Source: Gammaproteobacteria bacterium
Lineage (GTDB): Bacteria; Pseudomonadota; Gammaproteobacteria; Enterobacterales; Kangiellaceae
Length of the DNA stretch: 43,758 bases
Reading direction: 5' to 3'
Assembly: GCA_029880585.1 (NCBI GenBank)
Contig: JAOUOC010000003.1
Location: 1 to 43,758 of the forward strand
Part shown: positions 1 through 43,758 of the stretch, in pieces
Numbering within the stretch: the first letter of the stretch is position 1
Layout of the letters: the number at the start of each line of letters is the position of its first letter
The notes under the pieces: model-generated
Seen by the model: the letters and a program-made list of their open reading frames with translations, nothing else
The model's database searches: none
Told to the model about the DNA's origin: nothing
Program-made: the position numbers and the translations under genes

Positions 1-2157
1 ATTATTACTGATTGGAGATCCGCCCTTAGTTTGCAAATCCAGTGGCGCATCAAACAGAAAAACCAAATCCAGATCGGAGCCAAATCCCAATTCACCGCCA
101 CCCATTTTCCCATAACCAATAACGGCAAAACCTGACTGATATAAATCATTAACTTCTGCTTGACCAGCGTCATATTCTGTTGATGTTGATCGCTGTGGTT
201 CACCATGCTTCCGGATCAATTGTTGCCAACAGAAAACAAGAGCGTTTTGCATAATGACTTCAGCCAGCAAAGTCAGATATTGTCCAACTTGCGCCACATC
301 AAACTGGTGCGTCAATAAAGCAGCAGCCACTCGCAATTCGTTCAATTGCTTAAACTGGCGTAAGCTATCCAAAATGGCCTCTTCATCATCCGCTTCTATA
401 CGCAACATTCTTTGCCTTAACTCTGACTCAAGTGATTCTCTGCCTGGCGGATGGTACAAGCTACTGGGATAAAGTAATTCATCCAGTAACACAGGAAAAT
501 CTGATAATCTTTCAGTTATCCATGGACTCTTTACGACCAAATCAACAAGATGTTGCAACACTGGCTGATTTTGACTTAACAACTCAAGATATGCTGTTCT
601 TTTCAGAATTGACGTCAAAATTTTAAGACTGCCTTTCAAGGCCACCAACGGCTTTCTCTGTGACAGACAAACGGAAAGCAAGGATGGAAAAAACATTTTT
701 AGCCGACTTAATCCCTTTTGTGAAAGCTGTCTGGTTGATGCATCATTGTTAAAGCCATTTATCATTGCTATAAATTCTTCTGATTCCTGTTCAGTGAGTT
801 CAGCAACCAGAGACTGCGTTTTTTCCATCAACTGCTCGGCTGAGATATAACCTTCATAAAGAGAAACATAAAATTCATCCCGGGTTAATGATTCCTGTCT
901 TTTTTCTCCCAACAATTGACTGAAATGTAAGTTAACGGATTCCATTTCCTCTTCAAGCTTTTGACGATAACTTTGCCAGTTATCAAATCCCAGCACCTTG
1001 GCCAAAATACTTTGCTGCGTTTTATCTTCTGGCAAATATTGTGTCTGCTTTTCTTCAAAGGACTGAATACAATGTTCACTCAAGCGCAAAAATCGATAGC
1101 TTTGTAATAAACTTTCCGCAGTTTCTTCTGGCAGCATTTTACTGGCGACCAGCAATGGCAAAACCTTAAAAACATTCGCTTCTTGCAAAACTTTATCACG
1201 ACCACCCTGAATCAACTGCAATGCCTGAACGATAAATTCGATTTCTCTAATCCCACCAGCACCCAGCTTGATATTATCCTGCAAACCTTTTTCTCTGATC
1301 TCGCGTTGAATCATTGACTTCATGGCTCTGATCCCTTCAATCACGCCATAATCAATGTAACGTCTGAAAGCAAAAGGGCGAATAATTTGTTGTAACTGTT
1401 TTTGTTCTTTTTCGTTGCCGGTCAATATTCTGGCTCTCAGCAATGCAAATCTTTCCCATTCTCTGCCCTGATCCTGATAATATTCTTCAGCCTGTCCAAA
1501 GGACATCACCAACATCCCTGATTCTCCATAGGGACGTAATCGCATATCGACACGATAAACAAAACCATCCTGTGTAATCTGATCCAGCAATCTGATGAGT
1601 TGAACACTCAATCGATTGAAAAATCTGGCGCTGTCTTGACTTCTCTCACTTCCTTTCATCTCTTCTGTTTGAGGATAAAAAAAGATCAAATCGATATCAG
1701 AAGAAAAATTAAGCTCCTGTCCACCAAGTTTTCCCATGGCGAGAATTAGCATATTTTGTTGTGGTGAAACCTTATCACCTAACAATTTAATTTGACGATC
1801 ATAGCACCATTGGTAGGCTTGCCTAATCAAACAATCAGCCAAACTGGCATAACGCGCTGCACTGGATTTAACATCAAGTTTCTGTGTCAATTCCAAAATA
1901 ACAATCGAAGCTGAATGAATACGTCTAAATTGCCTGAGAAATGACATCATCTCCTCTTCTGACGTTTCTTCCGGTTTGTCAGCTATAAATGACTGCCACT
2001 GCTGGTAAAATGCATTATCAATCACTTCATCAGAAATGGTTAAATGCCATTGAACATTTTGCTCAATCGCTTGAGGAAACAGACTATTGAGCCCTTGAAC
2101 AAACTGGCTGTATTGGCAGGCTTTTTTAATGATTTGTACGGTATCAACATCCCGCAT
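1..2157 (-). CDS. glnE: Glutamate-ammonia ligase adenylyltransferase/deadenylylase GlnE, partial (3' end outside window)
   Basis: Continuous minus-strand reading frame starting near 2157 (MRDVDTVQIIKKACQY...). It contains ...QNMLILAMGKLGGQELNFSSDIDLIFFYPQTEE..., the characteristic GlnE nucleotidyltransferase motif. Missing from the ORF track because it has no stop inside the window. Confidence 0.9.
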   Translation of the reverse strand, partial: MRDVDTVQIIKKACQYSQFVQGLNSLFPQAIEQNVQWHLTISDEVIDNAFYQQWQSFIADKPEETSEEEMMSFLRQFRRIHSASIVILELTQKLDVKSSAARYASLADCLIRQAYQWCYDRQIKLLGDKVSPQQNMLILAMGKLGGQELNFSSDIDLIFFYPQTEEMKGSERSQDSARFFNRLSVQLIRLLDQITQDGFVYRVDMRLRPYGESGMLVMSFGQAEEYYQDQGREWERFALLRARILTGNEKEQKQLQQIIRPFAFRRYIDYGVIEGIRAMKSMIQREIREKGLQDNIKLGAGGIREIEFIVQALQLIQGGRDKVLQEANVFKVLPLLVASKMLPEETAESLLQSYRFLRLSEHCIQSFEEKQTQYLPEDKTQQSILAKVLGFDNWQSYRQKLEEEMESVNLHFSQLLGEKRQESLTRDEFYVSLYEGYISAEQLMEKTQSLVAELTEQESEEFIAMINGFNNDASTRQLSQKGLSRLKMFFPSLLSVCLSQRKPLVALKGSLKILTSILKRTAYLELLSQNQPVLQHLVDLVVKSPWITERLSDFPVLLDELLYPSSLYHPPGRESLESELRQRMLRIEADDEEAILDSLRQFKQLNELRVAAALLTHQFDVAQVGQYLTLLAEVIMQNALVFCWQQLIRKHGEPQRSTSTEYDAGQAEVNDLYQSGFAVIGYGKMGGGELGFGSDLDLVFLFDAPLDLQTKGGSPISNN

Positions 2158-2356
2158 TATTTTTACATTCCATTTAAAATGGTTTATCCAATCATATCAT
2201 TATTCTATTCGCTACGAAATTACTGAACACAAGTTGGGAAAGTCAGAACTGGGACACAGATAATTACATCATTCACTATCATTTTTTTAGAAATATTGAT
2301 AGGCTATCTTTCATTCAACCAATTAAAAAACAGTCAGACACAAAGAGGAATATAAC

Positions 2357-2941
2357 ATGGAACTCTGGATTACAATTATTGTTGTTATAGTTATTCTTTT
2401 TTATCTCGTTAGCATCTACAACAAGCTGGTTTCTTACAAAAACCGCTTCAAAAATGCTTTCTCTCAAATCGATGTGCAATTACAAAGAAGGTACGATCTG
2501 ATCCCCAATCTGGTTGAAACCGCTAAAGGTTATATGGCACATGAAAAATCCACGCTGGAAGCTGTCATTCAAGCCAGAAATGCAGCGGTAAGTGCGAGTA
2601 AAAGTGCCGCTGACAATCCTGGCGATGCATCAACCATGAAAGAACTGGCTGCTGCCGAAACCTTACTTACCGGTTCACTAGGTAAATTGTTTGCCTTATC
2701 CGAAAGCTATCCCGACTTAAAAGCTAACGAAACAATGAACAATCTTATGGAAGAACTCACAACTACTGAGAATAAAATTGCTTTTGCCCGTCAGGCTTTT
2801 AATGACAGTGTCATGCAATACAACATCCTCAGAGAACAATTTCCAAGCAATATGATAGCCGGTTTTTACGGGTTTGCAGCTGCTGAATTACTTGAAATTG
2901 AAGAGCCCGCCGCTAAAAAACCAGTCAAAGTATCTTTTTAA
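2357..2941 (+). CDS. LemA family protein
   Basis: 194 aa. N-terminal TM, then YNKLVSYKNRFKNAFSQIDVQLQRRYDLIPNLVETAKGYMAHEKSTLEAVIQARNAA, typical of LemA. Confidence 0.95.
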   Translation: MELWITIIVVIVILFYLVSIYNKLVSYKNRFKNAFSQIDVQLQRRYDLIPNLVETAKGYMAHEKSTLEAVIQARNAAVSASKSAADNPGDASTMKELAAAETLLTGSLGKLFALSESYPDLKANETMNNLMEELTTTENKIAFARQAFNDSVMQYNILREQFPSNMIAGFYGFAAAELLEIEEPAAKKPVKVSF

Positions 2942-2965
2942 TTAAACAGGTCTAAAGCAGTTACG

Positions 2966-4957
2966 ATGGACTTTTTTAGCCTGCAAGAAAAAGCCAGAAA
3001 GCAAACCAAATATTTGGTAATGCTATTTCTGGCTGCTGTGCTTGCTATTGTTTTAGCAGTTAATCTATTAGTCTTTTGGGCTATGTCGCAAGACAATAAA
3101 AGTTTAAGTCTTTCCGCCTGGCTGGAAGATCCCCTCTGGATTTACATTTCCGGAGGTTTGCTGGTCATGATCATTATCACCAGTCTTTTCAGAACCAGGC
3201 AACTCAGTGCCTCACCGCAAGCTATCGCACATATGGTTAATGCCACACCAATTTCTGCCAACTCTAAAAACGCTCTTGAAGTCAGGTTGCAAAATGTGGT
3301 TGAAGAAATGTCCATCGCCTCCGGCATGCCTATGCCACAAATTTTTGTTATGAAAGAAGAAGATGGTATTAATGCTTTTGTCGCGGGCACCGATCCTTCA
3401 CAAGTCACTTTGGTTGTCACACAGGGCTTGCTTGAAAATTTATCTCGTCAGGAACTTCAGGGCGTTATTGGTCACGAGTTTAGTCATGTTTTTCATGGTG
3501 ATATGAAAATCAATGTGCGGCTGATTGGTATATTGGCTGGCATTCTTGTGATCGGCCAATTTGGCGAAATGTTGTTAAGAAATACCTCTCGCTCCTCTCG
3601 TCGTTCTTCCAGAGGAAAAAATGGTAATGCCGGTGCAGCTTTAATATTTGCATTCGGATTAATGGCGATTGGTTATATTGGTCTTTTCTTTGGAAGGTTG
3701 ATTAAAGCTGCTATATCCAGACAAAGAGAGTTTTTGGCTGATGCCTCTGCTATTCAATACACAAGAGACAAGCAAGGTATTTGCAATGCACTGTTTAAAA
3801 TAGAATTAAATTCTCAAGGTGCTCTGCTTAATGCAGCCAAGGCTGAAGAAATGAGTCATATGTGCTTTGGTCAATCAGTCAAAATGTTTTTCGCCGATAA
3901 GTTTGCTACCCATCCACCAATCAGGGAACGAATTATTGCTCTGGATCCCAGATTTGATTTTAATGGATTTGTAAACAATACAAATGATATTAGTGATGTT
4001 CCGCTCGATGATAATTCAAACTTTGCTGAAATTGTTTCTGGCCTATCAGCAGCAGGGAACTATTCCACACAAAAATCCGAGAATGATATTAAATCAATAT
4101 TAGAAGAGGAAAAGAATCTCAACTCAGCAAATAAACTTTCCAATAATATAAGCAACGAACAACAAAAAATAGACAAACTTTTGTCCTCTGTTGGAAATAT
4201 GACGGAAAAACAACTTGCAGCTGCCCGTGAAATTATTGCCAGCATTCCAAATAGCTTGCTTGAACTGGCAAGGGGCAAAGCCAATTCAAAATTTGGCTTT
4301 GATTTTATTATTGCCTTGATTACAGCAAATCAACAAACCACAGCTTCATCAAAGAATAAATTTCATAATTTCATGGCCGATAAAAGTTTTCAGGAATTGA
4401 CTATTGAACTGAAAAAACTGGATTTTCGTCAACAGCATATACTTCTTGAAATTGCATTAAACACACTTTTTCCTTTAAGTCAGAATGATAAAAAAGATTT
4501 TTCGATCAAATTAGGGCAATTGATTAATCAGGATAATCGTGTCACTCAAAATGAATTTATGATTTATGCAACAACCTTAAAGAAATTGCTGCCTACTTCA
4601 AAACAAAAAACTATCAATCGCTTTTCTGCTATCAAAACAGAGATCAGCTACTTTTTTAATTTGCTATATCAAAACAGCAACCTGACAACGGAAGAAAAAG
4701 TGGAGCGATTCCAAAAACAAATGCGTCAATTGGGAATTGAAACCGCACAATTGAATAATCAAGCCTTATCGGTCAATAAACTGAATGAAGCCCTGAAAAA
4801 AATTGCCTGCCTGAATAATTTGTTAAAAAAGGATTTTTTGCAAATGTGTATTGATATTGTAGAAAATGACCAACAAATTACACAGTCAGAATTTGAATTA
4901 ATACGTTTGCTTGCAGCCTACATGGCCGTTCCGGTTCCAGTAATACTGCTAAACTGA
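2966..4957 (+). CDS. M48 family membrane metallopeptidase with long C-terminal TerB-like extension
   Basis: 663 aa with TM segments and the zinc motif VIGHEFSHVFHGD; later RQREFLADASAIQYTR. The C-terminal ~300 aa resemble TerB-like helical repeats (e.g. LLKKDFLQMCIDIVENDQQITQSEFELIRLLAAYMAVPVP). Confidence 0.9.
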   Translation: MDFFSLQEKARKQTKYLVMLFLAAVLAIVLAVNLLVFWAMSQDNKSLSLSAWLEDPLWIYISGGLLVMIIITSLFRTRQLSASPQAIAHMVNATPISANSKNALEVRLQNVVEEMSIASGMPMPQIFVMKEEDGINAFVAGTDPSQVTLVVTQGLLENLSRQELQGVIGHEFSHVFHGDMKINVRLIGILAGILVIGQFGEMLLRNTSRSSRRSSRGKNGNAGAALIFAFGLMAIGYIGLFFGRLIKAAISRQREFLADASAIQYTRDKQGICNALFKIELNSQGALLNAAKAEEMSHMCFGQSVKMFFADKFATHPPIRERIIALDPRFDFNGFVNNTNDISDVPLDDNSNFAEIVSGLSAAGNYSTQKSENDIKSILEEEKNLNSANKLSNNISNEQQKIDKLLSSVGNMTEKQLAAAREIIASIPNSLLELARGKANSKFGFDFIIALITANQQTTASSKNKFHNFMADKSFQELTIELKKLDFRQQHILLEIALNTLFPLSQNDKKDFSIKLGQLINQDNRVTQNEFMIYATTLKKLLPTSKQKTINRFSAIKTEISYFFNLLYQNSNLTTEEKVERFQKQMRQLGIETAQLNNQALSVNKLNEALKKIACLNNLLKKDFLQMCIDIVENDQQITQSEFELIRLLAAYMAVPVPVILLN

Positions 4958-6453
4958 TAATTATCTTTGACCATATCTCTGGGCAAAGCATTTTTGATTC
5001 GATTTTTCTGTAAAAGCCCACAGGCAAAAACACTATTGTTGAAACTCAGTAATATATCGCCATCTGTCAGCTTTAACTGCGCAAGCACTTTATCGTCACA
5101 ATCAACGGCTTTACCTTGCATATATTCTTCAAATCCATGTACCGTTAAGGGATAAGTGTTTTGCTTGGCCAAACGTCCCAGACCACTGGCAAATTCATGA
5201 GTAATTCTTATCTTTTTACCATACAACCTAAACAGCTTAATACCTGAACGGTTGATTTTGATGTAAGGATTGATCTCATCGTTAAACATTGGAAATAACC
5301 AGATTTCATTGTCACGTTGTTTGATCTGTTCCTTTTTATAAGGCATATCTATAGAAAACCTTTGATTCATGAATTCCTTTACCAGCTTATACTCTTTTTG
5401 ACTAACTGGCATAAATGGTGAATCGTATATTTTCTTCAGTGTTGTTGAATCATTATTCAGGCTCTGTGATTCCGGCTTGCTAAAACAAGAAACAAAAAAA
5501 CCTTCACTATCGTAATGATGAGGCAAAACGTGTAAATATCCTTCATTGGTCAGGCTTTTTTCTGCTCCTGAGAACAAATCTTTCAATGAAACAACTTTGG
5601 CATCGGTTTGTTGTAAAAGAAATGCCGCCACCTGCTGATTTTCTTCCGGTGATAAGGTACAGGTGGAATACACCATTCTGCCACCTGGCTTGAGGCTTTG
5701 ATAGGCAGAAATAATCAATTGTTTTTGCAATTCAGCCAGTTGATTGACGCTTTCTAATGACCAGTCTTTCAAAGCATTTATATCTTTTCTCACAGTCCCT
5801 TCTCCACCGCAAGGTGCGTCAAGTAGAACATAGTCGAACTGCTCAGGCAGAAAGGATGAAAATTTGGCTGCGTCCAGATGGCAAATACTGGTGTTGTTAA
5901 TTCCACATCTCACCAGATTAGCATGTAATCCTTTTAGCCTGCTGGCAGAAAGTTCATTCGCCAAAATGGTGCCGCGATTATCCAGAATGGAAGCTAACTG
6001 TGTTGTTTTTGAGCCTGGTGCAGCGGCTAAATCTACAATCAGAGGATCCGCGATTGTGTTTTGATGTAATAAGGCTTCCACCGGTAACATTGAGCTGGCT
6101 TCCTGAATATAAAACAAACCCTGAATATGCTCTGGGCAATTGCCCAGCGCCATTGAAAATGACTGCTCATCATAATCAATCCAGAAACCGGTTTCACACC
6201 AGGGAATTGGCGTGACACTCCAGCCATAATTGTTTGCCCACTGTTTAAAGTCTTCCACAGACGATTTAATACAGTTAATCCGCACACTTTTTCGTAGTGG
6301 CTTTCCGCATGCTGCCAGAAAATCATCTTGCGACTGAGCTTCAAGAAATGTAGATTTGGCGTGGTCAAGATAGTCTTGTGAAACCAGACCGCCCGATTCA
6401 AGCTGGACGGTCTTGTTGTCACTATCAGAGTTTGAAGAATGGTTTATGCTCAA
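4918..6453 (-). CDS. rsmF: 16S rRNA (cytosine-1407-C5)-methyltransferase RsmF-like
   Basis: 511 aa. YIQEASSMLPVEALL, DLAAAPGSKTTQLA, DYVLLDAPCGGEGTVRKD and MVYSTCTLSPEENQ: NOL1/NOP2/Sun m5C methyltransferase motifs with a C-terminal extension. Confidence 0.9.
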   Translation of the reverse strand: MSINHSSNSDSDNKTVQLESGGLVSQDYLDHAKSTFLEAQSQDDFLAACGKPLRKSVRINCIKSSVEDFKQWANNYGWSVTPIPWCETGFWIDYDEQSFSMALGNCPEHIQGLFYIQEASSMLPVEALLHQNTIADPLIVDLAAAPGSKTTQLASILDNRGTILANELSASRLKGLHANLVRCGINNTSICHLDAAKFSSFLPEQFDYVLLDAPCGGEGTVRKDINALKDWSLESVNQLAELQKQLIISAYQSLKPGGRMVYSTCTLSPEENQQVAAFLLQQTDAKVVSLKDLFSGAEKSLTNEGYLHVLPHHYDSEGFFVSCFSKPESQSLNNDSTTLKKIYDSPFMPVSQKEYKLVKEFMNQRFSIDMPYKKEQIKQRDNEIWLFPMFNDEINPYIKINRSGIKLFRLYGKKIRITHEFASGLGRLAKQNTYPLTVHGFEEYMQGKAVDCDDKVLAQLKLTDGDILLSFNNSVFACGLLQKNRIKNALPRDMVKDNYQFSSITGTGTAM

Positions 6454-6474
6454 ATGATATCTTTCCTATATCAA

Positions 6475-9400
6475 TCACTTTGAAGAGCCATCACCCAATG
6501 ACAGGAGCGTTGTATTGCCACCAATAGCTGCCGTGTTGTTGGTACGAGTTCTTTCCGTTGCAAATCGATGCAGATAACGCGGCCCACCTGCTTTTGGACC
6601 TGTTCCTGAAAGACCTTGCCCACCAAAAGGTTGTACGCCAACCACCGCACCGATCATATTTCGATTAATATAGACATTGCCCACTCTAACTCTGGAATCA
6701 ATATATTCTGCAGTTTTTTCATTGCGGGAATGAATGCCTAACGTCAAGCCGTAACCATAATCATTGATTGAATCTATCACCGCATCAAGTTCTTTGGCTT
6801 TGTAAGTGATCACATGAAGAATTGGACCAAACCACTCTTGCTTCAGATCATTAATATGCTTGATTTTAAATGCTGTGGGTGTCAGGAAAGAACCCTTTTC
6901 CATGCCCGCCTGTTCTGGCGTTTTGGAAATTAACTGTCCTGCATTGGTTAATTCCTCAATATGCTCCATTAACTCTTTTCTGGAAGCAGCATCAATAACT
7001 GGCCCCACATCCGTTGAAATATCATGGGAAGGTCCAATTTTAAGTTCTCGCATAGCGCCTTCTAGCACTTCCAGCATTCTTGGCGCGACCTCTTCCTGTA
7101 GATACAAAATACGCAAAGCGGAACATCTTTGTCCGGCACTTGTAAAAGCAGAATGGATAACATCATCAACCACTTGTTCCGCTAAAGCCGAACTATCGAC
7201 AATCATGGCATTCTGACCACCGGTTTCCGCAATAAAGGGCACGATGGGCGCATCGACTCTTGCAGCCAATGACTGATTAATATGAACTGCTGTACTGGTT
7301 GATCCGGTGAAGGCGATACCGGCTATTCTCGGATCACTGGTTAAAACCCCACCAATTTCACGTCCACTGCCTGGTACAAAATGCAGCACATCGGCAGGAA
7401 TCCCAGCCTCATGCATCAATTGTATTGCTTTCCATGCGATAATTGGCGTTTGCCCGGCCGGCTTTGCCAAAACACTATTTCCAGCCGCCAAAGCTGCCGC
7501 AACCTGCCCTACAAAAATAGCTAACGGAAAGTTCCACGGACTGATACAGGCAAAAACGCCCCTGCCTTGCAAATAGATTTCGTTACTTTCTCCTGTAGGC
7601 CCTGGCAAAACAATTGGTTCTGCAAAATCCTTAACGGCTTGCATGGCATAATATCTGGCAAAATCAACTGCCTCTCTCACTTCATCAATGCCATCCTGAA
7701 TCGTCTTTCCGCCTTCTCGAGCACAAATTGCAATGAGTTCTGCTTCATTCTCTGTTAGCAGATCAGCAAATTTTCGCAGACACGCTGCTCTTTTTTCTGC
7801 TCCCGCGCGATTCCACTTGACTGCGGCTGGCGCTGCAATATCAATTGCTCTTCTGCTATCTTCTGCTGTAGCTAAAGTGACGGTGCCAATTTGATGTAAA
7901 TTGTCGTAGGGACAATAAACATTTCCGGCTTCCCCCTTAAGGTTTTCGCCACCAATGATTGGTGTTGCATGCCATTGATTATCCAAATGCTCATTAACCT
8001 TTTCCATAAAAGGTTTTAACTCGCTATCCACATGAAGATTAGTGCCTTTGGAATTGGTTCTGCCTTCACCATATAAATTTGCAGGTAATGGAATATGCTC
8101 ATTGGCCAGCTGCCTATAGGACTGCAGGGTCACACAGGGATGCTCAACCAAATCCTCAATTGATGTTTTTTCGTCAACCAGTTTATGCACAAAAGAAGTA
8201 TTGGCTCCGTTTTCGAGCAAGCGTCTTACCAGATAGGGCAGCAAGTCCTTGTGTTTCCCCACAGGGGCATAGATACGACAATTAACATCCGGATTTGCTT
8301 TTAAAAAATGATTGTAAAGCGCTTCTCCCATGCCGTGTAAGCGCTGGAATTCAAATTTTCGGTTACTGCCGGCCATTTGCATGATGGAAATAACCGTTTG
8401 TGCATTGTGAGTCGCAAATTGAGGATAAAAAACGCCTTCTGTGGCGAGAATATACTTGGCGCAAGCTAAATAGGAAACATCTGACGCTGATTTACGGGTA
8501 AACACTGGATATCCATCATAACCACCTTGTTGTGCCCACTTAACTTCAGAATCCCAATAAGCTCCCTTAACCAATCTGAGAGAGATAACTCTTCCTGTTT
8601 CAATGGAAAGTTTTCTTAACCAGACCAAAATAGGCATAGCTCTTTTGGAATAGGCTTGCACCACCAGCCCCAATCCTTGCCAATCCTGACAGACATCACT
8701 GCGGAACAGCTTTTCGAACAACTCCAGGCTGATTTCCAATCTGTCTGCTTCTTCTGCATCAATAGTGATATCGACATTTAGCTCTTTGGCAATTTTAAGC
8801 AAACGATAAACACTGTCATACATTTCAGTCATGACACGTTGGTGTTGACTATGTTCATATCTTGGATGAAGCGCGGATAATTTGATTGAAATACTTGGTG
8901 CTGGCACATTGGCAGGCCTGGCAATACGACCAATTTCTCGAATGGCATCACAATAAGCATTCCAGTATCTGTCAGCATCTTCAGCAGTATAAGCCGCTTC
9001 TCCCAACATATCAAAAGAATGGGTATAACCCTTGCTGACTGATTTTGAACCGCGCTTGATGGCTTCACCAATAGTATTTCCCAATACAAATTGCTTGCCC
9101 ATTAACTTCATTGCCTGATTCATTGCTTTTCGGATAACAGGTTCACTGACATTGCCAATTAGCGCTTTCAGAGCATTAACCGGATTGCCATCGATAGAAT
9201 CTTTTAAACCAACAAACTTGCCAGTTAGCATCAAACCCCAGGTTGAAGTATTCACCAGCCATGATTCACTTTGCCCCAGATGCTTTTCCCATTCTGCAGC
9301 CTTTATTTTATCCTTGATTAAATTATTGGCCACATCAGCATCAGGAATTCTGAGTAATGCCTCGGCCAGACACATGAGGATAACACCCTCTTTGGTAGAC

Positions 9401-9648
9401 AAACTATATTGTTGTAAAAATGCCTCTACACCGTCTTTGGCATCACTGTCTTTTCTGACCTTGCTGACCAAATCAATTGATTTTCTGGTTACCGAAGCTA
9501 TTTCATCATCAGATAATGACAGATAATCGATCAACCCCTGTAAACAGGCTGACTCGTCAACGCAGTAATTTTCAGAAATCATAGCCTGCAACTCTTTCAA
9601 TGAAAGAGAATCTTCTGCACTGTGTACTACATTTTTAATATCAAACAC
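6475..9648 (-). CDS. putA: Bifunctional proline dehydrogenase / L-glutamate gamma-semialdehyde dehydrogenase PutA
   Basis: 1057 aa. PRODH part (SIKLSALHPRYEHSQ, VKGAYWDSEVKWAQ) fused to an ALDH part (GVFACISPWNFPLAIFVGQ, ETGGQNAMIVDSSA, GQRCSALRILYLQ). Confidence 0.97.
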   Translation of the reverse strand: MFDIKNVVHSAEDSLSLKELQAMISENYCVDESACLQGLIDYLSLSDDEIASVTRKSIDLVSKVRKDSDAKDGVEAFLQQYSLSTKEGVILMCLAEALLRIPDADVANNLIKDKIKAAEWEKHLGQSESWLVNTSTWGLMLTGKFVGLKDSIDGNPVNALKALIGNVSEPVIRKAMNQAMKLMGKQFVLGNTIGEAIKRGSKSVSKGYTHSFDMLGEAAYTAEDADRYWNAYCDAIREIGRIARPANVPAPSISIKLSALHPRYEHSQHQRVMTEMYDSVYRLLKIAKELNVDITIDAEEADRLEISLELFEKLFRSDVCQDWQGLGLVVQAYSKRAMPILVWLRKLSIETGRVISLRLVKGAYWDSEVKWAQQGGYDGYPVFTRKSASDVSYLACAKYILATEGVFYPQFATHNAQTVISIMQMAGSNRKFEFQRLHGMGEALYNHFLKANPDVNCRIYAPVGKHKDLLPYLVRRLLENGANTSFVHKLVDEKTSIEDLVEHPCVTLQSYRQLANEHIPLPANLYGEGRTNSKGTNLHVDSELKPFMEKVNEHLDNQWHATPIIGGENLKGEAGNVYCPYDNLHQIGTVTLATAEDSRRAIDIAAPAAVKWNRAGAEKRAACLRKFADLLTENEAELIAICAREGGKTIQDGIDEVREAVDFARYYAMQAVKDFAEPIVLPGPTGESNEIYLQGRGVFACISPWNFPLAIFVGQVAAALAAGNSVLAKPAGQTPIIAWKAIQLMHEAGIPADVLHFVPGSGREIGGVLTSDPRIAGIAFTGSTSTAVHINQSLAARVDAPIVPFIAETGGQNAMIVDSSALAEQVVDDVIHSAFTSAGQRCSALRILYLQEEVAPRMLEVLEGAMRELKIGPSHDISTDVGPVIDAASRKELMEHIEELTNAGQLISKTPEQAGMEKGSFLTPTAFKIKHINDLKQEWFGPILHVITYKAKELDAVIDSINDYGYGLTLGIHSRNEKTAEYIDSRVRVGNVYINRNMIGAVVGVQPFGGQGLSGTGPKAGGPRYLHRFATERTRTNNTAAIGGNTTLLSLGDGSSK

Positions 9649-9712
9649 GCTTTTTTACTCCAACCAGTGTCCAACGACATTTATAAAAAAATAAACAGAT
9701 ATACGATTAAGA

Positions 9713-10285
9713 TTAATTCCAACCTGAATTACGCTTTTTACCGCCCACTCGACCAAATAGCCAACCCAGAAAAATACCACCCAATGCTACCAAGCCACCA
9801 TTTCTAAAGGCATCACTTTGAAAACCACTTTCATAAATTTGCGCTTTTTCAACAGCCTGATTTAATTCAACTTCCTGACGGGTTAATTTAGCCAATAACT
9901 CCTGATTGCCACCTTTAAGTGGCGCGAGTTCCTCCAGTTGCTTTTCCAGATTGGAAACCTTCTCTTCATACTGCGCAGTTAAGGTTTTTATTTTTCTTTC
10001 CGCATCAGCCAAACGGTAATTATTTGTTGGCTCTCTGGTGACATATTTTTGTTCTATCCAGAAAATTTTATCCTGCTCATTTTTAACTCGAAAGTATCCT
10101 GCTTCATCATTGCTTTCAAGTACTTCAAGTCGTGTGCCTGGCGCTAATTTATATATCAGTCTGAATTCTTCTCCAGGACCACTTCTGGTCCATACCAATT
10201 GCTGCTGGTCATCAATATATACAGTTTGAGCAAAAAGGCCGGAAGATAAAAAAGCTGAAAAGATAAGAAGGAGTTTGGTTTTCAT
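9713..10285 (-). CDS. TIGR04211-like SH3 domain protein (signal peptide, SH3, coiled coil, C-terminal TM)
   Basis: 190 aa. Signal peptide MKTKLLLIFSAFLSSGLFA, SH3b-like YIDDQQQLVWTRSGPGEEFRLIYKLAPGTRLEVLE, coiled coil, then LGGIFLGWLFGR TM. Confidence 0.8.
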   Translation of the reverse strand: MKTKLLLIFSAFLSSGLFAQTVYIDDQQQLVWTRSGPGEEFRLIYKLAPGTRLEVLESNDEAGYFRVKNEQDKIFWIEQKYVTREPTNNYRLADAERKIKTLTAQYEEKVSNLEKQLEELAPLKGGNQELLAKLTRQEVELNQAVEKAQIYESGFQSDAFRNGGLVALGGIFLGWLFGRVGGKKRNSGWN

Positions 10286-10467
10286 TGCAGGAAGGTCTCC
10301 GTTTAAAAACGCTATTGTACGAAATACTCAAGTTGATTAAAACTGCAAAGGATCATCTTTTTGATCAGAAACAATAAAAAGATTTTCTCATTGAATGTGA
10401 TCAAAGGGATGACAAAGGCTATAATCAATGCTTAAATAACAAGATAACTCATGCTCAAGGGGATAAT

Positions 10468-11976
10468 ATGTCCAGCGAACTGGAACTGAAACTCTCGGCA
10501 ACATCGAATAAACTTGAAAAAATAAAGGGCTTGTCTTTTCCTGGTGCTGAAACGCAATCAGACTGGGAAACGGACGAGTTGATTAATACTTACTACGATA
10601 CTTCAAATTTTAAGCTCTTTGATGCCAATATTGGTATGCGGATCCGTCAGAGTTCAAAAGGTTTTATTCAAACTGTTAAGGCTTCAGGAAAATCCATTGG
10701 TGGTTTGCATGAGCGTAATGAAGATGAATGCCTGCTCGAAGAGAACAAGCTTAATCCTGAACTCATCACCGAACCCTACCTGCAAATTCTGGTTGAAGAA
10801 GCTGAAGAAGAAGATGGTGGTTTTATTCCATGCTTTACCACCAATTTCGAACGCAGTACCTGCCTGTTAACTTTTTCCGATGATACTCAAATTGAAGTTG
10901 CTCTGGATATTGGAACAATTGAAGCTGGTGAGCAATCTTTACCCATCTGTGAAGTAGAACTGGAATTAAAACAGGGCAGTCCTGAGTACATTTTTGCTAT
11001 TGGACGATACCTTATCAAGGAACTCGATTTAACGCTTTGCAATGCCAGTAAGGCCAGACGCGGATATAGTCTCTGTGAAAACATTGCCCATAGCTACCGA
11101 CGTATGCATGTCGTGGAATTGAGTCAGGGTATTGAATCGGAAAAAGCCTTTGAACAAATTGCCTTTACAGGGCTTAGACACTGGCAATATCACGAGCTGT
11201 TTTTAAATCAGGAGCAGGCGCATTCTGCAATTTTGGAAATGTATCGTGCTTTGATTTATTTACATCACATGTATATTGTTTTTGGTGGATTAATTCCCCG
11301 ACAGGCTACTGATGATTTGCGTAATAACTGGGGCTGGCTGGCTGAAGCCATGAGACCTATTGTAGATGCCGCCAAACACAAGAGATATCTGGTTCATTAT
11401 TTAAAACAAAAAGCTGACTGGGATCTGGTTGATACCCAAAGAGAAAAAATTCAGTCAGAAACTGAAGAGGCCATCGAAGCTTTTAAAGAACTATTAGCAA
11501 CTCAAAGATACAATTTAATGATGCTTAATATGTCTCAATGGCTTTATTTTAAAGAATGGCGAAATTATATTCCTGAAAAACAACAAGAACAGCTAAAAAC
11601 CCCCATCATTGAATTTGCAAAAAAACAGCTCGAACATATTCTTAAAGATCTTAAACGTGAATTTTCAGATACCAGCACGCTTCAACCTCAGGATTATTTT
11701 CAATTAATTGCGAAAATAAGAAGAGCGCTGGACACCGGACTTTATTTTGGCGGTTTATTTGAAACTCAAAAAAGACAATCCTATCGTAAACAATGGTTGC
11801 ACTTGCTGGATGAAATACGCGATCTGCAGGTTAATCAGTACATCTACGGTCTACAACTGGAAAATCATGAAGAAGACGAATCATTGCAATGGCTGGAAAA
11901 CCGGAACAATCCAATACTTGAAGCTATTGGTGAAACAACCAAAGGGATTTTCAAATCAACACCCTATTGGAGTTGA
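10468..11976 (+). CDS. CYTH and CHAD domain-containing protein (inorganic triphosphatase YgiF-like)
   Basis: 502 aa. N-terminal ELELKL (ExExK) CYTH signature and VCGSVR/MRIRQSSKGFIQTVK; a C-terminal helical region consistent with CHAD. Confidence 0.88.
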   Translation: MSSELELKLSATSNKLEKIKGLSFPGAETQSDWETDELINTYYDTSNFKLFDANIGMRIRQSSKGFIQTVKASGKSIGGLHERNEDECLLEENKLNPELITEPYLQILVEEAEEEDGGFIPCFTTNFERSTCLLTFSDDTQIEVALDIGTIEAGEQSLPICEVELELKQGSPEYIFAIGRYLIKELDLTLCNASKARRGYSLCENIAHSYRRMHVVELSQGIESEKAFEQIAFTGLRHWQYHELFLNQEQAHSAILEMYRALIYLHHMYIVFGGLIPRQATDDLRNNWGWLAEAMRPIVDAAKHKRYLVHYLKQKADWDLVDTQREKIQSETEEAIEAFKELLATQRYNLMMLNMSQWLYFKEWRNYIPEKQQEQLKTPIIEFAKKQLEHILKDLKREFSDTSTLQPQDYFQLIAKIRRALDTGLYFGGLFETQKRQSYRKQWLHLLDEIRDLQVNQYIYGLQLENHEEDESLQWLENRNNPILEAIGETTKGIFKSTPYWS

Positions 11977-11987
11977 TTGTTTCTATT

Positions 11988-12554
11988 ATGCCAAAGTTGC
12001 AAACCACCTCTCGCCTGTTTTTTGCAATTGACTTACCTGCATCGGTTAAAACTCGTCTGATGGATATTCAACATTCCATTTCCATTGATGAAGCCAGACT
12101 GGTTCAACCTGAAAACTTTCACATCACGCTGAGCTTTCTGGGCAAAGTGTATCAAGATCAAATGGATCAAATTCTCACCCATTTTACCGACTTAGAACTT
12201 GCTCCTTTTGAAGTCAAAACTGATCAATTGATTTTTTGGCCAGGCAGCAAGATTTTGGCTATCGGCATTGATGGCCAACAACAGCAATTACTTGCCTGTA
12301 AAAAACAAATTGAATATCAATTAAGTCAGTTGAACATATTTCAATATGATAAAAAGGATTTTGTGCCACATATCACCTTGTTTAGACAAGTCACACAAAT
12401 TGACAAATTACCCGAACTATCAACAATGAATATTACAGTTGATAGAATCAGCTTGATGGAATCTCGGCCTCATATTAGCAATCAGCAATATCAAACAGTA
12501 GAATCCTGGCGATTAATTAACAAAAGTGTAAAGCAGCAGTTATTGGGGAGATAA
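11988..12554 (+). CDS. thpR: RNA 2',3'-cyclic phosphodiesterase
   Basis: Two HxTx motifs (NFHITLSFLG and FVPHITLFRQ) typical of the 2H phosphoesterase LigT/ThpR. The ORF track starts at a TTG at 11967; the ATG at 11988 is a more likely start. Confidence 0.88.
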   Translation: MPKLQTTSRLFFAIDLPASVKTRLMDIQHSISIDEARLVQPENFHITLSFLGKVYQDQMDQILTHFTDLELAPFEVKTDQLIFWPGSKILAIGIDGQQQQLLACKKQIEYQLSQLNIFQYDKKDFVPHITLFRQVTQIDKLPELSTMNITVDRISLMESRPHISNQQYQTVESWRLINKSVKQQLLGR

Positions 12555-12557
12555 TAA

Positions 12558-12943
12558 ATGGAAAAATTACTCGATACCCTTATTCAATTGGAAAATATTT
12601 AATCAACCCTAAAGTTAGGTCTTCTTATGAAGAATTAGATAAATATCTGTCTGATGATTTCATCGAAATAGCCAGTACCGGTGTTCAGTTTGATAAAGCT
12701 CATGCATTGTCACGAATTCCGCATGAAGTTTCACCTGATTTTTGGCAACAAGATTTTAGTCTTAATAAATTTAAGAATACTCTGGCACAACTCGTTTACA
12801 AAGCCGCAATCAAGCATCCCGATAGCGAAGAAATAAAATACTCTCGCAGAAGTTCAATCTGGCGGTTTAACGGAGATGTCTGGCAAATGATATTTCATCA
12901 GGGCACTCTATGCGAGCCTTTTGAAATTCACTCACCATCATAA
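12558..12943 (+). pseudogene. DUF4440/NTF2-like gene interrupted by a -1 nt frameshift
   Basis: ATG at 12558 gives MEKLLDTLIQLENI-stop. The next frame continues as LINPKVRSSYEELDKYLSDDFIEIASTGVQFDKAHALSRIPHEV... to 12943. One extra T in ATATTTAATC (12596-12603) would restore a continuous ~128 aa protein. Confidence 0.65.
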
Positions 12944-13494
12944 TATCGGGATTGATGCTCGATATCATATCGAGACTGCACAAAACCACTGGGGTATGAT
13001 TGAGAGCGAGTGAGTTTTAACTTGATATCATGGGAAAACTCGGCAAAAAGCGGAAGCCCCTTATTAATCAAAATAGGAATTTGAGTGATGATCAACTCAT
13101 CCATGACCCCGGCGCGAATAAAAGATTGAATGGTTTTTCCGCCATCAATGTAAATATGCTTGTATCCCCGACTTTGTAGATCAACTACCAACTCCTCAAC
13201 CTTACCGGAAAACAAAGAAATCTTGTCTTCAAAGGCAGAGGGAATCTGTTGCATTTTTTTCGACAGTACAATGACTCGCTTGTCGACATATGGCCACTGT
13301 GCAAAAGAAGCAACTTTTTCAAAAGTATTACGCCCCATTACAATGCAATCCATTGCCCGTAAAAACTTCTGATAACCATAATCTTCTGTGGATTCTTTAT
13401 CAGCACTGGCTTCGAGCCAATCCAGCTTACCATTTTCCCGAGCCAAAAAGCCATCCAGACTAACAGCGCAAAAAGCGATAAATTTGGTATTCAT
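12928..13494 (-). CDS. Dihydrofolate reductase / RibD C-terminal-like family protein
   Basis: 188 aa. FIAFCAVSLDGFLARENGKLDWL, AMDCIVMGRNTFEKV, HIYIDGGKTIQSFI. Confidence 0.88.
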   Translation of the reverse strand: MNTKFIAFCAVSLDGFLARENGKLDWLEASADKESTEDYGYQKFLRAMDCIVMGRNTFEKVASFAQWPYVDKRVIVLSKKMQQIPSAFEDKISLFSGKVEELVVDLQSRGYKHIYIDGGKTIQSFIRAGVMDELIITQIPILINKGLPLFAEFSHDIKLKLTRSQSYPSGFVQSRYDIEHQSRYYDGE

Positions 13495-13514
13495 AAATTA
13501 AAACAACTTCCCTT

Positions 13515-15476
13515 TTACTTTTCTGCTGGCGTTTGTTTTATCTTGTTAAAGAACCAGCTTGCCAAAAGCACAAAGCCAATTAAGCCAGCCAACATGGCCA
13601 TCCACTCACTACCAGCCCATCCGGTACCAATACCCGAAGGTTTTGTTCCCTGAATGTAGGCCGTAGCCGCTATTGCAACGCCAAGTAGGCCTTCACCGCC
13701 AACAAAACCACTTCCGAGTAAAACACCGGTTTCACGGCGATTCTCAAGCTGTTTTTTATCAGCTGTTTTTCTTTCAAAATAATGTCGAATTAAACCACCG
13801 ATAAATATTGGTGTCATGGTTGAAACAGGTAAGTAAACGCCAACTGCAAAAGGCAAAGAAGGGATTTTAAACAATTCACAGACGACAGCTATAGCCACCC
13901 CTACACCCACTAATTCCCAAGGGAGATTTTGCTCAAGAACACCATCAATCACCAGTTTCATTAATGTTGCTTGAGGAGCAGGCAACTCTTTTGAACCAAA
14001 ACCATAGGTATCCGCCAATAATAGTACAGCCATACAAACAAAAGTTGCTGAAGTTAAAACGCCAATCAATTCTACAATTTGTTGTCTTTTAGGTGTCGCT
14101 CCAAGAAGATAACCTGTTTTCAGATCCTGTGAAGTATCGCCAGCAATAGAAGCTGCTATGGCAACCACACAACCAACAATCAAGGTTGCGGCCTTGCCAG
14201 TATCATCTGTCCAACCCATTAGCAAAAAGATTGAAGCCGTTGCCAACAATGCAGCAATTGTCATACCGCTGGTTGGATTGGATGTTACACCAACCAGACC
14301 GACTATTCTTGAGGCCACAGTCACAAAAAAGAAAGCAAAAACTGCAACACAGATAGCGGCAATAATACGAGTCTCCAGACTTCCAATTTGCCCAAAAGTT
14401 TGTGGTACAAAGGCCAGAACCAGTACCACTATAACAACACCAATGCCGACAACCTTAAGCGGCAAATCCAGACGAGTTCTTTCTGTGCTGGCATTGCTAT
14501 TTCCAATATGCTTTGCTGTCATTTTGAAACTTTCTATCATCATTGGAATGGTTCTTATCAAGGTGATAATGCCCGCAGCTGCCACTGCACCTGCACCAAT
14601 GTAACGCACATAACGCGTCCATATTTCGCTGGCCGACATATCCTTGATCAATTTAACTGTTTCAGGATACAAGGGAGCTGTCATACTGTCTCCCCAATAG
14701 GCAATAGCAGGAATGATAATCAAGGCTGACAATAGACCGCCGCCAACCATAATAGCCGCAATTCTTGGTCCCAAAATGTAACCCACACCAAACAGTGCTG
14801 CGGACAGATCCAGTCCGATATTAGCTTTTTTGATAAATGGTACATTAAATGAAATGTGGGCAGGAATTATCTTGACCCATGCGGTTAAAGTTTTGAATAA
14901 CGCCGCCACGCCCATACCATAGAAAATATATTTAGCCTTGTTACCACCCTCTTCATTGGCTACCAGCACTTCAGCGCAAGCAGTGCCTTCAGGATAGGGC
15001 AAATTACCATGCTCTTTTTCAATCAGGAATTGACGAAGCGGGATCATAAACAAGACACCGAGCAAACCACCACACATCGCCAACAGGGTCATTTGTAATA
15101 AGTCAGGTGCCATGCCCCACAAAAAAAGCGCAGGCAAGGTGAAGATCACGCCGCTGGCAACTGAACTGGATGCCGAACCGGTGGTCTGAGCAATGTTGGT
15201 TTCCAGAATTGAGCTTTTAATACCGGTTTTTGCCAGAATACGAAATACCGCAACAGCCATAACTGCAACAGGAATTGAAGTACTGATTGTCAAACCAACT
15301 TTAAGCCCCAAATAAGCATTGGCGGAGCCAAAAATGACACCAAACAAAACGCCAAGACCAATCGCCTTGAAAGTAAACTCCGTTAAACTTTGTTTACTGG
15401 AAACGTAAGGTTGATAGGTTTCACCATTTTCCAAAGCTCTGTATGCCTTGGGATCTAATCCTTTTTTCTGACTCAA
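13515..15476 (-). CDS. OPT family oligopeptide transporter
   Basis: 653 aa, many TMs. QPYVSSKQSLTEFTFKAIGLGVLFGVIFGSANAYLGLKVGLTISTSIPVAVM and GDTSQDLKTGYLLGATPKRQQ are OPT family hallmarks. Confidence 0.93.
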   Translation of the reverse strand: MSQKKGLDPKAYRALENGETYQPYVSSKQSLTEFTFKAIGLGVLFGVIFGSANAYLGLKVGLTISTSIPVAVMAVAVFRILAKTGIKSSILETNIAQTTGSASSSVASGVIFTLPALFLWGMAPDLLQMTLLAMCGGLLGVLFMIPLRQFLIEKEHGNLPYPEGTACAEVLVANEEGGNKAKYIFYGMGVAALFKTLTAWVKIIPAHISFNVPFIKKANIGLDLSAALFGVGYILGPRIAAIMVGGGLLSALIIIPAIAYWGDSMTAPLYPETVKLIKDMSASEIWTRYVRYIGAGAVAAAGIITLIRTIPMMIESFKMTAKHIGNSNASTERTRLDLPLKVVGIGVVIVVLVLAFVPQTFGQIGSLETRIIAAICVAVFAFFFVTVASRIVGLVGVTSNPTSGMTIAALLATASIFLLMGWTDDTGKAATLIVGCVVAIAASIAGDTSQDLKTGYLLGATPKRQQIVELIGVLTSATFVCMAVLLLADTYGFGSKELPAPQATLMKLVIDGVLEQNLPWELVGVGVAIAVVCELFKIPSLPFAVGVYLPVSTMTPIFIGGLIRHYFERKTADKKQLENRRETGVLLGSGFVGGEGLLGVAIAATAYIQGTKPSGIGTGWAGSEWMAMLAGLIGFVLLASWFFNKIKQTPAEK

Positions 15477-15674
15477 GAGAAACTCCTGCTATGCTTTGAT
15501 TTTTTAGTGTGTATTATTAAATACAGTCATCGCGCCGTTGTCAACTCAGTGTGAAGATTTACATCAATTTAACTGATTGGCTAGACAAGCCTTTTTTTAA
15601 CACCTTATAATCTTCGTTTGCTAATGCAAAGCAAACAAGAGCAAAGAAAACAAACAATCCCTTTGAGTAAACTT

Positions 15675-16349
15675 ATGAATAAAAGCTGGACCGACATTCT
15701 GGGCAAGGAAAAACAGCAGGATTATTTTAAGCAAACTTTGCAATATGTTGCTGAAAGACGCTCAAAAGGAATTGTTGTCTATCCGCCTCATGATGAGGTA
15801 TTCAGTGCTTTTAAAATAACACCCTTTGATCAGGTAAAGGTCGTGATATTGGGACAAGATCCCTACCATGGACCTAATCAGGCGCATGGTTTGTGCTTTT
15901 CTGTTAAACCTGGCATACAACCGCCACCATCCCTTGTGAATATGTACAAAGAACTGGCTAATGATATAGAAGGCTTTAAAATTCCTGATCATGGCTATCT
16001 CATTTCCTGGGCGCAGCAAGGTGTTCTGCTACTCAATACCGTATTAACCGTAGAACAGGGGCAGGCTCACTCTCATAAACATTTAGGCTGGGAGGCATTC
16101 ACCGATAGAGTGATACAGGGCTTGAGTGATGAAAATCAGGATATTGTGTTTTTACTCTGGGGAAGTCATGCGCAAAAAAAAGGTGCCAGCATTGACACTA
16201 AAAAGCATATTGTATTGAAAGCGCCACACCCTTCACCGCTATCGGCTCATCGTGGTTTTTTGGGTTGCAAACATTTTTCCCTGACCAATCAAAAATTAAA
16301 GGAAAGAGGAAAAGTCCCCATCAATTGGCATTTACCTCAAAGTGTTTAA
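15675..16349 (+). CDS. ung: Uracil-DNA glycosylase
   Basis: [22 protein letters not shown] active-site motif and [18 protein letters not shown]. The ORF track start is 15618; [10 protein letters not shown] at 15675 matches the usual N-terminus. Confidence 0.96.
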
Positions 16350-17262
16350 CCGATTGTTTAGGCACAGTATTGAGCTGCCAGTTTTGTAGTGCAGTTTTCA
16401 AAATTTCTTTTGGCGATATATGGTAATAACCTTCTTCGACTTTTTGTCCTAAATGTGCCAGCGCCTTGCAAAGATAATAACTGGCCTTATGGCTTTCTAT
16501 TGCTGGCGAGAATTTTGATTTACTTAACTTGTTACCATCTGCATCAACAACCAAAGGTAAATGATAATAACGAGGCGGCTGATGATTAAGAAGATGATAA
16601 AGGAAGTTCTGCCGTGGTGTTGAATCAAGAAGATCAGCGCCTCTTACCACATGATTAACGCCCTGGTCTATATCATCAATTACGACAGCCAGTTGATAAG
16701 CATGTAAGCCGTCTCGCCGTTTAACAATAAAATCTTCCAGATCAGCTGGCTGAGAAAAACAACAGGCACCTTTTATTTCATCATTAAAACTGGAAAAAGC
16801 ATCATTAAATTTAATGCGCATAGCTGCCAAAGGGTCTCTTATCTGACGATTTAAACAGAACTGATCGTATACACCCTGATTTCGCTGCTGAATTTGTTTT
16901 CGGCTACACTTACAATAATAAATTAACTTCTGTTGGTACAAGCTATCTATTGCCTGTTGATATGCAAGGTTTCGTTGACTTTGATACAGAATTTCTCCAT
17001 CCCATTCAAAACCAAAATTTTCCAGGGTTTGAATAATTTGTTTGGCTGCACCCTCCACCTCTCTCGGAGGATCTATATCTTCTATTCTGAGCAACCACTT
17101 TCCGTTGTTTTGTTTGGCAATAAGATAACTTCCCAAAGCGGCGATCAGTGAACCAAAATGCAGTTGCCCCGATGGTGATGGCGCAAACCGACCAATCCAG
17201 TTATTTTCACGCTTATTTTCTTTTGTAGTTGATATGAGAGAACTATCCATCATGTTAAACAT
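16321..17262 (-). CDS. gluQRS: Glutamyl-Q tRNA(Asp) synthetase
   Basis: 313 aa. [24 protein letters not shown] (HIGH-like), [25 protein letters not shown] (KMSKS-like). Located next to dksA, as in many gammaproteobacteria. Confidence 0.94.
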
Positions 17263-17302
17263 TCTTTTTCAACAAATTTTGAAAAATCATAGCAAGCCTT
17301 GC

Positions 17303-17335
17303 CATAAAATAAAACAGGCGCTCAATGGCGCCTGT
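17303..17335 (-). terminator. Rho-independent terminator downstream of dksA
   Basis: Minus-strand ACAGGCGC-CATTGA-GCGCCTGT perfect 8-bp stem followed by TTTTATTTTA. Confidence 0.85.
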
Positions 17336-17374
17336 CTACTCAGTGACTTTCCGATAAATGAGAAAGGTATCAGC

Positions 17375-17824
17375 CTATCGATTAATATGTCTCTCTTTTA
17401 TTTCATCCAGCGTTTTGCAATCAATGCACAATGTTGCAGTTGGTCTGGCTTCCAATCTGCGAATACCAATTTCGATACCGCAAGATTCACAATAACCATA
17501 TTCTTCATCATCAATAGAGTTGATCGATTTGGTGATTTTTTTGAGTAACTTTCTCTCTCTGTCACGCGCTCTCAACTCAAGGCTAAATTCTTCTTCCTGA
17601 CTTGCTCTATCAACAGGATCAGGAAAATTGGCAGCCTCATCTTTCATATGAGAAACCGTTCTGTCCACCTCTTCCATAAGCTGGATTTTCCATGCATCCA
17701 GAATTGAACGAAAATGCTTGAGTTGATCAGCATTCATGTACTCTTCGCCACGCTTTTCCTTGTAGGGCGCTATTCCCAGAGAGCCTAAAGTGGTCGCTGT
17801 ATTTGCCGATTTGTTATTTGGCAT
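17375..17824 (-). CDS. dksA: RNA polymerase-binding transcription factor DksA
   Basis: 149 aa. DPVDRASQEEEFSLELRARDRERKLLKKI and four-Cys zinc finger CESCGIEIGIRRLEARPTATLCIDC. Confidence 0.97.
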   Translation of the reverse strand: MPNNKSANTATTLGSLGIAPYKEKRGEEYMNADQLKHFRSILDAWKIQLMEEVDRTVSHMKDEAANFPDPVDRASQEEEFSLELRARDRERKLLKKITKSINSIDDEEYGYCESCGIEIGIRRLEARPTATLCIDCKTLDEIKERHINR

Positions 17825-17990
17825 CTGCTTCTCCGCAATTTAACTAATTGAAATCAAAGGAGTTTGTTTTTAAATCCTGATTCAAAAATCAAACAAAAAT
17901 CAATTAAAGTCCGTGTTGACTTTTATTTTAGGCGCGGATATATATCACATACCTAAAACAAGAACAATAATAAATTTATTTTTTTGTTTA

Positions 17991-18458
17991 CTACAGGCTG
18001 GTTGTCAATCCGGATTTTATCAAAACAGGCAGCAGATTTTGCCTGATTTTTTCAACTTTCTCAGCTTGATAACCAACCATTGGCAACTTGCCCCATATTG
18101 GCGCGGGCCAACAAGGATCGTTTTTATATCTCACCACATGATGTACATGCAGTTGCGGCACGAGATTTCCTATCGCCGCGATATTCAGTTTATCACCTTT
18201 AAAAAAATCAATAATGATCTTAGACAATATATCAGACTCTTGCCACAAGAGTTGCTGTTGATTTTGAGATAATTGATAAACTTCACTAATATCTGCTACT
18301 TCAGGCACCAGCGCAAACCAGGGAAATTGACTGTCATTCAGCAATAACAATCGTGACAACTCAAAAGATCCGAGCGTAATGCTATCTTTCTCAAGTTGTG
18401 GGTGTAAACTAAATTTCATGATGTTATTTTCCATCTCGTTAAACTGAATTACTGGCAT
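17991..18458 (-). CDS. HIT domain-containing protein
   Basis: 155 aa. NLVPQLHVHHVVRYKNDPCWPAPIWGK, HIT family histidine motif. Confidence 0.85.
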   Translation of the reverse strand: MPVIQFNEMENNIMKFSLHPQLEKDSITLGSFELSRLLLLNDSQFPWFALVPEVADISEVYQLSQNQQQLLWQESDILSKIIIDFFKGDKLNIAAIGNLVPQLHVHHVVRYKNDPCWPAPIWGKLPMVGYQAEKVEKIRQNLLPVLIKSGLTTSL

Positions 18459-20668
18459 ACTTCATAATCATCAGGGATCCGGTTTTCCCAAAAAGGTAAT
18501 TGCTTTTCATCCTTACAGGAACCAAATCCTGAAAAAAAACCTCTTTTCTCGCTTGCCCAAACCAAACCATCTGGCAGTGTCAAATCCACAGAGGGCTCAT
18601 CCAGTTGACCAATCAAATCTCTCCACACATATAGCGCACCTGTTGCACCAGTGAGGTTCATCGCCTGATTATCGTCTCTGCCTAACCAAACTACAGCTAC
18701 TTTTGAACCTCCAAATCCGGCAAACCAGCTATCTCGCAAATCGTTGGTTGTTCCTGTTTTTCCGGCATAAAGTTTACGACTATAATATTTGCCAACCGAT
18801 TGACCAGTTCCTTCCTTAACCACCCGAGTGAGCAGATACTTCACCATAAAAGCTGCCTGAGGCTCCAATTGATGACTGGCATGACGTGGATAGCGTTGTA
18901 GCACGTTACCTTGATGATCCTGAACCGCGAGGATACCACTTGCATCAACATGTACACCACCATTGGCCAGCGTTTGATAGAGTCTTAAAACTTCCAGTGG
19001 TGACATTTCTATCGAACCCAATGCAACAGAAGGATAAGCAGGAATATCTCTTGTAAACCCTGCATCAAGCACTGTCTCAACCACATTATCAACTCCCACT
19101 GACATTGCCAGTCTTGCTGTTGCAAGATTATAGGAATTGATGAGTCCGGTTTGCAGTTCAATAGTGCCGTGAGTTTCCTTATCATAATTTTTAGGCGTCC
19201 ATAAACTGCCATCACTTCCTTTTAATGAAAAAGCTTCATCCTGAATTTTACTGGTCAGATCATAGCCACGCCCTTCCTCCAGCGCAGTAAGATACACAAA
19301 AGGTTTTATCACTGATCCGGTTTGTCTGTAGGCATCAATAGCTCTGTTAAAGCCTGCATAATTTGGATTTCGATCACTTACCATAGCCAAAATATCACCA
19401 GTCAAAACGTCAGCAACAATATTGGCTCCCTGTAGATGCCCTTTCTGTTTTGTGTAGATCTTTTCCAGTTGATTAATGCGACTGGACATCGCCTTTTCCG
19501 CCTTGGCCTGAACAATCGGATCAAGACTGGTAAATAACCAGAGTCCTTCACTATAAAGCTCTGAAAGACTGTACTCCTGAGTCAATTGGCGTTTCACATA
19601 TCCCATAAATGCTGGCACTTTACTGCTGCGGTATTTAGGCTTGGCGACTACCTGTAAACTCCTGGAAGCGGCACTGTCATATTCTTCCTGACTAATTAAT
19701 TGAGCTCCAAGCAATTGTGATAACACCAGATCTCGTCTTTTTTTCGCTCTATCAGGATTTTTTCTTGGATTATAAAAAGAAGGTCCATTTACCAACGCCA
19801 CTAACAGGGCTGTTTGTGAAAGATTCAGATTCTCCAGAGGCTTATCAAAATAAAATTCACTGGCTCTGGCGAATCCATGAATGGCGGTACTGCCATCCTG
19901 CCCAAGATAAACCTCATTAATGTAGGCCTGTAATATTATATCCTTGTCGTAATGCACTTCTGTGAGCACAGCCATAATGGCTTCACGCAGTTTTCGCCAA
20001 ATTGTTCGCTCATTACTTAAAAAGTGATTTTTCATTAACTGCTGCGTCAAGGTGCTACCGCCTTGCGCCAGCTCACCCTGAGTAATATTACTCCATGCCG
20101 CTCGAGCAATACCTTTAAATGAAATACCTGAATGTTGGTAAAAAGCCTTATCCTCAGTATTTAAAAGCGCAGTCACAAAATGCTCGGGTAGCTGCTTCAA
20201 TGTCACCAGCCTCCTGTCTTCAGGGTTGGCTGCATCTATACTGCCCAGAGAAAGCGGATCAAGTCGCAAAAAATTAACACTTTTTTGATTGGAAAAATCT
20301 TTTAATTTTACAATCTTTCCCTGAGAGATAGTGACCTCCAATACTTGCTCAGGCTGAAAACCATCCCAAAATTTAAATCCGCGAGTATAGATCACCATTG
20401 TGTTGTCATATTGCTCATATTGACCTGGACTCACCGCCTTGATTACCGGACGATAGCCTAACAAGTCCAGTTCATACTTCAGATCTTTAAGCGCCAGATC
20501 TTTTCCTAAAGAAAAGGAGAGAGGTCGAGCAAAAACCTTGGCGGGAATTTGCCAGGCTTGCTGATTAAACTCATCTCGTACCAGAGAATCAAGATAGATA
20601 GTTAAAATCACCAGGAATAAAAAGATAACCAGTGATAATTTGGCAATAAAGGCTTTAAATTTTTTCAT
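18449..20668 (-). CDS. mrcB: Penicillin-binding protein 1B
   Basis: 739 aa. Single N-terminal TM; transglycosylase motifs NTEDKAFYQHSGI and GGSTLTQQLMKNHF; transpeptidase TGSVIKPF (SxxK) and KTGTTND. Confidence 0.94.
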   Translation of the reverse strand: MKKFKAFIAKLSLVIFLFLVILTIYLDSLVRDEFNQQAWQIPAKVFARPLSFSLGKDLALKDLKYELDLLGYRPVIKAVSPGQYEQYDNTMVIYTRGFKFWDGFQPEQVLEVTISQGKIVKLKDFSNQKSVNFLRLDPLSLGSIDAANPEDRRLVTLKQLPEHFVTALLNTEDKAFYQHSGISFKGIARAAWSNITQGELAQGGSTLTQQLMKNHFLSNERTIWRKLREAIMAVLTEVHYDKDIILQAYINEVYLGQDGSTAIHGFARASEFYFDKPLENLNLSQTALLVALVNGPSFYNPRKNPDRAKKRRDLVLSQLLGAQLISQEEYDSAASRSLQVVAKPKYRSSKVPAFMGYVKRQLTQEYSLSELYSEGLWLFTSLDPIVQAKAEKAMSSRINQLEKIYTKQKGHLQGANIVADVLTGDILAMVSDRNPNYAGFNRAIDAYRQTGSVIKPFVYLTALEEGRGYDLTSKIQDEAFSLKGSDGSLWTPKNYDKETHGTIELQTGLINSYNLATARLAMSVGVDNVVETVLDAGFTRDIPAYPSVALGSIEMSPLEVLRLYQTLANGGVHVDASGILAVQDHQGNVLQRYPRHASHQLEPQAAFMVKYLLTRVVKEGTGQSVGKYYSRKLYAGKTGTTNDLRDSWFAGFGGSKVAVVWLGRDDNQAMNLTGATGALYVWRDLIGQLDEPSVDLTLPDGLVWASEKRGFFSGFGSCKDEKQLPFWENRIPDDYEVCQ

Positions 20669-20689
20669 CTTTTGACTTGCACTAACGCT

Positions 20690-21373
20690 CTAATTAAACG
20701 GAATTTTTATCTGATGCCCATAGAACTCTACCACCATAAATTCCTTTTTTATTTGTCGCAGAACCAGATTGGGTGCTATTAGCTGGTTTTCCTCGTATAG
20801 ACTACCATCAAGAATCACAAAACTGTCTTTTGGATTTTCTGACAACACATAGGAGTTAATCTGAAGATCAGGAAATATCTTCTTGAGGTCTTCAGGTAAT
20901 TGACCCAATGTAATAAGCGCTGCAGGGTTTACCGGCTTTGTTGGTATAGAGACATCATTTTTTTTCAATTCAGGGATTTTCGCCGTTGTTGCTTCGCGTT
21001 TAACCGGTTTATAAATTTCTTTATTGTTTTCAATCGTTGCAACAGATGGTTCTGTCAGCGCTGCTTCAGCAAAAGCGTTATCCTGACCATTTTGAGGGTT
21101 ATTCGATGTCTCTACTACGATATTTGGAGAATTCGACGTTTGATTTTGCTTCGTCTGAAGTGTTGTTTGTTTTGGTAAATAGGCATAACCAAAAACCACG
21201 ATCAAAAGTACCAATATAACAAGCAGCAAACTTGTTTTTTTCCAAAAATTCAGTTTATGTTGTAATAGTTCAATTGCGGCTCCATTATCATCAAAATGCG
21301 ATTCATTGAGTAAATTGCCTGCATCGTCTGAGGCGGCGTTTTGTTGTTTTAAATAATCAAATAAAATTGACAA
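20690..21373 (-). CDS. gspB: General secretion pathway protein B (GspB/ExeB-like)
   Basis: 227 aa. MSILFDYLKQQ... TM, linker, C-terminal ...PDLQINSYVLSENPKDSFVILDGSLYEENQLIAPNLVLRQIKKEFMVVEFYGHQIKIPF typical of GspB. Confidence 0.85.
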   Translation of the reverse strand: MSILFDYLKQQNAASDDAGNLLNESHFDDNGAAIELLQHKLNFWKKTSLLLVILVLLIVVFGYAYLPKQTTLQTKQNQTSNSPNIVVETSNNPQNGQDNAFAEAALTEPSVATIENNKEIYKPVKREATTAKIPELKKNDVSIPTKPVNPAALITLGQLPEDLKKIFPDLQINSYVLSENPKDSFVILDGSLYEENQLIAPNLVLRQIKKEFMVVEFYGHQIKIPFN

Positions 21374-21376
21374 AAT

Positions 21377-23047
21377 CTACTCCAAACCATTAGTTGATGA
21401 AATTTTTTCGGCATCTTTTAATATCGGAATCCCTTGCAAGGTTTCACTATTAATTTGCAATATGGTTTCCATTCCGGCAATACCATCAGCTTCAATGCCT
21501 CTACTGGTTTGATATTGTTTGAGTTGCAAAAACAGATTTTGATCAAAATAATTAATCGGTTCATTGTTTTTTTGCATAATCAAATTCAATTTTTCGCTTA
21601 ACCATAAAACCGTGCCACCACTGTCATACAATTTGATATTATCAGTAAAGCCCTCCGGGGATTGCCAAATTAACAAAGCTTCACCTGTCCATAAATCCGA
21701 TAATTCCTGTAACGATATTTGCTGATCGGACTGTCCGAAGTTCATCAACCCATTCAAACCATCCAGTCGTATCAGGGTTCCCCAGAATTCACCGTGAATG
21801 CCCGCAGAAAATTTTAAAATGACCGGACGATTATACAAACGCAACTGCTGCCAATTAGATTGGAGCGATTGACACTTTAATCCATATTGAGAGGCATAAT
21901 CACAGGCTTCTCCATTTTTGAGCGGCTGATAATCAAGCTGCCATAATTTCAGCAATTGTTGTTTAGAACGAATACCATTGTGATCCCAACTCTGATCGCC
22001 AATCCATTGATTAACCTTATTTAATGTCGAATTTGTTTCCGAACTCTGAATGATAATTTCTGCTGTTTCCTGTAATTCAGATTGAGCTTTGTTGCTCGAC
22101 TGGCCAAGATAGTAACCACCAACCAACACAGCGACCATCAATAACGCAACTCGCCATGCCCCGGAAGTCGATTGCCAAAAATCACCAAACCATTTTTGTG
22201 TATGGTTTGCATGAGAAGTGGTATGTGATTCTACTTTCCAATCACCCAGAATTTCTTCAACAGATTGCTTCATCATGTTTTTCTCAACCACATTTTGCTG
22301 CTGAGTGTAAGCACCAATCAATGCTCTTTCACAGATGGTGTTGATTAACCGCGGTACGCCTTTAGCGTGCTGAAACAGGTAATCAATAGCTGATTTTGAA
22401 AACAGTGATTTTTTAGCGCCTGCAATTCTGGTTCGATGCAAAATATAAGCATCCGTTTCTTTTAGATTGAGTGGTTGTAAGTGGTATCTTGCTGTCACTC
22501 GTTGTGCCAACTGACGAAGATTTCGGTGCGCCAGTTTTTCCTGCAATTCCGGTTGACCTACCAAAATAATCTGCAGCAATTTTTTTTGATTGGTTTCAAG
22601 GTTGGTTAAAAGTCGTATCTGTTCCAGCACATCACTATCAAGATTTTGAGCCTCATCAATCATCACCACTACATTGAGATTTTTCTCATAGGCTTTCAAT
22701 AAATAAGCCGTTAATTTATCGGTTAAAACCTTTAGGCTGGAAGTAGCGGCCGGATATCTGATTTTCAGTTCATCGCAAATAGTCGCAAGCAATTCCAGAC
22801 TGTTCAACTTGGGGTTTAACACAAAGGCTAATTTGGTATTGGCTGGCAATTGCTGTAACAAACTTCTACAAACAGTGGTTTTGCCCGTTCCGACTTCACC
22901 GGTTAACAGGACAAATCCACCACCTTCCTGCACACCATAAAGCAAATGACCCAGCGCTTCCTTGTAGCGATGGCTCAGGAATAAAAACCGCGGATCCGGC
23001 GAAATGGAAAAAGGTTTTTCTTTTAATGCAAAGTGTGACAGGTACAT
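21377..23047 (-). CDS. gspA: GspA/ExeA-family AAA ATPase with C-terminal peptidoglycan-binding domain
   Basis: 556 aa. MYLSHFALKEKPFSISPDPRFLFLSHRYKEALGHLLYGV, Walker A GEVGTGKTT, Walker B VVMIDEAQNL, TM WRVALLMVAVLVGGYYLG, C-terminal PG_binding_1-like FLQLKQYQTSRGIEADGIAGMETILQIN. Confidence 0.9.
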   Translation of the reverse strand: MYLSHFALKEKPFSISPDPRFLFLSHRYKEALGHLLYGVQEGGGFVLLTGEVGTGKTTVCRSLLQQLPANTKLAFVLNPKLNSLELLATICDELKIRYPAATSSLKVLTDKLTAYLLKAYEKNLNVVVMIDEAQNLDSDVLEQIRLLTNLETNQKKLLQIILVGQPELQEKLAHRNLRQLAQRVTARYHLQPLNLKETDAYILHRTRIAGAKKSLFSKSAIDYLFQHAKGVPRLINTICERALIGAYTQQQNVVEKNMMKQSVEEILGDWKVESHTTSHANHTQKWFGDFWQSTSGAWRVALLMVAVLVGGYYLGQSSNKAQSELQETAEIIIQSSETNSTLNKVNQWIGDQSWDHNGIRSKQQLLKLWQLDYQPLKNGEACDYASQYGLKCQSLQSNWQQLRLYNRPVILKFSAGIHGEFWGTLIRLDGLNGLMNFGQSDQQISLQELSDLWTGEALLIWQSPEGFTDNIKLYDSGGTVLWLSEKLNLIMQKNNEPINYFDQNLFLQLKQYQTSRGIEADGIAGMETILQINSETLQGIPILKDAEKISSTNGLE

Positions 23048-23255
23048 GATAGTTATCGATGCTTTGTAGCTCTTTGTCTGTTTAATAAATACCTTAATGA
23101 CTCATCCGCTAATTTAAAGTTCCTTGTTTACCTTCTTCGAATCAGGTAATCCGGAAATTAACATAGCAAAAAGACAACTGATTAAGGTATGATTCTTTCC
23201 CTAATATTTTTCAACATGCAATTATAGTGCACTCAAAAGACAAGCAAAGAATACC

Positions 23256-23621
23256 ATGAGTCAGACAAGTAGTGTAAGTCAAAGAGAAATAAAAATAACA
23301 CTATTGTGTCAAGCTTTGGCACTTGTCGGATTAATCTTGCCTTTGTGCAATATACTCTTTCCTTTTTTGCTTTGGAAAATATTTAACAACCAATCAGCAT
23401 TTATTGATAGACATGGCAGGGCAATTATTGACTTTCAGATAACCATTACATTGTCATTGTTTATTGCTGTTTTACTAACATTTGTCTCCATTGGCATACC
23501 TTTTATCATGGGTTTAATTGCTTTTAATATTGGCTGTATTATCATAGCGATGATAAAAGCCAATAATGGACTGAATTATGCCTTTCCTTTCAGTCTTGAG
23601 TTGATGAGAAAATCGGTTTGA
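23256..23621 (+). CDS. DUF4870-like small membrane protein
   Basis: 121 aa. NILFPFLLWKIFNNQSAFIDRHGRAIIDFQITITLSLFIAVLLTFVSIGIP. Confidence 0.8.
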   Translation: MSQTSSVSQREIKITLLCQALALVGLILPLCNILFPFLLWKIFNNQSAFIDRHGRAIIDFQITITLSLFIAVLLTFVSIGIPFIMGLIAFNIGCIIIAMIKANNGLNYAFPFSLELMRKSV

Positions 23622-23673
23622 TAGCAAGTCGATCAATGTATGATGTAACGATCAAAGATCAAAGTGTAGCAGT

Positions 23674-24894
23674 ATGCAAATTTATCTAGTCGGCGGAGCT
23701 GTAAGAGACAAATATCTGGAATATCCGGTCAGAGAAAAAGACTGGGTTGTAGTTGGCTCATCAGCTGATGACTTACTCTCTCAAGGTTATAAACAGGTTG
23801 GTAAGGGTTTTCCTGTTTTCCTGCACCCTGAAACTCATGAAGAATACGCGCTGGCTCGAACTGAAAAGAAATCGGGGCAAGGCTATTACGGCTTTGATAT
23901 TTATACAGGCAAGGAAGTTACTCTGGAAGAAGATCTTGCCCGCCGTGATCTGACCATTAATGCTATGGCATTAGATAATAAGGAAAATCTGATTGACCCA
24001 TGCAATGGATTGAATGATTTAAAAAAGAAAGTTCTTCGTCACATCTCTCCCAGCTTTGCAGAAGATCCATTAAGGGTTTTAAGAGTTGCCCGTTTTGCTG
24101 CCAGATATCATCATCTGGGATTTTCCATAGCAAAAGAAACGCTTTCACTAATGAAATCTCTGGTAGATTCCGGAGAGCTAAAAACCTTACCAGCCGAACG
24201 TGTCTGGCTTGAAACCGAAAAAGCCTTAACAGAAAAATCTCCTCAAATTTACTTTGAGGTACTGAGGCAATGCAATGCTTTAAAATACTGGTTTGAAGAA
24301 ATTGATTGTTTGTGGGGAGTTCCCAACCCACCTCGCTGGCACCCGGAAATTGATACCGGTATTCATACCATGATGGTTTTGGAGCAGGCCGCAAAGATAA
24401 CAGATGATCCGGTTACCCGTTTTGCGGCTCTTTGTCATGATTTGGGCAAAGGCGCAACACCGGCTCACATTCTGCCAAGTCATCCGGGACACGAGAAACG
24501 CGGCATTCCGATCATTGTCAAACTCTGCAAACGACTAACAACACCACGTCATTATGAAAAACTGGCAACCTTGTGCAGTGAATACCACCTACATTTACAC
24601 CGCATTGAAGAGCTCAGGGCAAACACAATTGTAAAAGTGCTTGAGGCAACTCGAGCGTTTCATAATCCGGCTATGTTAGAAAAGTTTGTTCAGGTTTGTG
24701 AAGCTGATTTTAAGGGACGAACAGGATTTGAAAACCGCCCTTATCCTCAGGCAACGATAATCAAGCAGGCGTATCACGCTTGTCAAAGCCTTGATGTACA
24801 GGATTTGATTGCTCAGGGATTTAATGGCAGTCAACTGGGCGAAGAACTACATCGTCAACGCGTTAATCTGGTTAAACAACTCACCAACAAATAA
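23674..24894 (+). CDS. cca: Multifunctional CCA tRNA nucleotidyltransferase / phosphohydrolase
   Basis: 406 aa. MQIYLVGGAVRDKYLEYPVREKDWVVVG, ARRDLTINAMA, DPLRVLRVARFAAR, HD domain FAALCHDLGKG. Confidence 0.97.
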   Translation: MQIYLVGGAVRDKYLEYPVREKDWVVVGSSADDLLSQGYKQVGKGFPVFLHPETHEEYALARTEKKSGQGYYGFDIYTGKEVTLEEDLARRDLTINAMALDNKENLIDPCNGLNDLKKKVLRHISPSFAEDPLRVLRVARFAARYHHLGFSIAKETLSLMKSLVDSGELKTLPAERVWLETEKALTEKSPQIYFEVLRQCNALKYWFEEIDCLWGVPNPPRWHPEIDTGIHTMMVLEQAAKITDDPVTRFAALCHDLGKGATPAHILPSHPGHEKRGIPIIVKLCKRLTTPRHYEKLATLCSEYHLHLHRIEELRANTIVKVLEATRAFHNPAMLEKFVQVCEADFKGRTGFENRPYPQATIIKQAYHACQSLDVQDLIAQGFNGSQLGEELHRQRVNLVKQLTNK

Positions 24895-25012
24895 CTCGCA
24901 AAGAGATAATTTTTCAAATTCCGTTAATTTGTAGATTACTTCGCTTTTTACTATATAAGAAAATCATATAATGTTATAGCAGTATAACGATAATTTACTA
25001 TGGAGAGCATCA

Positions 25013-25366
25013 ATGAAATATCTAGTTCTATTTTTATCATTTTTTAGTTTCGGCGCAATGGCATCTCAAACTATCTGTACGCACGGCGATCAGGAAAGAA
25101 AAATTGAAATCGTTTACCCAAGCGGTGGCAATGTTCCTTGCGAAGTTCACTATACCAAAGCTGGCAGTTCTCAGGTTTTGTGGGAAGCCAAAAATACTGA
25201 AGGGTATTGTGAAGAAAAAGCTGCCGAGTTTGTAGCCAAACAGGAAAATTGGGGTTGGAGCTGTTCTGCTGTTGCAGAAGCGCCTGAAGCTCCAGAAGCA
25301 CCTGCTGAGGAAACTCCTGCTGCTGAACCAGCTGCAGAAGAAACAACTGACGATTCACAACAGTAA
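25013..25366 (+). CDS. Small exported protein with Ala/Glu/Pro-rich C-terminal tail
   Basis: 117 aa. Signal peptide MKYLVLFLSFFSFGAMA, conserved-looking cysteine-containing core, tail EAPEAPEAPAEETPAAEPAAEETTDD. Confidence 0.8.
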   Translation: MKYLVLFLSFFSFGAMASQTICTHGDQERKIEIVYPSGGNVPCEVHYTKAGSSQVLWEAKNTEGYCEEKAAEFVAKQENWGWSCSAVAEAPEAPEAPAEETPAAEPAAEETTDDSQQ

Positions 25367-25380
25367 TTTTACATTATTGT

Positions 25381-25440
25381 AAAGCTCACAAGGCTGTTTC
25401 AACATTGCTTGATAAGCATAAAACTTGTGAGCTTTTTTAT
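25381..25440 (+). terminator. Probable intrinsic terminator with long stem and nested hairpin
   Basis: AAAGCTCACAAG (25381-25392) pairs with CTTGTGAGCTTT (25424-25435), followed by T-rich TTTATTT. The loop holds a second palindrome TGCTTGATAAGCA. Confidence 0.75.
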
Positions 25441-25564
25441 TTCCCCAGATTATCCAAAAAATCCTGTTCCCCCATTTCCAAGTGCCAAACCGTATTTTTT
25501 CCTGTAACATTGCCAGCTCTTTTTCGTCAAATAATAATCATATAACTTAAATCAAGAGGAAATC

Positions 25565-26119
25565 ATGAAATTAAAATCACTTTTATTCTTTTTAGCCGCA
25601 ATGATGCCACTGTCAATTTCAGCAGAAAAACTGGTTGAAAAAGAAACAGGTCTTCCACTGAATCAAAAAACACCTGAAATTCAAACCTATATGATTGATG
25701 GCAATCCTGCAACGCTGGCAGATATTAGTGGTGATAAAGGCGCTATTCTGGTTTTTTACCGATCTGCTGACTGGTGTTCATTCTGCAAAAAGCATTTGAT
25801 TGAAATTAATGGCTGGAACCAAAAGTTTAATGACATTGGCTACAAGTTTGCTGGTATATCCTACGACTCGACAGACATTTTAAAAACTTTTTCTGATGCT
25901 CAAAACATTGCTTTTCCTTTATTATCAGATCCGCAAAGCAAAACTATTATCAGTTACAACATTTTAAATACCGAGCAAAAACCTGGCTCAAAAGGTTATG
26001 GTATTCCGTTTCCTGGCATCATGCTCATCAATCCAGAAGGGGTTTTAACCTATAAATACTTTTATGAAGGTTACAAAGATAGAGTGAATCTTGAGGAACT
26101 GTATAACAGCCTGAAATAG
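25565..26119 (+). CDS. Exported peroxiredoxin-like (AhpC/TSA redoxin) protein
   Basis: 184 aa. Signal peptide MKLKSLLFFLAAMMPLSISA; GAILVFYRSADWCSFCKKHLIEIN with CxxC; thioredoxin-fold pattern. Confidence 0.85.
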   Translation: MKLKSLLFFLAAMMPLSISAEKLVEKETGLPLNQKTPEIQTYMIDGNPATLADISGDKGAILVFYRSADWCSFCKKHLIEINGWNQKFNDIGYKFAGISYDSTDILKTFSDAQNIAFPLLSDPQSKTIISYNILNTEQKPGSKGYGIPFPGIMLINPEGVLTYKYFYEGYKDRVNLEELYNSLK

Positions 26120-26133
26120 AAGATTCTTATTGG

Positions 26134-26160
26134 CGTCATTCCCGTGCAAACGGGAATCCA
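26134..26160. repeat. Dispersed-type inverted repeat (CGTCATTCCCGTGCAAACGGGAATCCA)
   Basis: Perfect 8-bp inverted arms ATTCCCGT/ACGGGAAT with a GCAA loop, in an intergenic position. Resembles the CGTCATTCCCG..CGGGAATCCA repeats common in proteobacterial intergenic DNA. Confidence 0.6.
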
Positions 26161-26236
26161 TAATTAAATATACTGTCTAATGAGTTTGCTACATTATCAC
26201 CTTCATACGTATAGCTATACAAAAAAAAGGGGTTAT

Positions 26237-26773
26237 ATGAAAATTATTATCTATTTTTGGATTATTTTAATTTCCACCAATATAAATGCAAAAGAAATCT
26301 TTTTGCACAAACTGGATAGCTGGTTGATTGTTACTATGGAAGGTGAAGAACAATCCGATGTTTTGGCCTACAAGGTAAGTATTTTGGACAAAACCAGAAC
26401 TCGTAAAATTGAATTTCCCAGTCTGATAGGAGAAATAATAGTTTCGGAAGAAAACAATCAATTATTTAGCTGTGAATCAAATTCTATATTGGCTACAGAG
26501 GAAGCTTTAGCCTTTGATTTGAAAGGGAATCAGGTATTCTCCTATAAGCATCATGGCTATCTTAGAAATTGCGGTATCACAGAAGATAAAAAGATTTACT
26601 GGCTACAGTACAATCTTGTGGAAGACATAAATCCTCACAATGTTTTTATTGCACTATCATCTGATGGAAAAGTAATACACAAGGAGTCCTTTCAAGATGG
26701 TAAAAATGTAACCTTTAGATATTTGAATCGGTCATACTCAATTTCTATTCCTGATGCGGACTTACCAGGCTAA
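26237..26773 (+). CDS. Hypothetical exported protein
   Basis: Start ATG 26237 is preceded by AGGGG; signal peptide MKIIIYFWIILISTNINA. The longer ORF-track start at 26180 is less likely. Confidence 0.65.
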   Translation: MKIIIYFWIILISTNINAKEIFLHKLDSWLIVTMEGEEQSDVLAYKVSILDKTRTRKIEFPSLIGEIIVSEENNQLFSCESNSILATEEALAFDLKGNQVFSYKHHGYLRNCGITEDKKIYWLQYNLVEDINPHNVFIALSSDGKVIHKESFQDGKNVTFRYLNRSYSISIPDADLPG

Positions 26774-27240
26774 GTATTTTTCTCAGCAAGCCTCAACACC
26801 ATCGGATTATACAAAACCCCGTTTTTTTCCTGCATAGGCTCGGTTTGTACAAATCCAAATGCCTCATACATCCCGATAGCGTAATTTGATGAATTGACAA
26901 TAAATTCTTTAACATCCTGTTTTTCGACAATTTTTTTCATCACATACTGCCAAAGAGAGCCTGCTATACCTCTGCCATGATGAAGGGAATCCACAAAAAG
27001 ATGGTACAAATGATTATTATTTTTCATCCCAATTACACCGACAATTCGATCATCAATTTCAGCCACGTGGTAGACAAAACCGGTTTCCATGTAATCCCTG
27101 ATCACATTCTTTCTTATCAGATTCAAAAATACCTTACGACCTTCCGCTGAAAATTCATTGATAATGAACTCCTTGGCAGATCGTGTCATCAGAGCTGAAA
27201 TATCAGCTATATCTTTGGTTGTAGCACGGCGAATATTCAT
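26770..27240 (-). CDS. GNAT family N-acetyltransferase
   Basis: 156 aa. MNIRRATTKDIADISALMTRSAKEF, HLYHLFVDSLHHGRGIAGSLWQYV (acetyl-CoA loop), NSSNYAIGMYEAFGFVQT. Confidence 0.9.
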   Translation of the reverse strand: MNIRRATTKDIADISALMTRSAKEFIINEFSAEGRKVFLNLIRKNVIRDYMETGFVYHVAEIDDRIVGVIGMKNNNHLYHLFVDSLHHGRGIAGSLWQYVMKKIVEKQDVKEFIVNSSNYAIGMYEAFGFVQTEPMQEKNGVLYNPMVLRLAEKNT

Positions 27241-27343
27241 GAGAACTAATAAAATGTCCCTATCATATTTTGCAATTATAATTCGAAATAATGTAATAAA
27301 AAATAAAAGAAGACAAAAGCGGATACTGACAAAAAGCGTTTAT

Positions 27344-28114
27344 TTATGGCTGTTTGGTTAAAAAATTCAGATCTTCATTTGTTTCGAATAATTTAAGTCC
27401 TTTATTATAGAAATCATCAATCAAATTCTCATCAGGATAAGAATAATATTTTGATTGCCCTTCCTGATGAGTCGCTTTTTGCACATCTTCCCGAGTCAAT
27501 TGACCGACTGCATTAAGAATATTTTTGCAGCCATCGGGATATAAATTCAGCACATGCCACAAGTAGGATTTATGCTCATCTACCGACAGACATGAAGTTG
27601 CCAAAACATCCCCTGTATCAATTTTGCTATCAGAAATATAATGAAGGGTTGTTGATAATTGCTTATCACCGTTAAGTAAAGCATAAAAAGTGGCCATCAC
27701 CCCTTGATACTCTGGCAATTTACCAGAATGAAGATTGATCACACCTTTTTTGGGAATAGCGATCACCTCATCTTTCAAAATCAGACCGAAGCGAATGGAA
27801 ATAAATAAATCCGGTTCCAAGCTCTTTAATTCTGAACAAATTTGCGGATGATTAATTTTTTCAAGAAATTGGAAAGGCTGTGTCAAATAAGCATTATATT
27901 GTTCAAAGGGATGAGAATGCCCTTCTAATATCAGGCTATTCAGACAATTTTTTTCAAATACCGACAGCTTTTCGATCGGCTCCGGTTTGGGCTTGCTTGA
28001 ACCTACCCGATGGGATAAAAAAAGAGAACACTGATGTTCAGACAAATTAGGCAACAGTAACTTGAGGGCATACCATGCCGCTAAATCTGCATTTGCCAAA
28101 ATAACAATCTTCAT
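27344..28114 (-). CDS. Formyltransferase family protein (N10-formyl-THF dependent type)
   Basis: 256 aa. MKIVILANADLAAWYALKLLLP, GVINLHSGKLPEYQGVMATFYALLNGD, SDSKIDTGDVLA; the N/H/D catalytic residues are recognisable. Confidence 0.82.
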   Translation of the reverse strand: MKIVILANADLAAWYALKLLLPNLSEHQCSLFLSHRVGSSKPKPEPIEKLSVFEKNCLNSLILEGHSHPFEQYNAYLTQPFQFLEKINHPQICSELKSLEPDLFISIRFGLILKDEVIAIPKKGVINLHSGKLPEYQGVMATFYALLNGDKQLSTTLHYISDSKIDTGDVLATSCLSVDEHKSYLWHVLNLYPDGCKNILNAVGQLTREDVQKATHQEGQSKYYSYPDENLIDDFYNKGLKLFETNEDLNFLTKQP

Positions 28115-28143
28115 TCTTGAGCCTTATCAAATATCAATAAAGA

Positions 28144-28950
28144 CTATATTACCATCACGCCAATTAACGCAGCACCCAATAACAAACGATAGTATATAAA
28201 TGGCTTAAACCCGACTCTTTCCAACAAAATCAAAAAGAAATGAATACAAGTTAATGCGGCAATTCCCGAAACCAATGCGCCAACAATCAGAAAATCCCAG
28301 GGGACAGCTTGCGTGCTGGTTGCCAGTTCCAGCGTCTTTAATCCACCGGGCAACAGGATCGCAGGAATGGACAAAAGAAATGAGAAACGTGCGGCGGCAG
28401 TTCTGGTTAAACCTAATATCAAACCAGCCGTCATGGTAATACCCGAACGAGACGTACCAGGAACCAAAGCCATCGCTTGGGCAAAACCAATAAACAGGAT
28501 ATCTTTAACTTTGAGCTGGTTTTCATTTCTTTGTTGTTTGGCGTAACTATCCGCCCACCACAAAACCAGTGCGAAAATAATAGTGGTTGCCGCAATCACC
28601 TGAGTGCTTCTTAAATAATCATCCACAATTTTAAAATAATTAAAGGCAAAACCAACCAATCCGACAGGAATAGTTCCCCAGATTACCGCCCATGCCAGAC
28701 GGCCATCATCACTTTTTTCACCTTTAAGCACCCATGCAAACCAGGCAACAATCATCGCTTTCACTTCATTTCTGAAATAATATAAAACTGCTGCCAGAGA
28801 GCCGACATGAACCGCTACATCAAAGGCCAAACCTTGCTCCGTCCAGCCAAGTAACTGTGAAGGCAGAATTAAATGTGCAGAACTGGAAATGGGTAAAAAT
28901 TCAGTTAAGCCCTGAATGATGGCCAGTATTATGGCTTCAAACCAACTCAT
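28144..28950 (-). CDS. uppP: Undecaprenyl-diphosphatase (BacA)
   Basis: 268 aa. AIIQGLTEFLPISSSAHLILPSQLLGW and ALVPGTSRSGITMTAGL. Confidence 0.96.
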   Translation of the reverse strand: MSWFEAIILAIIQGLTEFLPISSSAHLILPSQLLGWTEQGLAFDVAVHVGSLAAVLYYFRNEVKAMIVAWFAWVLKGEKSDDGRLAWAVIWGTIPVGLVGFAFNYFKIVDDYLRSTQVIAATTIIFALVLWWADSYAKQQRNENQLKVKDILFIGFAQAMALVPGTSRSGITMTAGLILGLTRTAAARFSFLLSIPAILLPGGLKTLELATSTQAVPWDFLIVGALVSGIAALTCIHFFLILLERVGFKPFIYYRLLLGAALIGVMVI

Positions 28951-28965
28951 AAGTTATTCTCTTTT

Positions 28966-29223
28966 TTATTGGGTAAAATGATAATAAATGGCAAACAAAA
29001 TCAGCTGTGCAAAGGTAGTGATCCAGAAATAAAGTCCGGCTAACAATATCTTGCTTAATCGACTATCAGCTTTTTCATTTCTACGGCTTAAATAAATTCC
29101 CACTGTAAGAGAAATAGCAATCATCAACAAAACATAACCAACCCAACTATCCATTGGCGCTGCCAAAGCTGGCGTGGTGAAAACCGCGAGAAAAATCATT
29201 CCCAAAATACGATTAATTGACAT
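28966..29223 (-). CDS. Small hypothetical membrane protein
   Basis: 85 aa, signal/TM plus two further hydrophobic segments; 15 bp upstream of uppP on the same strand. Confidence 0.6.
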   Translation of the reverse strand: MSINRILGMIFLAVFTTPALAAPMDSWVGYVLLMIAISLTVGIYLSRRNEKADSRLSKILLAGLYFWITTFAQLILFAIYYHFTQ

Positions 29224-29358
29224 ATTGAATTCCTGATTCTGTCGATAAAACTATTCTATTTGATACCCTTGCAAAAGGATGGTTAGCTTATCATACGACC
29301 GATAAACATTCGATAAATTCTGCTTAATTTTTGGATTTGGCGAACATTGCAAACCGTC

Positions 29359-30516
29359 CTATAAACGATGCAACTGACATTGCAAATCAAAGCCTTTTAA
29401 ATCCGCTGTCATTTGTTTACTCAACCCGATAACTTTGATGATCTCTCCCATCTGACCTTGAGTGGTTAATTTCTGGATCTGTTGACTCATCATATATTGC
29501 TGTTTTTCATCAACGGCCGCTTGCTGATCCAGAATACCATTTTCAATTAAAAATCCTGCCTGAGTGGTATATCCCTCAATATCAAATCCTTCATTATGCG
29601 CCGTCTCAATCACTTGTGTAAAATCCACATGGGCTGTAATATCTTGCAATCCAACCAGCTGGAAAGGATTGTCATTTTTTGTATGTCGACTAAAACACTG
29701 CAATGTTCCTTTTAGTCTTTGAGAATGATAATACTCACTTTGTCCGTAACCATAATCGAATAACAAAACGGCACCTTTTTTCAAACATTTTGACAGCCCC
29801 TTGATCCAGCCAGATAGCCACGGTCGAAGTTCAGTCATGTAATCTGCAGGATAGTCTTCTGATTGTAAAGCCGCGGGCAGTGATGATAATTCGACAGCTT
29901 CACCTGCTTGCCAGACAAAACCACCACCCTCATCCAGACCGACATTTAGATAATGCCAACCGTCCTGCTTGTCTTCCTGTTTCTGAATCATCTGGCAAGG
30001 AATGGCGTCCATCACCTCGTTGGCAATAATAATACCTTCAAAATTTTCAGGTAAATTATTCAGCCAGGTTACCTGTTGGTAAAATTTGTCTGCCTGAGTT
30101 TTTATAGTTTCATTTTGTAGACTCTGAAGTGTTGCACTGGGCTCTAATATTAAGTATTTCAGATTTTCATTATTAAAGGTTAACAATAAATCAGTCGCCA
30201 ACTGACCACTGCCCGCACCAATTTCAAGAATACTCATTCCAGCTTCAGACAAAGCATCTTTAATTGATTTAGCAATCCCATGGGCGAACAAATTTCCCAT
30301 TTCAGGCGCGGTAATAAAATCACCCTGTTCACCAAAAGTTCGCAGATTATTTTGATAATAACCTAACTGCGGTTCATACAAAGCCATATTCACAAAGTCA
30401 TCAAAACCGATTTCTTTTGTATCGCTGTTTCTGATTTTCTCTTGAATTAACTGTACCAGTTTTTGCTGAATGGCCTCTGCTTGCGGGGATAGTTTTAATT
30501 GATTTTGATTGGTCAT
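29359..30516 (-). CDS. Class I SAM-dependent methyltransferase, COG1565/NDUFAF7-MidA-like
   Basis: 385 aa. IGFDDFVNMALYEPQLGYY, GDFITAPEMGNLFAHGIAKSI, SILEIGAGSGQLATDLL, IIIANEVMDAIPC. Confidence 0.9.
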   Translation of the reverse strand: MTNQNQLKLSPQAEAIQQKLVQLIQEKIRNSDTKEIGFDDFVNMALYEPQLGYYQNNLRTFGEQGDFITAPEMGNLFAHGIAKSIKDALSEAGMSILEIGAGSGQLATDLLLTFNNENLKYLILEPSATLQSLQNETIKTQADKFYQQVTWLNNLPENFEGIIIANEVMDAIPCQMIQKQEDKQDGWHYLNVGLDEGGGFVWQAGEAVELSSLPAALQSEDYPADYMTELRPWLSGWIKGLSKCLKKGAVLLFDYGYGQSEYYHSQRLKGTLQCFSRHTKNDNPFQLVGLQDITAHVDFTQVIETAHNEGFDIEGYTTQAGFLIENGILDQQAAVDEKQQYMMSQQIQKLTTQGQMGEIIKVIGLSKQMTADLKGFDLQCQLHRL

Positions 30517-30549
30517 TTAATTTCTAATTAAAAATACGCTTATATTTCT

Positions 30550-31368
30550 TCAAAACAATGATTTTTGATATTCTTTTGGAGGATAAAACACTCCAATGAT
30601 TACAAAAGGATTCGGAGCTCTTTTATCCCAAAGCTTAGTTGTGCCAAGGAACAAGTAAATATCATTTTTTGCAAGGAAATTGGTTAGATATTTTTCTTTA
30701 ACTTTCTCAATAGCAATTTGTTCATCTTTGTATTTATTGTAACTTTTCCAATACAAAGCTCCTAATTCCCAATCCTCAATCATCATTTTTGATTCTTTTC
30801 CGTTTACATCTTCAATCTTATACGAAAACTTATATGGTAATTTATCAACTATTTTAAAAGGCTTCTTTTCTTTGTTGAAAAGGTCTCCTTGCAATAACTT
30901 CGCTTTCAATAATTCTATTTTTGATTTATCCCATTCCCTTTCAATTTCTTCAACAACTAAATCTAATATTTTTACAGGACTGAATGTTGCCAAGGAGAGC
31001 AAACCTTCTTTGTTTTTCTGTATCAATTCGCTCAAATCTCTATATATGGTGCTATTTTCTAAAATAAGCTTTTTTCTTTCATACCATCCTTGCTCTGTTC
31101 CGATTCTTTTCAATACTTTGATTGAATCTTGTTTTATTGGTCTAAAGCTTTCTACTCTATGATCTGATTTATTTTTCTCTACCTCAATCTCAATCCATTC
31201 CCACTTTTTATATTTTTTCTCATAATCTTCAATTTGTCTGAATTGAATCGGGTATAACCTTATCCATGAACCATCTTCTCTCAAGCCAGCAGTACATACT
31301 AACTCATCATATGTTTCTGACAAAACTGGATACGTTTTAACTGTGATTAGAACTTTTTCTGTTAACAT
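30550..31368 (-). CDS. Hypothetical protein, probable dual-OB-type partner of DUF488
   Basis: 272 aa. MLTEKVLITVKTYPVLSETYDELVCTAGLREDGSWIRLYPIQFRQIEDYEKKYKKWEWIEIEVEKN; 17 bp downstream of the DUF488 gene, same strand. Domain label is from memory of similar pairs. Confidence 0.65.
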   Translation of the reverse strand: MLTEKVLITVKTYPVLSETYDELVCTAGLREDGSWIRLYPIQFRQIEDYEKKYKKWEWIEIEVEKNKSDHRVESFRPIKQDSIKVLKRIGTEQGWYERKKLILENSTIYRDLSELIQKNKEGLLSLATFSPVKILDLVVEEIEREWDKSKIELLKAKLLQGDLFNKEKKPFKIVDKLPYKFSYKIEDVNGKESKMMIEDWELGALYWKSYNKYKDEQIAIEKVKEKYLTNFLAKNDIYLFLGTTKLWDKRAPNPFVIIGVFYPPKEYQKSLF

Positions 31369-31385
31369 CCTTATTCAAACCATTT

Positions 31386-32270
31386 TTATAAGTGTGATAT
31401 TTTTATGTCTTCATCTATTGTTTTCATCCGCACAGCAATTCTACCTCTGTGACACATGGTATGACTTTCCTCAAAACAGGTAAGCGCAATTCTTTTCTTT
31501 TTGTTGTAGAACTCACAAAGACTTAAAAGCTCTTTTTCACTCTTGTTTAGCGTGTACTTTTCATAATCATCAAATAATCTTTCATAATCTTGGATTGTTT
31601 TTAAACTTTGTCTTTTTTCAGTTACTATACCCAACTCTGGTAAATGGTAATAATCAATCCCTACTTTAAAAAGTACATCTTTCAAAGTTTTTTTAGAAAA
31701 TCCATACTTTCTACTAATCGGATTTTTTCTTACATCAATCAATAGCTTTATATTATTTTTAATTAGCTTGTTGATATACGCCTCCAAAGATATACCTTCA
31801 TAGCCTATAGTAGCAAACAGCTTATCTTCTTGGCTTTCAACTTGATTTCTTATTCTTGCAAGTCCATTCTCATCTAGCACCTCGTGGGCTATTACACTCT
31901 TAATCGCATAATAAGGGTATTTTTCATATACATACCTAATTAATTCTTTGCCCTTCAGATGCTCAAATTTCTGTTTAAATAATTTTAATTTTTTTTCTGC
32001 TCCATTTTTTAATTGCTTTCTAAAAGAAAATGCTCTTTCTCTTATTGTCCAATCGTCTGCATCCATCAAAATACCTGATTCAATCAATTTGTTCTTATCG
32101 GCATAAGATTGAAACGAAAAACAACCAAACTTAAATGGAATAAACTCATAGCTTTTTTCTTTTTCACAAATAGTCGTGTAAAGAAATAAGTATTTTTGAA
32201 AATCTGTACTTTTCAAACTTCCTCCAAATTCTTCTAGGAGTGCTAAAAGTACTTTTTGTCTATAAAACAT
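31386..32270 (-). CDS. DUF488 family protein with N-terminal SocA/Panacea-like region
   Basis: 294 aa. The C-terminal half has DUF488 motifs FATIGYEGISLEAYINKLIKNNIKLLIDVRKNPISRKYGFSKKTL, YYHLPELG and IALTCFEESHTMCHRGRIA. The N-terminal half is VLLALLEEFGGSLKSTDFQKYLFLY...YEFIPFKFGCFSF. Confidence 0.82.
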   Translation of the reverse strand: MFYRQKVLLALLEEFGGSLKSTDFQKYLFLYTTICEKEKSYEFIPFKFGCFSFQSYADKNKLIESGILMDADDWTIRERAFSFRKQLKNGAEKKLKLFKQKFEHLKGKELIRYVYEKYPYYAIKSVIAHEVLDENGLARIRNQVESQEDKLFATIGYEGISLEAYINKLIKNNIKLLIDVRKNPISRKYGFSKKTLKDVLFKVGIDYYHLPELGIVTEKRQSLKTIQDYERLFDDYEKYTLNKSEKELLSLCEFYNKKKRIALTCFEESHTMCHRGRIAVRMKTIDEDIKISHL

Positions 32271-32451
32271 GAAACTATCCTAAGTGGTTCAGCAAGCACA
32301 TTGTATAGAATTTTTCTTAATTAATCTTCAATTGATTTTTCCTGAAATAAATTTTCAAGAGAAATTAACGCTATCAAACTTCATGCTACTACTGAATTTT
32401 ATTTTTTTGTTCCTTATAATGGGAAACCAAACAAAAACATATGGAAAATTT

Positions 32452-32916
32452 ATGCAAATTTGGGTCGATGCCGACGCTTGTCCTGTTGTGATAAAAGAAA
32501 TTCTTTTTCGTGCCGCAAGACGAGAAGAAATTTTGGTGACCTTTGTTTCCAATCACGCTATCAATGTACAAAAATCACCCTTTATCAAGCATTTAATGGT
32601 CGAAAAAGGATTTGATGTGGCCGATAACGAAATTGTAAAACGTATGCAGGGTGGTGATCTGATCATTACCGGTGATATCCCTTTGGCGGATGAAGTGATT
32701 GATAACAATGGTATTGCTCTGAATCCAAGAGGTGAATTGTATAGCAAGGAAAATATCAAATCCCGACTCAATATGAGAGATTTTATGGATACACTCCGCG
32801 CTTCAGGCATTGATACCGGCTCAACACCTTCTCTTAACCAAAACAATCGACAACAATTTGCCAATCAACTCGATAAGCTGATTGCAAAACATCATCGAAA
32901 ACCAAAAACGCAATGA
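32452..32916 (+). CDS. YaiI/YqxD (DUF188) family protein
   Basis: [40 protein letters not shown]. Conserved start is ATG 32452 (154 aa); the extension to 32284 in the ORF track is probably non-coding. Confidence 0.92.
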
Positions 32917-33677
32917 AAACACAATCGACCAACTCGCAACGCCCAACGGTATTGATCACCGGTGCAGCCCTGCGATTGGGCAAAGCTATGGCTGAAGCTT
33001 TTTTTGCTCGTGACTGTAATTTGATGTTGCATTATCGCCAATCTGGAGAAGCAGCTGAAAGTCTTGCTCACCATTTTAATCAAATCAGAGCTGGTAGTTG
33101 CCATCTTGTACAAGCTAATTTATCACGACCATATGCGAGCAAAACAATTATTGAATCGACTATAAACCACTTTGGACGGCTGGATCATGTGGTCAACAAT
33201 GCCTCCATTTTTTATCCAACGCCCTTTGAATCAATGTCTGAAAATGAACTTTTGAGTATTATACAAACCAATGCGCTGGCACCGATTTCATTGATAAAAC
33301 AGGCTTTATCTTATTTAAAACAATCCAATGGTTCAGTCGTAAATTTAATTGATATCTATGCCCAAAGTGGTCTTAAAAATCATACGGCATATGTGGCCGC
33401 AAAATCCGCACTTGAAGCCGCTACTTTTCAATTAGCCTATGAACTGGCACCAGAAGTCAGGATCAATGGTGTTTCACCTGGCGCAATTCTGTGGCCAGAT
33501 AATGAAACTACTAGTGACCAAGAAAAAGCTCGCCAACAAATACTGGAAAATACAGCTTTAAAACGCCTGGGAGAACCTGAAGATATTGCTGCTACGGTAA
33601 TTTATCTGACGCTAGATGCCAGCTATACGACGGGAAGTGTTATTAAAGTGGATGGGGGAAGAAGGTGGTATTTGTAA
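32913..33677 (+). CDS. Pteridine reductase (SDR family)
   Basis: 254 aa. [60 protein letters not shown]; overlaps yaiI by ATGA. Confidence 0.88.
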
Positions 33678-33680
33678 CAC

Positions 33681-33715
33681 CTAGTTTCTAGTTTCTAGTT
33701 TCTAGTTTCTAGTTT
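33681..33715. repeat. Perfect tandem repeat, (CTAGTTT)x5
   Basis: Five uninterrupted copies of CTAGTTT, followed by a partial CT, between convergent pteridine reductase and folK genes. Confidence 0.95.
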
Positions 33716-33725
33716 CTGACAAAGC

Positions 33726-34208
33726 TTAGCTCTTAGAACTTGCAACCTCTATTGGTTGTTTTTTCTGGTCAAAATCCTGCCATAACTGCTGGTAGGTTTT
33801 CATATGAACCGGGTCTTTCATATCCCCAGCCAGATCGGCCAAAGGCTTAAGAACATAGGCCTGATGATAAATTTCTTCTCGCGGTAAAACGATAGGCTGC
33901 TGATAAGCCTGGTCGCCATAAAGCAATATATCAATATCAATGTGCCTGGATGAAAACTTCTCACCTGCTCTTACTCTACCCAATTCATTTTCCAGATTTT
34001 TTAGTTTTTCAATCAAGTCTTTCAGTTCAAGATCAGTGCGTATTTCAGCAACAGAGTTTAAAAAATCATCACCATCAAACCCTACAGCCTTACTTTTATA
34101 GACAGGTGAAAAGCGAACTTTATCAAAGGTAGTCCTCAGTGCTGCATGACATTGATTAATATTTTTTTCAGCATCAATATTGCTGCCCAGACCCAGATAG
34201 ACGATCAA
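33726..34208 (-). CDS. folK: 2-amino-4-hydroxy-6-hydroxymethyldihydropteridine diphosphokinase
   Basis: 160 aa. MIVYLGLGSNIDAEKNI, FSPVYKSKAVG, FSSRHIDIDILLYGD. Confidence 0.95.
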   Translation of the reverse strand: MIVYLGLGSNIDAEKNINQCHAALRTTFDKVRFSPVYKSKAVGFDGDDFLNSVAEIRTDLELKDLIEKLKNLENELGRVRAGEKFSSRHIDIDILLYGDQAYQQPIVLPREEIYHQAYVLKPLADLAGDMKDPVHMKTYQQLWQDFDQKKQPIEVASSKS

Positions 34209-34561
34209 TGTTTGACGCCCCGCTCAATTTTCACACCCACGCTTTTTGATACACTCACAGCACCAGGTTTATTTAATGTTATGGATACCCACTTAACCGG
34301 GAAATCCTGCAGGATCATTTCAGCAACTTTTTCCGCAACCGTTTCAACTAACTGATAGGCACTTGCCTCAACCATATCATGTACGGCATGCGAAATTGCC
34401 TTGTAATCCAATGTATCTTCAAGCTGATCAGTTTTGGCTGCTTTGGCTATATCAGCCCCCAATTCAATATCAAAAACCAGTTTCTGTTTGATTTCCCTTT
34501 CCCAATCAAAAACGCCAATAATCGTTCTGACTTCCAGCTCTTTAATAAAAACAATATCCAT
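34205..34561 (-). CDS. folB: Dihydroneopterin aldolase
   Basis: 118 aa. MDIVFIKELEVRTIIGVFDWEREIKQKLVFDIEL, DTLDYKAISHAVHDMVEAS; overlaps folK by 4 bp. Confidence 0.95.
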   Translation of the reverse strand: MDIVFIKELEVRTIIGVFDWEREIKQKLVFDIELGADIAKAAKTDQLEDTLDYKAISHAVHDMVEASAYQLVETVAEKVAEMILQDFPVKWVSITLNKPGAVSVSKSVGVKIERGVKH

Positions 34562-34682
34562 AGTATTCTGTACTTTTAGTAAAATTAAATGGTTACAAGT
34601 TGCCGATTTTAATTAACGGCTGAATGCTTTACAATGTTGCGATAAATATTGTACACAGGTTTAATGATAACTGCGATTAATT

Positions 34683-35273
34683 ATGGACTTAGCTTACTTC
34701 GCATTATTAATTTTTGCATATCTCACGGGGTCTATTTCAACGGCTGTCATCGTATGCCGAATTTTCACACTACCCGACCCTCGCATTGTGGGCTCACATA
34801 ATCCAGGTGCAACAAACGTATTAAGGATTGGTGGCAAAAGAGCTGCCATTGCGACTTTACTTGGCGATATGTTTAAAACTGCGTTGCCGATTTTAATCGC
34901 TATTTTTATCGACTATGAACCTAATCAATTGGCATGGATAGGTGTTTTTGCCATGCTCGGACATTGCTTTCCGGTTTATTTTAATTTCAAGGGTGGTAAA
35001 GGTGTTGCCAGCATGATGGCAGTGATTGCACTTTCATTGCCTCGATTTTTCTTTCTGGCATTAGGCGTTTGGTTGATTGTACTTTTTATCTCGAAACGCT
35101 CATCAGTAGCATCAATGACAACCGCACTGGTAGTGCCGCCTTTTGTTTATCACTTCGCAAACCTGTGTTTCCTTCCATTTATGGCATTATCATTGGTTGT
35201 CATGTTGAGACATCGTAGCAATATCATCAATATTGCCAAAGGCACCGAACCGATTGTCGGACATAAGGCTTAA
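34683..35273 (+). CDS. plsY: Glycerol-3-phosphate acyltransferase
   Basis: 196 aa. YLTGSISTAVIVCRIFTLPDPRIVGSHNPGATNVLRIGGK, FKGGKGVASM, KRSSVASM. Confidence 0.95.
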   Translation: MDLAYFALLIFAYLTGSISTAVIVCRIFTLPDPRIVGSHNPGATNVLRIGGKRAAIATLLGDMFKTALPILIAIFIDYEPNQLAWIGVFAMLGHCFPVYFNFKGGKGVASMMAVIALSLPRFFFLALGVWLIVLFISKRSSVASMTTALVVPPFVYHFANLCFLPFMALSLVVMLRHRSNIINIAKGTEPIVGHKA

Positions 35274-35294
35274 TCAGATCCTGATTGAATGTTT

Positions 35295-36329
35295 TTAGCC
35301 ATTTGACAAAGGCCAGCGAGGTCGCACTTCAATCTGATGGCTTACATCTTGCCTGTCTAATAATTTGAATTGACAAAAACCGGCATAGGCAATCATCGCA
35401 CCGTTATCGGTACAATATTCAAGACGGGGATAAAAAACCTCTCCATTGAGTTTTTCCATCAACAAAGCCAATTGCTCTCGCAAATAAGTATTTGCACTGA
35501 CGCCACCAGCAACAACTAATTGACTGTAACCAGTTTGTTTTAATGCTCGCTTGCACTTAATTGCCAGAGTATCAATCACCGCTTCCTGAAATGCCTCAGC
35601 AATATTGGCTTTGGATTGTTCGGAGCCATCAGAAGCATAAATTCGATTGGCAGCAAAGGTTTTCAAACCACTAAAGCTAAAATCCAGTCCCGGTCTATCC
35701 GTCATGGGTCTTGGAAATTTTATTTCATTTCCTTCACCTTTTTCTGCCAGTTTGGCTAACAATGGGCCGCCAGGATATCCAAGTTCCAGTAACTTTGCAG
35801 TTTTGTCAAAAGCTTCTCCTGCCGCATCGTCAATTGATTCTCCGATAATGTCGTAATCGCCTAGTCCTTTAACATCGACCAACATGGAATGCCCACCTGA
35901 AACCAGCAACGCCAGAAAAGGATATTTTGGAGACTTATCTTCCAGTAAAGGCGCTAGCAAATGGCCTTCAAGATGATGAATACCAATGGCTGGAACTTGC
36001 CAGGCAAAAGCCAGACTTTTGGCGACTGTTGCACCAACCAATAAAGCACCAATTAAGCCAGGCCCCTGAGTATAGGCAATAGCACTAATGTCAGATTTTG
36101 TCATATTGGCCTGATTTAAAGTAGCCTCTATTAATGGCAGAATTTTGCGTACATGATCTCTGGAAGCCAACTCAGGCACAACGCCACCGTAGGTTTGATG
36201 CAACTTGACCTGGGAATAGAGCTGATGCCCGACAATTCCTGAGTGTTCATCATAAATGGCCACACCAGTTTCATCACAGGAAGTTTCAATCCCTAATATT
36301 CGAATTGGACTGTTATTTTTCTCGGACAT
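35295..36329 (-). CDS. tsaD: tRNA N6-adenosine threonylcarbamoyltransferase
   Basis: [51 protein letters not shown]. The ORF track extends to 36392; MSEKNN at 36329 is the more likely start. Confidence 0.97.
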
Positions 36330-36460
36330 AATTAGTAAATTTAAGTAAAAACTGATGCGATCATACCTGCCGATCATCAATTTGCCAAACAACTATGAAC
36401 ACCTGTACAAGATTTAACTGATTTTTTTCATAAAAAAGCTTGTAAAATGCGCCGAATGCT

Positions 36461-36489
36461 TTGCAATCTTTGTAAAAAAGCAGTAGAAT
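36461..36489 (+). promoter_or_regulatory. Candidate sigma70 promoter upstream of rpsU
   Basis: TTGCAA - 17 bp - TAGAAT, 81 bp upstream of the rpsU start. Confidence 0.5.
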
Positions 36490-36570
36490 CTGCGCCCTTG
36501 TTGATATTGACGAATTTTTGTTCATGGACTAACTTTTGTTAGCCAAATTTTTAAACGCAGGAAAATATAG

Positions 36571-36786
36571 ATGCCAGCAGTTAAATTGAAAGAAAATGAA
36601 CCATTTGATGTTGCACTTCGCCGCTTCAAGCGAGCATGCGAAAAGGCAGGTATTCTGTCTGAAGTCAGACGACGCGAACACTATGAAAAGCCGACTTCAA
36701 TTCGCAAACGCAAAAAAGCAGCAGCTGTAAAACGTTCATTGAAAAAATCTTCTCGCGATCAATTACAACGTAGACGTATGTATTAA
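36571..36786 (+). CDS. rpsU: 30S ribosomal protein S21
   Basis: 71 aa. [55 protein letters not shown]. Confidence 0.98.
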
Positions 36787-36957
36787 TTGATTGCTGATGT
36801 TCTGACTGAAGTTCGACTGATATCGAATTTCAGTTGGAAACCAGCTGTATTTGTTTATAAATAAACAAGACTGTCAATGAGACAGCTTTTGATGGAAAAT
36901 CTTCTTTCCTCAAAAAAGAATAAACCACACGCAATAACGATTCAGGTCATGAAAATG

Positions 36958-37404
36958 TCAGCACTGTTAGATGAAATCAAACAAAGCATGAAAGATGCCA
37001 TGAAGGCAAAAGATAAAATGCGTTTGTCTACCATTCGTTTACTGTTGGCACAAGTCAAACAGGTTGAAGTTGATCAACGCATTGAATTAACTGACACCGA
37101 TGTTTTGGCCATTCTGGACAAAATGATCAAACAAAGACGTGATTCGTTCTCTCAATACAAAGATGCTGGCCGTGATGATCTGGCAGAAGTTGAGCAAAAT
37201 GAAATTGAAGTGCTGCAAACCTTTATGCCTCAAGCATTATCAGATGACGAAATCGACCAGATGATAGCTGCGGCAATTGCAGAATCTGGTGCAGAATCAA
37301 TGCGTGACATGGGAAAAATCATGGCAATTCTTAAACCGGAAATGCAAGGTCGTGCCGACATGGGTGCTGTTAGTGGTTTGGTTAAATCCAGACTCAATGG
37401 CTAA
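36958..37404 (+). CDS. GatB/YqeY domain-containing protein
   Basis: MSALLDEIKQSMKDAMKAKDKMRLSTIRLLLAQVKQVEVDQRIELTD...; ORF track start at 36877 is likely too far upstream. Confidence 0.93.
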   Translation, partial: SALLDEIKQSMKDAMKAKDKMRLSTIRLLLAQVKQVEVDQRIELTDTDVLAILDKMIKQRRDSFSQYKDAGRDDLAEVEQNEIEVLQTFMPQALSDDEIDQMIAAAIAESGAESMRDMGKIMAILKPEMQGRADMGAVSGLVKSRLNG

Positions 37405-37581
37405 ATTGCCATTTGTCACCCTGCTTTACCATCATTTGACAAGTTTATTTAAATTTCTTCCTGTTGATCATTCACATTGCCTTCACATTTAGGCAAAATA
37501 GATATCATTTAGGCGATACATATCTTCTAATAAAAAAATTCAAATCAATTCTCTAATTACAGGTTGAGCACGATCCAGACT

Positions 37582-39363
37582 ATGGCAGGCATGATACCAC
37601 AAAGCTTTATCCATGAATTACTCGCCAGAGTCGATTTGGTTAATGTCATTGAAAAACGTGTCAACCTGAAAAAAGCGGGAAGAAACTATCAGGCTCGCTG
37701 TCCATTTCATAACGAAAAAACACCCTCATTTTCCGTCAATCCCGATAAACAGTTTTATTACTGCTTTGGTTGTGGCGCCAGTGGCAATGCAATCAGCTTT
37801 TTAATGGAGTATGAGGGGCAGGAATTTGTTGCTGCCATTGAAGATCTTGCTGCCAGTATTGGATTACCTGTTCCAAGAGATGCTCTTGCACAAACAAACC
37901 AGTTTGACCAGAATCTGTTTGAGGTCATGCAAAAAGTTTCTCAATATTATCAACAACAATTAAAACAGCACCCTGAAGGTAAAACAGCCGTCAATTACCT
38001 TAAAAACAGAGGCTTAACCGGTGAAATTGCCAAGCAATACGGTATTGGCTACGCACCAGCCGGATGGCAAAATTTACTTACGCTTTCAAAGGAACAGGAA
38101 AAATTTCAAAAAGATTTGATCACCACTGGCATGATGATCAAAAACGATAATGGTAAAACTTATGATCGTTTTCGTGAACGCATTATGTTTCCCATCAGAA
38201 ACAGACGCGGTCAAGTCATTGGGTTCGGCGGCAGAATTATTGATCAGGGTGAACCCAAATATCTGAATTCGCCGGAAACACCACTTTTTCACAAAAGTAA
38301 TGCCCTTTACGGCATCTACGAAATGCGTAGGCAATTAAGAGATATCAATCAGATCATAGTGGTTGAGGGTTATATGGATGTGGTTTCTTTGGCGCAGTAC
38401 GGCATCTACAACTGCGTAGCCACTCTTGGAACCGCAACCACCGAGGAACATATTCAAACCCTGTTTAGAATGTGTCCCACCATTGTTTTTTGTTTTGATG
38501 GTGATAAAGCTGGTCGGGCTGCAGCCTTGAAAGCATTAAATCAGGCTTTACCTCTATTGAAAGAAACCCGTGAAGTCAGACTGATGTTTTTACCTGAAGG
38601 AGAAGATCCTGACACGATGGTCAGAAATCATGGCAAGGATGAATTTAATCATCAGGTTGAAAATTCCGTTACCTTGTTTGATTATCTGATTGATTATTTA
38701 ACCGGTCAAGTTGATATGAATACCTTTGAAGGCCCTGCCAAACTGGTGCACCTGGCAAAACCTTATCTGCAAGCAATTACTGATCAGATTTTATTAATGC
38801 GCTTTAAACAAAGACTATCAGAGCTTTCCAGCCTTCCACTTCAACAACTGGACAAGTTTGTCGATGAAGCTTCTCCCATACATCAAAAAAATACAACTGA
38901 AATACAGCCACCTGCTGCTGAACAAAAACCTTCTGCCAGACCTGATTCTGCCAACAAACATCTATTCAGGCGCACTATTGCATTACTGCTTCAATATCCT
39001 CAATCGCTACCAGATGGCGATTATGAATGGCTTGAAAATCTTGAAGAAGCGGCAGCCAACATCCTAAATCAATTAATAAAGTTGATAACCAACAACGAGA
39101 AATTAACTACTGCTATTTTGGTTGAAAACTGGCGTGACAAGGAAGAAGAAAAAGGCATTCTCAAACTGGCAAATATGGATTTACACACGGAAGAACAAGG
39201 TGTTACCAAGGAATTAACCGAGATATTTTCGCGCCTTAAAAAATTGCAAATTATTGAACAATGGGACAGATTAATAGAAAAATCACGTCTGGGTTATCTG
39301 TCCGAAGAGGAAAAGTTGCAACTCAAGCAATTGCAAGTCAGCATGACGAATCTATCAGAGTAA
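37582..39363 (+). CDS. dnaG: DNA primase
   Basis: MAGMIPQSFIHELLARVDLVNVIEKRVNLKKAGRNYQARCPFHNEKTPSFSVNPDKQFYYCFGCGASGNAISF; Toprim VVEGYMDVVSLAQYG. The ORF track uses an upstream TTG at 37564. Confidence 0.97.
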   Translation: MAGMIPQSFIHELLARVDLVNVIEKRVNLKKAGRNYQARCPFHNEKTPSFSVNPDKQFYYCFGCGASGNAISFLMEYEGQEFVAAIEDLAASIGLPVPRDALAQTNQFDQNLFEVMQKVSQYYQQQLKQHPEGKTAVNYLKNRGLTGEIAKQYGIGYAPAGWQNLLTLSKEQEKFQKDLITTGMMIKNDNGKTYDRFRERIMFPIRNRRGQVIGFGGRIIDQGEPKYLNSPETPLFHKSNALYGIYEMRRQLRDINQIIVVEGYMDVVSLAQYGIYNCVATLGTATTEEHIQTLFRMCPTIVFCFDGDKAGRAAALKALNQALPLLKETREVRLMFLPEGEDPDTMVRNHGKDEFNHQVENSVTLFDYLIDYLTGQVDMNTFEGPAKLVHLAKPYLQAITDQILLMRFKQRLSELSSLPLQQLDKFVDEASPIHQKNTTEIQPPAAEQKPSARPDSANKHLFRRTIALLLQYPQSLPDGDYEWLENLEEAAANILNQLIKLITNNEKLTTAILVENWRDKEEEKGILKLANMDLHTEEQGVTKELTEIFSRLKKLQIIEQWDRLIEKSRLGYLSEEEKLQLKQLQVSMTNLSE

Positions 39364-39438
39364 TCTCTCTCCCTCAAAAAATTGAGAACTAATTGTTTTT
39401 TTTACTTGTCAAACCACTTAATTTGAACCACAGTTATC

Positions 39439-39468
39439 TTGCTTATTAGGCTTTGTAACGTGTATAAT
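39439..39468 (+). promoter_or_regulatory. Candidate sigma70 promoter upstream of rpoD
   Basis: TTGCTT - 18 bp - TATAAT in the dnaG-rpoD intergenic region. Confidence 0.5.
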
Positions 39469-39571
39469 CGCCCGTTTGTGTATGGTTTGATTCAAGAAAA
39501 TCGAATTTCGGCCGATAGCTTGGTATTAAACATTTCATATCTGATTGAGTTCTTCTAAAAGGTTAGACTAC

Positions 39572-41452
39572 ATGGCAGACAAATCACCGCCGCAAGAGCA
39601 AAATCCTGCGCCAGCGTCACAACAATCACAATTAAAATTGCTTATCACTCGTGGTAAAGAGCAAGGCTTTTTGACTTATTCAGAAGTTAATGATCATTTA
39701 CCACCTGATATTGTTGATCCTGAGCAAATCGAAGACATTATTGCCATCATCAATGATATGGGCGTTCAGGTTTTTGAAACTGCACCGGAAGCTGATGCCT
39801 TATTAATGAGTGATAATTCAGCGACTGATGATGAGGCAGCTGAAGAAGCTGCGGCTGCACTCGCGAACGTTGATAGCGACTTTGGTCGTACAACCGATCC
39901 TGTTCGTATGTACATGCGTGAAATGGGGACGGTTGAGCTATTAACCCGTGAAGGCGAAATTGATATTGCCAAAAGAATTGAAGAAGGTATCAAGCAGGTA
40001 CTGGATTCCATTGCCGAATACCCTGAGACTGTTTCTCGTTTGTTAGATGAGTATGATCGCTATCAGGCAGATGAAATCAGGTTGACCGATATTATTACCG
40101 GTTTTGCCTCAAATGAAGAAGAAGCAGCTTCTGCTGCAGCTCACGTTGGTTCTGAACTGCCAGCAGAAGAGCTTGAAGATGAAGATTCTGATGTGGAATC
40201 TGATGATTTTGATGATGCCGATGATGATGCCGCCGCTACTGGCCCCGATCCTGAAATGGCAGCTGAAATTTTCTCTAGCTTGCGTAAATGTCATGAAAAG
40301 GCAATTTCCGCAATAGGTAAGTATGGCCGCAACCATAAAAATGCGATTCAAAAAATTGAAGAAATGAAAGAGCATTTCCTTCAATTAAGACTTTTACCAA
40401 AAATGTTTGACAGTCTTTGTGAAAGAATGCGTAAGCGTATGGCGACGATTAAAACGCAGGAAAGACTGATCATGCGTTTGGCAACTGAAACCGCCAAAAT
40501 GCCTCGTAAACTTTTTATTAAAAGTTTTCCAAAAAATGAGGTCAATACCAAGTGGATAGATACCTTTTTATCTGAAGAATCTGACTTTAGAGATCGTTTG
40601 GAAGAAGTGGCAGAAGATATTATTCGTGCGCAAACCAAAATTGCGAAAGTAGAGCAGGAAAGCAGCCTGACTATTCTGGAAATTAAAGAAACCAATCGCA
40701 AAATGTCGATCGGTGAAGCCAAAGCTCGTTTGGCCAAGAAAGAAATGGTTGAAGCGAACTTGAGACTTGTAATTTCTATCGCCAAAAAATATACCAATCG
40801 CGGGTTACAATTCCTTGATCTGATTCAGGAAGGTAATATCGGTTTGATGAAAGCGGTTGATAAATTTGAATACCGTCGTGGTTACAAGTTTTCGACTTAT
40901 GCCACCTGGTGGATCAGACAGGCAATTACCAGATCGATTGCTGATCAGGCACGAACCATTCGTATTCCGGTTCATATGATTGAAACGATTAACAAGCTGA
41001 ATCGTATTTCTCGTCAAATGCTGCAGGAAATGGGCAGAGAGCCTCAGCCGGAAGAATTGGCTGAAAGAATGGAAATGCCTGAAGACAAAATTCGTAAAGT
41101 TTTAAAAATTGCCAAAGAGCCAATTTCTATGGAAACGCCTATTGGTGATGATGAAGATTCATATTTGGGTGATTTCATCGAAGATACCAATCAGGATTCT
41201 CCGATTGATTCTGCGACTTCAGAAAGCCTGAAAGAAGCCACTAAAATGGTATTGTCCGGCTTAACTGCCAGAGAAGCTAAAGTTCTGAGAATGCGTTTTG
41301 GTATTGATATGAATACTGATCATACGTTGGAAGAAGTAGGAAAACAGTTTGATGTTACTCGTGAGCGTATTCGTCAGATTGAAGCAAAAGCTTTAAGAAA
41401 ATTACGTCATCCAACTCGCTCAGACCAATTACGTAGTTTCCTGGATGAATGA
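39572..41452 (+). CDS. rpoD: RNA polymerase sigma factor RpoD (sigma-70)
   Basis: [73 protein letters not shown] and C-terminal [46 protein letters not shown] at 39572 preferred over the TTG at 39545. Confidence 0.98.
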
Positions 41453-41477
41453 TTTTAGATAGTTTATTCTAAATGAA

Positions 41478-41506
41478 GAAAAAGAGCCTTATGGCTCTTT
41501 TTTGTT
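41478..41506 (+). terminator. Rho-independent terminator downstream of rpoD
   Basis: AAAGAGCC-TTAT-GGCTCTTT perfect stem followed by TTTTGTTTT. Confidence 0.88.
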
Positions 41507-41527
41507 TTACCGACACTTCCCTTAAAA

Positions 41528-43758
41528 TCATACACTTTTTATTACGCTACCTTTTACCATTAAATCAGTAAATACAGACTCCTCGAGTGGATGCGAAAAA
41601 TAATATCCCTGACAATATTTACATCCTGCACGCTCAAGCCAGTCAAGTTGTTCTGCGCTTTCTACACCTTCAGCTACAGTTTCCAGATCCAGTGCATCGG
41701 TTAGTGCCAAAACTGCCTTTGCTATTGCTTCGTCTTCCTTTTCCTTTCCAAGTCCATCAACAAAACTTTTGTCAATCTTTAGTTCTGATAACGGTAAATG
41801 TTTTAGATAACTCAATGACGAATAACCCGTGCCAAAATCATCTACAGCCACACGAATTCCAGCTTGTGCAAGTAATTCAAGATTAGCAACAACCACATCA
41901 CTATGTTCAAGTAGGGCAACTTCGGTAATTTCCACCTGTATCAAATGACTTGAGACATGGTGTTCACCTAATAAATGAATTAATTCCTCAGCAAATGAAG
42001 CCTCTCGCAAACAGCGAGGTGAAACATTAATCGCAATAGTCGGCACATTTATTCCCAGAGCGAGCCATTTTGCTATCTGAGTAATCAACAGTCGTCTGCC
42101 TAAACGATCACCTTCAACAATTTGACCACTTGCCTCGGCAATTGGAATAAATTCATCAGGAGGCACTTCGCCCAATTCAGGGTCATGCCAACGCATTAAA
42201 GCTTCAGCACCAATCATCGGATAACCCTCAGTAAGTTTTACCTTAGGCTGAAACACTAATCGTAATCGCTCTTCCTTTAGAGCTTTTCGTAGAGCGTTCT
42301 CCAATTTTGTTCGTTTAATTAACTTGTCGCGCAGATCTGGAATAAAGAACTCAACCCGATTGCGCCCTCGTTCCTTGGCTCTATACATTGCTGTGTCAGC
42401 AGACTTGATTAGCCCTGCCGCATCTTCTCCATCCTCGGGATAAAAGGCAACGCCTACACTGGCGGTAATGAACAGGGAATGTCCTTTCACGTCAAATGGA
42501 TTAAGCAAGCTTTGCTGTATTCTTGAAGCCACCTCATCTGCAGTTGTGGTGGTACAATCCGAGACTATGGCAGTAAATTCGTCTCCGCCCATTCGTGCCA
42601 CAGTGTCAATATCCCGAACTGCAACTCGAAAACGATCAGCTGTCATCTGCAATAAAGTATCACCAATATCATGCCCCAGCGTATCGTTAATTGTCTTGAA
42701 GTTATCCAAATCAATAAACATAAGTGCAAGCCGAGATTTACGACGGCGCATTTGATCGAGCGCATGCATTAGGCGGTCATGAAACAACGCTCGATTAGGC
42801 AATTGGGTCAGAATGTCATGGGTCGCTAAAAACTCCACCTTACGTTGTGAACTTTTTAGTTGAGTGATATCAGAGTACACGGCAACGTAATGTGCAATCT
42901 GGCCTCGGTCATCATCAACCTGTGTAATGGTCAACCATGCCGGATGGATGTCTCCATTCTTATGGCGATCCCAGATTTCACCTTGCCAGAATCCCTGTTC
43001 AGAAAGGGATTCCCTCATCTGAAGGTAAAACTCTCGACTGTGTCGTCCAGAATTCAAAATACTAACAGGCTGCCCTATCAACTCAGCGGCCTGATATCCA
43101 AATAGATCGCAAAATGCCATATTTACGGTTTGAATCACATCGTCTGGCCCTGCTACCATGATTGCTTCACCAGACTGATCAAAGATGCGAGCAGTTACAC
43201 GCATTTGATTCTCAGCCATCATGAGCGGGGTAATGTCTTCAGTAAACATGACAGCGCCACCCACACAATCACTTGCATCAAACCATGGGCGGATCTCCCA
43301 ACGCAACCAATTCGCTTCCCCTTCAGGGCGAACCATTTTATCAACTTCCTTACGTATTACCTCACCATTTAGTGCTCGACGAAAAATCCCTTTCCATTCT
43401 TTGCGAGTCTCTGGAAAAATTTCGAAATGGGAACGACCAATAATCTCCTGTTTGCCAATTTTGTAATATTCGATCCAACGACGACTCACAGCAATGTATC
43501 GCATATCAGTATCAAACATCGCAAGAGCCACTGGCGCATTACTCATAAATAATTCCAGTTTTTCCTGACTTTCCTGAATAACCTGTTCGGCTAGTTTTCG
43601 CTCTGTTATATCCTGAAATGTACCCAAAACTTTAACCACTTCTTCGTCAATCAATATCCCTTTTCCAATGGCTCTAACCCAGATACAGTTCTTTTTAGCG
43701 GTAATTAGCTGCATTTCGAGATCGAATGACTCACCTGAGGCAGAGGCTTTCTCAAATG
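41528..43758 (-). CDS. PAS-GGDEF-EAL signalling protein (partial, 5' end outside window)
   Basis: PAS segments ending in QDITERK, TEDITPLM and YSDITQLK; ARMGGDEFTAIV with RDID five residues upstream; GAEALMRWHDP (EAL) and VAVDDFGTGYSSLSYLKHLPLSELKIDKSF. The frame stays open to 43758 (FEKASASGESFDLEMQLITAKK). Confidence 0.93.
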   Translation of the reverse strand, partial: FEKASASGESFDLEMQLITAKKNCIWVRAIGKGILIDEEVVKVLGTFQDITERKLAEQVIQESQEKLELFMSNAPVALAMFDTDMRYIAVSRRWIEYYKIGKQEIIGRSHFEIFPETRKEWKGIFRRALNGEVIRKEVDKMVRPEGEANWLRWEIRPWFDASDCVGGAVMFTEDITPLMMAENQMRVTARIFDQSGEAIMVAGPDDVIQTVNMAFCDLFGYQAAELIGQPVSILNSGRHSREFYLQMRESLSEQGFWQGEIWDRHKNGDIHPAWLTITQVDDDRGQIAHYVAVYSDITQLKSSQRKVEFLATHDILTQLPNRALFHDRLMHALDQMRRRKSRLALMFIDLDNFKTINDTLGHDIGDTLLQMTADRFRVAVRDIDTVARMGGDEFTAIVSDCTTTTADEVASRIQQSLLNPFDVKGHSLFITASVGVAFYPEDGEDAAGLIKSADTAMYRAKERGRNRVEFFIPDLRDKLIKRTKLENALRKALKEERLRLVFQPKVKLTEGYPMIGAEALMRWHDPELGEVPPDEFIPIAEASGQIVEGDRLGRRLLITQIAKWLALGINVPTIAINVSPRCLREASFAEELIHLLGEHHVSSHLIQVEITEVALLEHSDVVVANLELLAQAGIRVAVDDFGTGYSSLSYLKHLPLSELKIDKSFVDGLGKEKEDEAIAKAVLALTDALDLETVAEGVESAEQLDWLERAGCKYCQGYYFSHPLEESVFTDLMVKGSVIKSV

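Follow-up and report, generated by a model that had tools for sequence, protein, structure and literature searches.

Two adjacent minus-strand genes, A and B, form a compact cassette in the 43,758-nucleotide window (the whole stretch of DNA analysed), with midA (Methyltransf_28) on one side and a yaiI-like gene on the other. Both open reading frames start with ATG, and B follows A after a gap of 17 bp. Their GC contents (30.1% for A and 30.5% for B) are the lowest among the window genes, and the cassette as a whole (30.3%) lies below each of the 1930 other stretches of equal length in the window, whose minimum is 34.3%; composition was compared inside the window only. Lysine makes up 13.3% of A and 14.7% of B, the two highest values among 31 long open reading frames in the window, with the next at no more than 9.5%. 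The coordinates and spacing of the pair, its richness in A+T and lysine relative to the flanks and the presence of DUF488 in one of the two genes, all put forward in the original prediction, were recovered here. By comparison with homologues, the flanking yaiI gene probably starts near position 32464 rather than at the GTG at 32284.

Table 1. Genes, domains and motifs of the two-gene cassette (window coordinates).
Feature	Position	Strand	Description
Gene A	31386..32270	minus	294 aa; Panacea-like N-terminal domain and C-terminal DUF488; PADLOC PDC-M19A
N-terminal domain of A	31908..32270	minus	residues 1-121; remotely SocA/Panacea-like
DUF488 domain of A	31389..31820	minus	about residues 151-294
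Putative catalytic loop of A	31446..31478	minus	C265-x-E267-...-C273-H274-R275; C, E, C, H and R invariant
Gene B	30550..31368	minus	272 aa; predicted tandem OB-fold protein; PADLOC PDC-M19B
QGDLF, internal candidate sliding-clamp (DnaN) motif of B	30877..30891	minus	residues 160-164
QKSLF, C-terminal candidate sliding-clamp motif of B	30553..30567	minus	residues 268-272

The gene order folK-ptr1-midA-uppP is conserved across relatives, and in all 27 family loci showing that side of midA, ptr1 (folK in one case) adjoins midA with no cassette between them. The same-genus ptr1-midA gap is about 50-200 bp, compared with 2.4 kb in the window, where A, B and yaiI lie inside it. The full pair occurs in one of 40 family genomes, the window's own; it was not found at full length in the 39 others examined, four of which have weak matches to the DUF488 domain at best (E 1e-5 to 6e-4). 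With ptr1 and midA as neighbours in close relatives, the cassette is an insertion, and in our reading one acquired recently and by horizontal transfer. This agrees with the earlier view of a mobile accessory module inserted between housekeeping genes, while the opposite outcome at the midA-yaiI junction, the same locus with normal composition in all relatives, is contradicted. That A and B are instead a housekeeping pair of this lineage, with an unusual composition of their own, as their intact reading frames and syntenic housekeeping surroundings might suggest, is contradicted: none of the other 39 family genomes tested has the full-length pair, and relatives lack it at this junction; the lowest GC in the window also speaks against this reading, which we consider highly improbable.

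In the window, yaiI (DUF188-like, 32464-32916) separates ptr1 from the cassette. All 15 family genomes tested (14 relatives and the window's own) carry this gene, but in relatives of the same genus the spacing between ptr1 and midA could not accommodate it; one rearrangement may have moved both yaiI and the cassette. The surroundings of the cassette showed no conspicuous target-site duplication or flanking repeat, promoter- and terminator-like sites at the cassette were at chance level, and a DNA search found the cassette in no E. coli genome. Relatives of A-B are also located on conjugative plasmids and in Gordonia phages, and many chromosomal copies are solitary, as in the window.

Comparison with the PADLOC models revealed that A matches PDC-M19A (E 1.2e-107, residues 1-293 of 294) and B matches PDC-M19B (E 1.3e-109, residues 1-272), so that both protein components of this entry lie side by side, 17 bp apart. 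Because PADLOC has full-length models for both genes, the cassette is already catalogued, as the phage-defence candidate PDC-M19, and the description of the pair as an uncharacterised system, in the sense of an unlisted one, has to be withdrawn. The PDC label is itself that of a candidate, derived from gene context, and the literature searched contained neither a tested function for PDC-M19 nor papers using that name.

A B alignment, run against 85,462 genomes of named species, recovered no fewer than 557 relatives. The analysis of loci used the 80 best, which span Bacteroidota, several proteobacterial classes, Nitrospirota, Nitrospinota, Acidobacteriota, Spirochaetota and others. In all 80 of these best-scoring loci, A lies directly upstream of B on the same strand, with a spacing that ranges from a 92-bp overlap to a 37-bp gap (median 1 bp, ORF starts unrefined). 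Within the class, 82 of 369 genomes have a DUF488-type match, and a DUF488 gene is adjacent at each of the 11 strong B matches. Among distant pairs on plasmids and phages adjacency is kept and orientation is changed: short DUF488 genes that lack the N-terminal domain are usually convergent with B, and the 3' ends of the two genes often overlap (examples are L173, L174, L172, L215, L014 and L015). The suggested pairing of DUF488 with a dual-OB-like partner thus stands, in the 80/80 co-occurrence and in the OB-like fold predicted for B; neither independent distribution of the two genes nor an unrelated partner fold was found.

DUF488 is a common domain for which we know of no settled activity. 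A matches the Pfam DUF488 profile over residues 162-279 (E 7e-25; 88.4 bits, above the cut-off of 22.2). The G-Y-E motif and residues D179, R181, Y207, G214, C265, E267, C273, H274 and R275 do not vary across 75 full-length homologues of A; in 14 divergent homologues from bacteria, archaea and phage, G-Y, D, R, Y, L-G, C, E, C, H and R are likewise invariant. The AlphaFold2 model of A (mean pLDDT 93.6) gave only weak Rossmann-like matches in a fold search (methyltransferases, the DarG macrodomain and DUSP10), which are compatible with, and no proof of, a rhodanese/phosphatase fold. A sequence search of solved structures retrieved no relative of A or B. Burroughs and Aravind reportedly proposed in 2023, on computational grounds, that the RapZ-C-DUF488-DUF4326 clade acts in DNA-end processing during virus-host conflict. 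For the related DUF4326 domain, processing of terminal phosphates linked to ribose has been proposed (2022; PMC9503650).

The N-terminal domain of A is remotely similar to Panacea. Profile-profile comparison gave P values of 3e-4 (local) and 8e-6 (global), colinear over 96-97 of the 113 profile columns, against 0.065 for the best of 60 column shuffles and 0.1 or worse for unrelated profiles. The HH-suite probability was 31-65% with a 34-sequence profile and 5% in a first test with six Panacea sequences. The Pfam Panacea profile (PF13274) gave no hit for the window's A, and is matched by two of the 75 A homologues (E up to 0.0053). In other homologues the same slot holds ParB_N and HTH_ParB (Sulfolobales), HTH_3 (Streptomyces) or, in the short forms, nothing, and the slot ahead of DUF488 therefore appears to be exchangeable. 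An archaeal ParB-fold DUF488-HTH fusion binds CTP (PMC12704722). Two Sulfolobales plasmid genes (L211, 2398-3444; L216, 1936-2985) are annotated as ParB partition genes; this annotation is probably misleading, since both end in DUF488 and precede a B homologue.

Panacea is known as a hyperpromiscuous antitoxin domain (PMC8832971), and here it would occupy the first gene of a two-gene operon; moreover, one phage record labels its DUF488 gene 'HipA toxin'. A and B could by these tokens form a toxin-antitoxin-like pair, in which A, through its Panacea-like N-terminus, would keep either B or the DUF488 domain of A itself neutralised, and DUF488 would become toxic once phage infection disturbs the complex. 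We regard this as unlikely: the N-terminal domain is dispensable and swapped, as the short, ParB-type and HTH_3 forms illustrate, whereas the DUF488 enzyme motifs and the charged motifs of B stay invariant, and the short forms are mostly convergent and separately transcribed, unlike a toxin-antitoxin operon.

CST, Teb1, Pot1/Tpz1 and LEF-3 are OB-fold proteins that bind single-stranded DNA or act at telomeres. In the PDB, the AlphaFold2 model of B (pLDDT 86.2) matched CST, Teb1 AB and Pot1/Tpz1 best, and in a set of viral proteins it matched baculovirus LEF-3 best; all these matches are weak (best E 9.5e-4, TM about 0.3). In its predicted fold, B thus resembles tandem-OB proteins that bind single-stranded DNA, a resemblance that we infer from these weak matches. 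The Pfam DuOB profile (PF22557) gave no match for the window's B; three B homologues match it weakly (best 1.7e-5), and the two with scores shown are below the cut-off. R37, P40, D69-x-R-x-E-S, R98 and D-W-E are invariant in B, and the strict conservation of the charged residues among them across bacteria, archaea and phage suggests that B does more than bind passively.

B also carries two short motifs, QGDLF internally and QKSLF at its C-terminus, that fit the bacterial sliding-clamp binding consensus QL[S/D]LF or QxxLF (PMC12309361; also PMC4549789). Among the 80 B relatives, the internal motif retains Q in 76, L in 73 and F in 73, and the C-terminal one Q in 73, L in 74 and F in 71, with the middle residues free in both. 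The pattern Qx[SD][LMI]F occurs 3.0 times per 1000 amino acids in B and 0.04 times in neighbouring ORFs, an enrichment of about 75-fold. The internal motif lies at a block of low model confidence (residues 161-170, mean pLDDT 57) and is present in all 11 divergent bacterial or phage B proteins tested. Both motifs are absent from the two archaeal B homologues examined, which come from related Sulfolobales plasmids, in organisms that use PCNA. The QxxLF sites could be structural. A limited literature search did not find the clamp-binding reading of B.

Among 133 ORFs adjacent to the pairs, the most recurrent families belong to restriction-modification systems (ResIII 8, Eco57I 6, N6_N4_Mtase 5, SWI2_SNF2 4 and HSDR_N 3), and none of these families is among the top families of 72 control ORFs more than 7.5 kb away. 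Four loci from Nitrospirota and Nitrospinota (L086, L090, L099 and L120) are tight type III mod-A-B-res operons, in which the genes overlap or nearly touch, and a fifth (L088) has a mod gene in the same position. An Eco57I-type IIG gene lies directly upstream in L061 and L063. The restriction-modification cases are not all independent, since seven partly related loci share a type IIG island, and most of the 80 loci, the window included, have no adjoining restriction-modification gene. A link to such genes recurs among the neighbours and extends to the nested mod-A-B-res operons.

Other surroundings were also seen. In temperate Gordonia phages the pair comes immediately after the immunity repressor, with the integrase nearby; in one of them, Nymphadora, the first base of B coincides with the final base of the repressor gene, a position that would suit expression in the lysogen. 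The Nymphadora pair corresponds to genes 43 and 42 (L172, 3968-5265), of which the DUF488 gene is the one annotated as a HipA toxin. In L016, a CRISPR array (2854-3397, about 61-bp spacing) lies beside a convergent short DUF488/B pair, whose B reads as two overlapping ORFs and is possibly frameshifted.

Could the pair serve the maintenance of mobile elements rather than immunity, as a replication or repair accessory comparable to plasmid SSB, RadC and anti-restriction genes? The candidate clamp motifs and OB fold of B, the presence of SSB and RadC among plasmid neighbours, the ParB fusion on Sulfolobus plasmids and CTP binding by the archaeal ParB-fold DUF488-HTH fusion (PMC12704722) would all fit. 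This explanation accounts less well for the recurrence of restriction-modification genes as chromosomal neighbours, for the pair beside a CRISPR array and for the many copies that stand alone on chromosomes, as in the window, and we hold it to be somewhat unlikely.

The reading that we prefer, and to which we give about an even chance, is that of an enzyme and a single-stranded DNA-binding protein, tethered to the sliding clamp, that process DNA ends or nucleotides in defence. A would belong to the DUF488 branch of the rhodanese/phosphatase fold and work as a cysteine-dependent enzyme, probably one that transfers or removes phosphate on nucleic-acid ends or nucleotides. B, with its predicted tandem OB folds, would bind single-stranded DNA and, via its two QxxLF motifs, dock on the bacterial sliding clamp; through both contacts, we propose, it would bring A to replication forks, to gaps or to ends that have just been cut. 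There the pair would act on invading elements by processing their DNA or its ends, either by itself or in aid of a restriction-modification system, while the domain ahead of DUF488, Panacea-like in the window's A, would regulate or dock the enzyme. A more specific version, which we offer tentatively as a possibility, is that PDC-M19 as a whole constitutes a sliding-clamp-tethered immune module, acting as a restriction-modification add-on (in the mod-A-B-res arrangement) or in the superinfection immunity of prophages, whose enzyme A carries an exchangeable sensor domain of the Panacea-like, ParB-CTPase or HTH type. If true, this would represent a restriction-modification add-on that reads replication state. 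Should B be a clamp client, the cellular address of its partner would be known and the substrate of the enzyme could be tested at forks and DNA ends; the cassette also offers a simple two-gene system for phage tests.

Among known systems, those of the PanTA type resemble the cassette in being two-gene operons whose first gene encodes a Panacea-like domain. They differ in that the Panacea-like domain of the cassette is fused to a conserved enzyme domain and is not universal in the family, and in that the partner is conserved, whereas the PanTA partner is a variable toxin. With DUF488-N3a, the active subclade, A shares the DUF488 domain and its conserved C...CHR loop, but it differs by the Panacea-like extension and by a score below the Pfam cut-off (19.6 versus 27 bits); 70 of the 75 close A homologues match DUF488-N3a (E up to 0.01). 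B may share with DuOB (PF22557) a dual OB fold, as predicted from weak matches, and differs in that the window's protein has no match to the profile. Internal and C-terminal QxxLF motifs are also found in clamp-motif proteins such as IS transposases and PolC (PMC4549789, PMC12309361), from which B is set apart by having two motifs per chain, both of them candidates by sequence. Closest of all is PDC-M19 itself, with which the cassette shares both genes at full length and their order, with no architectural difference found. As far as checked, the clamp-binding motif, the Panacea-like domain and the nesting in type III operons are added here, and they make a specific mechanism testable.
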